A stretch of 64,000 nucleotides of DNA from Pseudofrankia saprophytica (GTDB taxonomy: Bacteria; Actinomycetota; Actinomycetes; Frankiales; Frankiaceae). The stretch covers positions 6,292,029 through 6,356,028 of the forward strand of contig NZ_KI912266.1 of NCBI RefSeq assembly GCF_000235425.2, given 5' to 3'. Below, one piece after another: positions 1 through 64,000 of this stretch; position 1 is the first letter of the stretch; each line of letters opens with the position of its first letter. Made by a program: the position numbers and the translations under genes. The notes below the pieces were generated by a model. That model was not told the DNA's origin. It saw only the letters and a list, made by a program, of their open reading frames with translations, and made no database searches.

Positions 1-535
1 TGGACGAGTTGTAGCCGAGAAGCTGCGCGAATTTCCCCAGCGTCGGACCGGGATCGGCCAGGACGGCGAAGGTGCCCAGGCCGCTGGAGACGTTGCCGAT
101 GACCGCGCCGGGTGACCGGCGCAGCAGACCGAGCATGGCGTTCGTGACGGCCACGACGCCGAAGACGTTGGTCTCGTAGATCTCGCGCAGCGCGGAGACC
201 GGCAGCGTCGAGGGCGCGCGGCCCTGGTCGCGGGTGATGCCGGCGTTGTTGACGAGGATGTCCAGCCGGCCGTGCCGGGCGTCGATGACCGCGGCCGCGC
301 GCGCGATCGTCGCCTCATCCGTGACGTCCAGGTGAAGAAACGCGACGTCCAGCCCTTGCTGGGCGAGCGCCGCGGCCGCCGCCTCGCCCAGTTCGGGGCT
401 GCGCGCGCCGAGCAGCACGGTGTGGCCCTGCCTGGCGATGGCCGTCGCCGTGGCGAGACCGATGCCCTTGTTCGCTCCGGTGACGAGCACGATCTTGCGA
501 GGGGAGGCCTGGGAAACGGGTTCGTGGGAGGTCAT
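1..535 (-). CDS. SDR-family oxidoreductase (3' part outside window)
   Basis: Short-chain dehydrogenase/reductase that should use NAD(P)H to reduce or oxidise a carbonyl or alcohol; the substrate cannot be told. Translated from ATG 535, it shows the Rossmann motif TGANKGIG at about residues 19-26, a conserved acidic 'LDVT' segment and the 'NNAG' motif. It continues to a GYNSS stretch, which is where the active-site YxxxK would fall, and the window ends there. The catalytic lysine and C-terminus therefore lie outside. It is divergent from the XRE-family regulator at 639, about 100 bp away, an arrangement in which the regulator often controls the enzyme. Confidence 0.9.
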   Translation of the reverse strand, partial: MTSHEPVSQASPRKIVLVTGANKGIGLATATAIARQGHTVLLGARSPELGEAAAAALAQQGLDVAFLHLDVTDEATIARAAAVIDARHGRLDILVNNAGITRDQGRAPSTLPVSALREIYETNVFGVVAVTNAMLGLLRRSPGAVIGNVSSGLGTFAVLADPGPTLGKFAQLLGYNSS

Positions 536-638
536 GGGTCTCACCGTCACGTCGGGGACCGGCCATGAGGAGAGCAGTCCCGAGGCTGGTATCGGCGGTC
601 CCATGGTTCGCGGGCCCGCGCGGGTACACCCTCGTGTC

Positions 639-1508
639 ATGGACCAGGCCAGCCGCGACGAGATGGCGGCCTTCCTGCGCGGGCGGCGCGCCCGGGTACA
701 GCCGGCGGACGTGGGCCTGCCGGCCGGACCGCGCCGCCGCACGCCGGGGCTGCGCCGCCAGGAGGTCGCCCAGCTGGCCGGCATGTCGGTCGACTACTAC
801 GTCCGCCTCGAACAGGGCCGCGGGCCACGCCCGTCCGGCCAGATCCTCGGCGCCATCAGCCGGGCGCTGCGCCTGTCCGACGCCGAACGCGCCTACCTGC
901 ACCATCTGTCCGGCGAGCAGCCGCCGACCGCGTCCGTCCTGTCGTCCGACGTCAGCCCAGGGGTCCTGCACCTGCTGGACCGCTTCGACGACGCGCCCGC
1001 CCTGGTCTGCGACGCCAAGTACGACATCCTGGCGTGGAACCCGATGGGCGCGGCGCTGCTCGGCGACCTCTCCGCCGTCCCACCGGCCGAACGCAACGTC
1101 ATCTGGCGTTTCTTCACCCGGGCCGGCACCCGGGAAAGGCACGACCCGGCCAGCGTGGAGCGGTTCGCCCGCGAGTCAGTGGCGGACCTGCTCGCCGCCG
1201 CGGCGCGCTACCCGCGCGACCCGGGAATCCGTGACCTGGTCGGGCGGCTGCTCGGCGCCAGCGAGGAGTTCCGTCGCCTGTGGGCCGAACGGGAGCTCCA
1301 GGTGCGCCGCTCCACCCACAAACGGATCCGCCACCCCGAGGTCGGCTGGCTCGACCTCGACTGCGACGCCCTGCACGACCCCGAGCGCGACCACTGGATC
1401 ATCCTGTACACGGCGGCCCCCGGGACGCCCACCCACCGGGCACTCCAACTACTCAAGGTCCTCGGAACGCAGTGGTCGACGGCGCCCGGGTCCACCGCGA
1501 CCTCCTGA
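639..1508 (+). CDS. XRE-family regulator with MmyB-like ligand-binding domain
   Basis: DNA-binding regulator of about 289 residues. The N-terminal third is a helix-turn-helix: 'RRTPGLRRQEVAQLAGMSVD' followed by 'YYVRLEQGRG' is the classic signature of this actinobacterial family. The C-terminal two thirds match the MmyB-like (PAS-like) domain, with the recognisable 'DAKYDILAWNPMGAALLGD' segment and a late 'LDLDCDALHDPERDHWIILYTA' region (given here with its interior conserved). ATG 639 is chosen because the HTH begins a few residues later; the open frame upstream to 420 is a shadow of the divergent SDR gene. The likely target is the divergent SDR gene at 535, and the ligand is unknown. Confidence 0.88.
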   Translation: MDQASRDEMAAFLRGRRARVQPADVGLPAGPRRRTPGLRRQEVAQLAGMSVDYYVRLEQGRGPRPSGQILGAISRALRLSDAERAYLHHLSGEQPPTASVLSSDVSPGVLHLLDRFDDAPALVCDAKYDILAWNPMGAALLGDLSAVPPAERNVIWRFFTRAGTRERHDPASVERFARESVADLLAAAARYPRDPGIRDLVGRLLGASEEFRRLWAERELQVRRSTHKRIRHPEVGWLDLDCDALHDPERDHWIILYTAAPGTPTHRALQLLKVLGTQWSTAPGSTATS

Positions 1509-1546
1509 CCGTCCGCCGCGCACGCCGCCCCGTACCGCCCCGGCGG

Positions 1547-2092
1547 TCAGGCCGGCGTCGTGGCCCGCCGCGTGACCAGTCCGAGCACCTCGGCCAGGGC
1601 GGCGCGCACCCGCTCGTCGCCGATCAACCCATCCGGCCCCACCGCGCTGCGCGCGACGGGGACGCGCACCGGACTGGGAGTCGCGACGACCGCGCCGACG
1701 TAGCCCAGCACGGTCGCCAGCGTGGCGTCCGCCCCGCCCCCTCGCCCCTCGGCGGCCACGTTGATCCAGGCAACCGGCTTGCCGTAGAGCTCACCGCCCC
1801 CGACCGTCCAGTCGAGCAGGTTCTTCAGGCTGCCCGGCAACGATCCCGCGTACTCCGGCGTGCAGAACAGCACGGCGTCCGCCGCGTCGATGCGCCGCCT
1901 CAGCTCGGCCACGGCCGGGTGGACCGGTTCCTGGTCATCGGGCACGAACGCAGGCAGCCGCGCCAGGTCGTCGTAGAGATCGGCGACGACGCCGTCGGGG
2001 GCGGCGGCCCGCGCGGTTCGCAGCGCGGCCGTGTTCGTCGAGCCGCCCCGCGTACTCCCGGACACGAGCAGAACCCTCGTCTCGACGCTCAC
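1547..2092 (-). CDS. NADPH-dependent FMN reductase family protein
   Basis: Flavodoxin-like protein of about 181 residues that should reduce FMN or quinones with NAD(P)H. It shows the phosphate-binding loop 'VSGSTRGGSTN' at the N-terminus and the hallmark 'TPEYAGSLPGSLKNLLDW' in the middle, both diagnostic of the NADPH_FMN_red family. GTG 2092 is chosen because a GAAAGG Shine-Dalgarno lies at suitable distance and the length then matches the family; an in-frame GTG lies two codons upstream at 2098. The open frame upstream to 2251 has no family similarity. Such proteins can supply reduced flavin to monooxygenases, several of which occur in this window, but no direct link is visible. Confidence 0.88.
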   Translation of the reverse strand: MSVETRVLLVSGSTRGGSTNTAALRTARAAAPDGVVADLYDDLARLPAFVPDDQEPVHPAVAELRRRIDAADAVLFCTPEYAGSLPGSLKNLLDWTVGGGELYGKPVAWINVAAEGRGGGADATLATVLGYVGAVVATPSPVRVPVARSAVGPDGLIGDERVRAALAEVLGLVTRRATTPA

Positions 2093-2487
2093 CGGCACGC
2101 CCTTTCGCCTCGCCCAGCAGCAATGTGCTTCCGGTAGCAGCAACGCGAGCACCGAATGGGTTACTCCGGGCGAGCGGCCGCGGGCCGGACGCCTTCCGGA
2201 CAGCCGCCCGCCCGGAGGGAAGCTCTCCTCGATGGGCGGAGGATTTTCCACGTTCAGGCCGGTGGCAATGGTCTCGACGGCGCGGCCGCACCCGAAGCCG
2301 ATTTTTCATTCACACTCAAGAACCGACAGAAATCATTCATTACACAACACTCGCTCTACGGATTGGCACGCTTGTACCTAATCGAGCCGTTGGCGCTGGA
2401 CGGGCATTCCGGCGCCGGTTAGCCTCCAGTTCCTGGAGGGGCAGCGCGGTGCCGGCTGTTTGCGGCACCCCGGCCAGGAGGTTTTCT
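2093..2487. other. Divergent intergenic region, FMN reductase / expansin
   Basis: About 395 bp between two divergent genes. The stretch near 2285-2400 is markedly richer in A and T than its surroundings and is the likely promoter area for both genes. I found no convincing -35/-10 pair, gene or tRNA in it. Confidence 0.5.
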
Positions 2488-3423
2488 TTGGCGTCCCTCG
2501 CCGTCACCGTGCCAGCTCGGCGCACGCTGCTGGGCCTCGCGACCGCGGCATTCGCCGTCGCCATCGCGGGCTGTCAGCCAGCCGCCGGCGGTGGACCGGC
2601 CCAGCCCGCCGCGACCGGCACCCAGGTCACGTCGCCGGCTTCGACGGCCACCACGGCGCTGCCCACGGCCCCCGCCGTACCGGCCACGACCGCGCCGTCG
2701 CCGTCGGCCAGCCCGTCGGCCACGCCGAGCAGACCGACGAGGCCAACCACGGCGACACCGGCGCCGCCACCGCCGACCACCCGGCCGGCGCCGGCACCGG
2801 TGCCGGCCGGCGCGGGACGCATTCGGCCCGGCGTCGTCTACTCCGGCCCGGCGACGCACTACGACGCCGACGGCGGCGGCAACTGCATGTTCGACCGGCT
2901 GAACGATCCCGCCATGCCGGTGGTGGCGATGAACGAGCTGGACTACGAGAACGCCCGCGCGTGCGGCGCCTACATCGAGGTGACCGGGCCGGGCGGGAGC
3001 ACGGTCGTGAAGGTCACCGACCGGTGCCCGGAATGCGGCGCCGGCCACGTCGACCTGAGCCCGCAGGCGTTCGAGCGGATCGCGGGCGGCGTCCCGGGGC
3101 AGGTCAACGTCACCTGGCGGCTGGTCAGCCCGGCCAGCATCGGCTCCGTCCAGTACCAGATCAAGGACGGGTCGTCGGCGTACTGGCTGGCCATCCAGGT
3201 CCGGAACCACCGCAACCCGATCGTCTCGCTCGAGGTGCGGGTGAACGGGTCGTGGGTCGCCCTTGGGCGCGAGATGTGGAACTACTTCGTGGCGCCCCAG
3301 GGGCTCGGCCCAGGGCCGTTCACCGTCCGGATCACCGACCTGTATGGCGAGCAGCTCGTCCACACGGTGAACCTGGCGCCCACGACCGTGCAGACGACCA
3401 ACAGTCAGTTCGCCCAGCACTGA
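2488..3423 (+). CDS. Expansin-like secreted lipoprotein (RlpA-like barrel plus expansin C-domain)
   Basis: Predicted exported lipoprotein of 311 residues. The signal sequence has paired arginines (R11, R12), a hydrophobic core and lipobox AIAGC with Cys29. A Pro/Thr/Ala-rich linker runs to about residue 105. A double-psi beta-barrel follows, with 'YSGPATHYDADGGGNCMF', conserved Cys residues and the expansin/RlpA acid motif 'VTDRCPECGAGHVDLS'. The last 95 residues resemble the second domain of bacterial expansins ('WLAIQVRNHRNPIVSLEVR', 'MWNYFVAPQGLGPGPFTVRI'), the polysaccharide-binding half. Bacterial expansins loosen plant cell walls without hydrolysis. TTG 2488 is preceded at six bases by a perfect AGGAGG (2476-2481), which decides the start. 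With the GH26-like lipoprotein at 8501 it suggests contact with plant or fungal wall polymers. Confidence 0.87.
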   Translation: MASLAVTVPARRTLLGLATAAFAVAIAGCQPAAGGGPAQPAATGTQVTSPASTATTALPTAPAVPATTAPSPSASPSATPSRPTRPTTATPAPPPPTTRPAPAPVPAGAGRIRPGVVYSGPATHYDADGGGNCMFDRLNDPAMPVVAMNELDYENARACGAYIEVTGPGGSTVVKVTDRCPECGAGHVDLSPQAFERIAGGVPGQVNVTWRLVSPASIGSVQYQIKDGSSAYWLAIQVRNHRNPIVSLEVRVNGSWVALGREMWNYFVAPQGLGPGPFTVRITDLYGEQLVHTVNLAPTTVQTTNSQFAQH

Positions 3424-3433
3424 GCGCTGTCAT

Positions 3434-3465
3434 CGGGCGGGGACGGCCGGACCGTCCGCCGCCCG
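3434..3465. terminator. Bidirectional hairpin terminator
   Basis: CGGGCGGGGACGG (3434-3446) pairs with CCGTCCGCCGCCCG (3452-3465) around a five-base loop with one mismatch/bulge. It lies between the convergent expansin and Clp-N genes. There is no T-tract, as is usual for actinomycete terminators. Confidence 0.6.
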
Positions 3466-3529
3466 GTGGAAACGCCAGCGTCGGGAGGAGCTCGCGAGGG
3501 GTCTGAGATGAAGGCGGGTCGGGCGGCGG

Positions 3530-4198
3530 TCAGGTCCGGCCGTCGGTCCGGAGATCCGTCGCCATCCGATCGCGTTCCGCGATCAGGACCTTCTCCCGTT
3601 GGCGCATGGCGGTCGCCGTGGCGAAGTCACCGGCGTCGAGGGCGGCGTCCTTCGCCGCCCTCGCCTGGCTCAGCTCCGCGGCGAGGTTCCGGGCCCGCAT
3701 GTTGGCCCCGTCGATGGCGGACCGTGACTGGGGGACGGCCTCGGGCGGCGGCGGGATCTCCCCCGCGGCGTCGATGGCGGCGAGAGCCCGGCGGCGGCCC
3801 TCCGCGCGGTCGATGCCGACGTGGTCGAGGATGTCGGCGGCGACGCCCTCCTGCTCGGACAGCAGCCCGAGCAGGAGGTGCCCGGAGTCGACGTGGGCGT
3901 GGCGGAGCTGCAGGGACTCACGCAACGAGGTCTCCAGGACGTGCTTCGCCCGCGGAGTGAACGGGATGTGCGACGGCGCCTTGGGCGCACCCGTGCCGAC
4001 GGCCGCCGCGACCGCCGACCGGGCGTCCGCCAGCGTCAGGCCGAACGAGGCCAGGGTGACGCCCCCGGGCCCTGTCTCCTCGTGGACCAGGCCGAGCAGC
4101 AGGTGCTCCGCGCCGATCTCGCCGTGGCCGAGCCCTCTGGACTCCTCCTGCGCGAGGACCACGGCACGCCGGGCACTGTCGGTGAATCTCTCGAACAT
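3530..4198 (-). CDS. Stand-alone Clp N-domain protein with UVR-like tail
   Basis: 222-residue cytoplasmic protein made of the double Clp-N repeat found at the front of ClpA/ClpC. The first repeat starts 'MFERFTDSARRAVVLAQEE' and contains 'IGAEHLLLGLVHEETG'; the second contains 'FTPRAKHVLETSLRES' and 'VDSGHLLLGLLSEQEG'. A C-terminal helix 'RAAKDAALDAGDFATATAMR' looks like a UVR motif. There is no AAA+ ATPase module, so it cannot unfold substrates alone. Related ClpC-N-like proteins are adaptors or substrate-binding accessories, which is the likely role here. ATG 4198 has AGAGGA upstream; the longer frame to 4351 lacks family similarity. Confidence 0.88.
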   Translation of the reverse strand: MFERFTDSARRAVVLAQEESRGLGHGEIGAEHLLLGLVHEETGPGGVTLASFGLTLADARSAVAAAVGTGAPKAPSHIPFTPRAKHVLETSLRESLQLRHAHVDSGHLLLGLLSEQEGVAADILDHVGIDRAEGRRRALAAIDAAGEIPPPPEAVPQSRSAIDGANMRARNLAAELSQARAAKDAALDAGDFATATAMRQREKVLIAERDRMATDLRTDGRT

Positions 4199-4349
4199 CG
4201 GCGGTCCTCTGGACGAATCCGCGTTCCCCTTCCAGGATATCGCCGGGCCGGCCGACAGGCGCGCGGCCGCCGCGGTGTGGGCGAGCTCAGCCGTCGGCGC
4301 GTGTCGTTCCTGACTTGACCCTGGCCGACTGGCGCAATTGTCTGGGGTC

Positions 4350-5219
4350 ATGGTCGAGATGAACGTGGCTCAGCGCATGTGGCGGCTGTTCGAACCGGTG
4401 CATGCCGTCACCTATTTCGCGCCGGCCAGCCTGGCGGCCTGGGAGACCGCCGGGCTGCGTGGCTACTGGCGCGGGTACTTCGCCGGCCGGGCGGCGCCGC
4501 TGGGCCCGGTCGGGGCGGGGCCGGTCGTCGGCGCCTTCTTCGGGTTCGCGCCCGCGATGGTGGCCAGGGCACTGCCGGACGTCTGGACCCGCGTCTCGCC
4601 GGAGGAGGCGCTGGCCGTTCGGCTCGACGGCGCTCGCGCGGCGCTCGGGCCGCTGGTCGCCGGCATCGGCGCGGGCCACCTCGCCGAGCTGGCCGCACTG
4701 TTGCGGTCGGCGGCCGAGCGGGTGCCGGTCGCCGGTCGGGTGCTCGGCGCCGCGAACGGCGCGCTGCCCTGGCCCGACGACGCGCTCGGCGCGATCTGGC
4801 ACGCCGCCACGATCCTGCGGGAGCATCGCGGCGACGGACACGTCGCCGCTCTGGTCACCGCGGGTCTCGACGGCCCGGAGAGCCTCGTCTGGCGGGTCAG
4901 CAGGGGCGGCACCGAGCGCGCCTTCTACCAGCAGATCCGCGGCTGGACCGACGGCGAGTGGGACGCGGCGGCCGACCGGCTACGGGCCCGCGGCTGGCTG
5001 GAGGCCGCCGGCGAGCCGACCGAGGCCGCGCTCGCCGCCGCCGGTGACCTGGAGGCGACGACGGATCGCCTCGCGGGTCCGCCCTGGGACGCGCTCGGCC
5101 CGGACGGCGTCGACCGCGCCGCCGCGCTGCTGGCCCCGGTCGCCCAGGCCGCGGCCACGCTGCTGATGTGGCCAAACCCGGTCGGCGTCCCCGACCCGCG
5201 GACCGCGGTCGCCGGCTGA
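4350..5219 (+). CDS. SCO6745/SalA-family protein
   Basis: Protein of about 289 residues in a family common in actinomycetes and often annotated SCO6745 or SalA-like. Recognisable blocks are 'MWRLFEPVHAVTYFAP', 'GLRGYWRGYFAGRAAPLGP', 'ATILREHRGDGHVAALVTAG' and 'RGWTDGEWDAAADRLRARGW'. The last part resembles a winged-helix fold, so a regulatory role has been supposed for the family; I do not know a demonstrated activity. ATG 4350 starts eight codons ahead of the family's 'MWRLFEP'; ATG 4359 and TTG 4338 are alternatives. It is divergent from the Clp-N gene and has its own downstream neighbour at 5304. Confidence 0.8.
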   Translation: MVEMNVAQRMWRLFEPVHAVTYFAPASLAAWETAGLRGYWRGYFAGRAAPLGPVGAGPVVGAFFGFAPAMVARALPDVWTRVSPEEALAVRLDGARAALGPLVAGIGAGHLAELAALLRSAAERVPVAGRVLGAANGALPWPDDALGAIWHAATILREHRGDGHVAALVTAGLDGPESLVWRVSRGGTERAFYQQIRGWTDGEWDAAADRLRARGWLEAAGEPTEAALAAAGDLEATTDRLAGPPWDALGPDGVDRAAALLAPVAQAAATLLMWPNPVGVPDPRTAVAG

Positions 5220-5303
5220 CCCGCCGATGCCGCGCGTTCCCGGCCAGGCGCGCCGGGCGACGCTCGACAGCGGAACGACGCTCGACAGCAGGAGGAGACG
5301 TCC

Positions 5304-6239
5304 GTGTCCCAACACCGCCGGTCGCTGGTCGTGACCGTTCCCACCGAGGAACTCCGGGCGGCGCTGGCGTCCGAGCCCGCAGCCGTCGTGCTGGTCTGGG
5401 ACCTGTCCGGCGAACCGCCTCGGCCGGACCTTGACGTCGTCGTCGTGCCGTACATGTCCGATCTGGCTGTGCTCTCGGCACTCAAAGGTCTGCACCCCCT
5501 GCTGGTCCAGAGCCAGTCCATCGGCTACGAGGGGGTCAGCGCCGCGCTGCCCGCCGGCCTCACCTTCAGCAATGCCGCCGGAGTCCACGAGGCGTCCACC
5601 GCCGAGCTGGCCGTCGGCCTGATGATCGCCAGCCAACGGCGGCTGCCGGCCCTGGTACGCGCCCAGGCGGATCGCCGGTGGGCGCACGCCGGATCACTGT
5701 CGCTGGCGGACTCCACGGTGATCGTGGTCGGGCAGGGCGGCGTCGGCAGGGCGATCGCCAGTCGTCTGCGGCCCTTCGAGGTCGAGATCATCCGCGTGGC
5801 GAAGACCCGCCGCGACGGCCCCGACGGCGCCATATCGGCGGTCGACGAGCTGCCGGGCCTGCTACCCGACGCCGACGTCGTCGCGCTCGCCGTACCGCTG
5901 GACGCGAGCACGACGGGCCTGGTCGACCGGGACTTCCTGGCCGCGATGAAGCCGGGCGCCCTGCTGGTGAACGTCGCCCGCGGCAAGGCGGTCGTCACCG
6001 AGGATCTCGTCGACGCGGTCCGCGCCGGCCGGGTCCGCGCCGCGCTCGACGTCGTCGACCCCGAGCCGCTGCCACCGGAACATGCCCTGTGGAACCTCGA
6101 CGGGGTCCTTCTCACCCCGCACGTCGGTGGGCACAGCGCCGCGATGGGGCCACGCGTCGTCGCGCTCGTCCGCCGCCAGATCGAGGCGCTGTCGCGGGGT
6201 GCGCAGCCGCACAACGTCGTCATCCCGCCGGGGACCTGA
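5304..6239 (+). CDS. D-isomer-specific 2-hydroxyacid dehydrogenase
   Basis: 311-residue NAD(P)-dependent dehydrogenase interconverting 2-oxo and 2-hydroxy acids. The Rossmann core has 'IVVGQGGVGRAIASRL' (GxGxxG form). The catalytic trio is visible: Arg in 'NVARGKAVV', Glu in 'DVVDPEPLPPEH' and His in 'LLTPHVGGHS'. The substrate-binding half is short and diverged, so the exact acid is unknown. GTG 5304 is preceded by AGGAGGAG at eight bases. A 13-base direct repeat (GACGCTCGACAGC) occurs twice just upstream, at about 5261-5290. Confidence 0.92.
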   Translation: MSQHRRSLVVTVPTEELRAALASEPAAVVLVWDLSGEPPRPDLDVVVVPYMSDLAVLSALKGLHPLLVQSQSIGYEGVSAALPAGLTFSNAAGVHEASTAELAVGLMIASQRRLPALVRAQADRRWAHAGSLSLADSTVIVVGQGGVGRAIASRLRPFEVEIIRVAKTRRDGPDGAISAVDELPGLLPDADVVALAVPLDASTTGLVDRDFLAAMKPGALLVNVARGKAVVTEDLVDAVRAGRVRAALDVVDPEPLPPEHALWNLDGVLLTPHVGGHSAAMGPRVVALVRRQIEALSRGAQPHNVVIPPGT

Positions 6240-6257
6240 ACCGCGCTGGCCTCGGAG

Positions 6258-7859
6258 TCAGCTGACGCGCCGGCGCGCCGTCATCGGCTGGCCGGCCTCG
6301 CCCGCGCCCGTGCCCTCGACGTCGTCGCGGCGGATGTCGCCTCGTCGCCGGCTCGCGCCCGGACCGGATCCGGGCGCGGGTCGGGGGCCGTAGCGCAGCC
6401 TGAGGGTCACGGCATCGGGCTCCGGGCCGCGGTCGGGCTCCGGGACGGCGGCCAACACGGGCGGGCGGCTCACCCGAGTGGGCAGGATCCGCGATCCGGT
6501 CGGGCGGCGGCGTTGGATGGGCTGTTCGACCAGGTAGTACGAGGCGGACGCCAGGGCCACCGAGATGCCGCCGATGGCCAGAACCGCCGGCCAACGGCCA
6601 AGCGCGCCGGTCAGGTCATGGCCCCAGTGCGCGACCACGGGAAAGTGCCAGAGATAGAAGCCGTAGGAGATCCGGCCGAGCCAGGCGAGCGGCGGCGCGG
6701 CGAGGCCGCGGAACAGCCAGCCCGTCGTCGCCCCCTGCTCCAGGGCGAGGACGACGACGCCTGCGAGCAGCGCGACGACGGTGTAGCCGCCGTAGGACAG
6801 CGAGGTCGGCCGTGGGCCCCAGCCGGTCGGCGCCGTCACCGTCGCCACGGCCAGCAGCGCGAGCGCGACCGGACCCGCCACGGGCAGCGCGACGGCGACG
6901 CGGTCGAGGCGGCGGCGCCAGACGAGCGCACCCTCGCCCACACCGTCCGCGCCGCGCCGCGCCGCGCGCAGCCAGGCGGCCAGCGCGCAGCCGACCAGCA
7001 GCGCATCCGCGCGGGTGTCCAGCGCGAAGTACGTGCGCGTCCCCGACGCTCCCAGCGCGATCAGCACGTCGCGCCACAGCACGACAGCGGCCACCCCGCC
7101 CAGTAGGACCATGGGCAGCCGGCGGACGAGCCTCGGCCGGCGACACAGGGCGATCAGCGCCAGCGGCCAGAGCAGGTAGAACTGCTCCTCCAGCGAGAGC
7201 GACCAGGTGTGCCCGAGCCAGCCGGCCCCCGTGGACTGTCGCACCACCTGGAAGTAGTTGTTCACGTACAGCATCGACGAGGCCAGGCTGTCGAGGAACT
7301 CCGACCGCTCGCCAGCCGTGCCGACCCCCAGCAGCACGACGGCCATGAAGCCGACGAGGGCCAGCAGCCAGAACGCGGGCATCAGCCGGTAGGCGCGCCG
7401 GACGTAGAACCTCCGCAGCGACACTCCGCCGGTGCGGTCCCGCTCGGCCAACAACTGACCGGTGATCAGGAAACCGCTGAGCACGAAGAACACGTCGACG
7501 CCCAGGTAGCCGCCGGGCAGCGAGTCCATGTGGAACACGAGCACGCACAGCACCGCGAGCGCCCGGATGCCGTCCAGCGCGGGGTTGTAGCCACCGCGCC
7601 GGGCACCGCCGCGCTCCCGGGCACCGGCTTCCCTGGTTCCGGCTTCCCGGGCCCCGGTGTCCCGGGCGGTCTGCCCAGGGAGGCCGAAGGAGCCGGTCCG
7701 GCCGGCCGGCTGGGTACGCGACCGTAGCTGGACGGGCATCCGCGGCAGCGGGTCGGCCAGCGGGGCGTCTGTCCGCTTCCGGGCCGCCGGCGGGCGGCTG
7801 CCCGTCACCGTGTCCGTGCGTCGCGATCCGCGTTCCGGGTCGTGTCCGTGCTCAACCAT
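6258..7859 (-). CDS. OafA/YrhL-type membrane acyltransferase (acyltransferase 3)
   Basis: 533-residue membrane protein that should transfer acetyl or other short acyl groups to a sugar, polysaccharide or secondary metabolite. The core has the family signatures 'NPALDGIRALAVLCVLVFHM' (catalytic His), 'YLGVDVFFVLSGFLITG', 'FYVRRAYRLMPAFWLLAL' and 'GHTWSLSLEEQFYLLWPL', and about ten hydrophobic segments. The first 75 residues are charged and cytoplasmic, with repeated 'REAG' units. ATG 7859 with GAGGGGAG upstream is preferred over the open frame to 8144. The C-terminal tail of about 60 residues is Arg/Pro-rich. The substrate is unknown; it ends 18 bp from the convergent dehydrogenase. Confidence 0.88.
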   Translation of the reverse strand: MVEHGHDPERGSRRTDTVTGSRPPAARKRTDAPLADPLPRMPVQLRSRTQPAGRTGSFGLPGQTARDTGAREAGTREAGARERGGARRGGYNPALDGIRALAVLCVLVFHMDSLPGGYLGVDVFFVLSGFLITGQLLAERDRTGGVSLRRFYVRRAYRLMPAFWLLALVGFMAVVLLGVGTAGERSEFLDSLASSMLYVNNYFQVVRQSTGAGWLGHTWSLSLEEQFYLLWPLALIALCRRPRLVRRLPMVLLGGVAAVVLWRDVLIALGASGTRTYFALDTRADALLVGCALAAWLRAARRGADGVGEGALVWRRRLDRVAVALPVAGPVALALLAVATVTAPTGWGPRPTSLSYGGYTVVALLAGVVVLALEQGATTGWLFRGLAAPPLAWLGRISYGFYLWHFPVVAHWGHDLTGALGRWPAVLAIGGISVALASASYYLVEQPIQRRRPTGSRILPTRVSRPPVLAAVPEPDRGPEPDAVTLRLRYGPRPAPGSGPGASRRRGDIRRDDVEGTGAGEAGQPMTARRRVS

Positions 7860-8500
7860 CCGCACTCCCCTCAGAACTGTCGGACTGCCCAGCTCCTGTC
7901 CTTTTGCACCTTCTATCCCGCGAACCTTGGTATGACCTGTCAGACAAACCCGGCGACCACGCCGACAGCGGTCACCATGGGCCACCAGAAGGTTACTGAA
8001 GAGCTCCGCCGAGACCCAGCCGATCAACATCCGCCCGCCGGCGCGCGCCGCGCGGCCGGCCGTCAAGGTGAGTGGCCCGATGGTGGCAGGAGCTATCCCC
8101 CGACTGTCGTCACGACCTCGCCTAGAGCGAGAACGACACGCCACCGACAGGGAGATCGACGATCGGTTGGCCCGGCGGCGGCAACCGTCCCCCGTAAGCC
8201 CAGAACCGCCGACAGAGCAGCGCCTGCCGGTGGTTCATATCGGCCCGGGCGGTCCGGTCTCCAGCCTTCTCGAACATCACGCCACCAGCAACGGAAACAC
8301 AATCCTGGTGTCCGGTTCTCGCCTCGGGCACCGTCGGCTACACACCGGACACAGGGTCTGGTTGACAGCAGATCCACTCCTTTCTTACGTTCGGGGCGGT
8401 TCGTACTGGACGTCCTGGCGAATTCCAGAAACCGGTACCACAAGTCCCGAGGGTAATAGCTGGGGGGGCACGCCAACGAACTAAGGAGACGACTCGTTTC
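7860..8500. other. Divergent intergenic region without a supported gene
   Basis: 641 bp between the acyltransferase and the GH26-like gene. Open frames on both strands have composition unlike protein (Arg/Pro/Ser-rich, no family similarity). It holds a candidate promoter near 8362 and otherwise nothing I can name. Confidence 0.5.
8362..8391 (+). promoter_or_regulatory. Candidate promoter for the GH26-like gene
   Basis: TTGACA (8362-8367) and TACGTT (8386-8391) are separated by 18 bp, about 110 bp before the start codon at 8501. The -35 box is consensus; the -10 box has the TAnnnT pattern. Confidence 0.5.
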
Positions 8501-9745
8501 ATGACGTCCCCGTCTGGAAAGCGCCGCGCCGCAGGGCCGGTGACCGGGAAGGCACTGACGTTTTTCGTCAGAACGATTCTTCTCGCGATGGTGGCCGCCG
8601 TCGGACTGTCGGCCTGCCTTCCGTCCCCGGGCTCCGGTGGCGGTGGCGGTGGTCCACTTCCGTCATCGTCCGCCTCGGCGACGTCCACATCCACGCCCAC
8701 GCCCACGCCCACGACAAGACCGACGACGCCGGGCAGTCCGACGGGCACGCCCACGACGCGGCCCACGCCCACGGCCGGGACGCCCACGGCCACTCCGCCC
8801 TCGCCGACCTCCGGCGGAGGCGGTACGAATCCGGCGGCGCCCGCGCTCAGCGGCGTCGGCTACGCCGACCGGGACGAATGGGCGAAATGGCGTGGCTGGC
8901 CCGTGCAGATCGCAGAGACCTGGAATGACGCCGCGGATACGACGGCCGGCGGCGCCACGACCTGGAAGTCGATGAACGCGCTCTGGTCCACGCACCAGTA
9001 CTTCACGGACGCGCATTGGCCGGGCGAGCTCTCGCTCGCGCAGCCAATGTTCGCGAACGACCAGAACTACCAGACGTGCGCCACCGAGGACCAGATCAAG
9101 ACCTTCATGGGCGAGCTCGTCAAGGCATGGCCGACGAAGGACGCATTCCTCCGGCTGAGCTGGGAGTTCAACGGCAACTGGTACCGCTGGAGCGCCAAGC
9201 CGGGCGACGCGGCCAACTTCAAGTCCTGCTGGATCCGGTGGTACAAGATCGTGAAGGGCGTCTCTCCGGGTTTCAAGCTGGTGTGGAACCCCAACGCGGA
9301 GAGCTCGGACGGAAGCCTCAACGTGCTCGATTTCTGGCCGGGCGCGCAGTATGTCGACGCCGCCGGGCCCGACCTCTACGCCAACAGCGACAACGGCAAA
9401 CTACGCGACCCCAACAAGCTCGGGTCACACGGCGAGCCGGTGGGCATCGCCGCCTGGCAGGCCTGGGTCGCCAGGCAGGGCGTCCCGTTCGCGGTCCCGG
9501 AGTGGGGCGTGAACGGCGATCCGAACTGGGGCTCGACCGACCCGGCCTACATCACGCAGATGCGCACGGCGTTCGAGAAGGCCGTGGCCTCGCCGTCCGG
9601 CCTGGCCTACGAGGACTACTTCGACGGGTCGACCGCCTACAGCTGCAAGTTCACGCTGCACGACAAGGAATGCGGTTACGACTACCACGCGGCCGACGCG
9701 AAACGCTATCTGGAGCTCTGGAAGGCGCCGTACGTGAAGCCCTGA
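8501..9745 (+). CDS. GH26-like (beta-mannanase-type) secreted glycoside hydrolase, lipoprotein
   Basis: 414-residue predicted lipoprotein. The signal sequence ends in lipobox LSAC (Cys39), followed by a Gly stretch and a Thr/Pro linker to about residue 105. The catalytic domain resembles family 26 glycoside hydrolases. 'FLRLSWEFNGNWYRWS' carries the likely acid/base Glu222, and 'PFAVPEWGVNGD' carries the likely nucleophile Glu334. Family members cut beta-1,4-mannans or related glucans, and the retained glutamates argue for activity. AAGGAGA lies about 11 bases before ATG 8501. It stands as a single gene with a promoter upstream and a hairpin downstream. Confidence 0.83.
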   Translation: MTSPSGKRRAAGPVTGKALTFFVRTILLAMVAAVGLSACLPSPGSGGGGGGPLPSSSASATSTSTPTPTPTTRPTTPGSPTGTPTTRPTPTAGTPTATPPSPTSGGGGTNPAAPALSGVGYADRDEWAKWRGWPVQIAETWNDAADTTAGGATTWKSMNALWSTHQYFTDAHWPGELSLAQPMFANDQNYQTCATEDQIKTFMGELVKAWPTKDAFLRLSWEFNGNWYRWSAKPGDAANFKSCWIRWYKIVKGVSPGFKLVWNPNAESSDGSLNVLDFWPGAQYVDAAGPDLYANSDNGKLRDPNKLGSHGEPVGIAAWQAWVARQGVPFAVPEWGVNGDPNWGSTDPAYITQMRTAFEKAVASPSGLAYEDYFDGSTAYSCKFTLHDKECGYDYHAADAKRYLELWKAPYVKP

Positions 9746-9757
9746 CCGCACGCCCGG

Positions 9758-10054
9758 TCAGGTAGCCAGCGAGCGGCCCCCTCCTCCACGGGAGGGGGCC
9801 GCCGCCCGTCGGTACGTCCCGGGCGTGCTTCCGGTCTCCCGTCTGAAGGCGGCCGTGAACGCGACGTCGGACTGGTAGCCGACCTGGGCCGCGGTCGCGG
9901 CGACTGTCGTCTGCTGGTCGCGCAGCAGTGTCCGGGCCCGTTGCATCCGCAGTGAGAGCAGGTAGCGCATGGCCGGCTCGCCGACACAGGCCGTGAAGCG
10001 AGCGGCGAACGCCGCCCTCGACAGCCCGGCCGTACGGGCGAGTCCGGACGGCAC
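9758..10054 (-). pseudogene. AraC-family regulator, C-terminal stump
   Basis: The 98-codon frame encodes only the two-helix AraC DNA-binding domain: 'LARTAGLSRAAFAARFTACV', 'GEPAMRYLLSLRMQRARTLL' and 'VAATAAQVGYQSDVAFTAAF' followed by 'RRETGSTPGTYRR'. A normal regulator of this family has about 300 residues with an N-terminal cupin-like sensor. That part is missing: at about 10046 the sequence switches directly to the tail of an unrelated gene on the opposite strand. The stump could still be expressed as a bare DNA-binding domain, but it is best called a truncated remnant. Confidence 0.75.
9773..9802. terminator. Hairpin terminator after the GH26-like gene
   Basis: GCGGCCCCCTCC (9773-9784) pairs perfectly with GGAGGGGGCCGC (9791-9802) around a six-base loop, 27 bp after the stop codon. 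It overlaps the end of the AraC stump on the other strand. Confidence 0.75.
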
Positions 10055-10163
10055 GGTCCTGCGCTTTTACCACTTCACCGACCCCACCGACGGGCTGGCC
10101 CGCGTCGAGTTCCGCGACGGACAGCACATCGGCACGCACTACTCTCCTCCGCCGGAACGATGA
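10046..10163 (+). pseudogene. Truncated gene tail of unknown family
   Basis: About 38 codons ending at TGA 10161-10163 read 'DGTVLRFYHFTDPTDGLARV' then 'EFRDGQHIGTHYSPPPER'. This has normal protein composition and third-position GC but no start. It abuts the AraC stump head to head at about 10046. I do not recognise the family. It is interpreted as the 3' end of a gene whose front was deleted together with the front of the AraC gene. Confidence 0.5.
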
Positions 10164-10269
10164 CGCCTATGAGTCCTTCTTCAGCCTTCAACGGTCCGGC
10201 GGCCGCGGCGGAGGCCGGAGAGGGTATCCCCCTGGGCCGCGAGAGTTAGCGACCTTGATACTCCGAGAC

Positions 10270-12138
10270 ATGCACGAATGGGCTGGTAACCACCGCTTAG
10301 CGATGGCAAGCCCGCTCGAAACAGCCGCACCTCGCGGTCGACCCGTCTCGCGGGTCACGCTCGGGCTCGGGACGGTGCTGGTCGCGGCGCTCACGCTCGC
10401 GGGTGAGTGGCCACTCGTCGAGCACGCCGCCCCCGAGACCACGGCGGTCGTCCTGGTCAACCTGGTCATCACGGTCGGCTTCGTGGCCACCGGGCTGCTG
10501 TGCGCGGGCGACAACCTGCTCGCCAGGCTCGGCCCTTTTTTGATCATTTCTGGAGTGCTCTGGGCGCTGTGGTGGGGGGAGGTGTGGCACCGCGATCCGA
10601 TGGTCTTCGTCGGGTACGAGGCGGGGACGTGGTTCTGGTTCGTCCTCGCTCACGGCGTCCTCGCCTACCCGGGAACATGGCGCCGGGACCGGTCGGAGAA
10701 GGCCTTCCTATGGCTGACGATCGTGTCGCTGCCGGTCCTCAGCAATGCCATGCCGCTGCTGGCCCCGCCGGCGCGCTGGGGATTCAGCGACGAGATCTGG
10801 TGGCCGACCGTCTGGGACAGCCCGACGGCGTTTCACCTGGTGGCCTGGCTGGCGATCGCCGGCTACGGCGCGTCCACCGCGTACTTCGGCATTCTGTTAC
10901 GCCGACGCCTGCGCGCGTCCGCGCCACATCGACGCCGGCAGCTCGTACCTGTGGTCGTCGCCCTCCTGATCGCCAGCACCGCGACCACCGTGACCTCGAC
11001 GCTCGTCCTGGGATCGCCCGTCACGGAGCACCTGTACCTGGCCTACCCGCTCACCGCGCTCGCGCTGGCGTTCGTCGCGGGGTCGTTTCTGACCACCGGG
11101 ATTCGGCACCGGCTGGCTCGGGCGAAAATCGTCAACCTGCTGGCACGCCAGCGCAGGCCTCCCACCGTCGAATCGGTCCGCTCGGCGCTGCGCCAGGCTC
11201 TGCGCGACGACACGGTGGAGGTGCTGTTCTGGCTGGACGCCCGCTGTCATTACGTGGACGGCGACGCGCGGACCGTCGAGCGGCTGCCCGATGCCGCGGA
11301 TCGCTGTGCCGTCCCGGTCCGCTCCCGGTCCGGCGAGCCACTGGCCCTCATCCTGGTGCACCCGGCCACCCCATGGTCCTGCCCGTTGATCGAGGTCACG
11401 GTCTCCGCCGCCCGCTTCGCGCTCGAGAACGTCCATCTGCAGGCGGCGATGGGGGCGCAGCTGGCCGAGCTTCGTTCGGCCAGGACCCGGGTCGCCGAGC
11501 TGGCCCTGCGGGAACGTCGGCAGCTGGAACAGGACCTGCACGACGGTGCGCAGCAACGGTTGCTGGGCCTGGCGGCCCGGCTGGCGCTGGCGCGGACGAT
11601 CGCGAGTGACCCCGGCACCCGTGCGGCGCTCGACGGCGCCCGGGCCGAGCTGCGGGAGGCGCTCGTCGAGCTGCGGGAGTTCGCCCGCGGGATCAATCCC
11701 GTCCTGCTCAACCACGCTGGCCTGCCCGCCGCGGTGGACGGGCTGGCCGGCAGCCTGCCCATCGCGTTGAGCGTCGACGTGCCCGAGACGGTACTGCGGG
11801 CGATCAGCGACCATCCAGCCGCGGAGACGGTCGCGTACCTGACCATCAGGGAGGCGCTGACCAACGCCGCCGTACACGGTCACGCCTCGAAGGCCAGCGT
11901 CGAGGCGTCCCTCGATGGCTCCGCGCTCGTCATCGACATCGTCGACGACGGATTCGGCGGCGCCACCGTCGTTCCCGGCCGTGGGCTGGCCAGCGCCGCC
12001 GACCGCCTCGGCGGACTCGGGGGCGAGGCGTCGGTTATCTGCTCAAGGAGCGGGTCGACGACATCGACGCGCTCAAGGACGCGCTCGGCCAGGTCACCCG
12101 GGGCCGCCTGGCCATCGACGAGTCGATCATCACATTGA
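10270..12138 (+). pseudogene. NarX/LiaS-type sensor histidine kinase, C-terminus lost by deletion
   Basis: Membrane histidine kinase with about seven to eight transmembrane segments up to residue 260, then a GAF-like region and a HisKA_3 dimerisation domain. The phospho-acceptor His is in 'LEQDLHDGAQQRLLGLAA' (codon 11539-11541). The HATPase domain has the N box 'REALTNAAVHGHA' and the G1 box 'DIVDDGFGG'. At about 12030, in 'DRLGGLGGEAS', kinase similarity stops and the sequence becomes receiver-domain DNA of a response regulator in a different frame. The kinase reading frame therefore ends in a nonsense tail of about 36 residues to 12138. Only the last 20-25 residues of the kinase are missing, so residual activity is possible. 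The start is uncertain: TTG 10255, ATG 10270 or ATG 10303. Confidence 0.75.
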
Positions 12139-12497
12139 TGATGTCGGACCGTCGCAAGCCCGCCGAGTTCGATCGGCTGTCCGAGCGGGAAAAGGCGATC
12201 CTCAGCGCGATGGCCGAAGGCCGGTCCAACCAGGGCATCGCCCAGCAGCTCAACCTCTCGCCGAAGACCGTCGAGAACTACCTGACCGCCATCTTCAGCA
12301 AGCTGGGTCTGGAGAACTCGGGTGATCACAACCGCCGCGTGCTCGCGACACTGCTGTGGTTGCGAGTGGACCGTCAGCACGCGCCGGTGCTCAGGTCCTG
12401 GGACATGCGCGGGCCGGCCTCCCCGAGCTCCCCTGGCTCGCCGGCCCTGGACCCGGTCAGGTCCTCGTCGCCACCGCCGCCGGCACGGTCGCGGTGA
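12030..12497 (+). pseudogene. NarL-type response regulator, front two thirds of receiver deleted
   Basis: Reading frame 3 from 12030 gives 'VGYLLKERVDDIDALKDALG', the end of a receiver domain, then a linker and an intact LuxR helix-turn-helix: 'FDRLSEREKAILSAMAEGRS' and 'IAQQLNLSPKTVENYLTAIF'. The phospho-acceptor Asp and the first roughly 85 residues are absent. The only start codons now available are internal (for example ATG 12135), which would give a free DNA-binding domain. The C-terminal tail beyond about 12390 is Pro/Ser-rich and overlaps the convergent kinase gene. This is the partner of the kinase upstream, joined to it by an internal deletion. Confidence 0.78.
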
Positions 12498-14271
12498 CGG
12501 CCGTCGGGCCGCCCGGCGGGCTTTCGACGGCGAACTGGCCACCGACGGCACGGACACGGTCCGCGAGTCCCGTGAGCCCTCGGCCGGATCGGATGTCCGC
12601 CCCGCCCCGGCCGTCGTCGACCACGCGCACCACGAGGTCACGGCCACATACCGACACGGACACGCGCGTCCGTCTGGCGGCGGCGTGCCGGTACACGTTC
12701 GTCAGCGCCTCCGAAACGGTGTAGTAGACGGCGAGCTCGATCTCGGGGGCGAACCGGCCATCGACGACATCGGTCTCGACGGCGATGGGCAGCGTGCCCG
12801 CGGCGAGGTCGATCGCGGCGCGCAGGCCGGACTCCCGCAGCACCGTCGGGCCGGTGCCGGCCGCCAGCGCACGGATGTCCCGGAACGCGGCCCTCAGCTC
12901 CCGATGGGCGGTCTCGACGGCCTCGGTGACCCGGGGATCGTCGGTCTGGCGCCGCACCTCACCCAGCTGCGCGGCCACCGCGAGCAGCCGGCGTCCCGTG
13001 GTCGCACGCAGCTGGTCTCGCAGGTTCTGGTGCTGGGCCACGCCGTCGCGGACAAGCCGGTCCAGCGCGGTCTCGGCGAGCTCAGCACGTTCCCGCATCA
13101 TCATCTCCAGCCGGGCGTTCTCGAGCAGGAGACTGATCGCGGCCACGGTCGCCTCGACGACGTCGAGGTGGCGGTCCAGATCCGGGCGAGCGACCAGCAG
13201 CCCGACGAGAACGTCGTCCGCTGACCGGATGGGAATAAGCAGGCGTTCGTCATCCAGAGGCGGACGGCACGGGTTGCCGTCCACGTCCCAGTACCCGCCG
13301 GCCCCGTCGGCCACGAGGAGATCGGTCGACGGCGCGTCGAGCGTCCGCCGCACCAGGTCACGCACCATCGCCGGATCCACGGCGTCGCCGTCGAGGCCGG
13401 CGCTGGAGCGTGACTGGCCCGTGCGGCCCGTCGCCCGGTCGGGAGTCGAGGCGACGAGCAGCTCGGCCAACGACTGGCCGACCTCCGCGTGGGCGATCTG
13501 GCGTCGCAGGTGCAGGACACCGAAGGCGACCGGGACGGCGAGAACCGACAGCATCGACGGGAGCTGGCCCAGGCTGATGCGCGAGCGGGTGAAGTCCGCC
13601 AGGTACCACGTGGCCTGGCTGGCGGCCAGGCCAGCGACCACGAACGTCGCGAAGATCGGGATCAGCAGGTGCCTGTCCAGACGCGACGCTCGCCTGACTC
13701 GGCGGACCAGCAGGACCAGCAGCGTCACCGCGAGCGCGGTCGTGAAGAGCACAGCCCCGGTCTGGGTCGCCTGGGACAGGGGAAACGAGGTCACCAGAGT
13801 GGGCCACCAGGCGCCTGCGGGGTATTCGACCCATTCCGCGGTCGTGAACAAGGCGGCGGCGTTCCAGGTGACCGGCAGTCCCACGACCGTGACAAGAAGG
13901 AAGGCCCGCTCGACGCGGCCGTCCGTCCGGCCGGTGGGATATGTCAGCACGGCGACGACGGTAGGAACCCAGAACAGTACCCACCCTTCAAACCCGAGGT
14001 AGGCCCACACTCCGCCGTCCCAGGTGTAAAGCCAACGGCTCGCCCATAGGAGGCCAGACAGCACAAGGCATGCGCCGAGGCCGAACATCCGCGGGTCACG
14101 GGCGATCATGGCGCCAACCAGCGCGAAGACGCTACAAATGAGCACGTTTAGCGCTACCAGTGCGGGATCGGATCCGCCTGCCGGCAGCTGGCACACGAAA
14201 GCGGTCGCCGCGGCGGCCAACGGCACCAGCACCAGCCAGACCACAGAGCGCACCGAGGTGTCCTCGGTCAC
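12457..14271 (-). CDS. Degenerate sensor histidine kinase lacking the phospho-acceptor histidine
   Basis: 604-residue membrane protein with the same layout as the kinase at 10270: about eight transmembrane segments, a GAF-like middle, a helical dimerisation region and a HATPase domain. The ATP-binding boxes are intact ('SEALTNVYRHAAA', 'VVDDGRGGADI', 'GRGLTGLADRVRAVGG'). Where HisKA_3 proteins have DLHDGxQQRLL, this one reads 'DQLRATTGRRLL', with Arg422 in place of the histidine and Ala in place of the following Asp. It may bind ATP but should not autophosphorylate. It could act as a pseudokinase or heterodimer partner. GTG 14271 follows AGAGGAT closely. It converges on the broken kinase/regulator locus. 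Confidence 0.85.
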   Translation of the reverse strand: MTEDTSVRSVVWLVLVPLAAAATAFVCQLPAGGSDPALVALNVLICSVFALVGAMIARDPRMFGLGACLVLSGLLWASRWLYTWDGGVWAYLGFEGWVLFWVPTVVAVLTYPTGRTDGRVERAFLLVTVVGLPVTWNAAALFTTAEWVEYPAGAWWPTLVTSFPLSQATQTGAVLFTTALAVTLLVLLVRRVRRASRLDRHLLIPIFATFVVAGLAASQATWYLADFTRSRISLGQLPSMLSVLAVPVAFGVLHLRRQIAHAEVGQSLAELLVASTPDRATGRTGQSRSSAGLDGDAVDPAMVRDLVRRTLDAPSTDLLVADGAGGYWDVDGNPCRPPLDDERLLIPIRSADDVLVGLLVARPDLDRHLDVVEATVAAISLLLENARLEMMMRERAELAETALDRLVRDGVAQHQNLRDQLRATTGRRLLAVAAQLGEVRRQTDDPRVTEAVETAHRELRAAFRDIRALAAGTGPTVLRESGLRAAIDLAAGTLPIAVETDVVDGRFAPEIELAVYYTVSEALTNVYRHAAARRTRVSVSVCGRDLVVRVVDDGRGGADIRSGRGLTGLADRVRAVGGQFAVESPPGGPTAVTATVPAAVATRT

Positions 14272-14592
14272 ATCCTCTGCCTATTTACGTCGGTGCACCA
14301 CCGCCACTGAGCGCCAGTTATGGCCGACGCTCCAATCTCTCCCATCGACCGGCATTTTATCCGGTTCACGCCTTTTGACGGGCAGCAGGCCCGAGACAGT
14401 ACCGGAGGCGTCCCGTTCGGGCTCCCTCACCGGGGGCACGACGCCGCCAGCCTGATCGTCAGGCGTAGCCGTTGGTCGAGCTGACGAGCCGGACGCCAGA
14501 GTCGTCACGGGTCAGGACCTGCGCCAGCGCGGAACCGACGGATGGCGGGCCGCGTCGATAGCGATATCGATCGTCCTGGTCTTGGAGATGCG
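14272..14592. other. Divergent intergenic region with a possible gene remnant
   Basis: 321 bp between the degenerate kinase and the lipoprotein. On the minus strand a short frame ending at 14459 reads 'PSVGSALAQVLTRDDSGVRL' then 'VSSTNGYA' before its stop, which looks protein-like and may be the tail of a lost gene; the family is not recognised. An inverted repeat TCGATA-GCGA-TATCGA lies at 14555-14570, about 20 bp before the lipoprotein start. Confidence 0.35.
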
Positions 14593-15246
14593 ATGTTCTC
14601 GTACGCCAGTCGCCTGCTACTGGTTGTTCCCATCCTCGCACTGGCGGGTGCCGCCAGCTGTGGCCAGCCGACAACCGCCGACTCAGCGCCGGCTGACTCC
14701 GCGCCGGCGGCCTGCGACGCGTCGCCGCCGGCAGCGGCCGACGAGGGCGCGACGGACTTGCGGGACTGGTCCACCACCGTGGACCGGGCGGAGTCCTTCC
14801 GGACCATCCGCGAGCTCACGGCCGCCTCGGACGCGGTGGTCCGGGTGTGCGCCACCGACCGGACCGAGGTCGTCGCGATCTCGGGTCTGCCCTTCACGAT
14901 CACTGACGTCGACGTGACACAGACCATCCGCGGAGACGTCCCGGAGACGATCCGGGTCCGGCAGACCGGGGCCGCGCCGGGAACCGAGGTCCCGGAGCCG
15001 GGTGGCGATACAACCGTTTCCCACGTCCTGGGTGAGATCCTGCTGCGGCCCGGGACCCCGTACTTCCTGTTCCTGGACGCCTTCGAGCGCCCGGGAGAGG
15101 ACACCACCAACCAGTACGCCGTTGTCGGCGTGCTGGCCGGCCTCTACCGCGAGGAGTCCGGCCAGGCCCGCCTCCTCGACCCCGAGTCCCCGGGGCTTCC
15201 CTCGGTCCTGCCCATCGAGGACCTCATCTCCGAGGTCACCGGCTAG
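14593..15246 (+). CDS. Putative lipoprotein of unknown function
   Basis: 217-residue protein with a lipoprotein signal 'MFSYASRLLLVVPILALAGA' ending in AASC (Cys near residue 25). An Ala/Ser/Pro linker follows, then a globular domain of about 165 residues with alternating beta-like segments such as 'FTITDVDVTQTIRGDVPETI' and 'PYFLFLDAFERPGEDTTNQY'. I do not recognise the family. ATG 14593 has GGAG five bases upstream. It probably sits on the outer face of the membrane. No operon partner is evident; the next gene is convergent. Confidence 0.75.
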   Translation: MFSYASRLLLVVPILALAGAASCGQPTTADSAPADSAPAACDASPPAAADEGATDLRDWSTTVDRAESFRTIRELTAASDAVVRVCATDRTEVVAISGLPFTITDVDVTQTIRGDVPETIRVRQTGAAPGTEVPEPGGDTTVSHVLGEILLRPGTPYFLFLDAFERPGEDTTNQYAVVGVLAGLYREESGQARLLDPESPGLPSVLPIEDLISEVTG

Positions 15247-15292
15247 ACACCGGGGTGCAGAAGGGTGAAGTCCTGGTTGACGCGGCGGACTG

Positions 15293-16189
15293 TCAGGCGG
15301 GTTGTCGAGAGCAGGCCCGGCAGATGTCGGCGAAGACGTCGACGAACGGTCGGTTGTCGACCGTGCGCCAGACGACGGCCAGCTCGCTGGGCGGCAGTCC
15401 GCTGACCGGCCGGCAGACGACGTCGTCGCGGTGGTAGATCTCGGCGTTTCCGGCGGAGAGCAGAGTGATTCCCAGTCCGGAGGCGACCGCTTCGAATGAC
15501 TCCTCGGCGGTCTCGGCCTCGCCGGCAATGACGGCCGGGGACTGCCGGGCCGCCGCCCCGAGCCAGAAGTCCCGTTGGGCGCCGGCCGTCCTCGGCAGCG
15601 CGATGAAGGGCTCGTCGACCAGTTCGGCGAATGGCACCGTGGGAAGGCCGGCGAGGCGGTGCCGTGGCGCGAGCGCGACCCAGACGTCCTCGCGCGCCAC
15701 GACCCGCCAGGACAGCGCGCCGGTGTCGGGCACCGGCAGCCAGGCGATCGCGACGTCCACCTCGCCACTGCCCAGGCCAACCGTGGGATCGGCCCAGGAG
15801 ACCTGGCGGAACATCAGCTTCCAGCCGGGAAGGCGCTGTTCCAGCCGCGCGGTGACGGTCGGGATGAGCCCACGACCTATCCGCGTCTGAAATCCGACGC
15901 GCACCGTCGTCCCGGCCTGGGTCGACGCCTCCGACACCGCCAGCAGCGCCGCCTCCCAGTCCTCGGTGAGCCGCCGGGCATGCGGCAGCAGGGCCTCTCC
16001 GGCCAGGGTCAGCCGGACCGTCCGCCGGTCCCGATCGAACAGAGCGGTCCCCAACGACCGCTCCAGCTGGCGGATCTGCTTGCTCAACGCCGGCTGCGAG
16101 ATGAACAACCGCTGGCTCGCCGCCCGGGAGAAGCTCTGTTCCTCGGCGACTGCCAAGAAGTAACGGAGATCCCGCACATGCACGTCCAT
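15293..16189 (-). CDS. LysR-family transcriptional regulator
   Basis: 298-residue regulator. The N-terminal winged helix has 'LRYFLAVAEEQSFSRAASQR' and 'ISQPALSKQIRQLERSLGTA' with 'LFDRDRR', the standard LysR signature. Residues 90-298 form the two-lobed substrate-binding fold ('VRVGFQTRIGRGLIP', 'VDVAIAWLPVPDTGALSW'). It is divergent from the quinone oxidoreductase at 16336. A T-N11-A palindrome covers its own ATG and is a likely autoregulatory site that could also control the divergent gene. The effector is unknown. GTG 16195 is an alternative start. Confidence 0.92.
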   Translation of the reverse strand: MDVHVRDLRYFLAVAEEQSFSRAASQRLFISQPALSKQIRQLERSLGTALFDRDRRTVRLTLAGEALLPHARRLTEDWEAALLAVSEASTQAGTTVRVGFQTRIGRGLIPTVTARLEQRLPGWKLMFRQVSWADPTVGLGSGEVDVAIAWLPVPDTGALSWRVVAREDVWVALAPRHRLAGLPTVPFAELVDEPFIALPRTAGAQRDFWLGAAARQSPAVIAGEAETAEESFEAVASGLGITLLSAGNAEIYHRDDVVCRPVSGLPPSELAVVWRTVDNRPFVDVFADICRACSRQPA

Positions 16190-16202
16190 AACCACTGGTT
16201 AT
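16188..16202. promoter_or_regulatory. LysR-type operator (T-N11-A palindrome)
   Basis: ATAACC-ACT-GGTTAT is a perfect 6+3+6 inverted repeat matching the T-N11-A LysR box. It overlaps the LysR start codon and lies about 135 bp before the divergent oxidoreductase. Confidence 0.65.
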
Positions 16203-16261
16203 AACAACAGGTCTTGGACCAACGCCGAGGAACCAGGCACGGTGGTCTGGCGGGGCTACCG

Positions 16262-16330
16262 ACCGCCCCAATTCCCAGTGCCAGTGCCCAGTTCCCAGTG
16301 CCCAATACCCATGCCCAGGCCCAGGGAAGG
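16262..16330. repeat. Short C-rich imperfect tandem repeat
   Basis: Repeated units of the type CCCAGTGCC / CCCAGTTCC / CCCAATACC fill about 65 bp immediately before the oxidoreductase ribosome-binding site. The same kind of repeat appears as coding low-complexity sequence near 53330-53420. Confidence 0.6.
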
Positions 16331-16335
16331 CGACC

Positions 16336-17253
16336 ATGCAGGCACTCGTCTACGACCCGGACCGGCCGGCCGGCCTCCGGCTGGCGGAGGTGGTCGAACC
16401 GGCTCTCCGGCCCGATCAGGCGTTGGTCGACGTTCGAGCGATCTCGTTGAACTTCGGCGAGCTGGCCTACCGGGCGGGGCGCGCCCAGCCCGGCGAGGTC
16501 CACGGGTGGGACGCCGCCGGGGTTGTCGCCGCCGCCGCCGAGGACGGCTCTGGCCCGGCACCCGGCACGCCGGTCGTGACCTTCGGCTGGGACGGCGCCT
16601 GGGCGCGCCGCCGGGCCGTTTCCACCGCGGACCTGGCGGTGCTGCCCGTCACGCTCGATCCAGGCGCGGCGGCGGCGCTGCCCGTCGCCGGGGTGACCGC
16701 GCTGCGCGCGGTCCGCCGGCTGGGTTCGGTCCTCGGCCGCCGGGTGCTGATCACCGGAGCTTCCGGTGGGGTGGGGCGGTTCGCGGTACAGCTGGCCGCC
16801 CGCGCCGGCGCCGAGGTCGTCGCGTCGGTCGGGAGCCCGGCGCGCGGCGAGGGGCTCGACAGCCTGGGTGCCGCCGAGATCATCATCGGCCCGGCGAACG
16901 CGACCGGAACGGTCCACGGGGTTCTCGACAACGTCGGCGGACAGCAGCTCGCCGAGGCGTTCTCGCTGCTCGAGCCGGGTGGTGTCGCGCTGGCCATCGG
17001 CAAGGCGTCCGGCCAGCCGACCACCATCGACTTCGAGGCGGAACGGCACCGGTCCGGCGACCGGCGGATCGAGCCGTTCGTCATCGGCTCCGAGCTGGCC
17101 GAGGACCTCGGCTATCTCGTCCGGTTGCTCGACCGGGGCGAGCTGGACCCGCAGATCGGCTGGCGGGGCTCCTGGGAGCGGGCCGCCGAGGCCGCCCAGG
17201 CGCTGCTGTCGCGCCGCGTCGCGGGCAAGGCCGTCCTCGACCTGCCGGCCTGA
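16336..17253 (+). CDS. Zinc-independent MDR-family quinone/enoyl oxidoreductase
   Basis: 305-residue NADPH-dependent medium-chain dehydrogenase of the quinone oxidoreductase type. It has a GroES-like N-domain ('ISLNFGELAYRAG', 'HGWDAAGVV') and a Rossmann domain ('VLITGASGGVGRFAVQLA'). No structural zinc cysteine cluster is present, which fits the quinone oxidoreductase branch. ATG 16336 has AGGGAAGG upstream. It is divergent from the LysR regulator, probably its controller, and is followed 74 bp later by a luciferase-like monooxygenase in the same direction. Confidence 0.9.
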   Translation: MQALVYDPDRPAGLRLAEVVEPALRPDQALVDVRAISLNFGELAYRAGRAQPGEVHGWDAAGVVAAAAEDGSGPAPGTPVVTFGWDGAWARRRAVSTADLAVLPVTLDPGAAAALPVAGVTALRAVRRLGSVLGRRVLITGASGGVGRFAVQLAARAGAEVVASVGSPARGEGLDSLGAAEIIIGPANATGTVHGVLDNVGGQQLAEAFSLLEPGGVALAIGKASGQPTTIDFEAERHRSGDRRIEPFVIGSELAEDLGYLVRLLDRGELDPQIGWRGSWERAAEAAQALLSRRVAGKAVLDLPA

Positions 17254-17327
17254 CGAGACGACGTCAGGTCAGAGGTTCGACGAGCAGAGGTTCTGGTTCT
17301 ACGAGCAGAGTGCAGAGGAGCGCGAAC

Positions 17328-18173
17328 GTGGAACTCGGTGTCAGTGGTCTGAACGCGAAGGCGACGGCCGGTCCGGAGGCGACCGTCCGCCTGGCCCGGC
17401 TGGCCGAGGAGCTGGGATATCGCTCCTGGTGGGCCGGTGAGCACGTCGTGCTGCCCAGCCCCCGGGTGCCGGCCTCGCCGATGGAGGCGACCGACCCGAT
17501 CCTCGACCCTCTGATCCATCTGACCTACGTGGCCGCGGTCACCGAGCGGCTCGAGCTGGGCACCGGAATCATCATCCTTCCCCAGCGCAACCCGCTGGTT
17601 CTGGCGAAGCAGGTGGCGAGCCTGGACGTGCTGAGCGGAGGGCGGACGCTGCTCGGCGTCGGGGCCGGCTACCTGGAGCCGGAGATGTCCGCCATCGGAG
17701 TGCCGATGGCCGGGCGCGGCCGGCGCACGGACGAGTACCTGGACGCGATGACCTCACTCTGGCTCGATCCCCGGCCCGCCTACAGCGGGCAGTACGTCTC
17801 GTTCGAGGACGTCGACGCGCATCCCCGGCCCGTGCGCCCGGGCGGCCCGCGCGTCGTGATCGGCGGCCACAGCCCGGCCGCCTACCGACGCGCGGTCGCT
17901 CGCGGGCACGCGTGGTTCGGCAACGGCACCCCCGCCGACCTGACCACCCACCTGTCCGGACTGGCCGCGGCGGCGGCCGAGGTCGAGCGACCAGCCCGGC
18001 TCGGCCGGCTAGAGATCATCTATATGCAGCTCGATCCGATCGAGGTCACCGCCGCCGCCGCCCGCCGGTACGCCGAGCTCGGGGTCGACCGTCTCCTGGT
18101 GTATCCGCTGCCGATCGAGTCGGAGAAGGACGTCGCCGCGTTCCTGGAACGGCACGCCTCCCTGTCCGGCTGA
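17328..18173 (+). CDS. LLM-class F420-dependent oxidoreductase
   Basis: 281-residue luciferase-like TIM-barrel enzyme that should transfer hydride to or from coenzyme F420. Family blocks are 'LAEELGYRSWWAGEHVVLPS', 'LELGTGIIILPQRNPLVLAK', 'LDVLSGGRTLLGVGAGYLEP' and 'GPRVVIGGHSPAAYRRA'. The substrate cannot be inferred. GTG 17328 is preceded by AGAGGAG. Short direct repeats around 17270-17315 (GAGCAGAG) lie in the gap after the oxidoreductase, and the two genes may be co-transcribed. Confidence 0.9.
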   Translation: MELGVSGLNAKATAGPEATVRLARLAEELGYRSWWAGEHVVLPSPRVPASPMEATDPILDPLIHLTYVAAVTERLELGTGIIILPQRNPLVLAKQVASLDVLSGGRTLLGVGAGYLEPEMSAIGVPMAGRGRRTDEYLDAMTSLWLDPRPAYSGQYVSFEDVDAHPRPVRPGGPRVVIGGHSPAAYRRAVARGHAWFGNGTPADLTTHLSGLAAAAAEVERPARLGRLEIIYMQLDPIEVTAAAARRYAELGVDRLLVYPLPIESEKDVAAFLERHASLSG

Positions 18174-18257
18174 CCCGCTGACCCGCTGTGGCGACGCAGG
18201 CCGCGCGCGGGGGCGCGTCCCGGGTCCGATCGAGTCACGCACCGAACTCGCGGCTCG

Positions 18258-18665
18258 CTACGCCTCGACCGCCGCCGACTGGGCGCCCGATCCCTTCCAG
18301 TCGACCAACTGCACGATGATGCCGTTGGGGTCGCGAACCTGAAAGGCCCGCTCCCCCCACTCCTCCTCGGTCAGCGGCATGGTGATCACCACGCCCTCGC
18401 TCCGCAGCCGGGCGAGCTCGCCTTCCAGGTCGTCGACGACGAAGGCGAGGATGAGCCCGCCCGCGCGATCGTCACGCTGGTCGGCGGGAAGCGTCGGCAG
18501 GCCGCGGCGCAGGAAGACGACGTTCAGGCAGGCGTCGTCGCGGGCGAGGGAGGCGAATCCCTCCGCGGCCAACTGCTCGGTGAAGCCGAAGTGCCGGGTC
18601 AGGAATCCCGCCGACGCCGCCACGTCGTCGACGTTCAGCGAGACCGCGGCCGAGGTGATCTTCAT
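18258..18665 (-). CDS. VOC-superfamily (glyoxalase/bleomycin-resistance-like) protein
   Basis: 135-residue vicinal-oxygen-chelate protein with paired beta-alpha-beta-beta-beta modules: 'ITSAAVSLNVDDVAASAGFL' at the front and 'RAFQVRDPNGIIVQLVDW' at the back. Such proteins act as metal-dependent enzymes or drug-binding proteins; the substrate is unknown. ATG 18665 fits the family N-terminus. It is divergent from a TetR regulator, with a strong palindrome between the two, and is its probable target. Confidence 0.88.
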   Translation of the reverse strand: MKITSAAVSLNVDDVAASAGFLTRHFGFTEQLAAEGFASLARDDACLNVVFLRRGLPTLPADQRDDRAGGLILAFVVDDLEGELARLRSEGVVITMPLTEEEWGERAFQVRDPNGIIVQLVDWKGSGAQSAAVEA

Positions 18666-18699
18666 GGTGGGCCCTTCGGGATCGACAACTCTGTACGGC

Positions 18700-18731
18700 G
18701 TACATCGTACATCGTACATCGTTCGATGTAC
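18700..18731. promoter_or_regulatory. TetR operator: three GTACATC repeats plus palindrome
   Basis: GTACATC occurs three times in tandem (18700-18720). The last copy forms the perfect palindrome GTACATCG-TT-CGATGTAC (18714-18731). It sits between the divergent VOC and TetR genes. Confidence 0.7.
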
Positions 18732-18743
18732 GAAGATGGCCAG

Positions 18744-19544
18744 GTGACGGATGAGCGCTCGGGATCTGGTGACCCGGCACGCACGCTGGCGCTGCTGTGG
18801 GGGAAGCCGCTGGCACCGTCGCGTCGTGGACCGGCCCGGGGGCTGGAACTGACGGCCGTGGTCGACACCGCCATCGGGCTGGCCGACCGCGAGGGGCTGG
18901 CCGCGGTGACCATGCGAGCGGTCTCCCGGGCACTCGGTGTCGTGCCGATGACCCTCTACACCTACGTGCCAGGAAAGGCCGAGCTGCTCGACCTGATGCT
19001 GGACGCGGTCTACAGCCGGATGCCACGCACGGACACCACGGGTGCGCCGTGGCGCGCACGGCTGACCGCCGTCGCCGACGAGAACCGGGCGCTCTTCGCC
19101 GCGCACGCCTGGGCCGCCGGGATCTCGACCCTCCGCCCGCCGCTCGGGCCCGGCCTCATGGCGAAGTACGAGCACGAGCTGTCCGCGTTCGACGGGCTCG
19201 GCCTCGCCGACGTCGAGATGGATGACTGCCTGACCTACCTGCTGTCCTTCGTCCAGGCCAATGCCAGGGAGGCGCACCAGGCGGCCACCGCGGCGACAGC
19301 CGGCGACGACGCGCAGTGGTGGGAGCGGGTCGGCCCGCTGCTCGTCCAGGTGCTCGACGAACGGCGCTATCCGCTGGCCAGCCGGGTCGGCACCGCCGCC
19401 GGCGAGGCGCACGGCAGCGCCCACGACCCCGACCACGCGTACCGCTTCGGCCTCGCCCGCGTCCTCGACGGCCTGGCCTCCCTCATCGAACGCGCTGAGC
19501 CAGGTTCGCCGGGCAGGCAGGTCAGCGCCGACGGCACCGGTTGA
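18744..19544 (+). CDS. TetR-family regulator (TetR_C-type)
   Basis: 266-residue regulator. The HTH is at about residues 40-75 ('LADREGLAAVTMRAVSRALG', 'VVPMTLYTYVPGKAELLDLM'), and the long all-helical C-domain resembles TetR class C-terminal domains ('MDDCLTYLLSFVQANAREAH'). It probably represses itself and the divergent VOC gene through the GTACATC palindrome. The start is uncertain: GTG 18744 gives an untranslated operator, whereas ATG 18726 lies inside the palindrome. No strong Shine-Dalgarno is seen for either. Confidence 0.85.
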   Translation: MTDERSGSGDPARTLALLWGKPLAPSRRGPARGLELTAVVDTAIGLADREGLAAVTMRAVSRALGVVPMTLYTYVPGKAELLDLMLDAVYSRMPRTDTTGAPWRARLTAVADENRALFAAHAWAAGISTLRPPLGPGLMAKYEHELSAFDGLGLADVEMDDCLTYLLSFVQANAREAHQAATAATAGDDAQWWERVGPLLVQVLDERRYPLASRVGTAAGEAHGSAHDPDHAYRFGLARVLDGLASLIERAEPGSPGRQVSADGTG

Positions 19545-19630
19545 GGCCGAATCGATCACCCGTCAGGTGTGATCGCACACGATCTCGGCCGGGCCTCGGG
19601 ATGGCGGGACCGCTCGCCGGGATGCACGGA

Positions 19631-19820
19631 TCAGGCCGGGCCAGAACGCGCGACCCGAAAGCCGACATCGTCGACCTGGTAGCTCGGATGGCTGCGCCGC
19701 CGCACGGAGGCCCGGCAGCTCCGGTGCTCGTCGGCCCACCCGCCGCCGCGTAGCACCCGGTAGGTGCCGTAGACCTCGGCGTCGTAGACGTCCCAGCACC
19801 AGTCCCAACCGTGGTCGCGC
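19631..19820 (-). pseudogene. Formylglycine-generating-enzyme (SUMF1) domain, C-terminal stump
   Basis: Reading the minus strand to TGA 19633-19631 gives 'WDWCWDVYDAEVYGTYRVLR', 'GGGWADEHRSCRASVRRRSH' and 'PSYQVDDVGFRVARSGPA'. This is the unmistakable end of the FGE-sulfatase/SUMF1 fold, including the RGGGW and GFRVAR motifs. Only about 62 codons remain of a domain of about 250. The frame is broken just before 'GWDW', where the family has GNVWEW, by a switch to a different gene on the plus strand. It has no start and should be inactive. Confidence 0.8.
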
Positions 19821-19821
19821 C

Positions 19822-19962
19822 CGCCAGGTGATCGACGTCGTCGAGTTCCGCTGGGAGGCCGTGTCCGTCGACACCGGCGACGTGGTGGGCGGGGGCCTGG
19901 AGATCGTCGTGCTCGACGACGACGGCCGGATCAGGACCGACTACATGTTCCCGGGAGTCTGA
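19822..19962 (+). pseudogene. NTF2/SnoaL-like protein, C-terminal stump
   Basis: About 46 codons to TGA 19960-19962 read 'VIDVVEFRWEAVSVDTGDVV' then 'GGGLEIVVLDDDGRIRTDYM'. This matches the closing strands of SnoaL/NTF2-like proteins. The first two thirds are absent. GTG 19828 could in principle start a 44-residue peptide, but an isolated fragment of the fold is unlikely to work. It overlaps the convergent regulator gene by 22 bp, a spacing expected of its original neighbour. Confidence 0.65.
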
Positions 19963-20720
19963 TCTCCAGCCGCGGGGCGCGCCGCCCCGGCGGCCGCCGC
20001 GAGAGCTTCGGCCGTCGCCGGGTCGACCGGCAGGAACGCCTCCAGTTTCAGCTCGGCGAGGGTCACGTCAACGGCGGTGGCGAAGGTCGTCACCGTCGTC
20101 ATCAGGCGCAGCTCGCCGCGCGATGACGCCAGGTGGAGCGGGACCGCGAAACCGAGCAGCCCGTCGGACGGTCCCAGGTCGGGTACGTACCCCATCAGCT
20201 CGGCGCGCAGCTCCGGCAGGTGGCCGAGGCGCGCCAGGATGTGGCGTGCCCATTCGGCGAGGTTGCGGATGCGGGGCGCCACGCCCTCGGGATGCAGCGC
20301 GAGGCGGTAGACGTTCCGGCCCGGGCCGACGAGCTCGGGCCGGGCGCCTTCGGTGATCAGGTCGAAGGCGTCGTTCGCGGCGATCAGGTCACCGGCGCCG
20401 TCCACGACCAGCGCCGGGTACGGCAGGTGCCCGCGCAGGATGTGGTCGATCGCGGTGCGGACCGGGGCCAACACCGGGTCGCTGAGCACGCTCTCCGGGT
20501 AGACGGGCGCGTACCCGGCCGCCAGCAGCAGCTCGTTGCGCTCCCGCAGGGGCAGTTCGAGTGACTCGGCCAGGCGCACCACCAGCCCCCGGCCTGGGGC
20601 GGACCGGCCGGACTCGATGAAGCTGAGATGCCGCTGGGTGGTGCCCGCCCGCAGTGCCAGGTCGAGCTGGCTGAGATGGCGGCGGGTACGGCGTTCGCGT
20701 AGCGCGCTGGGGAACTCCAC
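19941..20720 (-). CDS. XRE-family regulator with MmyB-like domain
   Basis: 259-residue regulator. The HTH occupies the first 65 residues ('ALRERRTRRHLSQLDLALRA', 'TTQRHLSFIESGRSAPGRGL'); the rest is an MmyB-like ligand domain ('PALVVDGAGDLIAANDAFDL', 'LGFAVPLHLASSRGELRLMT'). GTG 20720 is the start. Regulators of this type often sit beside SnoaL-like genes, and only a stump of one remains next to it (19822-19962), so its original target may be lost. It is divergent from the LLM enzyme at 20806. Confidence 0.88.
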   Translation of the reverse strand: MEFPSALRERRTRRHLSQLDLALRAGTTQRHLSFIESGRSAPGRGLVVRLAESLELPLRERNELLLAAGYAPVYPESVLSDPVLAPVRTAIDHILRGHLPYPALVVDGAGDLIAANDAFDLITEGARPELVGPGRNVYRLALHPEGVAPRIRNLAEWARHILARLGHLPELRAELMGYVPDLGPSDGLLGFAVPLHLASSRGELRLMTTVTTFATAVDVTLAELKLEAFLPVDPATAEALAAAAGAARPAAGDQTPGNM

Positions 20721-20805
20721 CCGCCTGTTCTAACGACGTCGGTGGCGCCCGGCCATTCCCTGGCGGGAATTGTCGCCGTCCGCGCCGGCCGTGAGCATCG
20801 GCGGC

Positions 20806-21768
20806 ATGGACATCGGTGTGCTTCTTCCGACCGGGGCCGCCCAGTGGGGCGCGGACGGCGACCCTCGAGAGCTGGTCACGTTCGGCCGTGCGGCCGAACG
20901 CCTGGGATTCTCCTCGCTCTTCGTCAACGACTCGCTGATCAGCCCGCGCATCGAGGCGCTGACGATGTTGGCCGCGCTCGCCCCGGTCACCGAGGCGGTC
21001 ACCTTGGGAACGGGGGCACTGCTGCCGTTCCTGCGCCGGCCGATCCAGGCCGCCCAGTCCCTGGCGTCGGTCGACCTGCTGTCCGGTGGCCGGCTCACGG
21101 TAGCGGTGGGCGCGGGCTTCCCAGGTCGTTTCGGCCGGCCCTTCTACACCCTTTCCGAGGTGCCGTGGGAACGGCGCTTCGCCCGGCTGGACGAGACGGT
21201 CGCGCTGTGGCGGGCGCTGTGGAACGGCGCCGGCTCGTTCCACGGCGAGATCCTCAGGTTCGACGACGTCCCGCCCGCGACCAGGCCGCCGCGGGCGGGC
21301 GGGCCGCCGATCTGGCTCGGGGGCGCGACCCAGGCCGCGCTGGCCCGCGCCGGGCGGGCGTACGACGGGTGGCTGCCCTATCCGCCCGACCCGGCCGACT
21401 ACGCGTCCGGGCTTCGGGAGGTCCGCACGGCGGCGACCGACGCCGGCCGCGCCGCCGAGGACATCACCCCCGCGCTGTTCGTCTCGGTACGGATCGACGA
21501 CGACGTCGAGAGCGGCCGCCAGGCGCTGGACGCCTACGCGCGCGCCACCTACGGGATGCCGCTGGAGGAGCTGGAGAAGATCCAGGCGGTGGTCACCGGC
21601 TCCGCCGACCAGGTCCTGGCGGGGCTGGCCCGGTACGTCGCCGGCGGCGCGCGGCACATCGTCGCCCGCCTGGGTGCTCTGGATCTGCGTTCCCAACGCG
21701 ACCAGCTCGAGCGGGTCGCCGCCCTGATCCCCGCCGTCCGGGCATCGGCCCATACGGATCACGTCTAG
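20806..21768 (+). CDS. LLM-class F420-dependent oxidoreductase
   Basis: 320-residue luciferase-like enzyme. Blocks seen are 'MDIGVLLPTGAAQWGADG', 'AERLGFSSLFVNDSLISPRI', 'VTLGTGALLPFLRRPIQAAQ' and 'VDLLSGGRLTVAVGAGFPGR'. Substrate unknown; the cofactor is inferred from the family. ATG 20806 fits the conserved N-terminus, and the 12 codons upstream have no family match. The MarR regulator starts 28 bp downstream, and its operator overlaps this gene's stop codon. Confidence 0.9.
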   Translation: MDIGVLLPTGAAQWGADGDPRELVTFGRAAERLGFSSLFVNDSLISPRIEALTMLAALAPVTEAVTLGTGALLPFLRRPIQAAQSLASVDLLSGGRLTVAVGAGFPGRFGRPFYTLSEVPWERRFARLDETVALWRALWNGAGSFHGEILRFDDVPPATRPPRAGGPPIWLGGATQAALARAGRAYDGWLPYPPDPADYASGLREVRTAATDAGRAAEDITPALFVSVRIDDDVESGRQALDAYARATYGMPLEELEKIQAVVTGSADQVLAGLARYVAGGARHIVARLGALDLRSQRDQLERVAALIPAVRASAHTDHV

Positions 21769-21794
21769 ATAGTTGCTATCTGGAATTAACTATC
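21767..21794. promoter_or_regulatory. MarR-type operator with nested inverted repeats
   Basis: AGATAG-TTG-CTATCT (21767-21781) is a perfect palindrome. GATAGTT (21768-21774) also pairs with AACTATC (21788-21794). The site overlaps the stop codon of the LLM gene and ends three bases before the MarR start, so it is the likely autoregulatory operator. Confidence 0.65.
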
Positions 21795-21796
21795 GT

Positions 21797-22273
21797 ATGG
21801 TCGGGCGCATGCACGAACGAACGGACATCGAGGAGTTCTCCGGCGCGGTCATGGCGCTCGTGAACCTCATCCGGCGCGGCCAGGCCAGGGCGTTCGACAC
21901 CGAGCTGGTCGCCGTCATGCAGCTGCTTGCCGACGGCCGTGCCCTCCCCCCGAGCGAGATCGCCGAGGCTCTCAGCTCCCCGCGCCCCTCCGTGACCCGA
22001 AGGATCCAGGCACTCGAAGCCGCCGGAAAGATCGAGATCCACCCGGACCCAGACGACCGCCGGTCGTACCGGGTGGCGCTCAGCGCGGCAGGCCAGGCGG
22101 AGCTCGACGACCTGGCCGCGAAGGGCATGAAGCTGTTCGCCACCTGGGTGAGCGCATGGACGCCGGCGGAGGTCCGGACGTTCTCGGCACTCGCCAGGCG
22201 GTTGACGGACGGCGCGGTCACGCCACCGGCACCAGCACGCGGGAACGCCTGGTGGCGGGAGCAGCAGGCATGA
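21797..22273 (+). CDS. MarR-family transcriptional regulator
   Basis: 158-residue winged-helix regulator with 'DGRALPPSEIAEALSSPRPS', 'VTRRIQALEAAGKIEIHPDP' and the wing 'DDRRSYRVALSAAG', typical of MarR proteins. It has no Shine-Dalgarno before ATG 21797 and may be leaderless; ATG 21809 is the alternative. Its stop overlaps the start of the DUF998 gene (ATGA), so the two are translated together. The operator immediately upstream suggests self-repression released by a small ligand. Confidence 0.88.
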   Translation: MVGRMHERTDIEEFSGAVMALVNLIRRGQARAFDTELVAVMQLLADGRALPPSEIAEALSSPRPSVTRRIQALEAAGKIEIHPDPDDRRSYRVALSAAGQAELDDLAAKGMKLFATWVSAWTPAEVRTFSALARRLTDGAVTPPAPARGNAWWREQQA

Positions 22274-23034
22274 CGAGCCACGCGCCCGGCATCCCCTCGA
22301 TCGCGGCCCGCCCCGTGACCTCCCGGCGTTTCTGGGGTGCGGTGGGCCTGGCGGCGCAGCTCGTCTTCACCGTCGGCTGGCTGCTCGCGGGCACCTGGCA
22401 GGGCCCCCGCTACGACGCGGTCCGGGATTCGATCAGTGACGAGACCGCGCTCACCGCGCCACACGCCTGGCTCCCCATCACCTGCCAGCTTCTGGCCGGT
22501 CTGGGCACGATCGCCTTCGCGCTGTTCGGGCTACGGCCCGCGCTGACCACCGCGGGCAGGACGGCCAGATATGCCCCGTGGATGCTGGCGGGTGGAGCCG
22601 TGGCCTACCTGGTCATCTTTCCCCGGCTCCCCTGCCGCCTCGCCGACACGGCCTGCGGCGTCCACCAGCATCTCTACAGTGCCGGAGGACTGACCGACGC
22701 CATCGCCTCGGGCGCCCTCATCGCCCTGCTCGCCGTCGCGCCCTTTCCCCTCTGGCGACGCATGCGCGAAATTCCTCGCTGGCGTCGCCTTCGACCCGTG
22801 ATGCTCGGCGCCCGTGTCCTCGGCCCGATACTGCTGATCGCCACCGCCTCGCAGGGCCCCTACGCGCCCGGCTCCCAGGAAGGCCTGTTCGAGCGGATGC
22901 TGGCCCTCACGGTCGCGGTCTGGATCTGCGCGCTCGCCGCCAGCCTCCTGGTCTCGTCGAATCACGACACCGCGGCGGGCAGCCCCGACTCCTGGAGCGG
23001 CATACCTCCCTTCCCCACCGACCCAGGGCACTGA
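22270..23034 (+). CDS. DUF998-family membrane protein
   Basis: 254-residue integral membrane protein with about six hydrophobic segments ('AVGLAAQLVFTVGWLLAGTW', 'LAGLGTIAFALFGLRPAL', 'WMLAGGAVAYLVIFPRL', 'ASGALIALLAVAPFPLW'). The 'YDAVRDSISDETALTAPHAW' loop is typical of DUF998. Function unknown. It is translationally coupled to the MarR regulator by an ATGA overlap, so it is probably induced by the same signal. Confidence 0.85.
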   Translation: MTSHAPGIPSIAARPVTSRRFWGAVGLAAQLVFTVGWLLAGTWQGPRYDAVRDSISDETALTAPHAWLPITCQLLAGLGTIAFALFGLRPALTTAGRTARYAPWMLAGGAVAYLVIFPRLPCRLADTACGVHQHLYSAGGLTDAIASGALIALLAVAPFPLWRRMREIPRWRRLRPVMLGARVLGPILLIATASQGPYAPGSQEGLFERMLALTVAVWICALAASLLVSSNHDTAAGSPDSWSGIPPFPTDPGH

Positions 23035-23045
23035 CCCACGCCGCC

Positions 23046-23768
23046 TCACGCGGGCAGAACGGCCACCTGGGTCTGGTGGAAGGTCGGGGTTTCGGCCTGG
23101 TCCGCGATGGCCTGGGCGAGTTGGCCGTAGCCGAGCACACCCTCGAACAGACGGTGGCCGACCGGCGGTTCGACCAGAAGGTAGCCCGCCGCGTCACCGG
23201 CGCCGTCGGCCCGCAGGCCGGCCGGTGGGGTCACGACCAGCCAGTCGAGCTCGGTGCCAAGGCCGCGCAACGCGGGCAGCTCACGAGCATGCGCGCGCGC
23301 GAACGGCAGCAGCGGCGGTGGAAAGACGTCGGGGTCGTCCATGACCGTTCGCCCGTCGGCCAGGGGCAGGGTGGCGAACAGCCCGATCGTGACGATCCGG
23401 GCGGGTGGCGACGTCCGTGCGGCGCCGACGACCGCGGCGACGACGTGCTCGTAGAACGCCTCGTCGAAGCCGTCGAACGAGGGCGGCGGCGCCGAGAAGG
23501 GCGTCACGGCGACCACGACGACGTCGGCGTCACGCAGGACGTCGAGGAGGTCGGCGCCGCGGGTGGCGTCCGCCTCGGCCACCTCGACACCTTGGTCCGC
23601 GAGACAGCGGTGTCGACGGGCGTCGCGGACCACCCCGGTCACTCGGTGTCCCCGGGCGAGGAGTTCCTGGCTGACGGCTCGTCCCGCGCGACCACCGGCA
23701 CCGAGCACGGCGACCCGCGCCGACGCGGCCGCTCGGGGTACCGCCGCGGTGAACTGTGTTCCTGTCAT
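23046..23768 (-). CDS. NAD(P)-binding NmrA-like / NAD-dependent epimerase-type protein
   Basis: 240-residue atypical SDR. The front is a Rossmann motif 'VAVLGAGGRAGRAVSQELLA' followed by 'VTGVVRD' and 'DADVVVVAVTPF'. The later 'IVTIGLFATLPLADGRTVMD' and 'ELDWLVVTPPAGLRADG' are typical of NmrA-like reductases and redox sensors. ATG 23768 is chosen by family length; the frame upstream to 24755 is antisense to the HxlR genes. It is divergent from HxlR at 23839, the usual arrangement for an HxlR-controlled gene. Confidence 0.88.
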   Translation of the reverse strand: MTGTQFTAAVPRAAASARVAVLGAGGRAGRAVSQELLARGHRVTGVVRDARRHRCLADQGVEVAEADATRGADLLDVLRDADVVVVAVTPFSAPPPSFDGFDEAFYEHVVAAVVGAARTSPPARIVTIGLFATLPLADGRTVMDDPDVFPPPLLPFARAHARELPALRGLGTELDWLVVTPPAGLRADGAGDAAGYLLVEPPVGHRLFEGVLGYGQLAQAIADQAETPTFHQTQVAVLPA

Positions 23769-23838
23769 GGCGGCCAAGCTAGGGACCGGTAGGCCGGTTA
23801 CCGCAACGTGACTGGCTACCGTTGGCGGAGTGGACGGA

Positions 23839-24252
23839 GTGGAGAAGACGGCCGACGCCCCGACATTCGACCCGGCGTGCCCGATGAGTGCCTTCCCGGT
23901 ACAGATCGGCGACAAGTGGACCGCGATGGTCATCCTGTGCCTCGAGGCCCGACCACGGAGATTCACCGAGCTAAAGCAGAACCTCGGGTCGGTGAGCGCG
24001 AAGGTCCTAACCGACACCCTTCGCGCGATGGAGCGTGATGGCCTGGTGAGTAGAAGCGCCTTCGACGAGAACCCGCCCCGGGTGGAGTACCAGCTGACCG
24101 CACTCGGCCGGTCGCTTCTGCAGCTGGTCGAAGCGGCCCGGAACTGGGCCCGGGACAACCTCGACGACCTGTTGTCGGCCCGCCGGAGGCACGACGACAC
24201 GCTTCTCGACGGTCGGGTTGGGCTGAGGGCTGGCGGCTCTAGCGGGGCGTGA
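23839..24252 (+). CDS. HxlR-family transcriptional regulator
   Basis: 137-residue winged-helix regulator. It has the HxlR hallmark 'CPMSAFPVQIGDKWTAMVIL' with its conserved Cys, then 'RRFTELKQNLGSVSAKVLTD' and 'LRAMERDGLVSRSAFDENPP'. HxlR proteins respond to electrophiles, redox state or aldehydes through that cysteine. GTG 23839 has GGCGGAG eight bases upstream; GTG 23830 is possible. It probably controls the divergent NmrA-like gene. Confidence 0.88.
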   Translation: MEKTADAPTFDPACPMSAFPVQIGDKWTAMVILCLEARPRRFTELKQNLGSVSAKVLTDTLRAMERDGLVSRSAFDENPPRVEYQLTALGRSLLQLVEAARNWARDNLDDLLSARRRHDDTLLDGRVGLRAGGSSGA

Positions 24253-24418
24253 ACCGGCTGCCGTCGCGGCGGATGCGCAGGGCCCGTTCCCCAGCGAAAT
24301 GGGCGGGGACGACCAGGGCGTCCGTGTCGGCGGCGCGGCCGAGGACCCGCTGACGGGTCTCGGCGGCTTGCCGTGGGTCGTGGCAGAAGCAACTGGACAC
24401 GTGTGGCTCCCAGAACCG
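24239..24418 (-). pseudogene. MBL-fold metallo-hydrolase, C-terminal stump
   Basis: About 59 codons on the minus strand ending at TAG 24241-24239 read 'WEPHVSSCFCHDPRQAAETR', 'QRVLGRAADTDALVVPAHFA' and 'GERALRIRRDGSRFTP'. This matches the end of metallo-beta-lactamase-fold hydrolases, including the late 'PAHF' histidine. The front of the gene, with the HxHxDH site, is missing, and the fragment begins where the second HxlR gene starts on the other strand. It overlaps the 3' end of the first HxlR gene. Confidence 0.7.
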
Positions 24419-24437
24419 CATGGGTCGGAGGACCGCC

Positions 24438-24788
24438 GTGGCAGTGGTCGTGACCGAGCAGCAACGCCGGGAATGCCCGGTGACCGGCGTGCTGCACCGC
24501 GTCGGCAACAAGTGGAGCCCGGTGGTCATCGGACTGTTGGCCGACCATCCCTATGGCTTCAACGAGCTCGACCGCGCCATCGAAACGATCAGCCGCCGCG
24601 TCCTGACCAGAACCCTGCGCGTCCTGGAAGCCGAGGGATACGTTCGCCGCACGACCCTCGATGGCCGCGCCGCCCGGGTGGAGTACTCCCTCACCGACCG
24701 CGGAACCTCGCTGCACGAGCAGCTGCTCGCGTTCAACCAGTGGGCCCTCGACCATCGCGGAGGGGAGAGGGCGGAGGCTGACGCCTAG
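24438..24788 (+). CDS. HxlR-family transcriptional regulator (second)
   Basis: 116-residue winged-helix regulator with 'CPVTGVLHRVGNKWSPVVIG', 'FNELDRAIETISRRVLTRTL' and 'EAEGYVRRTTLDGRAARVEY'. GTG 24438 has a GGAGG (24427-24431) six bases upstream, which decides the start over ATG 24420. Its normal divergent target is presumably the MBL-fold gene reduced to a stump at 24239-24418, so it may now be an orphan regulator. Confidence 0.87.
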   Translation: MAVVVTEQQRRECPVTGVLHRVGNKWSPVVIGLLADHPYGFNELDRAIETISRRVLTRTLRVLEAEGYVRRTTLDGRAARVEYSLTDRGTSLHEQLLAFNQWALDHRGGERAEADA

Positions 24789-24844
24789 CGCGTTGTCGCC
24801 AGGTCGGCAGAACTGGTCCTCTCTCCCTCCGCGATCCGGCGAAG

Positions 24845-25804
24845 CTACCAGGCGATGGAGTTGGGGTTGGTGCCGCGCAGGAACGGCAGGCGGGTGGCCC
24901 TCGCGGTGGCGATGTCGATGCGGTAGGCGGCGCCGCCGCCGTCGATGACCATCAGGAGCTTGCCGGCCGGGTCGAGGGCCATCTCGGTGAACGTCCAGAG
25001 GTCGTTGCCTCGGTTCTCCTTCGGCTCCTCGAACAGAACCCGTAGCTGACGCCCGGTGGCCGCGTCCAGCTCGACGACGCGGGTCACCGGGGTCCCGTCG
25101 GAACGTTGCTGGGCGGCGATGACGTAGACCCGGGTGCCGCCGACACCAAGAAGCGGGGTGATCATGGTGTCCAGCTGCAGACGCGTCGGAGGCGAGGTGT
25201 TCGGCGGCAGCTGCGGTGGCAGGGGCCCGTCCGTCCCCCAGCCGAAGATCGGCTTGATGGTGCCGTCCCGGACCAGCGAGACCTCGTGGCCCGCCGCGTC
25301 GATCGTCAACCGGTACGCGAACCCTCTGGGCGTGGCATGGTCGTAGGCGAAGGCGTGGAACACGCGCGGATCGCCCGTCGCCTCGACCGCCGTGAAGAAC
25401 TCCCCCGACCGCGGCTGGACGCTCGCGGTGACGGCGCCGGTCAGCGCGTCCCGCACGGCGATCTCCTGGTACTGCCCGTCGGCGATGTTCGTGAGGAAGT
25501 AACGAGCCGGGAATCCGGCCTCGGCGACGGCCGCCGCCCAGGGGTCGCCCGGTTTACGGAGTGCCTGGGGCAGCACGATCGCCGAGACGCCGACCAGGAG
25601 CAGGACGACGACGCCGACCAGCACAGGCACGAGACGCCGCGCCCGGCCCGCGCGCGGCTCGCTCCGCCGGTACCAGTTCCGATACCGACCCCGCCGAGCC
25701 AGGCTGGCGGGCGATACCGGCGCCCTTCCGGGTGCCGGATCGGTCGTCACCAGGTCGGCTGTCGCGGCGGTCGCGTCGCGCAGGCGGTCCTCGAGGGCGG
25801 CCAT
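24845..25804 (-). CDS. Single-pass membrane sensor protein, paralogue 2 (sigma-factor operon)
   Basis: 319-residue protein. A short cytoplasmic head 'MAALEDRLRDATAATADLVT' is followed by basic residues, one transmembrane helix ('VPVLVGVVVLLLVGVSAIVL', about residues 67-86) and an outside domain of about 230 residues. That domain has repeated beta-rich segments such as 'GTPVTRVVELDAATGRQLRV' and 'MALDPAGKLLMVIDGGGAAY', suggesting a beta-propeller-like fold. It is clearly a duplicate of the gene at 25813 but about 105 residues shorter in the middle. ATG 25804 aligns with the paralogue's start; GTG 25816 would overlap the upstream stop (GTGA). It is probably an anti-sigma-like or envelope-sensing partner of the sigma factor at 27087. 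Confidence 0.8.
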   Translation of the reverse strand: MAALEDRLRDATAATADLVTTDPAPGRAPVSPASLARRGRYRNWYRRSEPRAGRARRLVPVLVGVVVLLLVGVSAIVLPQALRKPGDPWAAAVAEAGFPARYFLTNIADGQYQEIAVRDALTGAVTASVQPRSGEFFTAVEATGDPRVFHAFAYDHATPRGFAYRLTIDAAGHEVSLVRDGTIKPIFGWGTDGPLPPQLPPNTSPPTRLQLDTMITPLLGVGGTRVYVIAAQQRSDGTPVTRVVELDAATGRQLRVLFEEPKENRGNDLWTFTEMALDPAGKLLMVIDGGGAAYRIDIATARATRLPFLRGTNPNSIAW

Positions 25805-25812
25805 GGGTCGGG

Positions 25813-27090
25813 TCACCACGCGATCGAGTTCGGCATCGTGCCCCGCGGGAACGGAATGCGGGTGGCATGGGTGGTCGCGATGTCGACGCGGTAGGCGCCG
25901 CCGGCTCCGTCGACGACCATCAGCAGACGGCTGCTCGGGTCAAGCGCCATCTCGAAGAAGGTCCAGACGGTGTTGCCGTGGTTGACGTATGGCCGCTCGA
26001 ACAGGATCCGGAGCTGCTTGCCGGTGGCGGCGTCCAGCTCGATGACGCGGGTGACCGGGGTGCCGTCAGCGCGCTGCTGGGCGTCGATGGCGTAGATCGT
26101 CTCGCCGTCGCCGCTGAGGATCGACGAGGCGTAGCCGTTGCCGCCCGCCCGCCAGCTGACGACGCGCCGCGCGTTCGCGAGCAGGTCACCGCCGGGTCCC
26201 GTGGTGTCGAGGAGCCACAGTCCGGCCTTGTCGGCTGGTTGCTTGTATCCCATGTCGCTGAACTGGAAGGCGAGGTAGCGCCCGTCTGTCGACCAGCTCA
26301 GGTCCGTCGTACCGCCGGGCCGGTCCGCCGTGAAGTGCGTGGCGTGCCCGGTCCGCACGTCCACCACATCGATCCCCGCCGGCGGAAGTTTGCCGTTCGT
26401 GACGGGGGACGGGGCCGGGTACGCGAGCCGCCTCCCGTCCGAGGACGCGGCGAACGAGCCGCCACTCCACGGCTGCGAGCCGGTGTTCACCTCGCTCAGC
26501 GAGACGACCTTCCCGGCGGCGTCGATCGTGAGCCGGTAGGCCCTGGCCGCGACGAGGCCGGCGTTGCCCGTGACGTAGAAGACCCGCGGGTCGGCCGTCG
26601 CGGAGACGGCGGAGAACTCGGTCCCGCCGGGCGGTGGCACCGAGTCGGTGACCTCCCCGGTCAACGCGTCGCGGACCGCGATCTCCATATAGCCCGTGCC
26701 GGCCCCACCCATGTTCGTGACGAAGTAGCGGGCCGGCGAGACGGCCGGGGCACCCGTCGTGGCCGGCGTCCGGTCCGGCTGCCGCACCACGCGGGGAAGC
26801 AGAACCGTGCCGCCGACGACGAGCAGGACGACGACGGCGATCAGCGCCGGCACAAGCCAGCGGGCGCGACGGCGCGCCTCGCCGCCCCGCTGTGCGCCGC
26901 CCCGCGACGCGCCGCCCTGAGGGACGTCGCCCCGAGGGACGCCGCGTTCATACCAGCGCTGCCGGGCGAGGCCCGCAGGCGACATCGCGACGGGTTCGGT
27001 CACGCGCCACGCCGCGGGTACGGACGTCGTGGTCACCAGCTCCGCCGCCGCGGAGGTCGCGTCGCGCAGTCGGTCCTCGAGGGCGGTCAT
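25813..27090 (-). CDS. Single-pass membrane sensor protein, paralogue 1 (sigma-factor operon)
   Basis: 425-residue protein with the same plan as its neighbour: cytoplasmic head 'MTALEDRLRDATSAAAELVT', one transmembrane helix ('VPALIAVVVLLVVGGTVLLP') and a large outside beta-rich domain. WD/YVTN-like blocks include 'GRYLAFQFSDMG', 'GTPVTRVIELDAATGKQLRI' and 'MALDPSSRLLMVVDGAGGAY'. Its ATG overlaps the stop of the sigma-factor gene (ATGA), so the two are made together. No zinc-binding anti-sigma motif (HxxxCxxC) is visible, so an anti-sigma role is inferred only from operon position and topology. Confidence 0.82.
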   Translation of the reverse strand: MTALEDRLRDATSAAAELVTTTSVPAAWRVTEPVAMSPAGLARQRWYERGVPRGDVPQGGASRGGAQRGGEARRRARWLVPALIAVVVLLVVGGTVLLPRVVRQPDRTPATTGAPAVSPARYFVTNMGGAGTGYMEIAVRDALTGEVTDSVPPPGGTEFSAVSATADPRVFYVTGNAGLVAARAYRLTIDAAGKVVSLSEVNTGSQPWSGGSFAASSDGRRLAYPAPSPVTNGKLPPAGIDVVDVRTGHATHFTADRPGGTTDLSWSTDGRYLAFQFSDMGYKQPADKAGLWLLDTTGPGGDLLANARRVVSWRAGGNGYASSILSGDGETIYAIDAQQRADGTPVTRVIELDAATGKQLRILFERPYVNHGNTVWTFFEMALDPSSRLLMVVDGAGGAYRVDIATTHATRIPFPRGTMPNSIAW

Positions 27091-27689
27091 TGCGCCCCCT
27101 CCCCGAGCTGGCGGGCCAGCGCGCGCAGCGCGCGGGTCGCGGTGGAGCGGACGGTCGCGGGCGTGATACCGAGCATGTCGGCGATCTCGCCGTCGGAAAG
27201 GTCCAGGTAGTAGCGCAGCACGAGGACCTGCTGGCGCCGCGGCGCGAGGCGGCGCAACGCGGCCATCACCTCGCGACGGTCCTCCCGGAACATCGCGGCC
27301 GACTCGGCCGACCAGATCGGAGGATCGTGGCGGACGCCGAGCCGGCCCAGCACAGCCCGGCGGCGCAGCACGCCGCGGGCGCCGTTGAGGACGGCGGCCC
27401 GGACGTAGGCATGTGCGCTTTCCGGGTCGCGCAGCCGCGACCAGTGCCGCATCAGCCCGACGAACGCCTCCTGGACGACGTCCTCGGCTGTGCGCTGATC
27501 GCCGAGCAGCACGACCGCGAGTCGCAACAGCCCGGGGCGGTGCTCGCCGAACAACTGCCCGACGGAGGCGTAGGGGTCGGCCACCGGTTTGGCGGAGCTG
27601 CCGTCGCTCGGCTCGGGGGTCGGCGGATCCACGGAGGGGAAGTCTCGCGCGGCAGTCACACCTGGCCGCGCGGACGGTTCTGGGCGCAC
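27087..27689 (-). CDS. SigE-family RNA polymerase sigma factor (ECF type)
   Basis: Sigma-70-family factor of about 200 residues. Region 2 is 'LFGEHRPGLLRLAVVLLGDQ' with 'RTAEDVVQEAFVGLMRHW'. Region 4 is 'LAPRRQQVLVLRYYLDLSDG' with 'EIADMLGITPATVRSTATRA', placing it in the actinobacterial SigE-like family. It heads a three-gene operon with two membrane sensors, which presumably hold or modulate it until an envelope signal arrives. The start is uncertain: GTG 27689, GTG 27660 or TTG 27743, none with a strong Shine-Dalgarno. Confidence 0.87.
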   Translation of the reverse strand: MRPEPSARPGVTAARDFPSVDPPTPEPSDGSSAKPVADPYASVGQLFGEHRPGLLRLAVVLLGDQRTAEDVVQEAFVGLMRHWSRLRDPESAHAYVRAAVLNGARGVLRRRAVLGRLGVRHDPPIWSAESAAMFREDRREVMAALRRLAPRRQQVLVLRYYLDLSDGEIADMLGITPATVRSTATRALRALARQLGEGAQ

Positions 27690-27769
27690 ATATCTAGAGA
27701 TGCGCGAAGGTACCCATCCGCTGCTCGCCGGCTGAGACAACAATTGCCGGCACCACTACGGGGGAATCA

Positions 27770-28912
27770 TCAGGCGCTGTAGGGGTCGCGGAGTGGCTTG
27801 GCGATGATCGCGGCGCGGACGGAGCGTTCGGCATGGGCCGCGGAGCCAGTGGCGAGGTAGCGCTGGGTGCGGCCGTGGCCAGCCTCCTCAATCAGACCGG
27901 CTGCTTTGAGCCCCTGCAGGTCGCGGATCGCCTGGTCACGGGTCAGATCCTCGTCCCGCATGTAGGTGGCACGACGCACCCCCTCTGGACGGGTCGCCGC
28001 GTACAGGGCAGCTACGGTGCGCTCGGAGAGCCCGGCAGCCGCGGCCTGGTCCGCCAGAACCCGCCAGACTTCGGCCGCGATGTCGAGACGGCGCTGGACT
28101 ACCTGCGCCTGCAGGTGGTGGGCGCGCAGGCAGAAGCGCAGCCAGCCGTGCGCGTCGCGCTCCGGCTGGAAGCTCCCACCCTGCGCCTCGCCAAGCGCCG
28201 CGTAATACATCGCGGTGTTGTGAGGGGACGATCCAAGCCATTCCTCGATGCTGGAGAACTCCGGCGCGATGATCAGCTGCCGGGCGAGCACCAGCGTGTG
28301 CAGGCAGCGGGCCATCCGCCCGTTCCCGTCCCGCCAGGGATGGATGCTGACAAGGTTCAGATGGGCCATTGCGGCCCGGACGACGACGGGGGCATCGAGG
28401 TCTCCGCCCTGGAGCCAGCCACACAGCTCGTCCATGAGGTCAGGTACCCGCTCGGCGTCCGGCCCGGTGTAGACCGGGGGATTGTCCGGCGCACCGGACA
28501 CCCAGATCGGCCCAAGTCTGTACCGGCCAGGCGACCTTTCGAGATCATTACGAAGCATCATGAAGTGCAGTGCCGACAGGAGCATCGGGTGAAAGGCGAA
28601 GACCTCGAACCGGGCGGCCTGGAGCACATAAGTCAACGCGTCCGCGTAACCGGTGACCGCCGCGCGGGTCTGCGCGTCGTGTGCCGTCGGCATCTCCTCG
28701 CCGGCCACGACCGCCTCAGCGTCCGCCGCGTCGACGGTGTAGCCCTCGATCGTGTTCGACCCCCTGATGGCGCCCGCGATCAGGCTGCGCCGCAGCTGCC
28801 CCAGCCAACGGCGCGGCTCGGCGACCTGGTGGCGCAGCTCGCCGCGGAACCGTTCGAGGTCGACCAGCACCCGCTCATCGGCCGCGTCGACCTCTGGCAC
28901 CCGAAACAGCAT
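27770..28912 (-). CDS. Fic-family AMP-transferase with N-terminal inhibitory motif
   Basis: 380-residue Fic protein. The catalytic loop 'HPWRDGNGR' (residues 191-199) keeps His191, Asp195, Asn197 and Arg199, so transfer of AMP from ATP to a Ser/Thr/Tyr on a target protein should be possible. The inhibitory helix motif SxxxEG is in the same chain ('SNTIEG', Ser52-Gly57, with Glu56), making it a self-inhibited class II Fic that needs no separate antitoxin. Residues 280-380 include a winged-helix-like C-domain ('LTRDQAIRDLQGLKAAGLIE'). A 9-bp palindrome lies just before the start. ATG 28912. Confidence 0.92.
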   Translation of the reverse strand: MLFRVPEVDAADERVLVDLERFRGELRHQVAEPRRWLGQLRRSLIAGAIRGSNTIEGYTVDAADAEAVVAGEEMPTAHDAQTRAAVTGYADALTYVLQAARFEVFAFHPMLLSALHFMMLRNDLERSPGRYRLGPIWVSGAPDNPPVYTGPDAERVPDLMDELCGWLQGGDLDAPVVVRAAMAHLNLVSIHPWRDGNGRMARCLHTLVLARQLIIAPEFSSIEEWLGSSPHNTAMYYAALGEAQGGSFQPERDAHGWLRFCLRAHHLQAQVVQRRLDIAAEVWRVLADQAAAAGLSERTVAALYAATRPEGVRRATYMRDEDLTRDQAIRDLQGLKAAGLIEEAGHGRTQRYLATGSAAHAERSVRAAIIAKPLRDPYSA

Positions 28913-28917
28913 GCGAC

Positions 28918-28940
28918 GATGCTACGCGCCTCGTAGCATC
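28918..28940. promoter_or_regulatory. Perfect inverted repeat at the fic start
   Basis: GATGCTACG (28918-28926) and CGTAGCATC (28932-28940) form a 9-bp perfect stem with a 5-base loop, six bases upstream of the fic ATG. It would mask the ribosome-binding region as RNA, or serve as an operator for the protein's winged-helix domain. Confidence 0.65.
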
Positions 28941-29048
28941 CGCCGCCAACGCCCCGCCGCATCGGCCTGACCCGCGCGCTCGACGTCGCGGACCACACCA
29001 ACGGGAAGGTGTTCAGGCGACCCCGACGACCGCCGACAAGCCTGGCCG

Positions 29049-30122
29049 TCACCCGGGCGTCTGGAGGAGCGGCAGCAACTGGCTGCCCTGGCGTTCGATC
29101 TCCGGCAGGTACGGCGTGTCCGACAGGATGAAGTGGGTGATCCCCAGGTCGCCGTACCTGCGCAGGGACTTCGCGACATCCGCCGCCGAGCCCACCAGCC
29201 AGGTGGTGCCGGCGCCCTCTCCGCCGACCTTGCCCGGTGCGGTGTAGAGATTGTCGTCCAGGACCTCTCCGCGTGCCTGAAGGTCGAGCAGCCGCCGCTG
29301 GCCCACCGCGCCCGCGTGGCCGTCGCGGCCAGGACGCCCACGCTGGCGGGCCGCCAGCTCGGCGACCTTCGCTTCGGCGTCGGCCCAGGCCTGCTCCGTG
29401 GTGTCCCGGACGAAGGTCGTGATGCGCAGCCCGAACTCCAGCGGGGGATGCTCTCGGCCCAGCTTCTCGCCCAGCGCCCGCAGGCGCGCGACGCGCTCCT
29501 GGATGCCGTCCAGCGGCTCTCCCCAGAAGAGCTGGACATCCGCTTCGGTGGCCGAGACCCGCTCCGCCGCCTCCGAGGCCCCGCCGACATACAGCTTCGG
29601 GTGGGGGCGGCCCGGGCGGGCCGAGATCCTGGGAACCACGGTCGAGCCGGCCACCTGGAAGTAGTCGCCGTCGTAGGTGACCTTCCGTTCGGTCCACAGC
29701 CTGCGGACCAGTTGGATGAACTCCCTGGTCCGGGCGTAGCGCTCGGCCGGATCCGCCTCGCCGTCGCCATACGCCCGGAGGTCGTCCTGGCCGGAGACGA
29801 TGTTCACCCGCACCCGCCCACCCGAGAGGTGGTCGAGGGTGGCCGCGGCGGAGGCGAAGTTCGCGGGCTTCCAGTAGCCGGGGCGGACGGCGATCAGCGG
29901 CTCGAAGCTGGTCGTCCTCGCCGCCAGGGCCGTCGCGACGGTGAAGGTGTCCGGCCGGCCCCAGCCGGTTCCGAGCAGGGCGCCCCGCCACCCGTGCCGC
30001 TCGAGCGCGAGGGCCTGAGCGGTCAGCGTGTCGAGACTGTTGTGACCTGTCACGGCGTCGTCGCCGCGGTGCCCGGGCTGGACCTCGTTGGGGATGTACC
30101 AGAGAAACTCCCACGTGGTCAC
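29049..30122 (-). CDS. SsuD-like LLM-class flavin-dependent monooxygenase
   Basis: 357-residue luciferase-like enzyme of the alkanesulfonate monooxygenase branch: 'TTWEFLWYIPNEVQPGH', 'TVATALAARTTSFEPLIAVR', 'LDHLSGGRVRVNIVSGQDDL' and 'YARTREFIQLVRRLWTERKV'. Family enzymes use FMNH2 and oxygen to desulfonate alkanesulfonates; the natural substrate here is unproven. GTG 30122 has AGGAG seven bases upstream. No Ssu transporter genes are adjacent, so it may act in other oxidative chemistry. The FMN reductase at 1547 could supply FMNH2 but is 27 kb away. Confidence 0.88.
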   Translation of the reverse strand: MTTWEFLWYIPNEVQPGHRGDDAVTGHNSLDTLTAQALALERHGWRGALLGTGWGRPDTFTVATALAARTTSFEPLIAVRPGYWKPANFASAAATLDHLSGGRVRVNIVSGQDDLRAYGDGEADPAERYARTREFIQLVRRLWTERKVTYDGDYFQVAGSTVVPRISARPGRPHPKLYVGGASEAAERVSATEADVQLFWGEPLDGIQERVARLRALGEKLGREHPPLEFGLRITTFVRDTTEQAWADAEAKVAELAARQRGRPGRDGHAGAVGQRRLLDLQARGEVLDDNLYTAPGKVGGEGAGTTWLVGSAADVAKSLRRYGDLGITHFILSDTPYLPEIERQGSQLLPLLQTPG

Positions 30123-30362
30123 CGCAGGCTCCTGCCCGGGACGGGCCCGCGACGGGCCAGTTCCACCAGGCACAACTCGCCGCGCCTCGTCATGTCTTCG
30201 GACCTGATCGCCCGCATGCGCCCGTCTCCTCCACCAGCGCTCCGCCGCCGAGGCTCGTCCGCCCTCCGCTGCGGCCTGGCCGCCGAACCCACGCCCGGAT
30301 CGTCATGCTCCCGGGCAGTGCGGCGCGAGTCGGTCCGGTACTCACAGATCCTCGCGGAAGGC

Positions 30363-30416
30363 GGCCATCGCATGAGCGCCGGCCATCGCGCGGGCGCCGG
30401 CCATCGCGGAGGCCCG
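30363..30416. repeat. 18-bp tandem repeat, three copies
   Basis: GGCCATCGC followed by a variable nine bases is repeated three times in register (30363-30380, 30381-30398, 30399-30416). The variable parts of copies 1 and 2 both end in GCGCC. Confidence 0.7.
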
Positions 30417-30556
30417 CGGCCGTGACTTCCCAATCCAACGGGCCGAAGGCGGCGGCGGGTGCGTCGCACCACACGGCGGCAGAAAATCGGAATCGCGCCC
30501 AAATCCGGCCGCACCAAGAATGGCCCGACGGTGAAACCCGATCTCCTTACGGCGCG

Positions 30557-30585
30557 TTGCCGGCACTTTCACACGGTGCTACGCT
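30557..30585 (+). promoter_or_regulatory. Candidate promoter of the copper-binding protein gene
   Basis: TTGCCG (30557-30562) and TACGCT (30580-30585) are separated by 17 bp in a locally AT-richer stretch, 103 bp before GTG 30689. Confidence 0.5.
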
Positions 30586-30688
30586 GCGATTGCCTCACGC
30601 GACGAATCGTGCGCCCATTCATGGCGGCGCGCCGCGATCGCGTTTTTGGCAGCTTCCATCAGGCGCACCCTCGCTAAGGAGAAGTGCA

Positions 30689-31039
30689 GTGGCCACTATT
30701 TCCGCGCGTACCGCCGAGATGCAGGAATGCATTGACGCATGCATCGACGCCCGCTCGGCGTGTCGTAGCACCATGGATTACTGCATGCGCCAGGGCGGGG
30801 CGATGATGGACGCCGCGCTGATGCGGATGCTCTTGGACTGCAGCGACACCTGCGGGATGTGCGCCGACATGATCATGCGGGAGTCGGGCAGCATGAAGGA
30901 CATGTGCCGCATGTGCGCGGACATGTGCACCCGGTGCGCCGACATGTGCGCGAAGATGCCCGACGACCGCCAGATGGCGGCCTGTGCGGAGGCCTGCCGC
31001 CGCTCCGCGGCCGCATGCCGGCAGCTGGCGGCGGCCTAG
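30689..31039 (+). CDS. Cys-rich four-helix-bundle copper-binding protein (DUF326-type)
   Basis: 116-residue cytoplasmic protein with 15 cysteines (14, 18, 25, 32, 51, 55, 58, 73, 76, 80, 83, 87, 99, 103, 110) in CxxxC, CxxC and similar spacings along predicted amphipathic helices, and unusually many Met. This is the pattern of the Csp/DUF326 copper storage family, in which thiolates line the core of a four-helix bundle and hold many Cu(I) ions. It has no signal peptide, so it should be the cytosolic type. GTG 30689 has AAGGAG seven bases upstream. It stands alone between its own promoter and a strong terminator. Confidence 0.88.
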   Translation: MATISARTAEMQECIDACIDARSACRSTMDYCMRQGGAMMDAALMRMLLDCSDTCGMCADMIMRESGSMKDMCRMCADMCTRCADMCAKMPDDRQMAACAEACRRSAAACRQLAAA

Positions 31040-31066
31040 TAGACGGCGCTCCCGCAGAAACGTTTG

Positions 31067-31097
31067 AGGCGGTGGCATCCAGTGGGTGCCACCGCCT
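31067..31097 (+). terminator. Strong hairpin terminator
   Basis: AGGCGGTGGCATCC (31067-31080) pairs with GGGTGCCACCGCCT (31084-31097) through 14 pairs, one of them G-U, with a three-base loop, 27 bp after the stop of the copper-binding gene. Confidence 0.85.
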
Positions 31098-31305
31098 TCG
31101 CGCTGCGCAAGCCGGAGCGCGGTGGACCGGAGCGCGGCCGATTGGCCGGCGCCGGAGTACTCGCCCTTCGGAATCCGCTACCGGTCCGCATCCCGGGCGG
31201 CCACGCGAAGCTACTTCACAATGTCGACGGTGTTAATGGAATTTCCCCTGGCGGCGGCGACCCATGCCGACGCGGACCACTGCACGGTGCTGGCAGGCTT
31301 GGGGG

Positions 31306-32559
31306 ATGACCGAGCCCCGCGCCGCCCCGGGCGTCACCACCGCCTACGACGTCGCCGCGATCCGCGGTCACTTCCCGTCGCTCGCCGCCGGCGCCGCCCA
31401 CTTCGACGGGCCCGGGGGCTCACAGACGCCCGACGTCGTGGCGCACGCGGTCTATGACACGCTCACCCGTCCGCTGGCCAACCGCGGCACCGTGACGCTC
31501 GGCGAACGCAACGCCGAGGAGGCCGTCGTCGCCTGCCGCGCCGCCGTCGCCGACCTCCTCGGTGTCGAGCCGAACGGCGTGATCTTCGGCCGCAGCATGA
31601 CGCAGAACACGATGGACCTCGCCCGCACGATCGCGAAACGGTGGGGTCCGGCCGACGAGGTGGTTGTCACCCGGCTCGACCATGACAGCAACGTCCGGCC
31701 CTGGGTGATCGCCGCGCGGGCGGTTGGAGCGACGGTCCGTTTCGCCGACTTCGACCCCGAGACCGGCGAGCTCGCGCCGGACGACATCGAGCGCGTCCTC
31801 TCCCCCTCCACGCGACTGGTCGCGGTCACCGCGGCCTCCAACCTGATCGGCACCATGCCCGACATCGCCGCGATCAGCCAGGTGGTCCACTCCGTCGGGG
31901 CCTGGCTGCACGTCGACGGCGTGCACCACGCGGCGCACGCGGCAGTCGACGTCCCGGCCCTCGGCGCGGACTTCTACGCCTGCTCCCCCTACAAGTTCCT
32001 CGGCCCCCACTGCGGCGTCACCTACGGCAGGCCCGAGCTCCTCGAGCAGCTCTCCCCCGACAAGCTGCTGCCGGCGACCGACGCGGTCCCCGAACGGTTC
32101 GAGCTCGGCACCCTCCCCTACGAGCTGATGGCCGGCACGACCGCGGCCGTCGACTTCCTCGCCGGCCTGGCGCCCGAAGCCGTCGCCGCGGGCACGGGCA
32201 CGGACCGGCGGGCGAGGCTCGTCGCGTCGATGGCGGCGCTGCAGGCCCACGAGGACGTCCTGCGCGAACGGATCGAGGCGGGGCTGCGCGAGTTGCCCGG
32301 GGCCACGCTCTGGTCACGAGCGGCGCGCCGCACGCCCACCCTCCTGACGACCCTCGAGGGCCACGACCCGCAGAGCATCAGGGCCTTCCTCGGCGAGCGC
32401 GGGGTCAACGCCCCCGCCGGCTCCTTCTACGCCTACGAGGCCTCCCATCGGCTCGGCCTCGGGGACACCGGCGGCCTGCGAGTAGGCCTGGCGCCGTACA
32501 ACGACGACGGCGACGTCGACCGGCTGCTCTCGGGGCTGAGGGACTACTTCGACCGTTGA
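31306..32559 (+). CDS. Cysteine-desulfurase-like class V aminotransferase
   Basis: 417-residue PLP enzyme of the fold-type I class V family, in the 'cysteine desulfurase-like' subgroup. It has 'FDGPGGSQTPDVVAHAVYDT', 'NGVIFGRSMTQNTMDLARTI', the PLP Asp/His region 'LHVDGVHHAAHAAVDVPA' and the Schiff-base lysine in 'FYACSPYKFLGPHCGVTYG'. True desulfurases carry a mobile active-site Cys loop near the C-terminus, and I do not see a clear one, so desulfurase activity is doubtful. The ATG is at 31306; the open frame back to 31264 is not conserved. Confidence 0.88.
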   Translation: MTEPRAAPGVTTAYDVAAIRGHFPSLAAGAAHFDGPGGSQTPDVVAHAVYDTLTRPLANRGTVTLGERNAEEAVVACRAAVADLLGVEPNGVIFGRSMTQNTMDLARTIAKRWGPADEVVVTRLDHDSNVRPWVIAARAVGATVRFADFDPETGELAPDDIERVLSPSTRLVAVTAASNLIGTMPDIAAISQVVHSVGAWLHVDGVHHAAHAAVDVPALGADFYACSPYKFLGPHCGVTYGRPELLEQLSPDKLLPATDAVPERFELGTLPYELMAGTTAAVDFLAGLAPEAVAAGTGTDRRARLVASMAALQAHEDVLRERIEAGLRELPGATLWSRAARRTPTLLTTLEGHDPQSIRAFLGERGVNAPAGSFYAYEASHRLGLGDTGGLRVGLAPYNDDGDVDRLLSGLRDYFDR

Positions 32560-32598
32560 GCGGGTGTTTCACGATCCCTATGGCTATGGGCTATGGAG

Positions 32599-33528
32599 CT
32601 ATGGCGTGGGTATGAGACCGCGCAGCGCCGGAGCAAGCTCGCGCCATTCGCGGTCCGGCAGCGCGGTCGGGTCCGCGGTGAGGACCTGGACACAGACGTG
32701 GTTCGCGCCCGCGTCGAGGTGTTGGCGTACCCGGTCACGAATCACCTCGACGTCGCCGTAGGCGACGATCGCGTCGACCAACCGACGGCTCGGCCCGTCG
32801 ACGAGGTCATCGTCGCCGAAGCCCAGCCGCCGCATGCTCGCCTCCTGATGCGGCGCCATGGAGACGTAGCCGGCGACGTGCGCGGTCGCGACCTGACGGG
32901 CCCGGTCAGCGGCGGTGTCCAGGACGACGGCCTGCTCGACGCCCAGAAACGCCTCGGGGCCCATGAGTTCGCGCGCCCGCCGAGTGTGTTCGACGGGCAC
33001 GAAGTACGGGTGCGCCCCCCATGTCCGTTCGGCCGCCAGCGACAGCATCTTCGGACCGAGCGCGGCCAGTACCCGGCGCACGGCCGGGCGCGGTGACGGG
33101 CTGTGGGCCGGTACGGCGTCCATGGCCGCGAGGTAGGCGCCCATGGTGGATACCGCCTTCCCCAACGCGGGCAGCGGATAGCCATCCAGCTTGTGGATGC
33201 TGTCGTCGACCCGGTGCCCGCCAAGGCCGAGAAGGTAGCGCCCTGGGAACGCCTCGCCCAGCGCGCGTGCCGCGGTCGCCAGGGCGATCGGATCGCGGAA
33301 CGCGATGTTCGCGATGCCGGACGCGACGGCGATGCGCCGGGTGGCCGACAGCAGCAGCCACGCCTGGCCGACCGTGTCGCGACCGAACGCCTCTCCGTAC
33401 CAGAGTGCGCCGTAGCCCAGCTCCTCGATCTGGGCGGCGGCCTCCCGCACACGGTTGGCGGGCTGGCCGTCGAGCGCGAACGTCCAGACGCCGACGTGGC
33501 CGAGCTCGTGTTCTGGGTCCGCTGTCAC
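32599..33528 (-). CDS. LLM-class F420-dependent oxidoreductase (TIGR03620-like)
   Basis: 309-residue luciferase-like enzyme beginning 'HVGVWTFALDGQPANRVREA', with 'LGYGALWYGEAFGRDTVGQA', 'IANIAFRDPIALATAARALG' and 'LLGLGGHRVDD'. It resembles the TIGR03620 subgroup. GTG 33528 has AAGGAG upstream. It is divergent from a TetR regulator, with a large perfect inverted repeat between them, and is the obvious target gene. It converges on the aminotransferase at 32559. A CTATGG motif repeats several times in the 40-bp gap between those two stop codons. Confidence 0.9.
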   Translation of the reverse strand: MTADPEHELGHVGVWTFALDGQPANRVREAAAQIEELGYGALWYGEAFGRDTVGQAWLLLSATRRIAVASGIANIAFRDPIALATAARALGEAFPGRYLLGLGGHRVDDSIHKLDGYPLPALGKAVSTMGAYLAAMDAVPAHSPSPRPAVRRVLAALGPKMLSLAAERTWGAHPYFVPVEHTRRARELMGPEAFLGVEQAVVLDTAADRARQVATAHVAGYVSMAPHQEASMRRLGFGDDDLVDGPSRRLVDAIVAYGDVEVIRDRVRQHLDAGANHVCVQVLTADPTALPDREWRELAPALRGLIPTP

Positions 33529-33565
33529 GGCGCTCCTTCAGTCCTCACGCGATCAGTCCCATCCG

Positions 33566-33619
33566 ATCCGGACAGGGTGTCCGTTTCCGTTCGCTACGAT
33601 ACGGACACCCTGTCCGGAT
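33566..33619. promoter_or_regulatory. Double TetR operator: 19-bp perfect inverted repeats
   Basis: ATCCGGACAGGGTGTCCGT (33566-33584) and its exact reverse complement (33601-33619) flank a 16-bp spacer. Each arm contains the palindrome CGGACA-GGG-TGTCCG or its complement, so two repressor dimers could bind symmetrically between the divergent genes. Confidence 0.8.
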
Positions 33620-33650
33620 GTCTATACGGGTGGGCGGAGAGGAGGGAGGG

Positions 33651-34247
33651 ATGGCGATGGGTGGACGAGGCCCTATGGAACGCGTCCAGCGCACCGATGC
33701 CCGGCGTAACCGGGAACGCCTGGTCGCGGCCGCGCGCGAGGCCTTCGACGAGGCTGGACCCGACGCGTCCCTCGTCGAGATCGCCCGCCGGTCAGGGGTC
33801 GGGCAGGGAACCCTCTACCGGCACTTTCCGACGCGGGCCGCGCTGTTGAGTGCCGTACTCGCGGACCGAATCGAGACGCTGTGCCGACAGGCGGCCGAGC
33901 TGTCTGCCACCCGCTCCGCCGACGACGCACTGGCGACCTGGCTACACCTGTTCCTCGTCCACGCCCGCGTCAACCAGGGTCTCGCCGGCGCGTTCATGGC
34001 CGAGGGACCCGAGACAGTCCCCGTCGACTGCCATCAGGCCATCACGCGCGCCGCGGCCGATCTCCTCGGCCGCGCCCAGCGGACGGGCACCATACGGCCC
34101 GATCTGAGCCCCGACGACCTCGTCCAGCTCGTCGTCGGCATCGCGCTGGCGACCGCCCGCACCGGCGACGCCGACCAGGCCGACCGCCTGCTCGCGCTGG
34201 CCCTCGACGCCGTCAGATCTCGCCGTCTTCCATCAGGTACATCCTGA
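33651..34247 (+). CDS. TetR-family transcriptional regulator
   Basis: 198-residue regulator. The HTH is 'RRNRERLVAAAREAFDEAGP', 'SLVEIARRSGVGQGTLYRHF' and 'PTRAALLSAVLADRI'; the ligand domain is all-helical. ATG 33651 follows a G/A-rich Shine-Dalgarno (GGAGGGAGGG); ATG 33657 or 33675 are possible. It probably represses itself and the divergent LLM gene through the double operator at 33566-33619. Its 3' end overlaps the convergent DUF1330 gene by 35 bp. Confidence 0.9.
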   Translation: MAMGGRGPMERVQRTDARRNRERLVAAAREAFDEAGPDASLVEIARRSGVGQGTLYRHFPTRAALLSAVLADRIETLCRQAAELSATRSADDALATWLHLFLVHARVNQGLAGAFMAEGPETVPVDCHQAITRAAADLLGRAQRTGTIRPDLSPDDLVQLVVGIALATARTGDADQADRLLALALDAVRSRRLPSGTS

Positions 34248-34518
34248 AGTCCGCGAAAATCCGGTCCCGCAAGGGGATGATGTCCAGGTATTCCGGCTCG
34301 AAGAACAGCCTTTCAGCCAGCTCCTCCGCCGGGAAGTCGATCACCATGACCAGGTCGGGAGCATGGGAGCCGTAGAGCGCCCTCTTGACGAGCTGGCGGC
34401 GGATGACCGTCCCCTGGTTCTTGTCGAGATACGCGCGCACGGTCCTCGAGTACTCCGCGAAGTGCGCCTCGTATCCCTCCCGGAAAGAGCCCTCCACCAC
34501 GATCGTCGCCTTGCTCAA
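34213..34518 (-). CDS. DUF1330-family protein
   Basis: 101-residue small alpha/beta-barrel protein: 'IVVEGSFREGYEAHFAEYSR', 'TVRAYLDKNQGTVIRRQLVK', 'DLVMVIDFPAEELAERLFFE' and 'YLDIIPLRDRIFADFRMYLM'. DUF1330 proteins belong to the dimeric ferredoxin-like group; activity is unknown. TTG 34518 has GGAGG seven bases upstream, and its first bases overlap the TGA of the membrane protein gene (TTGA), so translation is coupled. Confidence 0.85.
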   Translation of the reverse strand: MSKATIVVEGSFREGYEAHFAEYSRTVRAYLDKNQGTVIRRQLVKRALYGSHAPDLVMVIDFPAEELAERLFFEPEYLDIIPLRDRIFADFRMYLMEDGEI

Positions 34519-35165
34519 CTCGATTCCTCCGGGGTGAGGCCCACGCGCTGGACTTGGCTGGCCGGCGACGTCGCGGCGAGCCCCTTCGCGGTCGCGTTCG
34601 CGTACAGCCGCAGGACGACGAATGCGACGCACGCGCCGCAGGTCCCGAGGGTCATGTCGCCCAGGGTGTCCTCGTAGGCGGTGGCCAGTTCGGTGCCGTG
34701 CCGGATGAACGTCCACCATTCGCCGATCTCCCAGGCCAGGGCGAGCAGTGCCCCGCCCCCGACCACCGCGACCCCGCTCACCCAGACCGGCCGCACCGAC
34801 CAGACGCCGAGTACCAGGCCGAGCCCCAGGCAGACCAGGAACCAGTTCACGAAGTGGTTGGCGTCGTCCCACCACACCACGGTGTCGTAGAGATTCAGCG
34901 TGTTGCCGCTGACATCGACGAGGAAGGGTGCCATCACCAGGGCGAATCCCGTCCAGGGCGGATCGTGCGGCGCGGGTCGCCGTCGTTGCGTCAGCCACCA
35001 CACGGTCGGCACCAGCAGCATCAGGATCGGGTAGAACACCAACCTGGCGCCGAACCCCTTGCCCTCGAACTGTGGCAGGCCGGTCGCCACGCTGGCGATC
35101 GCGAGCTGAATGACCGTCGCGGCCAGGACGAGCAGCGAGGCGGCTTTCGCCGACGGACGACGCAT
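34515..35165 (-). CDS. YjdF/DUF2238-like membrane protein
   Basis: 216-residue integral membrane protein with about six hydrophobic segments and conserved polar motifs 'WWDDANHFVNWF' and 'LAWEIGEWWTFIRHGTELAT', typical of the YjdF/DUF2238 group. Function unknown; the conserved Asp, His and Glu inside the membrane suggest metal binding or an enzymatic role. ATG 35165 with GAGGAT upstream. It is first gene of a two-gene unit with DUF1330. Confidence 0.82.
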   Translation of the reverse strand: MRRPSAKAASLLVLAATVIQLAIASVATGLPQFEGKGFGARLVFYPILMLLVPTVWWLTQRRRPAPHDPPWTGFALVMAPFLVDVSGNTLNLYDTVVWWDDANHFVNWFLVCLGLGLVLGVWSVRPVWVSGVAVVGGGALLALAWEIGEWWTFIRHGTELATAYEDTLGDMTLGTCGACVAFVVLRLYANATAKGLAATSPASQVQRVGLTPEESS

Positions 35166-35213
35166 ACCGGGATCCTCGCCACCACATGCGCGGACGACCC
35201 GTCGCTGTAGCGA

Positions 35214-35242
35214 GCCCGACACCGACTGTCGGTGGTTCGGGC
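35214..35242. terminator. Hairpin downstream of the TetR gene at 35284
   Basis: GCCCGACACCGAC (35214-35226) pairs with GTCGGTG (35228-35234) and, after a two-base bulge, TCGGGC (35237-35242). It probably ends the TetR transcript. Confidence 0.5.
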
Positions 35243-35283
35243 GGCGGCGCCCTCGACCGATCACCGCCGTCGGCGGGTGGGCG

Positions 35284-35961
35284 TCATGTCTCCGCCGCGT
35301 CGGCGTGCGACCCGTCCCGGGGCGGGTGAACGTGCCGCAGGGCGTGGGTCATCCGGTCGACGAGGAGCGCCTCCCCGTCGACCATCGACGGCGCGAGGTG
35401 GCTGTTGATCTCGAGTGACACCAGGCCGTGCAGGGTGCCGAACAGGCCCAGCAGGCGGTGCTGGTCGTCGGTGGGCAGCGTGGCGAACTCCGCCAGCCGG
35501 TCGCCGCGTCCCTCCGCCTCCCCGACCGCCAGCAGGAACGGCCGATAGACCGTCTGTTCTGCGGTCACGGTGGGTCCGTCCGCCGGGGCCGCGTATCCGG
35601 GCAGCTGGTCGGTCCAGATCAGGTTGAACTGCCGGGGGTTGGCGACAGCCCAGGCTCGGTATGCCCGGACGCAGGCGAGGAGCCGGTCGACGGACTCGGC
35701 GCCCGCGCTGTCGTCGAACGCCTGGCGGACAGCGTCGGCGAGACTCCGGAAGCTCTCCGTGATCAACGCGGTGAACAGGTCGTCGAGGCTGCCGAAGTAG
35801 GTGTAGAGCGAGGCCGGGTTCATGCCGACCTCGCGGGCGACACCCCGCCACGACACGTTGCCTGGACCGCCTTCGTCGAGCTGACGGCGGGCGACGGCGG
35901 TGATCTCCGCGACGAGCTCCCGGCGCTGCCGGTCGCGTCGGGACTCCGTGGAGGTGCTCAC
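35284..35961 (-). CDS. TetR-family transcriptional regulator
   Basis: 225-residue regulator. The HTH is 'LDEGGPGNVSWRGVAREVGM' with 'NPASLYTYFGSLDDLFTALI'; the C-domain has the TetR_C motif 'RAYRAWAVANPRQFNLIWTD'. GTG 35961 is chosen from the family N-terminus and has no clear Shine-Dalgarno. It is divergent from the epimerase-like gene at 36082, whose promoter contains a perfect palindrome, so that gene is its likely target. Confidence 0.88.
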   Translation of the reverse strand: MSTSTESRRDRQRRELVAEITAVARRQLDEGGPGNVSWRGVAREVGMNPASLYTYFGSLDDLFTALITESFRSLADAVRQAFDDSAGAESVDRLLACVRAYRAWAVANPRQFNLIWTDQLPGYAAPADGPTVTAEQTVYRPFLLAVGEAEGRGDRLAEFATLPTDDQHRLLGLFGTLHGLVSLEINSHLAPSMVDGEALLVDRMTHALRHVHPPRDGSHADAAET

Positions 35962-36003
35962 GCCGTCGAGCCTAGTCGAACAAGCTTGATCTTTCGAACG
36001 CCA

Positions 36004-36044
36004 TTGACTCGCCAAACAATGTTTGGCTACTGTCTCCATACAGT
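36004..36044 (+). promoter_or_regulatory. Promoter with TetR palindrome inside its spacer
   Basis: TTGACT (36004-36009) and TACTGT (36028-36033) are 18 bp apart. The spacer is almost wholly occupied by GCCAAACA-A-TGTTTGGC (36011-36027), a perfect palindrome. A second inverted repeat, ACTGT-N6-ACAGT (36029-36044), overlaps the -10 box and start point. Confidence 0.75.
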
Positions 36045-36081
36045 GTTCGAACTTCGAATGGTGATTGGAGATGGTGAAGAG

Positions 36082-37014
36082 GTGCACCTCCTCGACGCCT
36101 CCGTCGTCCTGGGCGCGGGCCCCGTCGGCCGGTCGGTCGCGGCCGCGCTCGTGGCCCGCGGGATCCGTCCGCGCGTCGTCACCAGATCGGGGACCACGAT
36201 CGACGGGACCCAGCCCTGCCAGGCCGACGTGGCCGACCCCGACGGTGCTCGCGGCGCGGTCGGCCGCGCCACCGTGGTCTTCCAGTGCGCCCAACCGGCA
36301 TACCACCGGTGGGGGAAGGACTTCCCGGCCATCCAGCGATCCGTCGTCCAGGCCTGCGAGGCGAGTGGCGCGGTACTCGTGGCGATCGAGAACCTCTACG
36401 GGTACGGGCCGGTGTCCGTACCCATGACCGAGGACCTTCCGATGAGACCGACCACCCGGAAGGGCGCGGTGCGCGCCGCCATGTGGGCCGAGCTGCTCGA
36501 CGCTCACCGGTCCGGCCGGGTCCGCGTCGCGGCGGTTCGGGCCAGCGACTTCTTCGGCGCCGGGGTGCGCGACTCGGCGTTCGGCGAACGGTTCTTCGCC
36601 CCGCTCGTCTCCGGTGGGAAAGCCCAGATCCTTGGCTCACCGCGGGCACGGCACGCGATCACCTATGTGCCCGACCTCGCCGAGGCGGCGGTACGCGTGG
36701 CCGAGGATCCCGCGGCCTGGGGGCGAGCATGGCATGCGCCGACCGCCCCGGCGATCAGTCAGCTCGCCCTCGTCGAGGCCACCGCGCGCGCCGCAGGTGT
36801 GGCGCCCGCCTTCGTCGCGGTGAAGCCGTGGCAGTTGCGCCTCGTCGGTGCCGTCAACCCAGGCGCTCGGGAGACGGTGGAGATGCTCTACGAGTTCGAC
36901 CGCGACTTCGTCGTGGACTCGTCGGCCTTCGAGACCCGCTTCGGCCAGCGGCCGACGCCGCTGGACCGCGCTCTCGCCGAGACGGCCGCGTGGTACCAGC
37001 GGGCGGAGACCTGA
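36082..37014 (+). CDS. NAD-dependent epimerase/dehydratase-family protein
   Basis: 310-residue extended SDR. It has the dinucleotide motif 'VVLGAGPVGRSVAAALVARG' and 'ATVVFQCAQPAYHRWGKDFP'. The segment 'VLVAIENLYGYGPVSVPMTE' is where classical members have Tyr-x-x-x-Lys, but here the Lys is not in the normal place, so it is an atypical SDR, probably a reductase. GTG 36082 fits the family N-terminus ('HLLDASVVLGAGPVG') and has GGAGATGG upstream; ATG 36058 is the alternative. It should be repressed by the divergent TetR protein through the promoter palindrome. Confidence 0.85.
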   Translation: MHLLDASVVLGAGPVGRSVAAALVARGIRPRVVTRSGTTIDGTQPCQADVADPDGARGAVGRATVVFQCAQPAYHRWGKDFPAIQRSVVQACEASGAVLVAIENLYGYGPVSVPMTEDLPMRPTTRKGAVRAAMWAELLDAHRSGRVRVAAVRASDFFGAGVRDSAFGERFFAPLVSGGKAQILGSPRARHAITYVPDLAEAAVRVAEDPAAWGRAWHAPTAPAISQLALVEATARAAGVAPAFVAVKPWQLRLVGAVNPGARETVEMLYEFDRDFVVDSSAFETRFGQRPTPLDRALAETAAWYQRAET

Positions 37015-37170
37015 AACAGGCTGGGTACGCGTCACCGGCGCGCTGGTGCTCGTCCCGCTCATCGCGCCAAGAAGCGCGCCGAGCCCTGGCCAGGTGAACA
37101 TCACTTTTGGTGACGGTTCGGTCCGGATTGAGGTACGACCCGCGGGGCCCCACTGGCCGAGTTTGACTCC

Positions 37171-39660
37171 TTACCACTGGTTCCCGTTCCTGTTTCCGTA
37201 ACCAGCCCGGCCGTCGGTCTCGCCATTGCGGTGAGGCGGCGGCTGACCAGGCAGTGCGGCTGGCGGTCCGAAGAACTGTCCTTGTCCGAAGCGGCAACCA
37301 TGGCGGGCCAATGTGCGTGCCTGCTCTCGGTTCTGGACGCCGGTGGCAACGACCGTGAGACCGAGGTCCTTGGCGAGGGTGAGCAGTGCGTGGCGGAGCA
37401 GGTCGGCCCGGTTGGCGCTGCCTGTTAGGCCGCCGGCGAAGGAGCTGTCGAACATAAGTATCTGGATCGGCAGCTCGTCGAGCGCCAGAAAGGTGTTCTG
37501 GTTCCTGGCGATGCCGTTCAGCGCGAGGCGCAGGCCACGGGCGACGCATGTCCGCAGGCTGCGCGCGACCTCCTCGTCGAGGCACTCCATGTCCAAAACC
37601 TTGAGGACCAAGGCCTGGGCGGGGAGGCGGGAGGCCGCCAGCGCCGCCTCGACGTCAAGCAGTAAGTCACCAGGCGGCCTCGCCGCCGAAACGCTGACGC
37701 AGACGGTGACATTCTGACCTGTCTGCCTCCGGTAGTGGCCGATATCATGGCACGCGCGGCCGATGATCAACCGTTCGAGCTGTGCTCTTAGCCCCTCCCC
37801 GCTCGCGACCGCGACCATCTGCTCTGCCGTGAGCGACCCGAACGTCGGATGGTGCCAGCACGTTGAAGCCTGGAACGCGACCGTGTGATGGTGGATCAGA
37901 TCGACGATCGGCTGATAGAGGACATCGATGACGCCGCCGGCGGGATCGCCCCGCAGCAACTGGCACAGCGCGAGTTGCGCCGTCGGCGACCGGCCGTGAG
38001 CGAAGATGTCAGGATCGTAGACGACCAGACTGTTTTTCCCCCGCTGCTTGGCCGCGTACATGGCGAGATCTGCCTGCTGGACCAGGTCCTCGGCACTGAT
38101 CGGGGATCCCGGCACAGCGACTGTCAGGCCAAGGCTCACGTGAATGGCGCATGGCTGCCCGGCAAGAAAGCACGGTGCCCGGACCACCGCGCCCACCCTC
38201 TTGCCGACCGCCTCGGCGTCCGCGGCATCGTCCGCCAAAAGCACCGCGAACTCGTCGCCACCGAGACGGGCGACCGTGTCCGAGGGCGGTACGCAACCAA
38301 GCAGCCGCCGAGCAGTTATCCTCAGCAATTCGTCCCCGGCCGGATGGCCCAAGGTGTCGTTGACAATCTTGAAGTCATCGAGATCACAGAAGAGCAGAGC
38401 CAGCCGGCCGCGGGCTCGCCGAGCGACCGCGGCTTCCACCCGGTCACCGAACAGCACGCGGTTCGCCAGCCCGGTCAGCGGGTCATGGAGCGCCTGGTGG
38501 CGCAGCTGGCGACGGCTCTGCTGAACCCTGTCCAGCAGCTTCTGGTTGTCCGCCAAAGTCAGCATCTGCCGGATCAGCACCAGCAAAACGAGCGCGAAGA
38601 TGCCGTATATTTCGATCGGTTCGACCCGCACCTCGGTTGACATCTGAAGGCCCGCCAGCACGCCCAGCGCGGACAGTGGAATGTACGGGAGGAATATCCT
38701 CACCCAGCCTATGCCGGGTCCGGCCCGCCAGCCAGTCCACCGGACGTGCCACGAGGCCCTGCCGTCAGAAGCGGATTCGAGGCTTAGGGGGGAAGCGGCA
38801 ACTACAGAGCCAGTCGATGACCGTGGTGGCGTGATGCAGGCAAGCCCGATCATCACAGTGCCAATGACGTTAGCGGCTTCGAGTTGCAGGGGCTCCGGTC
38901 GGCCGATCGCGACGAAGTAGAGCGACACGTGCAGAAGTACGGTGATGGAGGCCAGCCCACCACCGAGCAATGCGAAGGACTTCTTCTGGCGGGGGCGCCG
39001 GAACGCCGCCACGAGCAGCACGGTGATCAGTAGCAGGAGACATCCGAGGCCGAACGCCAACAATATCGCGAGACTGGCTGGTGCGGGTGCTCGCGCACGC
39101 ATCAGAGGCCGGAGGATGACCACCCAGCCGAGCAGGCTCAGCGAGCTGACGAGGAGCACCGCGTCCATGACGGTGACAGTCCGCCAATGGGTGCCGCCCT
39201 GACCGGCTCCGCGCACCGGCTCGTCCTCTGGGCTGAGTGGGTCGGTGGGAAAAGCCAGCAGCGCGACAACGGATGCTGGAATGAACGCCAGATACGCCGG
39301 CTCCGTCCCCGACAAGGGTGGCACCGGCTCCTGGCCCGAGAACAACGCCCTGACGGAAGTGATGACCAGGCCGGCTGCCACCGCGATCCATCCGGCGAGC
39401 AGGAGCAGTCGCCAACGTCGCTCGCCGCCCTTCGCTCGCCGTGCCGACCACAGCTCGCATCCACCCTGGAACGCAATAGCGGCCATGCCGCAGGCGCGGA
39501 CTACCAGATCAGCGGCGCGCGGGGGAAGGATGAAGGAAGCGAGCATGACTGTGGGCGCGACTGCCGCCCACACATAGACTATTCGGCGGAAAACGGTCGC
39601 GCCGCAGTTCGGTGCGTCGCACTCCGTCGCAGCTGCTCCAGTGATCTCCGCGCGCGACAT
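37171..39660 (-). CDS. Membrane GGDEF protein with degenerate EAL domain
   Basis: 829-residue protein. Up to about residue 395 there are roughly nine transmembrane helices. A coiled stretch ('LADNQKLLDRVQQSRRQLRH') leads into a complete GGDEF domain with 'ALHDPLTGLANRVLFGDRVE' and the active-site loop G467-G468-D469-E470-F471. The RxxD product-inhibition site before it is replaced by 'PPSD'. The EAL domain lacks its catalytic residues: EAL is QAS (597-599), the DDFG loop reads N715-G-I-A, and the late VVAEGVE reads VVATGVQ (770-776). It should make c-di-GMP without feedback control and not degrade it. ATG 39660 has GGAGAGGG upstream. The last 30 residues are Pro/Gly/Asn-rich. Confidence 0.92.
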   Translation of the reverse strand: MSRAEITGAAATECDAPNCGATVFRRIVYVWAAVAPTVMLASFILPPRAADLVVRACGMAAIAFQGGCELWSARRAKGGERRWRLLLLAGWIAVAAGLVITSVRALFSGQEPVPPLSGTEPAYLAFIPASVVALLAFPTDPLSPEDEPVRGAGQGGTHWRTVTVMDAVLLVSSLSLLGWVVILRPLMRARAPAPASLAILLAFGLGCLLLLITVLLVAAFRRPRQKKSFALLGGGLASITVLLHVSLYFVAIGRPEPLQLEAANVIGTVMIGLACITPPRSSTGSVVAASPLSLESASDGRASWHVRWTGWRAGPGIGWVRIFLPYIPLSALGVLAGLQMSTEVRVEPIEIYGIFALVLLVLIRQMLTLADNQKLLDRVQQSRRQLRHQALHDPLTGLANRVLFGDRVEAAVARRARGRLALLFCDLDDFKIVNDTLGHPAGDELLRITARRLLGCVPPSDTVARLGGDEFAVLLADDAADAEAVGKRVGAVVRAPCFLAGQPCAIHVSLGLTVAVPGSPISAEDLVQQADLAMYAAKQRGKNSLVVYDPDIFAHGRSPTAQLALCQLLRGDPAGGVIDVLYQPIVDLIHHHTVAFQASTCWHHPTFGSLTAEQMVAVASGEGLRAQLERLIIGRACHDIGHYRRQTGQNVTVCVSVSAARPPGDLLLDVEAALAASRLPAQALVLKVLDMECLDEEVARSLRTCVARGLRLALNGIARNQNTFLALDELPIQILMFDSSFAGGLTGSANRADLLRHALLTLAKDLGLTVVATGVQNREQARTLARHGCRFGQGQFFGPPAALPGQPPPHRNGETDGRAGYGNRNGNQW

Positions 39661-40322
39661 CGCCCTCTCCGCCTGGGATCATTTCCGCCCACGCCAGCCT
39701 GGATCGTCCTGCCAGCCGGAATGGATCGCCGCGACGAACCTCCTCCGACTCGTCCAACCGAAAGCGACGTCATATATACCCAGAGTGATGGCACGCACAT
39801 TAGTACGGGTGGACGAAGACCGCCAACGAGCCGAGGAGGCCCGATACGCTCTCCGCGCGTTCCTCGCCCCAATCTCAGCGCCGATCAGACCGAAACGGCC
39901 TGGCGATCAGGAGGTTGAGCATCGGCTACGGCATCACGCTCACCGCGATGGTCGATCAGGACCGCCTCGTCGTCGAACGGCGGACACCGGCGGCGGCAAG
40001 GTGGTACCGCCTGGCGGACGAGTTCGGCGAGCACGGCGCACGAGTGCTCGCCGGCGCGGCCGACCACGTGACGCTCAACGCATCGACCGCTGGATTGGCG
40101 GAGCGCACCTACCAGGCCGGCGCGTGCCGTGGCGCTGAGCCGACGGCACCGAAACCACCGTCCTCGCCGCCGAGGACACACAGCCACCCCACGCCACCCC
40201 TTGACCAGTCCGCTCGTCGTCCCCGTGCGGGCCCTGATCGACGGCCCTCGCCCACTCCCCTGACGCGGTCCACGCCTGCGCGACAGGCCAAAGGCCACCT
40301 CACGGGCTGGCACAGCCGGGAC
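39661..40322. other. Region with only doubtful open frames
   Basis: 662 bp upstream of the GGDEF gene and downstream of the flavodoxin gene. ATG 39788 opens a frame to 40138 whose first 40 residues look protein-like ('RVDEDRQRAEEARYALRAFL') and then degrade. A second frame from about 39915 reads 'YGITLTAMVDQDRLVVERRT' then 'PAAARWYRLADEFGEHGARV' before becoming Pro/Ser-rich. The two could be parts of one frameshifted gene, but I recognise no family. A TATATA stretch at about 39773 may be a promoter element. Confidence 0.3.
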
Positions 40323-40784
40323 CTACGGCATCAGGCTGGCGGCGATGGTGGCGCCGAGTTCCCAGCAGGCCTCGCGGGCCGCGGTGTCCGGGGTGCCAAT
40401 CACGGTGACCGGATCGCGCAGGCGCTTCCAGCGCAGACCGGTCGCGATCGACTCAACCGAACGCACCGCGCCCGTCGTGTCGCTGCCGCCGTGGACGTAC
40501 AACGCGTACGGCCGCCCGACCGTCGCTTCCAAGACCGGGTAGTACACGGTGTCGAAGAAGTGCTTGAGCGCGCCGCTCATGTAACCGATGTTGGCGGGAG
40601 TGCCGAGCAGGTAAGCGTCGGCGGCGAGCACGTCGACGGCGGTCGCGGCCAGCGCCGGCCGCACGACGATATCCACACCTTCAATGGCGTCGTCCCGGGC
40701 GCCTGACAGCACCGCCTCGAGCATGGCTTGCATCGTCGGGGACGGGGTGTGATGAACGACGAGCAGCGTTGGCACCAGGGTCAT
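40323..40784 (-). CDS. Flavodoxin-family protein
   Basis: 153-residue flavodoxin-like fold: 'TLLVVHHTPSPTMQAMLEAV' (phosphate-binding loop), 'ADAYLLGTPANIGYMSGALK' with 'HFFDTVYYPV', and 'GRPYALYVHGGSDTTGAVRS'. It should bind FMN and act as an electron carrier or quinone reductase. Its ATG overlaps the TGA of the TetR gene (ATGA), so the regulator and flavoprotein are translated together. Confidence 0.88.
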   Translation of the reverse strand: MTLVPTLLVVHHTPSPTMQAMLEAVLSGARDDAIEGVDIVVRPALAATAVDVLAADAYLLGTPANIGYMSGALKHFFDTVYYPVLEATVGRPYALYVHGGSDTTGAVRSVESIATGLRWKRLRDPVTVIGTPDTAAREACWELGATIAASLMP

Positions 40785-41494
40785 TTTACGGCGCCGCTAT
40801 CGTCTCCCCTCGCGGCGACACCGGCCGGCCGGTCCTGCCCGGTGCCAGTCGCGCTCCTTCCGTACAACGTGGTGGTCCAGGCGTTGATCAGCGTGGCGAT
40901 CAGGACGTCCGGGTCGTCGAACGGCGCGACGCCGGCGGCGGCGAGGTAGTACAGCCGTTCACCGAGCCAGGTGAGGCCCGCGGCGGTGGCGCGGATGTCC
41001 GCGCCACCGAGGTGCCGGAGCGCCGCGGGATCCGCCTCGATCCGGGTGACGGTGGCCTCGGTGAAGGTGTTCATCTGATCGAGCCACAGGACCCGCAGCT
41101 CGTCGTCGGAACCCCAGCTGTCGACGATCGCCATCAGCACGCCGGCGTTCTCCCGCCACAGCCGGGCACCGTCGGTGATGCCGAGGCGTAGCCCCTCCAT
41201 CGGGTCCGAAAGCCCGTCCGCATCGGGGTCCGTCCAGGGGTGTGCCGCCTCGTGCCCCCGGCGGACCGCCTGACGGACCAGCTCGGCGAGCACTGCCTGT
41301 TTGCTGGCGAAATAGAAGTAGAAACTGGCCTTCGACACGCCCGCGGCACGAACGATGTCGGCGACGCTCACCGCGTCGAACCTGCGGTGCGCGAGCAGCC
41401 CCTCCAGCGCGGCGAGCAGACGGGACCTCAGCTCCGCGGGCGGCGGGTCGCCCACCGCGCGCCGCGCCGATGCCGCAGCGTGGGATCGCGTCAT
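40781..41494 (-). CDS. TetR-family transcriptional regulator
   Basis: 237-residue regulator. The HTH is 'LAHRRFDAVSVADIVRAAGV' with 'SKASFYFYFASKQAVLAELV'; the helical C-domain ends in a Gly/Arg/Asp tail. ATG 41494 has GAGGGG upstream. It is co-translated with the downstream flavodoxin and divergent from the VOC/aldo-keto reductase pair, either of which it may control through the repeats between 41514 and 41602. Confidence 0.9.
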   Translation of the reverse strand: MTRSHAAASARRAVGDPPPAELRSRLLAALEGLLAHRRFDAVSVADIVRAAGVSKASFYFYFASKQAVLAELVRQAVRRGHEAAHPWTDPDADGLSDPMEGLRLGITDGARLWRENAGVLMAIVDSWGSDDELRVLWLDQMNTFTEATVTRIEADPAALRHLGGADIRATAAGLTWLGERLYYLAAAGVAPFDDPDVLIATLINAWTTTLYGRSATGTGQDRPAGVAARGDDSGAVK

Positions 41495-41513
41495 CCCCTC
41501 ACCGTAGGACACC

Positions 41514-41602
41514 TGGTCCGGGTTACTGGTTCGGGGACCAAATGTCTGCCCGCGCCAGACGGAAGAGACCGATCTCGCCGACCAGACGGGTAGTCCAGAC
41601 GG
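41514..41602. promoter_or_regulatory. Candidate operator region between TetR and VOC genes
   Basis: TGGTCC (41514-41519) and GGACCA (41535-41540) form an inverted repeat near the TetR start. CCAGACGG is repeated directly at 41555, 41582 and 41595 ahead of the VOC gene. Confidence 0.4.
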
Positions 41603-41618
41603 GGTGTATTGTCCCGGC

Positions 41619-42065
41619 ATGACCACCATCGCGATACATCTTGTGGTGACTGATACCGACACCGACGCGGCGTGGTACATCCAGGTGCTGGGCGCGCACG
41701 AGGTCAGGCGGCTGGCATTGCCCGACGGGCGAGCCCTCATCGTCGAGCTGCGGCTTGGCGACACCACGCTCGCGGTCGCCGAGGAGATGCCCGAGGCCGG
41801 CATCCGCACGCCGAAGAGCCTCGGGGGCACTCCCGCGGCGCTGCACCTCACCGTCCCCGACGTCGACGTGGCCTTTCAGCGCGCCGTCGAGGCGGGAGCG
41901 ACGGCCTTCGAACCGGTGCACGACGCCATCTGGGGCGATCGCACCGGGCAGTTCCTCGATCCCTCCGGTCACCGCTGGGCGCTCGACACGCACCTCCGGG
42001 ACGTACCCGACGACGAGATCGCGCGCGAGCTCGCCCGGGTGATCGCCGGGTCCGCCGCGTCATGA
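41619..42065 (+). CDS. VOC-superfamily (PhnB-like) protein
   Basis: 148-residue vicinal-oxygen-chelate protein with 'TIAIHLVVTDTDTDAAWYIQ', 'RALIVELRLGDTTLAVAEEM', 'LHLTVPDVDVAFQRAVEAGA' and 'IWGDRTGQFLDPSGHRWALD'. Family members include metalloenzymes and antibiotic-binding proteins; the substrate is unknown. ATG 41619 is chosen over GTG 41604 from the family N-terminus. It overlaps the aldo-keto reductase start by ATGA, so the two should act together. Confidence 0.88.
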   Translation: MTTIAIHLVVTDTDTDAAWYIQVLGAHEVRRLALPDGRALIVELRLGDTTLAVAEEMPEAGIRTPKSLGGTPAALHLTVPDVDVAFQRAVEAGATAFEPVHDAIWGDRTGQFLDPSGHRWALDTHLRDVPDDEIARELARVIAGSAAS

Positions 42066-43135
42066 GGTACAGGACGCTGGGCACCAGCGGGCTTCGGGTC
42101 TCGGACCTCATCCTCGGCGCGATGACCTTCGGCGAGCAGGGCGGGGTCGGCGCCCCGCCGGAAGAGTGCCGCCGCATCCTCGACCTGTACGCCGACGCCG
42201 GCGGCAACACGATCGACACGGCGATCAACTATCGCGACGGCGCCAGCGAGGAGATCCTCGGCGCGCTGCTCACCGGCCGCCGCGAGTCCTTCGTGCTGGG
42301 CACCAAGTACACCGTTTCCCGCGACCGCGCCGACCCCAACGCGGCGGGCAACGCCCGCAAGAACCTGCGCGCGTCCCTCGAGATCAGCCTGCGGCGGTTG
42401 CGCACCGACTACATCGACATCTACTGGGTCCACATGTGGGACCGGTCCACGCCGATCGAGGAGACGATGCGCGCCCTCGATGACGCGGTACGCGCAGGCA
42501 AGATCCTCTACATCGGCATCTCCGACACCCCCGCCTGGGTCGTCGCCCGCGCCAACACCATCGCCGACTGGCGCGGCTGGAGCCAGTTCGTGGGTCTACA
42601 GGTGCCGTACAGCCTGCTCAACCGCGACATCGAGCGGGAGCTGCTGCCCATGGCGGAATCCCTCGGCCTTGGAGTGACCGTCTGGAGCCCGCTGGGCGGG
42701 GGCGTCCTGTCCGGGAAGTACACCCCACCGCCCAGCACACCACTGCCCGGCCCGCCGCCGTCCGGCCCCCCGCCGACCGAGAGCGGCGCGGACCAGGCGA
42801 GCGACCTGACCCGGACGCGGCTGAGCGCCGAGTCGCTGACCGATCGGGACCTCGCCGTCGCGAGATCCGTGCGCGCGATCGCCGACGAACTCGGCGTCAC
42901 CCCATCGCAGGTCGCGATCGCCTGGACGAGAAGCCGCTCGGTGGCGATCCTTCCCATTCTGGGCGCGCGGCGGGTCGATCAACTACGCGACAATCTCGGC
43001 GCCCTCGACGTCACGCTGTCACCCGACCTCGTCGACCGGCTCGATGACGCCACCGGCTTCTCGCCAGGCTTCCCGACCGACTTCATCGACCAGAACTCCC
43101 CCTGGGTCTTCGGCGCCGCCGACACCCGCTCATGA
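42062..43135 (+). CDS. Aldo/keto reductase
   Basis: 357-residue TIM-barrel NADPH-dependent carbonyl reductase. The catalytic tetrad is visible: Asp and Tyr in 'GGNTIDTAINYRDG', Lys in 'FVLGTKYTVSR' and His in 'DIYWVHMWDRS'. The late 'GVTPSQVAIAWTRSRSVAIL' helps form the NADPH phosphate site. A Pro-rich loop ('PPPSTPLPGPPPSGPPPTES') near residues 225-245 is longer than usual. It is translationally coupled to the VOC gene. Confidence 0.92.
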   Translation: MRYRTLGTSGLRVSDLILGAMTFGEQGGVGAPPEECRRILDLYADAGGNTIDTAINYRDGASEEILGALLTGRRESFVLGTKYTVSRDRADPNAAGNARKNLRASLEISLRRLRTDYIDIYWVHMWDRSTPIEETMRALDDAVRAGKILYIGISDTPAWVVARANTIADWRGWSQFVGLQVPYSLLNRDIERELLPMAESLGLGVTVWSPLGGGVLSGKYTPPPSTPLPGPPPSGPPPTESGADQASDLTRTRLSAESLTDRDLAVARSVRAIADELGVTPSQVAIAWTRSRSVAILPILGARRVDQLRDNLGALDVTLSPDLVDRLDDATGFSPGFPTDFIDQNSPWVFGAADTRS

Positions 43136-43188
43136 TCCAGCCCTGGGCGTGACTCGACGCGGGCCGGTAGGAGCCAGGCGCTTGTGGC

Positions 43189-43878
43189 TCAGCCGTGCAT
43201 CGGTGAGACGGGAGCCGCGGCGACCGCGCGCACGTCGGCGAGGGCGACGGGGTCCAGGACGCGTTCGGCGATCTGGAGGAGCCCCGCGACGACGGGCGGG
43301 GGCGCGGTGGCGGCGAGGCGGGCGACCAGGGCGTGCCGGGTGGGCCGGTCCAGGGCGGGGAGCATGTACCGCAGGGTCGTGGCCATGACATCCGGGGTGG
43401 TGTCGGCCATGAAGCGGGCGCGGGTCAGGGCGATCTCCTCGTCGCTGCACAGTTCCCAGACCCGCGTCATGACGACGGTCTCCTCGCCGTGCAGGTGGGG
43501 GAGGTAGCTGGCGACGAAACGGGTCAGGTCCCGGTAGAGGCCGAGCCCGGCCGAAGGGTCGGGGGCGGCGATCACGGCGATGAACCTGTCGTCGAGGTGG
43601 TCGAGCAGGTCGTCGAGGTCGCGGTGCTGCTCGCCGGCCGGTTCGGTGGTCTCCGGGTCGACGCCGTCGAGGATGCGCAGGATGTGGCGGTCCTCGTGCT
43701 CGGTGTGGGCGCGCAGCAGGTCGAGCAGGGGCCACCACCTCTCGCCGAGGGCCGCCACCTCGGCGGGGTCCGCCCAGTCGGTGCGGCCAGCCTGGATGGT
43801 GAGCTCGAACAGTCCCAGGCGCAGGGCCTTGTGAATGTGGGTGAACAGGTCGTCGCGGACGAGGGTGTCAGCAGTCAT
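43189..43878 (-). CDS. Hemerythrin-like cation-binding domain protein
   Basis: 229-residue helical protein with a hemerythrin HHE domain. The metal ligands are visible as His in 'DLFTHIHKAL', 'HTEHEDRHIL', 'GEQHRDLDDLL' and 'YLPHLHGEETVV'. It should hold a di-iron centre and bind or sense oxygen or NO. The C-terminal 90 residues form additional helices. ATG 43878. It is divergent from the LuxR regulator at 43949 with about 70 bp between, which may couple their expression. Confidence 0.88.
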   Translation of the reverse strand: MTADTLVRDDLFTHIHKALRLGLFELTIQAGRTDWADPAEVAALGERWWPLLDLLRAHTEHEDRHILRILDGVDPETTEPAGEQHRDLDDLLDHLDDRFIAVIAAPDPSAGLGLYRDLTRFVASYLPHLHGEETVVMTRVWELCSDEEIALTRARFMADTTPDVMATTLRYMLPALDRPTRHALVARLAATAPPPVVAGLLQIAERVLDPVALADVRAVAAAPVSPMHG

Positions 43879-43948
43879 GGCCTCGAAGGTAGGAATCGCC
43901 GTGCCGCCCGCCTATCCCAGATTTCAGGGGTTGGCCCGGCCGGTCGGC

Positions 43949-45064
43949 GTGGTCATCCTGGAATTCGTGAACCTGTGCGAGCGTGTCCGGGCGCTGGCGG
44001 CCGAGGGCGGCGACCTCACCGCCGTGCGCGGCCGCCTGGACCGCCTCCTACGCACGAGCGTCCCGTACGACATCGCCGCGATCTCGACCGTGGACCCGGC
44101 CACCATGCTGTGGACGAGCTGTTTCCTCAGCGGGCAGCCAGCGGGCGACGAACGAGACCGGGAGAATGTCCTCTACGAGCTGGAGTTCACCGGCACCGAC
44201 CTCAACGGCTACCGCGACCTGGCGAACGACGGCCGCCTCGTCGGCCGGCTACACCAGACGACCGGCGGGGACCTGACCAGGGCGAAACGCTGGGAATCGC
44301 TCCTGTCACCGCTGTCCTGCGTCGACGAGATGCGGGTGATCCTGCGGTCGGGCACCATGACCTGGGGAACGCTGACGCTTTACCGCACGGGCAGCAGCCG
44401 GCCGTTCAGCGACCGGGACGAGGCGACCATCCGCGCCGCGCTGACCGCCATCGCCGACCTGTTCCGCCTCACCATGCTCCGCGCCGCACTCGCCTCGCCG
44501 GGAGGCCTCGAACGGCCGCCGGGCCTGCTGCTCGTCACCGCCCGCGGCGAGATCGAGTCGGTCACCGACGACGGCCGCGCCTGGCTCGCCGCGCTGGACG
44601 ACCGGGGCCGGCTGCCCAGCGTCGTGCGGTCCATCGCCGTCGCCGCCGCCACCGGCAACGGCCTCGCCCGCGCCGCGCTACCGGCCCGCGACTGCCGCTG
44701 GGTCGTGCTGCACGGCTCGCCGATGCCCGGCGGCGACTCGCCCATGATCGCCATCATCATCGAGGGCGCCCGCCCGGTCGTCGTCAGCGAGGTGATCGCC
44801 GGCGCCTACGGCCTCACGCCGCGCGAACGCGAGGTCATCGGGCTCGCCGCCCAGGGCAGATCCACCCGGCAGCTGGCCACCGCGCTAGGTATCTCCCCCT
44901 TCACCGCGCAGGACCACCTCAAGGCGGTGTTCGCCAAGACCGGCGTGCGCACCCGTGCCGAACTGGTCGCCACGCTCTACGTCCAGCAGTACGAGCCCCG
45001 CCGCGCCAGCGCCAGCCAGCCCAGCCCCTACGGCTGGTACCTCGACGACCAGGTCCCCGCCTGA
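43949..45064 (+). CDS. LuxR-family regulator with GAF-like sensor
   Basis: Regulator of about 371 residues. The C-terminal LuxR HTH is clear: 'YGLTPREREVIGLAAQGRST', 'RQLATALGISPFTAQDHLKA' and 'VFAKTGVRTRAELVATL'. The N-terminal 190 residues resemble a GAF domain ('LRTSVPYDIAAISTVDPATM', 'SGTMTWGTLTLYRTGSSRPF'). It has no receiver domain, so it should sense a ligand directly. The start is uncertain; GTG 43949 or GTG 43967 avoids overlap with the divergent hemerythrin gene. Confidence 0.87.
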   Translation: MVILEFVNLCERVRALAAEGGDLTAVRGRLDRLLRTSVPYDIAAISTVDPATMLWTSCFLSGQPAGDERDRENVLYELEFTGTDLNGYRDLANDGRLVGRLHQTTGGDLTRAKRWESLLSPLSCVDEMRVILRSGTMTWGTLTLYRTGSSRPFSDRDEATIRAALTAIADLFRLTMLRAALASPGGLERPPGLLLVTARGEIESVTDDGRAWLAALDDRGRLPSVVRSIAVAAATGNGLARAALPARDCRWVVLHGSPMPGGDSPMIAIIIEGARPVVVSEVIAGAYGLTPREREVIGLAAQGRSTRQLATALGISPFTAQDHLKAVFAKTGVRTRAELVATLYVQQYEPRRASASQPSPYGWYLDDQVPA

Positions 45065-45304
45065 GGCAGGCCGACTGGCGTGGGCTGGCTGAACGTGGGC
45101 TGGCTCAGGCGGGTTCTGGCCGCCGCCCCGAGGCGCCTTTCCTTCCGCCCTCGCTGCCCCGTACCGATCGATCGTCGCCGTCGGCGACCTATCTCGTGCG
45201 GACCGCCACCGCGCCTGGATACCCTGGAAGACGGCCGTCGCGCTGGCGGCCCTGGACGCCGGGCCGACGCCTGCCGCCCAGCTCGAGGTGAGGAGCGCAC
45301 ACAG

Positions 45305-45754
45305 ATGCTGCGTGTTGGCGACACCGCGCCGGACTTCGAACTACCGGACGAGACCAACACCCCTCGCAGGCTTTCCGCTCTCCTGGCGGATGGTCCGGTC
45401 GTGCTGTTCTTCTACCCGGCGGCGATGACCAAGGGCTGCACCGCGGAGAGCTGCCATTTCCGGGACCTCGCGGCGGAGTTCGCCAAGGTCGGCGCCCAGC
45501 GGATCGGTATCAGCACCGACACCGTGGCCAAGCAGAAGGAGTTCTCCGACAAGCACTCCTTCGACTATCCGCTGCTGTCGGACGCCGACGGCACGGTGTC
45601 GCGGGCGTTTGGCGTGAAGCGGCCGCTCGACCTGCTGCGAGTCAAGCGCGCCACCTTCGTGATCGGTACGGACCAGGTCATCATCGAGGCCATCGTCAGT
45701 GAGCTGAACATGAACATGCACGCCGACAAGGCCTTGGCCGCGCTGGGCGGCTAG
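45305..45754 (+). CDS. Peroxiredoxin (BCP/PrxQ type)
   Basis: 149-residue thioredoxin-fold peroxidase that reduces hydrogen peroxide and organic peroxides. It begins 'MLRVGDTAPDFELPDETNTP' and has the peroxidatic Cys45 and resolving Cys50 in 'TKGCTAESCHF', the five-residue spacing of the BCP/PrxQ group. The ATG is at 45305 with GAGGAG upstream; the frame upstream to 45080 is not conserved. It appears to be a single gene. Confidence 0.92.
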   Translation: MLRVGDTAPDFELPDETNTPRRLSALLADGPVVLFFYPAAMTKGCTAESCHFRDLAAEFAKVGAQRIGISTDTVAKQKEFSDKHSFDYPLLSDADGTVSRAFGVKRPLDLLRVKRATFVIGTDQVIIEAIVSELNMNMHADKALAALGG

Positions 45755-45928
45755 GACGACCGGCACGGTCTGTAGCCGGACGCACGGGCGGCAGAGCCGA
45801 CAGACAAGGGCGAGATGGCGGCCGTCGTCACGAGCGAAGGCCCTGGCCCCACAGGGCATTCCAGTGACAAGCCGGCCACTCTCGGTGGGCCTGTTCCACG
45901 TGCGGACAGCGCAGGAGTTGACATATCG

Positions 45929-47101
45929 ATGGCCGCGAGCCCGTTCCAGCCAGTTCGGACCTGGCGCTCCGCCGCTGCCGCCGCGCCCCTGGCCGCGGCC
46001 ATCGCCCTCGCCATGGTTCTCTGCCTGGCCGCTGCCGGATGTTCTTCTGATGGCGGGTCTGGACGCACGGAGGCTCCCGGCGCGTCCCTCTCGCCCGCCG
46101 CGGCCGTCACCGCCTTGCCACCAGGTTCGGGCAGAAACATCACGGTGAGCACGTCGGATCAGCTGACCGCCGCCATCGCCGGCGCCCGCCCCGGCGACAC
46201 CATCAACCTCGCCGACGGCACCTACACCGGCAAGGAGGCGGTTGGGAAATACACGGGAAGCTTCTCCGTCACGACGGCGGGGACCGCGACCGCCCCCATC
46301 ACGCTCCGCGGGGGGCGCGGCGCCGTCATCGACGGCGGTGGTGCCGGCGGCCACTACGGGCTGTACCTGGTGAAGGCCGACTACTGGCAGATCCAGGGAA
46401 TCTCCGTGACGAACGCGACCAAAGGCGTGGTGCTCGACGGCTCAAACCATGTCCTGATCGACCGTGTCAGGGTCTCCAACACCGGGCAGGAGGGGGTTCA
46501 CTTCCGCGCCTTCTCCAGCGACAACACCATCTCGAACTCCGACGTGACGGCCACGGGCAGGCGCTCGGCCGGATATGGCGAGGGGGTCTACATCGGCAGC
46601 GCCCACTCGAACTGGGGCACCTACACCGGCGGCCGGCCGGACGCCTCGGACCGCAACAAGGTCATCGGCAACACCTTCAGCGACACCGCCGCCGAGAATA
46701 TCGACATCAAAGAAGGCAGCACCGGCGGTCTTATCCAGGGAAACCACTTCGACGGCGCTGGCACGGGGCAGACGAAGGATGGCGTCCGCAAGGCCGCGAA
46801 CTCCGCCGACTCGTGGATCGACGTCAAGGGCAACAACTACACGATCATTGACAACACCGGCGCCCACGCCCTCTCCAACGGCTTTGAGATCCACAACGTC
46901 AAGGATGGCTGGGGCAGGGGCAACGCCTTCCACAACAACACCCTCGACGTCGACGCATACATCACCGACGACCCCAAGCACTCGGGCTTCGGTTTCTGGG
47001 TACAGAACACCGCTACCGGCAACGTCGTCGGCTGCGACAACACGGTCACCAACGCGGTGTCCGGGTTCGCGAACGTCGCCTGCACGCCGCGAAGCAGCTG
47101 A
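45929..47101 (+). CDS. Right-handed parallel beta-helix lipoprotein (pectate-lyase-like fold)
   Basis: 390-residue predicted lipoprotein: signal 'TWRSAAAAAPLAAAIALAMV' and lipobox AAGC (Cys near residue 38), a short Ser/Gly/Pro linker, then a parallel beta-helix. Repeated turns include 'LTAAIAGARPGDTINLADGT', 'HVLIDRVRVSNTGQEGVHFR' and 'RNKVIGNTFSDTAAENIDIK'. The fold is that of polysaccharide lyases and glycosidases; I cannot point to catalytic residues, so the activity is open. ATG 45929 is chosen because it places a proper signal peptide at the N-terminus; ATG 45815 would add 38 unlikely residues. Confidence 0.83.
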   Translation: MAASPFQPVRTWRSAAAAAPLAAAIALAMVLCLAAAGCSSDGGSGRTEAPGASLSPAAAVTALPPGSGRNITVSTSDQLTAAIAGARPGDTINLADGTYTGKEAVGKYTGSFSVTTAGTATAPITLRGGRGAVIDGGGAGGHYGLYLVKADYWQIQGISVTNATKGVVLDGSNHVLIDRVRVSNTGQEGVHFRAFSSDNTISNSDVTATGRRSAGYGEGVYIGSAHSNWGTYTGGRPDASDRNKVIGNTFSDTAAENIDIKEGSTGGLIQGNHFDGAGTGQTKDGVRKAANSADSWIDVKGNNYTIIDNTGAHALSNGFEIHNVKDGWGRGNAFHNNTLDVDAYITDDPKHSGFGFWVQNTATGNVVGCDNTVTNAVSGFANVACTPRSS

Positions 47102-47158
47102 TCACCAGGACGTACGGGCCCGATGGCTCCCCGCGACGCGCCCACGATCCCGCGAGGA

Positions 47159-47566
47159 TCAGGCGAGCTGATCGCGCAGCCACGAGAGCGGGCGGCCGTC
47201 GAGTTTCGCCAGGCCCTCCTCGGCGGTCATCGCGGTCGAGGCGGCGACAGGAAACCGCCGCAGCATTCGGGACCCGGGGTAGTAGACGAGGCGCTCGTCG
47301 AATTCCAGGCAGAGCCGGAACGAGGCGACCCAGGAGGCAACCCTTTCGTCCGCGCCCCGCGCGGCGAGCAGCGCCTCCGCACTGGAGAAGCGTTCGACGG
47401 TCTCCTGCGGATCCTTCCGGTCGATCGAGTAATAGGCGTAGACGTTCTCGATTGGGTCGAAGAAGTAGCCGAACTCGTGCCACTGATCGGCCTCAATGGT
47501 CAACACCGGGTAGGCCTTCGAGGTGACGGCGACGAACTCGCGCACGGAGAGCTGATCGTCAGGCAT
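47159..47566 (-). CDS. Small conserved-type protein of unknown function
   Basis: About 135 residues with normal globular composition and many aromatics ('EADQWHEFGYFFDPIENVYA', 'RLCLEFDERLVYYPGSRMLR'). I do not recognise the family. ATG 47566 is chosen; GTG 47575 would start one base after the upstream stop. It forms a tight pair with the 89-residue protein at 47577. Small acidic/aromatic protein pairs like this occur among immunity and partner proteins, but nothing here proves that. Confidence 0.65.
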   Translation of the reverse strand: MPDDQLSVREFVAVTSKAYPVLTIEADQWHEFGYFFDPIENVYAYYSIDRKDPQETVERFSSAEALLAARGADERVASWVASFRLCLEFDERLVYYPGSRMLRRFPVAASTAMTAEEGLAKLDGRPLSWLRDQLA

Positions 47567-47576
47567 GTCCCGCACT

Positions 47577-47846
47577 TTACAACTCGAAGCGGGCGGCGGC
47601 GTCCTGCGCTATCCGCGCTATCCGCGCTCGTAGCTCGCTTTCAAAGGCCGGCGTGGTCCAGTCGTCACCGGCGAACTCGGTCCCCACATCGGCTGTGACC
47701 TCACCCACCCGCCGGTCACCGTCGAATACCCTGACCCGGTAGTAACAGACTTCGCGGTACTGGTCGTAGCTGTCGAACTCCGCCGTCCATGAAAGCCGCC
47801 CGTCGACGGTCCTGCTCGTCGCGAACTCGGGCCAGGAGAATTCCAT
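47577..47846 (-). CDS. Small protein of unknown function
   Basis: 89-residue protein: 'MEFSWPEFATSRTVDGRLSW', 'REVCYYRVRVFDGDRRVGEV' and 'TADVGTEFAGDDWTTPAFES', predicted beta-rich then a C-terminal helix. Family not recognised. ATG 47846 starts the globular part; the frame upstream to 48584 is antisense to the MFS gene. It lies 20 bp after the MFS stop and directly before the gene at 47566, so the three may share a transcript. Confidence 0.62.
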   Translation of the reverse strand: MEFSWPEFATSRTVDGRLSWTAEFDSYDQYREVCYYRVRVFDGDRRVGEVTADVGTEFAGDDWTTPAFESELRARIARIAQDAAARFEL

Positions 47847-47866
47847 TGGGCCGGGACCAGGACCGC

Positions 47867-49327
47867 CTACGTGCCGTTGTCCTGTCTGCCCGTGGCCAGC
47901 AGGTCCTCCGTCTGGACATCCGGGAGGAACAGTGCCGCGATCGCCGCCGCGGCGGCGAGAACCGTGATCGCGATGGCGACGGTGTGCAGGGCGGGCACCT
48001 GCCCGACGCGGGCGCTGCGCTGGGTGAACAGGGTCGCGACGATCCCGATCCCGAACGAGCCGAGAACCCGCTGGACGACGTTGAAGGCGGTGTTCGCGTC
48101 CGCCTGCTGCTCGGGTCGCAGTGGCTCGGTCGCCACCAGGACCAGCGGCGTGATGACCAGCCCCACGGCCGCGGCGCGCAGCGTGAGGATCAGCCCGGTG
48201 AGCCACAGCGGGGTTCCCGCGCCGATCGCGAACAGGCCCGCGCTGGAGGCGACCAGCAGAAGGAACCCGCCGAGGACCGTGGGACGTACCCCGATCCGCG
48301 CGGCGGCGCCCGCGCCCGCCAGGGTGCCGACGCCGGTCACGATCCCCTGCGGCAGCAGCGCCACGCCGGTGATGAACGCCGAATGGCCCTGGCCCGACTC
48401 CAGGAAGATCGGGACCACGAACACGATCGACCAGGCCGCGACCGACGCCGCCCCACACAGGGTGAAGGCCAGCGCCACGGACCCCTGGCGCAGGATCGAC
48501 AGGTCGAGCGCCGGGTGCGGGATCCGGCCGGACCGGACCGCGTAGACGGCTAGTACGGCGACGCCGCCGACGATCGGCCCCCACGTCGCGGGCGGCGTCA
48601 GGGCGCCGCGGGTGATGCGGTCGACGCCGTAGAACACGGCCACCAGCCCGACCGCGAGCAGGCCGAGACCGGCGAGGTCAGGCCGGGCCGCCGGCTGGGC
48701 CGGTGGCCCGAGGTTCGCGGGCAGCCGCCGGGCCGCGGCGACGGCCAGCAGCCCGATCGGCACGTTGATCAGGAAGATGGCCCGCCAGCCCTCGCCGCCG
48801 CCGATCGCGCCGAGCAGCATGCCGCCGATGCTCGGGCCGAGCGCCGGGCCGAGGAAGAGCAGGACGCCCGCGGCCGGGGACATCCGCCTCGACCCGCCGG
48901 ACCCGCCGAGCAGCATCGACATCGCCAGCGGCACGAGCGGCGCGCCCGCGAGGCCCTGCAGCACCCGGGCGGCGATGAGCACCCCCACGCCCGGTGCCGC
49001 CCCGCACAGCGCAGACGCGGCGGTGAAGGCGGCGAGGAAGGCGGTGTAGGTGGGAATGGTGCCGAACCGCCGCGACAGATAAGAGGTGAGCACGAGCCCT
49101 GTGCCGAGGGCCAGCAGGTAACCGCTGACGATCCACTGCACCGTCGGCAGCGACGTGCCCGTCTGCCGGGAGATCGGCTCGACCGCGACGTTGACGATGC
49201 TGGAGTCGAGCATCGTCAACAGCGGGCCGGCGAGCAGCGCGTACTGCGCGCCCGGACGGAACCTGACCACCGGCGATGTAGCCGTATCGGCGGTCGTGTC
49301 CGGCATGGCCTCGGTCACCACGTCCAT
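47867..49327 (-). CDS. MFS transporter, DHA2 (14-TM drug:H+ antiporter) type
   Basis: 486-residue transporter with about 14 hydrophobic segments. The DHA2 motif 'LDSSIVNVAVEPISRQTGTS' lies in the first helix, and antiporter motif C is in 'LGPALGPSIGGMLLGAIGGG' followed by 'GWRAIFLINVPIG'. It should export drugs or a cell-made metabolite using the proton gradient. ATG 49327 has GAGGAGG upstream. It lies downstream of a WS/DGAT gene in the same direction (149 bp gap), which makes export of an esterified product a reasonable guess. Confidence 0.9.
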   Translation of the reverse strand: MDVVTEAMPDTTADTATSPVVRFRPGAQYALLAGPLLTMLDSSIVNVAVEPISRQTGTSLPTVQWIVSGYLLALGTGLVLTSYLSRRFGTIPTYTAFLAAFTAASALCGAAPGVGVLIAARVLQGLAGAPLVPLAMSMLLGGSGGSRRMSPAAGVLLFLGPALGPSIGGMLLGAIGGGEGWRAIFLINVPIGLLAVAAARRLPANLGPPAQPAARPDLAGLGLLAVGLVAVFYGVDRITRGALTPPATWGPIVGGVAVLAVYAVRSGRIPHPALDLSILRQGSVALAFTLCGAASVAAWSIVFVVPIFLESGQGHSAFITGVALLPQGIVTGVGTLAGAGAAARIGVRPTVLGGFLLLVASSAGLFAIGAGTPLWLTGLILTLRAAAVGLVITPLVLVATEPLRPEQQADANTAFNVVQRVLGSFGIGIVATLFTQRSARVGQVPALHTVAIAITVLAAAAAIAALFLPDVQTEDLLATGRQDNGT

Positions 49328-49476
49328 GCCTCCTCGCTGACCTGCGGCATCGTGTGTCGGCCTTACTGCCCGGCTAGGTGCTCATCGTGGCATGCGTCGT
49401 TTGCGCGCCTCGGGTCGGGACGCGCGCGGACGGGCGTTTGGTCCGGGAGGAACACACCCGGGCCACCTCGCACGCG

Positions 49477-50832
49477 TCAGCGCGACGCGGAATCCGCGAC
49501 CAGCGCCGCCGCGGCCTGGTCGGCCGCCGGGACGATCCCGGCCGCGCGTTCCAGGCCCTCGATCTCGGCCAGCCAAAGCCTGGCCAGTTCCGCGGCGCGC
49601 GGCGCGGGCACGGTGAAGCCGGCCGTGGCCGTCCGCCCGAGGCCACCGAGCGTGACCACCACCTGCCGACGCCCCTCCCGCGCGGGCGGCACCGGCATCG
49701 CCGCGGTGACCGGAGCTCCCGCCACCGCCAGCGGCCCGGGAATCGGCCCCAGATTCGTCGTGTTCACCGCGGCCTTGCGAAGTTCCTGGCCGCCGCCGAT
49801 GGTCCGGCGGCCGAACCGGCTGGGCACCCGGTCGGACCAGAAGCGATCGCTGAGGCTCGCGCTCGAACCCCCTTTGTAGGGGGCGGTCTGGCGGCACACC
49901 TGCTCGAAACGCTCGCCTGGCGAGGTGAGCTCCAGGGGCAGTGCCACCCGGGTCGCCACGAAAGCGTTGCCGAGGATGGAGCGCTCGGCTGGGCGCCGGG
50001 CGCTGACCGAGAGCACCGTCCGCACCGGCAACTGATCCAGCGGCGACGACCAGGCCGCGAGCGCCCCGCCCATGCCGACCAGATAGACGTCGTTGACGGA
50101 GGCGCCGTAGGCCTGGCCGACCGCGCGCAGCCGGTCGACCTCGATGGACGCCCAGCCCATGCTGTGGCCATCGGCGGCGGGACCAGTGAGCGCCGCGAGC
50201 GCCCCGGACGGCCCTGCCCACGTCGTGGCCTGACGCCGCGCGGCCGACACCAGCCCCCCGGGCGTGAGCTTCCCGGTCCGCATCCAGGCCGGGCCCGTGG
50301 TGGCCCCGGCCGCCGCCTCATCGCCGAACAGGAACGTCAACACCCGGTTCTGCGAGAGACCGTCCACCCAGACGTGGCTGGACCGGAACAGGACATGGAC
50401 GTCGCCCGTGTCGGGGCTGGTGAGCAGGCCGACCTCCCAGGCCGGCCTGTCCAGCGGCATCACCATCCCCGAGAGCCGCCCGGCCGTCGCCCGCAGGTCG
50501 TCCTCGGTGGCGCCCGCCGGCAGCGGGTACTCCCGCACGTGCCGGGTCACGTCGATCTCCCCGTCCGCCTCCCAGCGCGGCGCGCGGCCACGACGCGTCA
50601 CCAGCCGCTCCGTGAGCACGGGGAATGCCCGGACACGGTCGAGAACCGCGGCCCGGACCTCGTCGAGATCCGGCGACCCGGACATCCGTAGCAGGTAACC
50701 GCTGACGCTGACCGGACGGGTCGGATAGGCCCGCTGGAAGTCGAGCATGTACCGGTCCATCGGGCTCAGCCGCCGGCCACCCGGGTACGCACCGTAAAGA
50801 GGCTCCGCGCCGTCGATGGAATCCGAGCGCAT
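49477..50832 (-). CDS. WS/DGAT-family O-acyltransferase
   Basis: 451-residue wax ester synthase/diacylglycerol acyltransferase-like protein. Such enzymes transfer an acyl group from acyl-CoA to an alcohol. The start 'LSPMDRYMLDFQRAYPTRPV' and the acceptor-site region 'VLFRSSHVWVDGLSQNRVLT' are family features. The HHxxxDG motif reads S152-H153-V-W-V-D157-G158, keeping the second, catalytic His. The conserved C-domain has 'ASVNDVYLVGMGGALAAWSS' and 'AVNTTNLGPIPGP'. ATG 50832. It is divergent from a second WS/DGAT at 51891 and followed by the MFS exporter. Confidence 0.85.
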   Translation of the reverse strand: MRSDSIDGAEPLYGAYPGGRRLSPMDRYMLDFQRAYPTRPVSVSGYLLRMSGSPDLDEVRAAVLDRVRAFPVLTERLVTRRGRAPRWEADGEIDVTRHVREYPLPAGATEDDLRATAGRLSGMVMPLDRPAWEVGLLTSPDTGDVHVLFRSSHVWVDGLSQNRVLTFLFGDEAAAGATTGPAWMRTGKLTPGGLVSAARRQATTWAGPSGALAALTGPAADGHSMGWASIEVDRLRAVGQAYGASVNDVYLVGMGGALAAWSSPLDQLPVRTVLSVSARRPAERSILGNAFVATRVALPLELTSPGERFEQVCRQTAPYKGGSSASLSDRFWSDRVPSRFGRRTIGGGQELRKAAVNTTNLGPIPGPLAVAGAPVTAAMPVPPAREGRRQVVVTLGGLGRTATAGFTVPAPRAAELARLWLAEIEGLERAAGIVPAADQAAAALVADSASR

Positions 50833-51843
50833 CTCGACCCCCGTCTCGCGACGCGGGCCCTACGCCGACGCCGAACCCGCCCCGCGCGGGAAGGGTTTCC
50901 ACCGCTCCTGGCCGAGGCCGAGAGCCACGCGTGACCGTAACGCCCTGTATGGGCGGTACTGCGACGGGCCAGCAGCCTACTGGCGCCCCAACGGGCGACC
51001 GCAAGGAGGTCGCGGATCGGATACACCGCCTCAAAGCGCTGAGCCCGAGCACCGGCGACGGGCCGAGCGAGCACATCAGCCGCCTGGCCGGGCTCCCACT
51101 CGGCGCACCCAGCGCCTCCCGGCCGCACCCAACGCCACCCGGCGCCACCCGGCCGCACCGCACCGCACCGGACTGGCCAGGCCGCCGGACGGCCCCGGGA
51201 TCGACGGCTCGAGACCGAATGAACGTTCCAGCGGTTTGGCGGCGTGCCTGGAAACATTCGGAGTCCGCCGTCCGCATTGCGCGTGCCGGTCGCATACTCG
51301 GCAGGCGATCAATGGGCCGCCGGGACGGATGGCCGAGGGGCGTCCAGATGCACCGATCATGGCGCATGATCCGCTGCCCGAGCCGGCCTGGAACTCTTAT
51401 CTTCGTGAATCTTCAACGGAGTCCGCACTCGCCGCGCGATTACACCTCGACCTCGGGCCAGAGGTAGTCATAAAACAGTACCCACCCTGTCGCGTCGGCG
51501 ACATCGTCCTCTCCGGCCGCCCGAGCTCCCTGTCTAGTATCTGTCCTCGGCCCGGGGTTGCCAACACCCGGGCCCGAACCTTCCAAAGCCGTAGACAATG
51601 CCATCTCCCCAGGTCAGAGCGCTGCCCGCACCCAACCGTTCCCGGGCGCCCTGGGAGCGGACTCCCAGGCGGACCAGGAAAGACCGGGATCACTTGCCGG
51701 ATTTTTCCCAGGTCCGGGGACCGCCGCCCACCTATATTCATCCTTGTCGTTCGGCTTACGACCGGCATCGCCGCACGGTCGGCACCCCGCCGCCGCCGCA
51801 CGCCGGAGGTAAACCGGTTTCCAGCTCAGCCAGGGAGCCAGTC
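50833..51843. other. Large intergenic region between divergent WS/DGAT genes
   Basis: 1011 bp without a supported gene. It contains C-rich short repeats near 51100-51180, a less GC-rich stretch at about 51230-51480 that is the likely promoter zone, and the palindrome GATCATG-GCG-CATGATC (51355-51371). Frames in it are Arg/Pro/Ser-rich and unlike protein. Its size suggests control sites for both gene groups. Confidence 0.5.
51355..51371. promoter_or_regulatory. Palindrome between divergent WS/DGAT genes
   Basis: GATCATG and CATGATC form a perfect 7+3+7 inverted repeat in the less GC-rich centre of the region, about 490 bp before the right-hand operon. A regulator-binding site is possible. Confidence 0.4.
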
Positions 51844-51894
51844 GTGAAAATCGCGCGGCGAACCGTCTGCGTTATCCAGGGCGGTCCGCGATGA
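51844..51894 (+). CDS. Possible 16-residue leader peptide coupled to WS/DGAT
   Basis: GTG 51844 has AGGGAG (51832-51837) six bases upstream and encodes 'VKIARRTVCVIQGGPR' (first codon read as Met). Its TGA overlaps the ATG of the WS/DGAT gene (ATGA). The WS/DGAT start itself has only a weak ribosome site, so the peptide may exist to deliver ribosomes to it. Alternatively the sequence is just a leader. Confidence 0.45.
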   Translation: MKIARRTVCVIQGGPR

Positions 51895-53501
51895 CAAGGT
51901 CGGGCGGCGAGACGGAAAGGCGCGAGCGGGCCACGGCGATCGCCGGCGGCCACGCGGACGCGCGAGCCCTCACCGCTGTCGACAAGATCACCCTTGGATA
52001 CCAGCGGGCGTATCCACGGACCCGGCTGGCGGTCGGAAACCTGCTGGTCGGCCATGGGCCGGCCCCGGAGATCCAGGAGCTGCGAGACCTGGTCGCGGAC
52101 CGGGCGCGCGCCTTTCCCCCGCTGACCCACCGGGTCACGCCGGCGGGATGGGGCCGCCTGGTCTGGACGCCCGACACCGACTTCGACCCCGCGTCACACG
52201 TCCATGGGTACCGGCTGCCGGCCGGATCCGGGTTCGCCGGGCTGCGCGAGGCGATCGAGCGGCTGTCCGCCATCGAGATCTCGCTGAAGACGCCGCCGTG
52301 GCAGCTCTGGCTGCTCCATGGCGACCGTCCCGACGGCTTCGCCCTGCTCTTCCGCGGCAGCCACGCCCAGATGGACGGAGCGGCCCTGGACGTGGTCCTG
52401 GGAAAGCTGTTCGGCCAGTCCAGCCCGGAGGAGCCCCGGGCGCCTCGGCGCCCGTTGCCGGAGCAACGCCGGTACAGCCCTCTGACGGTCGGTAAGGCGC
52501 TCGCGCGCTCGGTGGGCTGGCTCGCCAGCACCACCGCGATCGCCCCGTTCACCGGGGCCCCGACCGGCGAAACCCGCCACGCCTGGCTGGAGATCGACCT
52601 TGCCAGGCTGCGGACGATCGGGCGGGCGTACGTGGCGACCGTGAACGACATCTTCCTCGCCGCGCTCGCCGGCGCCCTGCGGGCGTGGTGCCCGCCGGAA
52701 GCCGGCACCACCGGCACCACCCGGTGGGTCCGGCGGCGCGCGGTACACGCCGCGATGCCGGTCAGCACCCGTCTCGCGGCGCAGCGGGAGGTGGTGAGCA
52801 ACTACCTGACCACCGTGCGGATCGCGCTGCCTTACGGCGAGGCGTCGATGCGCGGGCGGGTCGACGCGATCCGTCGGCAGACCATCCAGCTCAAGAGGAA
52901 CGGAACCCCGGGGGTCGCCGAGCGCCTCTTCCTCTGGACGGTCCCGGCGCCGTTGCGGACCGCGGTGCTGTCCACCGGGATCGCCACCCGCGGCTTCGCG
53001 CTCACGGCGTCCAACCCGGCCGGCCTCACCGGTCCCTTCGAGGTCCTCGGCCGGCCGATCATCGACGCCGTCCCCGTGCCGCCCGTCCCCGCCGGCCAGC
53101 GCCTGGCGGTGCTGCTGAGCGGGCTCGACGAGCAGGTGCGCGTCGGCTTCTCGACGGACGCCTCGGTGCCCGGCCATGAACGCCTGGCCGAGCTGTTCGC
53201 CGCCGAGCTCGACGCCCTCGAGGCCGAGGCTGGCATTCACCAGGACCCGTCCGACGGCGCGGTGGCACGCCCGGTGGGCAGCCTCGTCGGGCCGACCAGC
53301 CCGAGCGCCCCGGACTCCCCCGCTACGCACTTCCCGGCCCAGGACTCTCCCGGCACGCACTCCCTCGGTACCCCCGTCCCACAGTTCCCCATCCCGCACT
53401 CCCTCGGCATCCCTGCCACGGGCTCCGACCCACGATCGGCCGACGCGCCGGTCGCGGGCACGGGCGCGGGCGCGGGCGCGACCAGCCAGACCAGACAGTG
53501 A
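51891..53501 (+). CDS. WS/DGAT-family O-acyltransferase (first main gene of aromatic operon)
   Basis: 536-residue acyl-CoA:alcohol O-acyltransferase-like protein. It has 'LTAVDKITLGYQRAYPRTRL', the active-site motif S157-H158-A-Q-M-D162-G163 in 'LLFRGSHAQMDGAALDVVLG', and 'YVATVNDIFLAALAGALRAW' with 'TASNPAGLTGPFEVLGRPII' in the C-domain. From about residue 455 the protein runs into a Pro/Ser/His/Gly-rich tail with near-repeats, longer than in usual family members. It lies 18 bp before tyrA and heads an operon making an aromatic acyl-CoA, so its donor may be hydroxyphenylacetyl-CoA rather than a fatty acyl-CoA. Confidence 0.85.
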   Translation: MTRSGGETERRERATAIAGGHADARALTAVDKITLGYQRAYPRTRLAVGNLLVGHGPAPEIQELRDLVADRARAFPPLTHRVTPAGWGRLVWTPDTDFDPASHVHGYRLPAGSGFAGLREAIERLSAIEISLKTPPWQLWLLHGDRPDGFALLFRGSHAQMDGAALDVVLGKLFGQSSPEEPRAPRRPLPEQRRYSPLTVGKALARSVGWLASTTAIAPFTGAPTGETRHAWLEIDLARLRTIGRAYVATVNDIFLAALAGALRAWCPPEAGTTGTTRWVRRRAVHAAMPVSTRLAAQREVVSNYLTTVRIALPYGEASMRGRVDAIRRQTIQLKRNGTPGVAERLFLWTVPAPLRTAVLSTGIATRGFALTASNPAGLTGPFEVLGRPIIDAVPVPPVPAGQRLAVLLSGLDEQVRVGFSTDASVPGHERLAELFAAELDALEAEAGIHQDPSDGAVARPVGSLVGPTSPSAPDSPATHFPAQDSPGTHSLGTPVPQFPIPHSLGIPATGSDPRSADAPVAGTGAGAGATSQTRQ

Positions 53502-53519
53502 CGAAAGAGCGGTTCAGCG

Positions 53520-54686
53520 ATGACCATGCATGCACGCCTGGTTGATCTCGTGGCGGTGACGACGCCAGACCCGGACGCCGCGTCCCCCGCCGTTCCCACG
53601 ACTCCCACGTCCGCGGCCGACCTCGTGGACGCCGCGGACCTCGCGGACCTCGCGGGCCTGCGGGTCCTGGTGGTCGGTACCGGTCTGATCGGCACATCGG
53701 TCGGCATGGCGCTGCGCCGGCACGGGACCGACGTCCTGCTCTACGACCGGTACCCGGCCCAGTCCGCCGTGGCGGCCCGTCGCGGTGCCGGTCGGGTCTG
53801 GCCCTTCCCCGGCCCCCGTCAGGCCGGCCTCGCCGGGCCGCGCCCGGTCGATGCCGCGGACGCCGGCGCCCGCGGCGCGCAGGCGGACGACCCCGCGGCC
53901 GACGCGGGCGACCCCGCGGCGAGCGCCGGGCAGGCCGTCGACCACGTCGTGATCGCCGTTCCCCCGCGCGACGTGGGCCACACGCTCGTCGCCTGGCAGC
54001 GCCTGCTTCCCGGGGCGACGTTCAGCGACACGGCGTCGGTGAAGGTCGAGCCGCTGACCGACGCCGAGCGCCTCGGCGCGGACATGTCCCGGATCTGCGG
54101 CGCCCACCCGGTGGCCGGCCGCGAGCGCGGCGGTCCCGAATGGGCCGTGGCGGACCTGTTCGCCAACCGGCCCTGGGTCATCACCCCGTCGGCGGCGACG
54201 TCGCGGCTCGCCCAGCGGCACGCGAGCCTCATGGCCGTCGGCTGCGGCGCCTGGGTCGCGCACCTCGACCCGCGCACGCACGACTTCGCTCTCGGCCTGC
54301 TCAGCCATCTGCCGCACATCGTGGCCAGCGCCTTCGCGGCTCGGCTGGCGACGATGCCGGAGGACCTCGCCCGCCTCGCCGGTCCCGGCCTGATGGACTT
54401 CACCCGGATCGCGGGGGCGAACGCCGACCTCTGGACGGAGATCGTCGGAGCCAACGCGTCCCCGCTGGCGGACCTGCTCGCCGACGTCGTCGCCGACCTC
54501 GACCGGGTGCGCGACGCCCTCGGCGCGGGCGCGGTCCAGGGCAGCGGGACCGATCCGGTCGTCGAGTCGCTGTTCCGGATGGGGAACACGGGCCGCTGTC
54601 GGCTGGAGGCGGCGAAGGCCCTGCCAGCCCCTCGGACGGCCATCGACGACCACATCGGCGGTGTCGACGGGCGGATGTCCGCATGA
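53520..54686 (+). CDS. tyrA: Prephenate dehydrogenase (TyrA family)
   Basis: 388-residue NAD(P)-dependent dehydrogenase that oxidatively decarboxylates prephenate to 4-hydroxyphenylpyruvate. It has the dinucleotide motif GTGLIG (53-58), 'SDTASVKVEPL' (Ser173, Lys175) and the prephenate-site 'GAHPVAGRERGGPEWAV' (His196). An Ala/Gly/Asp-rich insert of about 45 residues (95-140) and a long N-terminus are unusual. The stop overlaps the E1alpha start (ATGA). Placement inside a 2-oxoacid dehydrogenase/hydroxylase operon suggests a dedicated copy for specialised metabolism rather than tyrosine supply. Confidence 0.87.
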   Translation: MTMHARLVDLVAVTTPDPDAASPAVPTTPTSAADLVDAADLADLAGLRVLVVGTGLIGTSVGMALRRHGTDVLLYDRYPAQSAVAARRGAGRVWPFPGPRQAGLAGPRPVDAADAGARGAQADDPAADAGDPAASAGQAVDHVVIAVPPRDVGHTLVAWQRLLPGATFSDTASVKVEPLTDAERLGADMSRICGAHPVAGRERGGPEWAVADLFANRPWVITPSAATSRLAQRHASLMAVGCGAWVAHLDPRTHDFALGLLSHLPHIVASAFAARLATMPEDLARLAGPGLMDFTRIAGANADLWTEIVGANASPLADLLADVVADLDRVRDALGAGAVQGSGTDPVVESLFRMGNTGRCRLEAAKALPAPRTAIDDHIGGVDGRMSA

Positions 54687-55807
54687 CCACCGAGGCCGCG
54701 GGCAGGCTCGACCCGCTCGTCGCCGGGCTGCTCCCCTCGCCGTCGCCGGTTCGTTTCCTCGACCCCGGCGGCGAGCCCGTCGACGAGCACGACGGCTACC
54801 GGCCACCGGCGGACGAGCTGCTGGTCCGGGCGTACGAGGCCATGACGCTGGTCCGCCGCCTCGACACCCAGGCCACGGCGCTGGCCAGGCAGGGCCGGAT
54901 CGCGGCCTTCCCGTCGTCATCGGGCCAGGAGGCGTGCCAGGCCGGCGCGGCGCTGGCGCTGCGCCCGCGCGACTGGCTGTTCCCGACCTACCGGGACAGC
55001 GGCGCGCTGCTGTCGCGGGGCGTGGACCCCCTGGAGGTGCTGGCCCCTGTCCGCGGGCACCGGCACTGCGGCTACGACCCCCGCGCCCACCGGTGCGCGC
55101 CGATGAGCACGCCGCTGGCGACCCAGGCGCCGCACGGCACGGGCCTGGCCGTCGCGGCCCGCTGGCAGGGCACGGACGAGGTCGCGCTCGTCCTTCTCGG
55201 CGACGGCGCGACCAGCGAGGGTGACTTCCACGAGGCGCTGAACTTCGCCGCGGTGTTCCGCGCCCCGGTGGTGTTCCTGGTGCAGAACAACCGCTACGCG
55301 ATCAGTGTCCCCGTCTCCCGGCAGAGCGCGGCGCCGTCGCTGGCCTACAAGGGCATCGGCTACGGGGTACGCGCCGAGCAGGTCGACGGCAACGACGCCG
55401 TCGCCGTCCTGTCGGTGCTGGCCGAGGCCGTGGACCACGCCCGGGCCGGCCTCGGGCCGATGCTGGTCGAGGCGCACACCTACCGCATGGGGCCGCACAC
55501 CAGCGCGGACGACGCGAGCCGCTACCGGGACGACGGTGAGGTGGCGATCTGGCGGGCGCGGGACCCGATCGAACGCCTGCGGGCGTACCTGCGCGGGCGG
55601 GGCCTGCTCGACGACGCGGCCGAGGCGGCCGTCGCGGCGCGGGCGGAGGCGCTCGCCGCCCGAGTCAGGGCCGGCGTGGCCGAGGACCCGTCGGTCGAGC
55701 CGACGGAGATCCTCGACCAGGTCTACGCCGTCGCGCCGGCCTTCCTGGCCGAGCAGCGCGCGGCGCTGCTGTCCGAACTCGACGCGGAGGGCGGGGCCGC
55801 GCGATGA
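54683..55807 (+). CDS. 2-oxoacid dehydrogenase E1 component, alpha subunit
   Basis: 374-residue thiamine-diphosphate subunit of the pyruvate/branched-chain 2-oxoacid dehydrogenase type. It has 'MTLVRRLDTQATALARQGRI', 'FPSSSGQEACQAGAALALRP' and the ThDP motif 'LLGDGATSEGDFHEALNFAA' with 'VFLVQNNRYAISVPVSRQ'. The phosphorylation-loop equivalent 'AHTYRMGPHTSADDASRYR' is conserved. With E1beta and E2 it would decarboxylate a 2-oxoacid and pass the acyl group on. The substrate is proposed to be 4-hydroxyphenylpyruvate from the adjacent tyrA. It overlaps both neighbours by ATGA. Confidence 0.9.
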   Translation: MTTEAAGRLDPLVAGLLPSPSPVRFLDPGGEPVDEHDGYRPPADELLVRAYEAMTLVRRLDTQATALARQGRIAAFPSSSGQEACQAGAALALRPRDWLFPTYRDSGALLSRGVDPLEVLAPVRGHRHCGYDPRAHRCAPMSTPLATQAPHGTGLAVAARWQGTDEVALVLLGDGATSEGDFHEALNFAAVFRAPVVFLVQNNRYAISVPVSRQSAAPSLAYKGIGYGVRAEQVDGNDAVAVLSVLAEAVDHARAGLGPMLVEAHTYRMGPHTSADDASRYRDDGEVAIWRARDPIERLRAYLRGRGLLDDAAEAAVAARAEALAARVRAGVAEDPSVEPTEILDQVYAVAPAFLAEQRAALLSELDAEGGAAR

Positions 55808-56907
55808 CCACGAGCCAGCACGTCAGGCCGGGCGCCTCGTCCCCGGGCGGGCAGGTGGGCCCGGCGGGAGACGGTACGGACCGGGCGGCGGCGGTGACCA
55901 TGACGCAGGCGCTCAACCGGGCGCTGCGGGACGCGATGGCGGCGGACGACCGGGTGCTGGTCCTCGGCGAGGACGTGGGCCGCCTCGGCGGCGTCTTCCG
56001 CGTCACCGACGGTCTGCAGGGCGCCTTCGGCGAGCGGCGCTGCTTCGACACACCACTGGCGGAGGCCGGGATCGTCGGGTTCGCGGTGGGCCTGGCGATG
56101 TACGGCCTGCGGCCGGTCGTGGAGCTGCAGTTCGACGCGTTCGCCTATCCGGCGTTCGAGCAGGTGGTAAGTCACGTGGCGAAGCTGGGCGCGCGCACCG
56201 CGGGCCGCCTCCGGCCGGGCATGGTGCTGCGGATCCCCTACGGCGGCGGGGTGGGCGCGGTCGAGCACCACTCCGACAGCTCGGAGGCGTACTACGCGCA
56301 CACGGCCGGCCTGAAGGTCGTGACCCCGGCGACGGTCGCGGACGCCTACTCCCTGCTGCGGGACGCGATCGACGATCCCGACCCGGTGGTGTTCCTGGAG
56401 CCGAAACGGCTGTACTGGAACCGTTCACCGGTGGACCTGCCCGTGCGGACCGAGCCGCTGGGCCGGGCAGCCGTGCGTCGGACCGGGCGGGACGTGACGG
56501 TGGTGACGTACGGGGCGACCGTCCCGGTCGCGCTGGAGGCCGCCCAGGTCGCCGCCGGGCACGGCTGGGATGTCGAGGTCGTCGACCTGCGCTCGATCGT
56601 GCCGTTCGACGACGACACGGTCGTCGCCAGCGTGCGGCGCACCGGCCGCTGCGTGGTCCTGCACGAGGCCCAGGGATTCGCCGGGGTCGGCGCGGAGATC
56701 GCGGCCCGCGTCCAGGAACGCTGCTTCCACTCGCTGGCGGCGCCGGTCCTGCGGGTGACCGGGTGGGACATCCCATACCCAGCTCCGAAGCTGGAGCACC
56801 ACCACCAGCCGGGCGTCGCGCGCGTCCTGGCCGCGTTCGAGCGCCTGCAGTGGGACGACGAACCGGACACCCGCTGGCTCGACACGGGCGGGGGCCTGGC
56901 GTCATGA
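55804..56907 (+). CDS. 2-oxoacid dehydrogenase E1 component, beta subunit
   Basis: 367-residue transketolase-like subunit that completes the E1 heterotetramer. Blocks seen are 'MTQALNRALRDAMAADDRVL', 'VLGEDVGRLGGVFRVTDGLQ', 'FDTPLAEAGIVGFAVGLAMY', 'RIPYGGGVGAVEHHSDSSEA' and the C-terminal 'TGWDIPYPAPKLEHHHQP'. The last resembles branched-chain (BkdB) more than pyruvate dehydrogenases. It is coupled by ATGA overlaps to E1alpha and E2. Confidence 0.92.
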   Translation: MTTSQHVRPGASSPGGQVGPAGDGTDRAAAVTMTQALNRALRDAMAADDRVLVLGEDVGRLGGVFRVTDGLQGAFGERRCFDTPLAEAGIVGFAVGLAMYGLRPVVELQFDAFAYPAFEQVVSHVAKLGARTAGRLRPGMVLRIPYGGGVGAVEHHSDSSEAYYAHTAGLKVVTPATVADAYSLLRDAIDDPDPVVFLEPKRLYWNRSPVDLPVRTEPLGRAAVRRTGRDVTVVTYGATVPVALEAAQVAAGHGWDVEVVDLRSIVPFDDDTVVASVRRTGRCVVLHEAQGFAGVGAEIAARVQERCFHSLAAPVLRVTGWDIPYPAPKLEHHHQPGVARVLAAFERLQWDDEPDTRWLDTGGGLAS

Positions 56908-58289
56908 ACGGTTCGCGTGGCGGTGCCGCCACGGCCTCAGCGACCTCCACCAGTCCTGGGGCCGGCGTCGCCGAGTTCGCCGTCCCCGATCTCGGCGAGG
57001 GGCTGACCGACGCGGTCGTGGTGCGGTGGCTCGTCGAGGTCGGGGACCCGGTCGAGATCGACCAGCCGATCGTGGAGATGGAGTCGGCGAAGGCGCTCGT
57101 CGAGATTCCCTGCCCGTACGCCGGGATCGTCGAGGCCCGCCACGGCGGCGAGGGCGACGTCCTGCCGGTCGGCTCACCCCTCGTGCGGGTCCGGGAGCGG
57201 GCCGCCGCGGTCACCGACCGGCCGGCCGGTCGCACCGACCAGCCGGCCGCGCCGGCGCTCGTCGGCTTCGGCCCCGCCGCGGCGGGGCCCAGCGCGGCCA
57301 GGCGGCCGCGGCCGCCGAAGCCGGTCACCCACGCCGCCGCGGGCGATCAGGCCGCGCAAGCCGCCGACGGCACCCCGGCCACTCCGGCCAACGCGGCCAA
57401 CGCGGCCAACGCCCCGAGGATCATCTCGCCCGTGGTCCGGCGGCTCGCCCAGGCCGCGGGTCTCGATCTGGCCACGGTCGCCGCCACGGCCACCGGCGCC
57501 GGCGGCGTCATCCGCCGGGCGGACGTGGAACGTCTCCTGGCCTCGCCCGGTCACGCCGAGAGCCATCCCCCGGCGTCCCCTGAGCCGCCAGCCGCGCCCG
57601 CGATCCGCCGGATTCCGCTGGCGGCCAGGCGGGTGGTCGCGGAGCGGATGACACGCAGCCGCAGGGAGATCCCGGAGGCGACGGCCTGGCGCGACGTGGA
57701 CTTCACCGACCTGCTCGCGGCCCGTGAGGCGATCAACGCTGACAGCCGGGACCGGCCGGTGAGCGTGCCCGGCCTGCTGGCCAGGATCTGCGTCGCGGGG
57801 CTCGCGCGCCATCCCGAGCTCAACGCCACCGTCGACACCGAGCGGGGCGAGATCGTCCAGTATCGGTCGGTCAACCTGGGATTCGCGATCGCCGGCGCCC
57901 GGGGCCTCGTCGTCCCGGTCATCCCGAACTCCGACGCGATGACGGCGCCAGCGCTGTCCGAACGGCTCCAGGAACTGACCTCCCGGGCCCAGGCCGGCTC
58001 GTTGACTCCGGCCGAGCTCACCGCGGGCACGTTCACCATCAACAACCACGGCGCACTCGGCACGGACGGCGCGGTCCCGATCATCAACCATCCCGAGGTC
58101 GCGCAGCTCGCGGTGGGCCGGATCGCCGAGCGGCCCTGGGTCGTGGACGGCGAGATCCGACCGCGGCGGGTGGCTCAGCTCACCGTCGCCTTCGACCACC
58201 GCGCCTGCGACGGCGCACCGGTGGCCGGCTTCATCACCTTCCTGGCCCGCTGCGTCGAGCAGCCGCTTCTCATGATCTCCGAACTGTAG
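56904..58289 (+). CDS. 2-oxoacid dehydrogenase E2 (dihydrolipoamide acyltransferase)
   Basis: 461-residue E2. It has one lipoyl domain (residues 22-95) with the lipoyl-lysine Lys63 in 'EMESAKALVEI' and a Pro/Ala-rich linker. A peripheral subunit-binding domain follows ('ISPVVRRLAQAAGLDLATVA', 'GGVIRRADVERLL'), then the catalytic acyltransferase domain ending in 'VAFDHRACDGAPVAGFI' with the DHRxxDG active site. It transfers the acyl group to CoA. No E3 (lipoamide dehydrogenase) gene is in the operon, so it must use the cell's general one. Confidence 0.92.
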   Translation: MNGSRGGAATASATSTSPGAGVAEFAVPDLGEGLTDAVVVRWLVEVGDPVEIDQPIVEMESAKALVEIPCPYAGIVEARHGGEGDVLPVGSPLVRVRERAAAVTDRPAGRTDQPAAPALVGFGPAAAGPSAARRPRPPKPVTHAAAGDQAAQAADGTPATPANAANAANAPRIISPVVRRLAQAAGLDLATVAATATGAGGVIRRADVERLLASPGHAESHPPASPEPPAAPAIRRIPLAARRVVAERMTRSRREIPEATAWRDVDFTDLLAAREAINADSRDRPVSVPGLLARICVAGLARHPELNATVDTERGEIVQYRSVNLGFAIAGARGLVVPVIPNSDAMTAPALSERLQELTSRAQAGSLTPAELTAGTFTINNHGALGTDGAVPIINHPEVAQLAVGRIAERPWVVDGEIRPRRVAQLTVAFDHRACDGAPVAGFITFLARCVEQPLLMISEL

Positions 58290-58324
58290 ATCGAACTGTA
58301 GGAAAGAAGGACGAGGTACCAAAG

Positions 58325-59758
58325 ATGGGCGCGCGAACCGGCAAGGAGTTCCTCGAGGGGCTGGTGGACGACCGCGAGGTCTGGCTGGACGGCGAACGAG
58401 TGGCCGACGTGACCGCGCATCCGCGGACCGCCGGCGCCGCCAGGACCCTCGCGGGCCTGTTCGACCTGCAGCACGAGCGGCCCGACCAGTTCCTGGCCGT
58501 GGAGCCGGAGAGCGGGGAGACGGTCGCGGTCACGCACCTGATCCCCCGCTCGGCCGCGGACCTGGCCCGCCGGCACGAGGCGATCGCCGGCATCGCCCGG
58601 CGCACCCTGGGGCTGATGGGCCGCAGCCCCGACTACCTCAACGTCACGCTCGCCGGCTTCGCCGGGCGTCCGGACGTGTTCAGGCGCGGCGGCAACGACG
58701 AGGGCACCGCCAACCTGCTCGCGTACCACCGTCAGGTCATGCGCGACGACCTTGCGCTGACCCACGCGATTGTCAACCCGACCGTCGACCGGTCGATGCC
58801 GGAGACCGCGGCCGGCGGCGGCGAGATCGTCGTCCACAAGGTGGCCGACACCTCGGAAGGGATCGTGGTGCGCGGCGCCCGGGCGCTGGCGACCCTCGCG
58901 CCGTTCGCCGACGAGATCTTCGTCTATCCCGGCTACCCGCTGGCCGAGGGCGACGAGCGCTACGCCGTGATCTTCGCCATCCCGATGTCCACGCCGGGCC
59001 TGAAGGTGCTCTGCCGGGACAGCTACTCCTCGACGGCGCCGGCGGCCGACGCGCCCCTGTCGAGCCGGTTCGACGAGCAGGACGCCGTCATCGTCTTCGA
59101 CGACGTCGAGGTGCCGCGCCACCGCGTCTTCCTCGACGGCGACGTGGACCTCTACAACCGCGTCATGCAGCGGTCCGGCTGGACCGCCAACGTCATGCAG
59201 CAGACGACGATCCGGGCCGTCTCGAAGCTCCAGTTCGCCTGGGAGCTCGCGACCAGGATGGCCGGGGCCGTCAACAACACCAGCCCCGCGGCCGTTGAGA
59301 TGCTCGGCGAGATCTGGAGCTACCTGGAGCTGACCCGGTCGACGCTGACCGCCGCGGAGGCCGGCGCCCACGAGTGGGGGTCGGGAACCTGGTTCTGCGC
59401 CGAGCCGCCGTTCGCGGCCCTGCGCCCCACGCTGCCCCGCTGGTTCCCCAGGGTGACCGAGATCATCAAGCTGCTGGGGAGCCACAGCCTGCTGGCCACC
59501 CCGACCCAGGCCGAGCTGGCGAACCCGCTGCTGCGCCCGCTGGTGGACCGCTACTACCAGGGCGCGAACGGCCTGCCCGCCGACGAGCGGACGGCGCTGT
59601 TCCGGCTGGCCTGGGACTTCGTCGGCACCAGCCTGGCGGGCCGCTCCGACCTGTACGAGCGGTTCTACCTCGGCTCGCCGGGCCGTTTCCTGCAGCTCGC
59701 CCAGCGCCAGGCGGCCCGCGGCGCCGACTTCGCCCTGGTCGACTCGGTCCTGTCCTGA
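58325..59758 (+). CDS. HpaB-family flavin-dependent aromatic hydroxylase
   Basis: 477-residue protein of the 4-hydroxyphenylacetate 3-monooxygenase oxygenase family, which uses FADH2 and oxygen to place a hydroxyl ortho to a phenol. Blocks seen are 'YLNVTLAGFAGRPDVF', 'DLALTHAIVNPTVDRS', 'RFDEQDAVIVFDDVEVPRHR' and 'IIKLLGSHSLLATPTQAELA'. The Cys/His set of the related 4-hydroxybutyryl-CoA dehydratase is absent, so a hydroxylase is favoured. No HpaC reductase is adjacent. It starts 35 bp after E2 in the same direction and so probably hydroxylates the 4-hydroxyphenylacetyl product of the upstream enzymes. GGACGAGG lies before ATG 58325. Confidence 0.88.
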   Translation: MGARTGKEFLEGLVDDREVWLDGERVADVTAHPRTAGAARTLAGLFDLQHERPDQFLAVEPESGETVAVTHLIPRSAADLARRHEAIAGIARRTLGLMGRSPDYLNVTLAGFAGRPDVFRRGGNDEGTANLLAYHRQVMRDDLALTHAIVNPTVDRSMPETAAGGGEIVVHKVADTSEGIVVRGARALATLAPFADEIFVYPGYPLAEGDERYAVIFAIPMSTPGLKVLCRDSYSSTAPAADAPLSSRFDEQDAVIVFDDVEVPRHRVFLDGDVDLYNRVMQRSGWTANVMQQTTIRAVSKLQFAWELATRMAGAVNNTSPAAVEMLGEIWSYLELTRSTLTAAEAGAHEWGSGTWFCAEPPFAALRPTLPRWFPRVTEIIKLLGSHSLLATPTQAELANPLLRPLVDRYYQGANGLPADERTALFRLAWDFVGTSLAGRSDLYERFYLGSPGRFLQLAQRQAARGADFALVDSVLS

Positions 59759-60004
59759 TCCTCGCCGCCCGAACGCCCGTACGGCCGCCGGGGAGGGCTG
59801 AGCATTCCCCGAACGTGACCTGCACGCTCCCGGTCCGCCCGACGTGTCTCGGTCGACCCGGTCAGCCACACACGGTGTCGAGGCATGTACGGCTGAGCGG
59901 GCCGTAGACCGCCGAAAGCAGCCCGACGGGTATGGCGGACCACAGCCCGATCCGCCCGCCACCCAGATGACCTCCCCCCGCGGCACCAGCAGACCTCGAA
60001 GCGC

Positions 60005-60104
60005 GGCATCTGACCGCGTCTATAGACACGCCCAGATGCCACAGTTCACCCGAGGATGATCGGACTGTGGCATCTGAGCGTGTCTATCGGCACGCTGACG
60101 TGCC
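60005..60104. repeat. Pair of 36-bp REP-like palindromic units
   Basis: Copy 1 (60005-60040) runs from GGCATCTG to CAGATGCC with TCTATAGA at its centre. Copy 2 (60069-60104) begins GGCATCTG, contains AGCGTG/CACGCT arms and ends GTGCC. CCACAGT (60039-60045) and ACTGTGG (60064-60070) pair across the 18-bp gap between the copies. Confidence 0.7.
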
Positions 60105-60133
60105 ACGGTTCGGCGATGGGGCGGGTGCCGCGG

Positions 60134-60185
60134 GTGATCGGGCGGAGTCTCAGGCGCCAGGAATGCGGAGACTCCGCCCGATCAC
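60134..60185. terminator. 18-bp perfect hairpin, possible bidirectional terminator
   Basis: GTGATCGGGCGGAGTCTC (60134-60151) and its exact reverse complement (60168-60185) enclose a 16-base loop. It lies between the convergent HpaB operon and the SMR gene and could terminate both. There is no T-tract, so a mobile-element end is an alternative. Confidence 0.55.
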
Positions 60186-60511
60186 GTAGTGGTGGGCGAC
60201 GCGCCCGCGGGCTGGCGGGCACCGCCGCCCCCGAGCCGCGGCGGTGCCCCCCAGCGGCGCGCTTCCCGCTCGCGGCCTGAGCAGGAAGCACGCTGCCATG
60301 TCGGACGCCACCGCCTGGCGAGACGTTGCGCGATCGATCGGTCCAGTCCGGACCAATCCAGGCTGGACCGAGCCGAGCCGGATCAACCACAGCGGGCCTG
60401 GCCAAAGCCAACCGAGCCAGATCGAGCCGGATCGGAGCGACAACGACGGCGAACCGCCGGTATCGCTCGCGCGGCGGACGTGCCAGTGAGCGATGCCGGC
60501 GAGAGCGGGAC

Positions 60512-60838
60512 TCAGCGGTGGCTGCCACCGAGCTGAAGACCGATGACGCCGAGGATGATGAAGGCGAGGCCGCCGGCCTTGAGGACGGTCATCTCCTCTT
60601 TGAAAGCCAGCACGCCGATGACGGCGACGATCGCGGTACCGACGCCGGACCAGATGGCGTACGCGACCGCGAGCGAGATCGTGCGCAGCGCCCGGGAGAG
60701 CAGGTAGAACGACACCGGGTAGCAGGTCGCGACCACCAGGGTCGGCCAGAGTTTGGTGAAGCCGTTGGACTGGCGCAGCGCCGTCGTCGCCACGATCTCC
60801 AGCCCGATGGCCAGGGCAAGCTGCAGGGCCGCGATCAC
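60512..60838 (-). CDS. Small multidrug resistance (SMR/EmrE-type) efflux protein
   Basis: 108-residue four-helix membrane protein that works as a dimer, exchanging protons for cationic drugs. The essential glutamate is in the first helix ('LALAIGLEIVATTALRQSNG'). 'FTKLWPTLVVATCYPVSFYL' and 'AVAYAIWSGVGTAIVAVIGV' match EmrE/Qac proteins rather than the guanidinium-specific Gdx group. GTG 60838 has AGGG upstream. A terminator separates it from the AIM24 operon upstream, and no ykkC-type riboswitch is seen. Confidence 0.92.
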   Translation of the reverse strand: MIAALQLALAIGLEIVATTALRQSNGFTKLWPTLVVATCYPVSFYLLSRALRTISLAVAYAIWSGVGTAIVAVIGVLAFKEEMTVLKAGGLAFIILGVIGLQLGGSHR

Positions 60839-60910
60839 TAGCCGACCCTAGCCGGCAAACATGCTGGTCGCGGGCGGCATTTCGGCCATGTCACGCGGCA
60901 TTCAGCCGAC

Positions 60911-60944
60911 GTCCTCGCGACCGCCGGGACGCGGTCGCGAGGAC
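60911..60944 (-). terminator. Hairpin terminator of the AIM24 operon
   Basis: GTCCTCGCGACCG (60911-60923) pairs perfectly with CGGTCGCGAGGAC (60932-60944) around an 8-base loop, 12 bp beyond the stop codon of the last AIM24 gene. Confidence 0.8.
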
Positions 60945-60955
60945 GGCCGGGACGG

Positions 60956-62092
60956 TTACCAGGGGCGACCGCCGGGCCCACCGGGCTGCCCGAACAAGCC
61001 GCCGAGAGCGCCGCCAAAGCCGCCCTGCAGATGGCCGGGCTGGCCGGAGCCGTGCGGGTTGCCCTGCCCGCCGAGCCGGTTGCCGGCGAAGCCGCCCTGG
61101 CCGACGCCGAACAGGCCGGCCGCGCCGCCGCCGGACAACGCCTGGTACGGCGGCAGCAGCTCACTCGGCTGAATGATCGCGTAACCATCGCCAGCGAACG
61201 ACATCTGCCAGCTCTCGCCCGTGTTGCCGCGCGGCTTCCACGCCGACGAGGACGTCACGGCGGCCTCCATGGAGACCTGCAGACCGCTCGACCAGCCGAC
61301 GACCGCGTCCGCGTCGGCGAAGTAGTAGTTCTGCGGCGTGACCCGCATGACCAGCGGCGCGCCGGTGGTGCACAGCGCGACCTTGCCTGAGCCGGTCAGC
61401 TCGACCTGGTAGCTGCCGACGCCCGCGATGCCGACGTCGCTCTGGATCCGGACGATGTTCCAGTTCAGGCTCATGTCGAAGGCGAGCACGTTGCGCCCGT
61501 CGATGGTCACGCCGTCGCGGCCGTCCAGGTCGAGCAGGAAGATGTCCTGCGCCTGGTAGGCGAGGAAGACGCTGCCCGCGCCGGACACCTTCATCAGATG
61601 CAGGCCTTCGCCGTCGCCGAAGAGGTGGCTGAAGTGCCCGGCCCAGCCCTCCCACTGCCCGTCGAACTGGGCGGCGCCCTGGTAGGCGACCATCGAGCCG
61701 GCGCGCGCGAAGAACTCGCGCATGCCCTGGGCGCCGAGCGTCGCCTTGAGCATCTTGCCGTTCTGCAGCGTGAACCGCTCGCCGCTGGCCACCTCGGGGT
61801 TGTCGAGCAGCGAGCTGCGGATCCCGGCGCTCGGGTTGCCGCCCGGCATGCCACCCATCCCGGCCGGCGGGGGCGGCATGCCGGGGGGCATGCCGCCTGG
61901 CGGCGGTGGCATGCCCGGAGGCATCCCACCTGGCGGCGGCGGGAAGCCAGCGCCAGGGGGCGGCGGGTAGCCACCTGGCTGAGGCGGATAGCCGCCACCG
62001 GGCGGCGGCGGGTAGCCACCTGGCTGAGGCGGATAGCCCCCTCCGGGGGGCGGCGGGTAGCCGTGGCCGGGCGGCGGCGGTGGGTAGCTCAT
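60956..62092 (-). CDS. AIM24-family protein with Pro/Gly-rich N-terminus
   Basis: 378-residue protein. The first 95 residues are Pro/Gly/Tyr repeats of the type 'GGGYPPQPGGYPPPP', then 'GGMPPGMPPPP'. An AIM24 (TraB-like beta-roll) domain follows at about 105-320: 'LKATLGAQGMREFFARAGSM', 'SGAGSVFLAYQAQDIFLLDL', 'GVTIDGRNVLAFDMSLNWNI' and 'MRVTPQNYYFADADAVVGWS'. The Gly-rich tail ends in 'GGRPW'. Bacterial AIM24 proteins co-occur with TerD proteins in stress systems; the molecular role is unknown. ATG 62092 has GGAAGGA upstream. It is the last gene of a three-gene AIM24 operon. Confidence 0.87.
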   Translation of the reverse strand: MSYPPPPPGHGYPPPPGGGYPPQPGGYPPPPGGGYPPQPGGYPPPPGAGFPPPPGGMPPGMPPPPGGMPPGMPPPPAGMGGMPGGNPSAGIRSSLLDNPEVASGERFTLQNGKMLKATLGAQGMREFFARAGSMVAYQGAAQFDGQWEGWAGHFSHLFGDGEGLHLMKVSGAGSVFLAYQAQDIFLLDLDGRDGVTIDGRNVLAFDMSLNWNIVRIQSDVGIAGVGSYQVELTGSGKVALCTTGAPLVMRVTPQNYYFADADAVVGWSSGLQVSMEAAVTSSSAWKPRGNTGESWQMSFAGDGYAIIQPSELLPPYQALSGGGAAGLFGVGQGGFAGNRLGGQGNPHGSGQPGHLQGGFGGALGGLFGQPGGPGGRPW

Positions 62093-62157
62093 GACGTCGT
62101 CCTTCCAGCCACGGCGGGGCCAGCGGCGGACCTGCTGACGGTGGGCGGCACGGGTCG

Positions 62158-62850
62158 TCAGCCCCGGACCGCGAAGTTCGGGCGCTCGTCCTCGCTCGGC
62201 TGCACGACGACGAAGCCCTGGCCGTGGAAGCCGAGCTGGAACGCCTCGCCGGAGCCGCGGCCGAACATGCTGCCGAAGCCGGCGGTGCGCCGCTTTTCGA
62301 TGCTCAGGCCCTCGGTGTAGGCGACCAGCGCGTCGGTGTCGACGAAGGTCGGCGCCTCGCGGGTGTCAAGCATGATCGGGTTGCCCTTGGAGACCATCGC
62401 GACCCAGCCCGCGCCCTGGGTGTTGTTGCGGATGACCACGTTGAACATGCCCATGCCCGACAGCATGGTCACGCCCTTCACCCGCTCGATCCCCCACTGC
62501 AGGCTGGCGTCGAACGCGAGGATGTTCTTGCCGTTTACCGACACGGCCTCACCCGGGGTGAGCTGCAGGACGATGACGTCCTTGCCGTAGTCGGCGAGGT
62601 AGAGCAGGCCCTGGCCGCGCGCCGTCATCAGCGGCACACCCTCGCCGGTGGCCCAGCTGGAGGCCAGCCGGCGCACCTCCGGCGGCTGCGGGTCGAACTC
62701 GATCAGGCCCTCGTAGCCGATCATCGAGCCGGACCGCGCGAACAGGTCGAAGCCCGGCCACATGACCACCTTGGCGATCTTCGACCCGTGCTTGCTCATC
62801 CGGTCCATGACCGGGGTCGGGCCGTAGTGCTGAATCAGCTGTCCCTGCAC
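62158..62850 (-). CDS. AIM24-family protein
   Basis: 230-residue protein consisting almost only of an AIM24 domain: 'HGSKIAKVVMWPGFDLFARS', 'GQGLLYLADYGKDVIVLQLT', 'VSVNGKNILAFDASLQWGIE' and 'FQLGFHGQGFVVVQPSE'. GTG 62850 is preferred because GAGGAG lies just upstream and the family's N-terminus then fits ('QGQLIQHYGPTPVMDRM'). GTG 62898 would add 16 acidic residues. It is the middle gene of the operon, 65 bp before the third gene. Confidence 0.87.
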   Translation of the reverse strand: MQGQLIQHYGPTPVMDRMSKHGSKIAKVVMWPGFDLFARSGSMIGYEGLIEFDPQPPEVRRLASSWATGEGVPLMTARGQGLLYLADYGKDVIVLQLTPGEAVSVNGKNILAFDASLQWGIERVKGVTMLSGMGMFNVVIRNNTQGAGWVAMVSKGNPIMLDTREAPTFVDTDALVAYTEGLSIEKRRTAGFGSMFGRGSGEAFQLGFHGQGFVVVQPSEDERPNFAVRG

Positions 62851-62922
62851 CGCGGGCTCCTCGTCTGCGTCTGCGCCGCCCGCGTCATCGCGGGACACCT
62901 ACGGGTCTCGGCCATCGCGGGC

Positions 62923-64000
62923 TCACACCTCGTACGGCTGGACGACGATGAAGTGGCCGCCGCCCATCCCCTGGAACTGCAGGTTGTGGGACTCGCCGCT
63001 GGCCGTGTGGTAGACCTGCCGCGAGATCCGGACCTGCGACGACACGCTGACGCGCATCCCGACGGTCCAGGCGACCAGCGCGTTGATGTCCCCGAACGTC
63101 GGCCCCTGCACGGGCAGCGTCATCGGCGTGCCCTTCGTCATCACGACGATGGTGCCCGGGCCGGACATCTCGAAATGGAAGATGCCGCCGCCCGGGATGC
63201 CGGCGCTCTCGATCCGCTTGACCTCGCTGGTGATCGTCGCGTCGAAGGCCAGCACGTTCTTGGTGTTGACGCACAGCTTCTGGCCGGGGCCGAGCTCGAC
63301 GATGTGCAGGTCGGACGCGTCCTGGGCGAGGAACACCTCGCCTTGGCCCTTGCAGGTCATGAGCTTCAGGCCCTGCCCGGTGAGCTTCTCCTCGATCATC
63401 CCGCGCAGGCCGCGGCTCTTGTAGTCGAACTCGATGTTGCCCTGGTAGGCGACCATCGCGCCCCGCAATGCCATCGCGTCCTCGCCGAGGCGGACCTTGA
63501 CCAGCTTGCTGTTCTGCTGCACCCAGCGGCCCTGTGCCTGGTTCTCGGCATACGAGGTGAGGCTCGCCATCGCGCCCGGCGGCACCGGCTGCGCCTGCGA
63601 CGGCGGTGGCTCCTTGTACAGGTTCACCAGCGGCGACGCGGCGCCGGCCGCCGCGGCCGGCGGCTGGCCATAGCCCGGCGCCTGGGGCGCGGCGGGTGCC
63701 GGCGGGCGCGCGGCCGGTCCACCGGGGGGCGGCGCGAAGCCACCAGCCGGAGCGGGCGGCGGGGCGAAGCCACCGGCCGGAGCGGGGGGCGGCGGGGCGA
63801 AGCCACCCGCCGCCGGCGCGGGCGGCGGCGCGGGCGCCGGGTCCTCGACCTCGCCGCCGAAGGAACGGATGAGCTCCGCGAGCCCGCCGGCGAAGCCCTG
63901 CCCGTTCGCGGTGACCCGCCAGACGCCCTTGCGGTACACGTCGCCGATCATGACGGCGCGCTCGGAGGTGAAGTCGGCCCCGGTGAACGGGTACCGCATC
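62923..64000 (-). CDS. TerD-AIM24 fusion protein (N-terminus outside window)
   Basis: Partial, 359 codons seen. Residues near the window edge are the end of a TerD domain ('RAVMIGDVYRKGVWRVTANG', 'QGFAGGLAELIRSFGGEVED'), a calcium-binding fold of the tellurite/stress-resistance system. A Pro/Ala linker of about 90 residues with repeated 'APAGGFAPPP' units follows. A complete AIM24 domain then closes the protein ('NSKLVKVRLGEDAMALRGAM', 'VNTKNVLAFDATITSEVKRI', 'GGGHFIVVQPYEV'). The ATG at 63999 is inside the TerD domain, so the real start lies beyond the window. It is first of three AIM24 genes and physically links TerD to AIM24. Confidence 0.88.
   Translation of the reverse strand, partial: MRYPFTGADFTSERAVMIGDVYRKGVWRVTANGQGFAGGLAELIRSFGGEVEDPAPAPPPAPAAGGFAPPPPAPAGGFAPPPAPAGGFAPPPGGPAARPPAPAAPQAPGYGQPPAAAAGAASPLVNLYKEPPPSQAQPVPPGAMASLTSYAENQAQGRWVQQNSKLVKVRLGEDAMALRGAMVAYQGNIEFDYKSRGLRGMIEEKLTGQGLKLMTCKGQGEVFLAQDASDLHIVELGPGQKLCVNTKNVLAFDATITSEVKRIESAGIPGGGIFHFEMSGPGTIVVMTKGTPMTLPVQGPTFGDINALVAWTVGMRVSVSSQVRISRQVYHTASGESHNLQFQGMGGGHFIVVQPYEV

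Follow-up and report, generated by a model that had tools for sequence, protein, structure and literature searches.

A conserved gene block in Pseudofrankia that may turn prephenate into a hydroxylated arylacetyl group

Eight adjacent genes of Pseudofrankia saprophytica, lying in the 64,000-nucleotide stretch of DNA analysed here (the window), are inherited as a unit within the genus. They encode a prephenate dehydrogenase (TyrA), the E1alpha, E1beta and E2 subunits of a 2-oxoacid dehydrogenase, an HpaB-type phenol hydroxylase, two WS/DGAT-like acyltransferases (AT1 and AT2) and an MFS exporter. The reading that we favour, with a probability of roughly 55%, is that prephenate is converted via 4-hydroxyphenylpyruvate to 4-hydroxyphenylacetyl-CoA, the acyl group being ortho-hydroxylated and moved to an acceptor. 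For this route we infer all of the substrates, the order of the steps, the borrowed E3 and reductase components, the acceptor and the product.

Six ORFs of the plus strand follow one another in a tight row: AT1 (51891–53501), TyrA (53520–54686), E1alpha (54683–55807), E1beta (55804–56907), E2 (56904–58289) and HpaB (58325–59758). All are assigned to their Pfam families above the respective cut-offs, in agreement with the original prediction of six genes of these families running in one direction. It had described four tight junctions, ATGA overlaps or gaps of 18–35 bp; the kinds of junction are as described, but all five qualify as tight, three being ATGA-type overlaps and the other two gaps of 18 bp and 35 bp. 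The start had been placed at 51844, but the GTG there is not in the reading frame of the acyltransferase; the first in-frame start is the ATG at 51891. A 16-codon upstream ORF at 51844 was considered as a leader peptide and rejected: most differences between genomes change a residue and the P. asymbiotica version stops one codon early. The predicted range did enclose the six genes but missed the two that travel with them, AT2 (49477–50832) and the DHA2/EmrB-like exporter (47867–49327), both on the minus strand and oriented divergently from the six across a 1058-bp intergenic region (50833–51890, no strand assigned). Annotation of the window covers the genes from 34.5 kb rightward.

The block is present in four of the eight genomes of the genus, and its order is identical in the three carriers other than P. 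saprophytica (loci L022, L023 and L024). Junctions 1–4 of the six-gene row are each 4-bp overlaps in L022 and L023, as are junctions 1–3 in L024. All block genes are open in all four carrier genomes, and dN is lower than dS in each of the 24 comparisons (8 genes × 3 genomes). Together with the shared order, this argues that the arrangement goes beyond chance. The search for the same gene order that had been proposed thus finds it in three other species, so that it is not unique to this genome. In three non-carriers none of the eight genes was found in the stretches fetched around the neighbouring AIM24 gene; both flanking genes are visible in two of these stretches, ∼5.7 kb apart.

Beyond the genus, the gene set was found rearranged in Frankia sp. 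AiPa1, which is the strongest sign that these genes form a set. Orthologues of HpaB (79% identity), TyrA (55%), E1alpha (68–70%), E1beta (77%) and E2 (48% and 64% over two pieces) are spread there over ∼23 kb inside a polysaccharide-type locus containing many glycosyltransferases and a flippase. The E1/E2 genes are located ∼14 kb from that for TyrA and ∼18 kb from that for HpaB, with sugar genes intervening; elsewhere, the AiPa1 genome encodes one more E1alpha that falls into the same clade. Between HpaB and TyrA sits an HxxxD acyltransferase-like protein (P0001), a candidate acyltransferase judging by its H143 and D147, which are invariant among four aligned relatives. For P0001, Pfam yields nothing at E ≤ 1 and the PDB sequences nothing better than E 0.57, hhalign does not link it to the AT1/AT2 alignment, and its AlphaFold model (mean pLDDT 34.5) is unusable. 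DUF2206, a membrane protein encoded in the sugar locus of AiPa1, is without a match in the three carrier genomes searched (G000, G005 and G006), and the sugar locus is therefore not common to them. The hosts of these genes are some soil and root-nodule actinobacteria, relatives of Frankia.

TyrA (Pfam PDH_N and PDH_C) retains the motifs GAHPxxGRE, SDxxSVK, SHLPH and DFTRIA in the four Pseudofrankia genomes and in AiPa1 (SDTGSVK in the latter); these we take to hold the conserved catalytic histidine and substrate-binding sites. Its best score, 237.6 bits, is below the NCBIfam equivalog cut-off of 294 bits. The block gene is a second copy, the other tyrA being located at G000:C1:4372238-4373182; a sole copy needed for tyrosine synthesis, which had been named as evidence against the predicted route, is thus not what the genome contains. 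The tyrA–E1alpha junction is an overlap, and the tight junctions indicate translational coupling.

E2 possesses lipoyl, E3-binding and catalytic domains (Pfam Biotin_lipoyl, E3_binding and 2-oxoacid_dh), and its translation shows the motifs ESAKA and DHRACDG. Combined with E1alpha (E1_dh, 259.8 bits) and E1beta (Transket_pyr and Transketolase_C), it gives the domain set of the PDH/BCKDH kind, entirely above the Pfam cut-offs. None of the eight block genes encodes E3, which is often encoded elsewhere. E1alpha matches were obtained in 59 genomes; 15 regions were fetched, and the tree was built with 13 of them, without L116 and L119. Control genomes yielded no loci for labelled E1 references. The cluster E1alpha sequences form a branch of their own (support 100/100) and have alanine at position 75 (5/5), as opposed to valine in all 12 clade relatives. 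Ala75 aligns with Phe66 of the Thermus protein, presumably a substrate contact, which makes position 75 a putative pocket site; alanine would be compatible there with a bulkier substrate. The branch and this residue bear indirectly on whether the complex prefers 4-hydroxyphenylpyruvate or phenylpyruvate. E1beta displays cluster-specific residues as well (129, 130, 133 and 152). The E1alpha clade probably includes bkd operons of Streptomyces. A related E1 operon adjoins PaaN and a PaaH-like gene in seven of the 15 fetched loci, namely all seven f18 ones, and TyrA, HpaB or the acyltransferases are near none of the 15 other E1 loci examined.

HpaB (Pfam HpaB_N 286.6 bits, HpaB 145.9 bits) was aligned to Thermus HpaB (2YYG) and retains the phenol-binding triad Arg100, Tyr104 and His147; roles of Arg, Tyr and His in phenol binding are described in PMC10537072. 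Homology and triad point to a phenol ortho-hydroxylase, the kind of enzyme that had been predicted, and the score against TIGR02309 is below the cut-off (361 vs 480 bits). The Ser-Thr pair for the carboxylate of 4-hydroxyphenylacetate is replaced by Gly203-Tyr204, and Gly-Tyr is found in all five Frankiaceae HpaB. Loss of the pair was considered as proof of an ester substrate and rejected: all 27 HpaB loci from outside the Frankiaceae lack Ser-Thr at these columns, and since they include hpa-like clusters, the loss by itself does not indicate such a substrate. Among the 31 HpaB loci, neighbours were gene-called in five and family-scanned in three (not L045 and L059); in all three scanned loci the HpaB relative adjoins HpaE/HpaD/HpaG-like genes. 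The operon contains no flavin reductase gene.

The Pfam WS/DGAT domains are above cut-off for both domains in AT1 (WS_DGAT_cat and WS_DGAT_C) and for the catalytic one in AT2 (73.9 bits). The two proteins are 33% identical, and AT2 is kept in the three other Pseudofrankia genomes. Both carry SHxxxDG, not HHxxxDG, the second histidine and the aspartate being retained in all eight aligned rows, and both are under the TIGR02946 cut-off of 310 bits (AT1, 195 bits; AT2, 135 bits). The best PDB sequence matches of AT1 are 7nxg and 6chj. Foldseek ranked 6chj and 7nxg at the top for its AlphaFold model as well, but with TM-scores of only 0.27–0.36; the model is weak (mean pLDDT 44.8) and so is the WS/DGAT likeness that it may indicate. 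The exporter (MFS_1 116.5 bits; TIGR00711 213 bits, below the cut-off of 230) lies next to the operon in L022, L023 and L024 too and may export the product. The intergenic region contains conserved blocks, among them the palindrome TGTCGC-GTCG-GCGACA at 51488–51503; this region could serve as promoter or operator.

In the favoured route, TyrA would divert prephenate to 4-hydroxyphenylpyruvate, which the specialised E1/E2, with an E3 from elsewhere, would convert to 4-hydroxyphenylacetyl-CoA. HpaB, assisted by a flavin reductase likewise encoded elsewhere, would introduce a hydroxyl ortho to the phenol to give a 3,4-dihydroxyphenylacetyl (catechol) group; its substrate is probably without a free carboxylate, either a thioester or the finished ester. 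With this group, one or both acyltransferases could then acylate the acceptor on an alcohol or amine, and the MFS protein would move the product outward.

It seems rather unlikely that E1/E2 form instead an ordinary branched-chain or pyruvate complex supplying isobutyryl-, isovaleryl- or acetyl-CoA, with TyrA and HpaB making a separate catechol part to which the acyltransferases add an aliphatic acyl group. E1alpha does exceed the NCBIfam TIGR03181 pyruvate dehydrogenase cut-off (424 vs 411 bits), as does that of an f18 relative; its best PDB matches are a Thermus 2-oxo acid dehydrogenase (219 bits), which we take to be a BCKDH, and then Geobacillus PDH (204 bits), and WS/DGAT enzymes commonly take aliphatic acyl-CoA. 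However, two further E1alpha–E1beta–E2 operons of like kind in the genome would make a third ordinary complex redundant, and the separate E1alpha branch, the smaller residue at the pocket position and the translational coupling of tyrA to E1 also count against this reading.

The exporter, a catechol-forming HpaB and the lack of a glycosyltransferase in the Pseudofrankia block would suit a small exported catechol, siderophore-like or a pigment, made by hydroxylation first or on the keto acid, rather than an arylacetyl-decorated glycan or lipid. We regard this as improbable in view of the glycosyltransferases and flippase of the AiPa1 locus and of the absence of NRPS-like or siderophore genes among the block neighbours scanned; the block itself contains no PKS or NRPS gene. 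A catabolic role in the breakdown of aromatic amino acids or phenolics, as the homoprotocatechuate-like clusters of HpaB relatives and the phenylacetate genes beside E1 relatives in f18 genomes might suggest, is very hard to reconcile with TyrA as a biosynthetic entry, with two acyltransferases and an exporter, which are ill-suited to degradation, and with the absence of ring-cleavage genes from the block and the ten neighbours scanned.

The original prediction is borne out in part, by the recurrence of gene order and gene set, a second tyrA, the E1 branch and the kind of HpaB. A lipid product is not favoured, because the AiPa1 genes are in a polysaccharide-type locus and those in the window are accompanied by an exporter. 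A tentative extension, which we consider possible but doubtful, is that TyrA, an aryl-specific E1/E2, HpaB and an acyltransferase constitute a mobile cassette making 3,4-dihydroxyphenylacetyl-CoA from prephenate for acceptors that differ between lineages: in Pseudofrankia, an exported small molecule or glycolipid, and in AiPa1, a polysaccharide of the cell surface. Root-nodule or soil actinobacteria would then bear catechol-carrying glycans, and the complex would be the first of its kind, as we know of no dedicated lipoyl-dependent dehydrogenase complex for 4-hydroxyphenylpyruvate. If correct, the proposed route would be complete and self-contained, starting in the shikimate pathway and ending in an activated catechol acyl group, with no need for a CoA ligase or for transamination of an amino acid. 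It would also offer a handle on arylacetyl-modified molecules or surface glycans of Frankiaceae, products that the usual biosynthetic signatures would hardly reveal. Position 75 of E1alpha provides a testable residue for asking how complexes of the BCKDH type could be adapted to aromatic 2-oxoacids.

The enzyme types are all known, but their combination seems undescribed; no pathway with it was met in the literature searched. AT1 and AT2 resemble WS/DGAT acyltransferases in Pfam domains and best PDB matches and differ from them in the SHxxxDG motif and the low TIGR02946 scores, an arylacetyl donor being our proposal. With actinobacterial BCKDH-type bkd operons, which the f18 loci presumably are, the block shares gene order and domain set (f18 identities of 53–58% for E1alpha and 69–71% for E1beta); unlike them, it is coupled to tyrA and hpaB, displays no Lrp-type regulator gene and has its own Ala75 branch. 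HpaB is homologous to the Thermus enzyme over its full length and shares the Arg-Tyr-His residues, whereas Ser197-Thr198 of the latter correspond to Gly-Tyr. Rhodococcus AphA, with His-Tyr at that pair, had no detectable 4-HPA transformation according to PMC6710988. The closest parallel to the route itself is tropodithietic acid biosynthesis in Phaeobacter, where, as stated in PMC5577590, Ior1 turns phenylpyruvate into phenylacetyl-CoA. In both cases an aromatic 2-oxoacid is, or would be, oxidatively decarboxylated to an arylacetyl-CoA building block; Ior1 is an indolepyruvate oxidoreductase, whereas the block described here encodes a lipoyl-dependent E1/E2 and, alongside it, a dedicated prephenate dehydrogenase and a phenol hydroxylase.

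The forward-strand run of six genes at 51891–59758, with junctions of +18, -4, -4, -4 and +35 bp, encodes proteins of the Pfam families WS/DGAT (AT1, 51891–53501), prephenate dehydrogenase (TyrA), E1 alpha, E1 beta, E2 (lipoyl, E3-binding and catalytic domains) and HpaB. On the opposite strand, across a 1058-bp intergenic region, lie an MFS exporter gene and the gene for AT2 (49477–50832), a WS/DGAT-like paralogue that shares 33% identity with AT1. The intergenic region contains a palindrome, TGTCGC-GTCG-GCGACA (51488–51503), which occurs at the equivalent place in the three other genomes carrying the block and is absent from 157 of the 163 loci scanned (the six matching loci represent three genomes, each twice); it is a possible operator. 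A 16-codon ORF starting at the originally proposed GTG (51844–51893) overlaps the AT1 start; its DNA is highly conserved, yet the differences are mostly residue-changing and in one species the stop comes one codon earlier.

The original prediction of a six-gene operon holds and is firmer than first put. All eight genes occur together in four of the eight genus genomes: the own genome (9,978,592 bases, 2 contigs), Pseudofrankia sp. BMG5.36, P. asymbiotica and Frankia nepalensis CN7, the last three sharing the gene order. TyrA matches at E up to 1e-90 are confined to the same four among 35 family genomes. HpaB of at least 79% identity was found in 5 of the 97 relatives searched (own genome counted), and in nine at E up to 1e-60. 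In stretches around the neighbouring AIM24 gene of three of the four non-carriers of the genus, G001, G002 and G003 (the fourth being G007), none of the eight genes was found; the flanking genes are ∼5.7 kb apart in G001 and G003 versus 12.9 kb in the window, the G002 stretch taking in just one of them. Thus, the block is gained or lost as one unit. Each of the four carriers has an open reading frame for every one of the eight genes, and dN was lower than dS in all 24 comparisons made. Downstream of the operon, three consecutive minus-strand reading frames (60956–63999) match one another at 31–36% (tblastn); the one that was scanned belongs to the AIM24 family. In Pseudofrankia sp. BMG5.36 (L022:14811–17804) Fic/DOC, LemA and DUF2207 genes separate HpaB from an SMR gene; in the window that distance is only 753 bp.

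A profile scan of genome contigs with the HpaB alignment returned 31 loci, four from Frankiaceae and 27 others; none of the latter contained TyrA, E1, E2 or the acyltransferases within the fetched DNA, some contigs being short. Contig C143 of Frankia sp. AiPa1 carries a rearranged set, in which HpaB (79%) is followed by a 472-aa HxxxD-motif protein, TyrA (55%), GT2, acyltransferase-3, glycosyltransferases, a DUF2206 membrane protein, a flippase, two further glycosyltransferases and then E1alpha (68–70%), E1beta (77%) and E2, spanning ∼23 kb from HpaB to E2, with a sugar-phosphate transferase upstream. Its E1alpha clusters with that of the window (support 100/100); a second AiPa1 E1alpha of the same wider clade lies on a different contig. 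Co-occurrence of the same enzymes in two arrangements argues that TyrA, E1/E2 and HpaB act in one pathway. No relationship of the 472-aa protein, whose family is present in 22 of 97 relatives, to AT1 was found with hhalign.

A further tyrA lies elsewhere in the genome, at 4.37 Mb (47% identity over the first half, 42% over the second), so that the cluster gene is not the sole copy and would be dispensable for tyrosine synthesis, provided the other works. Cluster TyrA retains the GAHPxxGRE, SDxxSVK, SHLPH and DFTRIA motifs and therefore looks active. Two further E1alpha-E1beta-E2 operons of the same kind are present in the genome. A 35-row tree unites the five cluster E1alphas on a single branch (100/100, stem 0.48), nested in a clade that also includes E1alphas of other actinobacteria, among them genomes that we take to be Streptomyces. 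In all seven loci fetched from these (L114–L120; 11 such genomes have E1alpha matches), PaaN (987 bits in L118, above the cut-off), a PaaH-like gene and an Lrp-type regulator adjoin the dehydrogenase operon, which suggests that this dehydrogenase is linked to arylacetyl-CoA metabolism. PaaN and PaaH were found in none of the eight other fetched E1 loci, the regulator in four. NCBIfam labels the window and presumed Streptomyces E1alphas alike as pyruvate dehydrogenase. All five cluster E1alphas have Ala75, which aligns (index checked) with Phe66 of the Thermus enzyme, presumably a substrate contact; all 12 clade relatives compared have Val there. Cluster E1beta has Gly129, Ala/Ser130, Ala/Gly133 and Ala152, versus mainly Arg, Asn, Arg and Gly in 10 relatives. 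These residues point to an altered pocket, without naming its substrate.

HpaB retains the Arg100-Tyr104-His147 triad, roles of which are described in PMC10537072, as is the holding of the 4-hydroxyphenylacetate carboxylate by Ser197-Thr198 in the Thermus enzyme. This pair is replaced by Gly-Tyr in the five Frankiaceae proteins; neither Ser-Thr nor Gly-Tyr occurs at these columns in the 27 other loci, of which the most divergent cannot be aligned with certainty and two are represented by incomplete rows. Three of the 27 (L044, L047 and L063; 53–58% identity) resemble homoprotocatechuate clusters despite missing the Ser-Thr carboxylate pair, with HpaE-, HpaD-, HpaG-, HpaH- or reductase-like neighbours, all below curated cut-offs. 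An alkylphenol hydroxylase from Rhodococcus that has His-Tyr here showed no detectable 4-HPA transformation (PMC6710988). Together, these observations make an arylacetate-like HpaB substrate likely, and a form without a free carboxylate plausible.

The gene set was not found described in the literature searched, mostly outside subscription journals; passages of two reports in which antiSMASH counts are given for strains belonging to two of the carrier species do not mention the locus (PMC8542509, PMC9760358). The best-supported reading is still the one originally proposed, from prephenate via 4-hydroxyphenylpyruvate to 4-hydroxyphenylacetyl-CoA, with ortho-hydroxylation and acyl transfer; an acceptor other than a lipid is at least as likely. 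AT1 and AT2 score above Pfam and below NCBIfam cut-offs, and the second His and the Asp of their motif are invariant in all eight aligned rows. Both window proteins have SHxxxDG, whereas the WS/DGAT motif is HHxxxDG.
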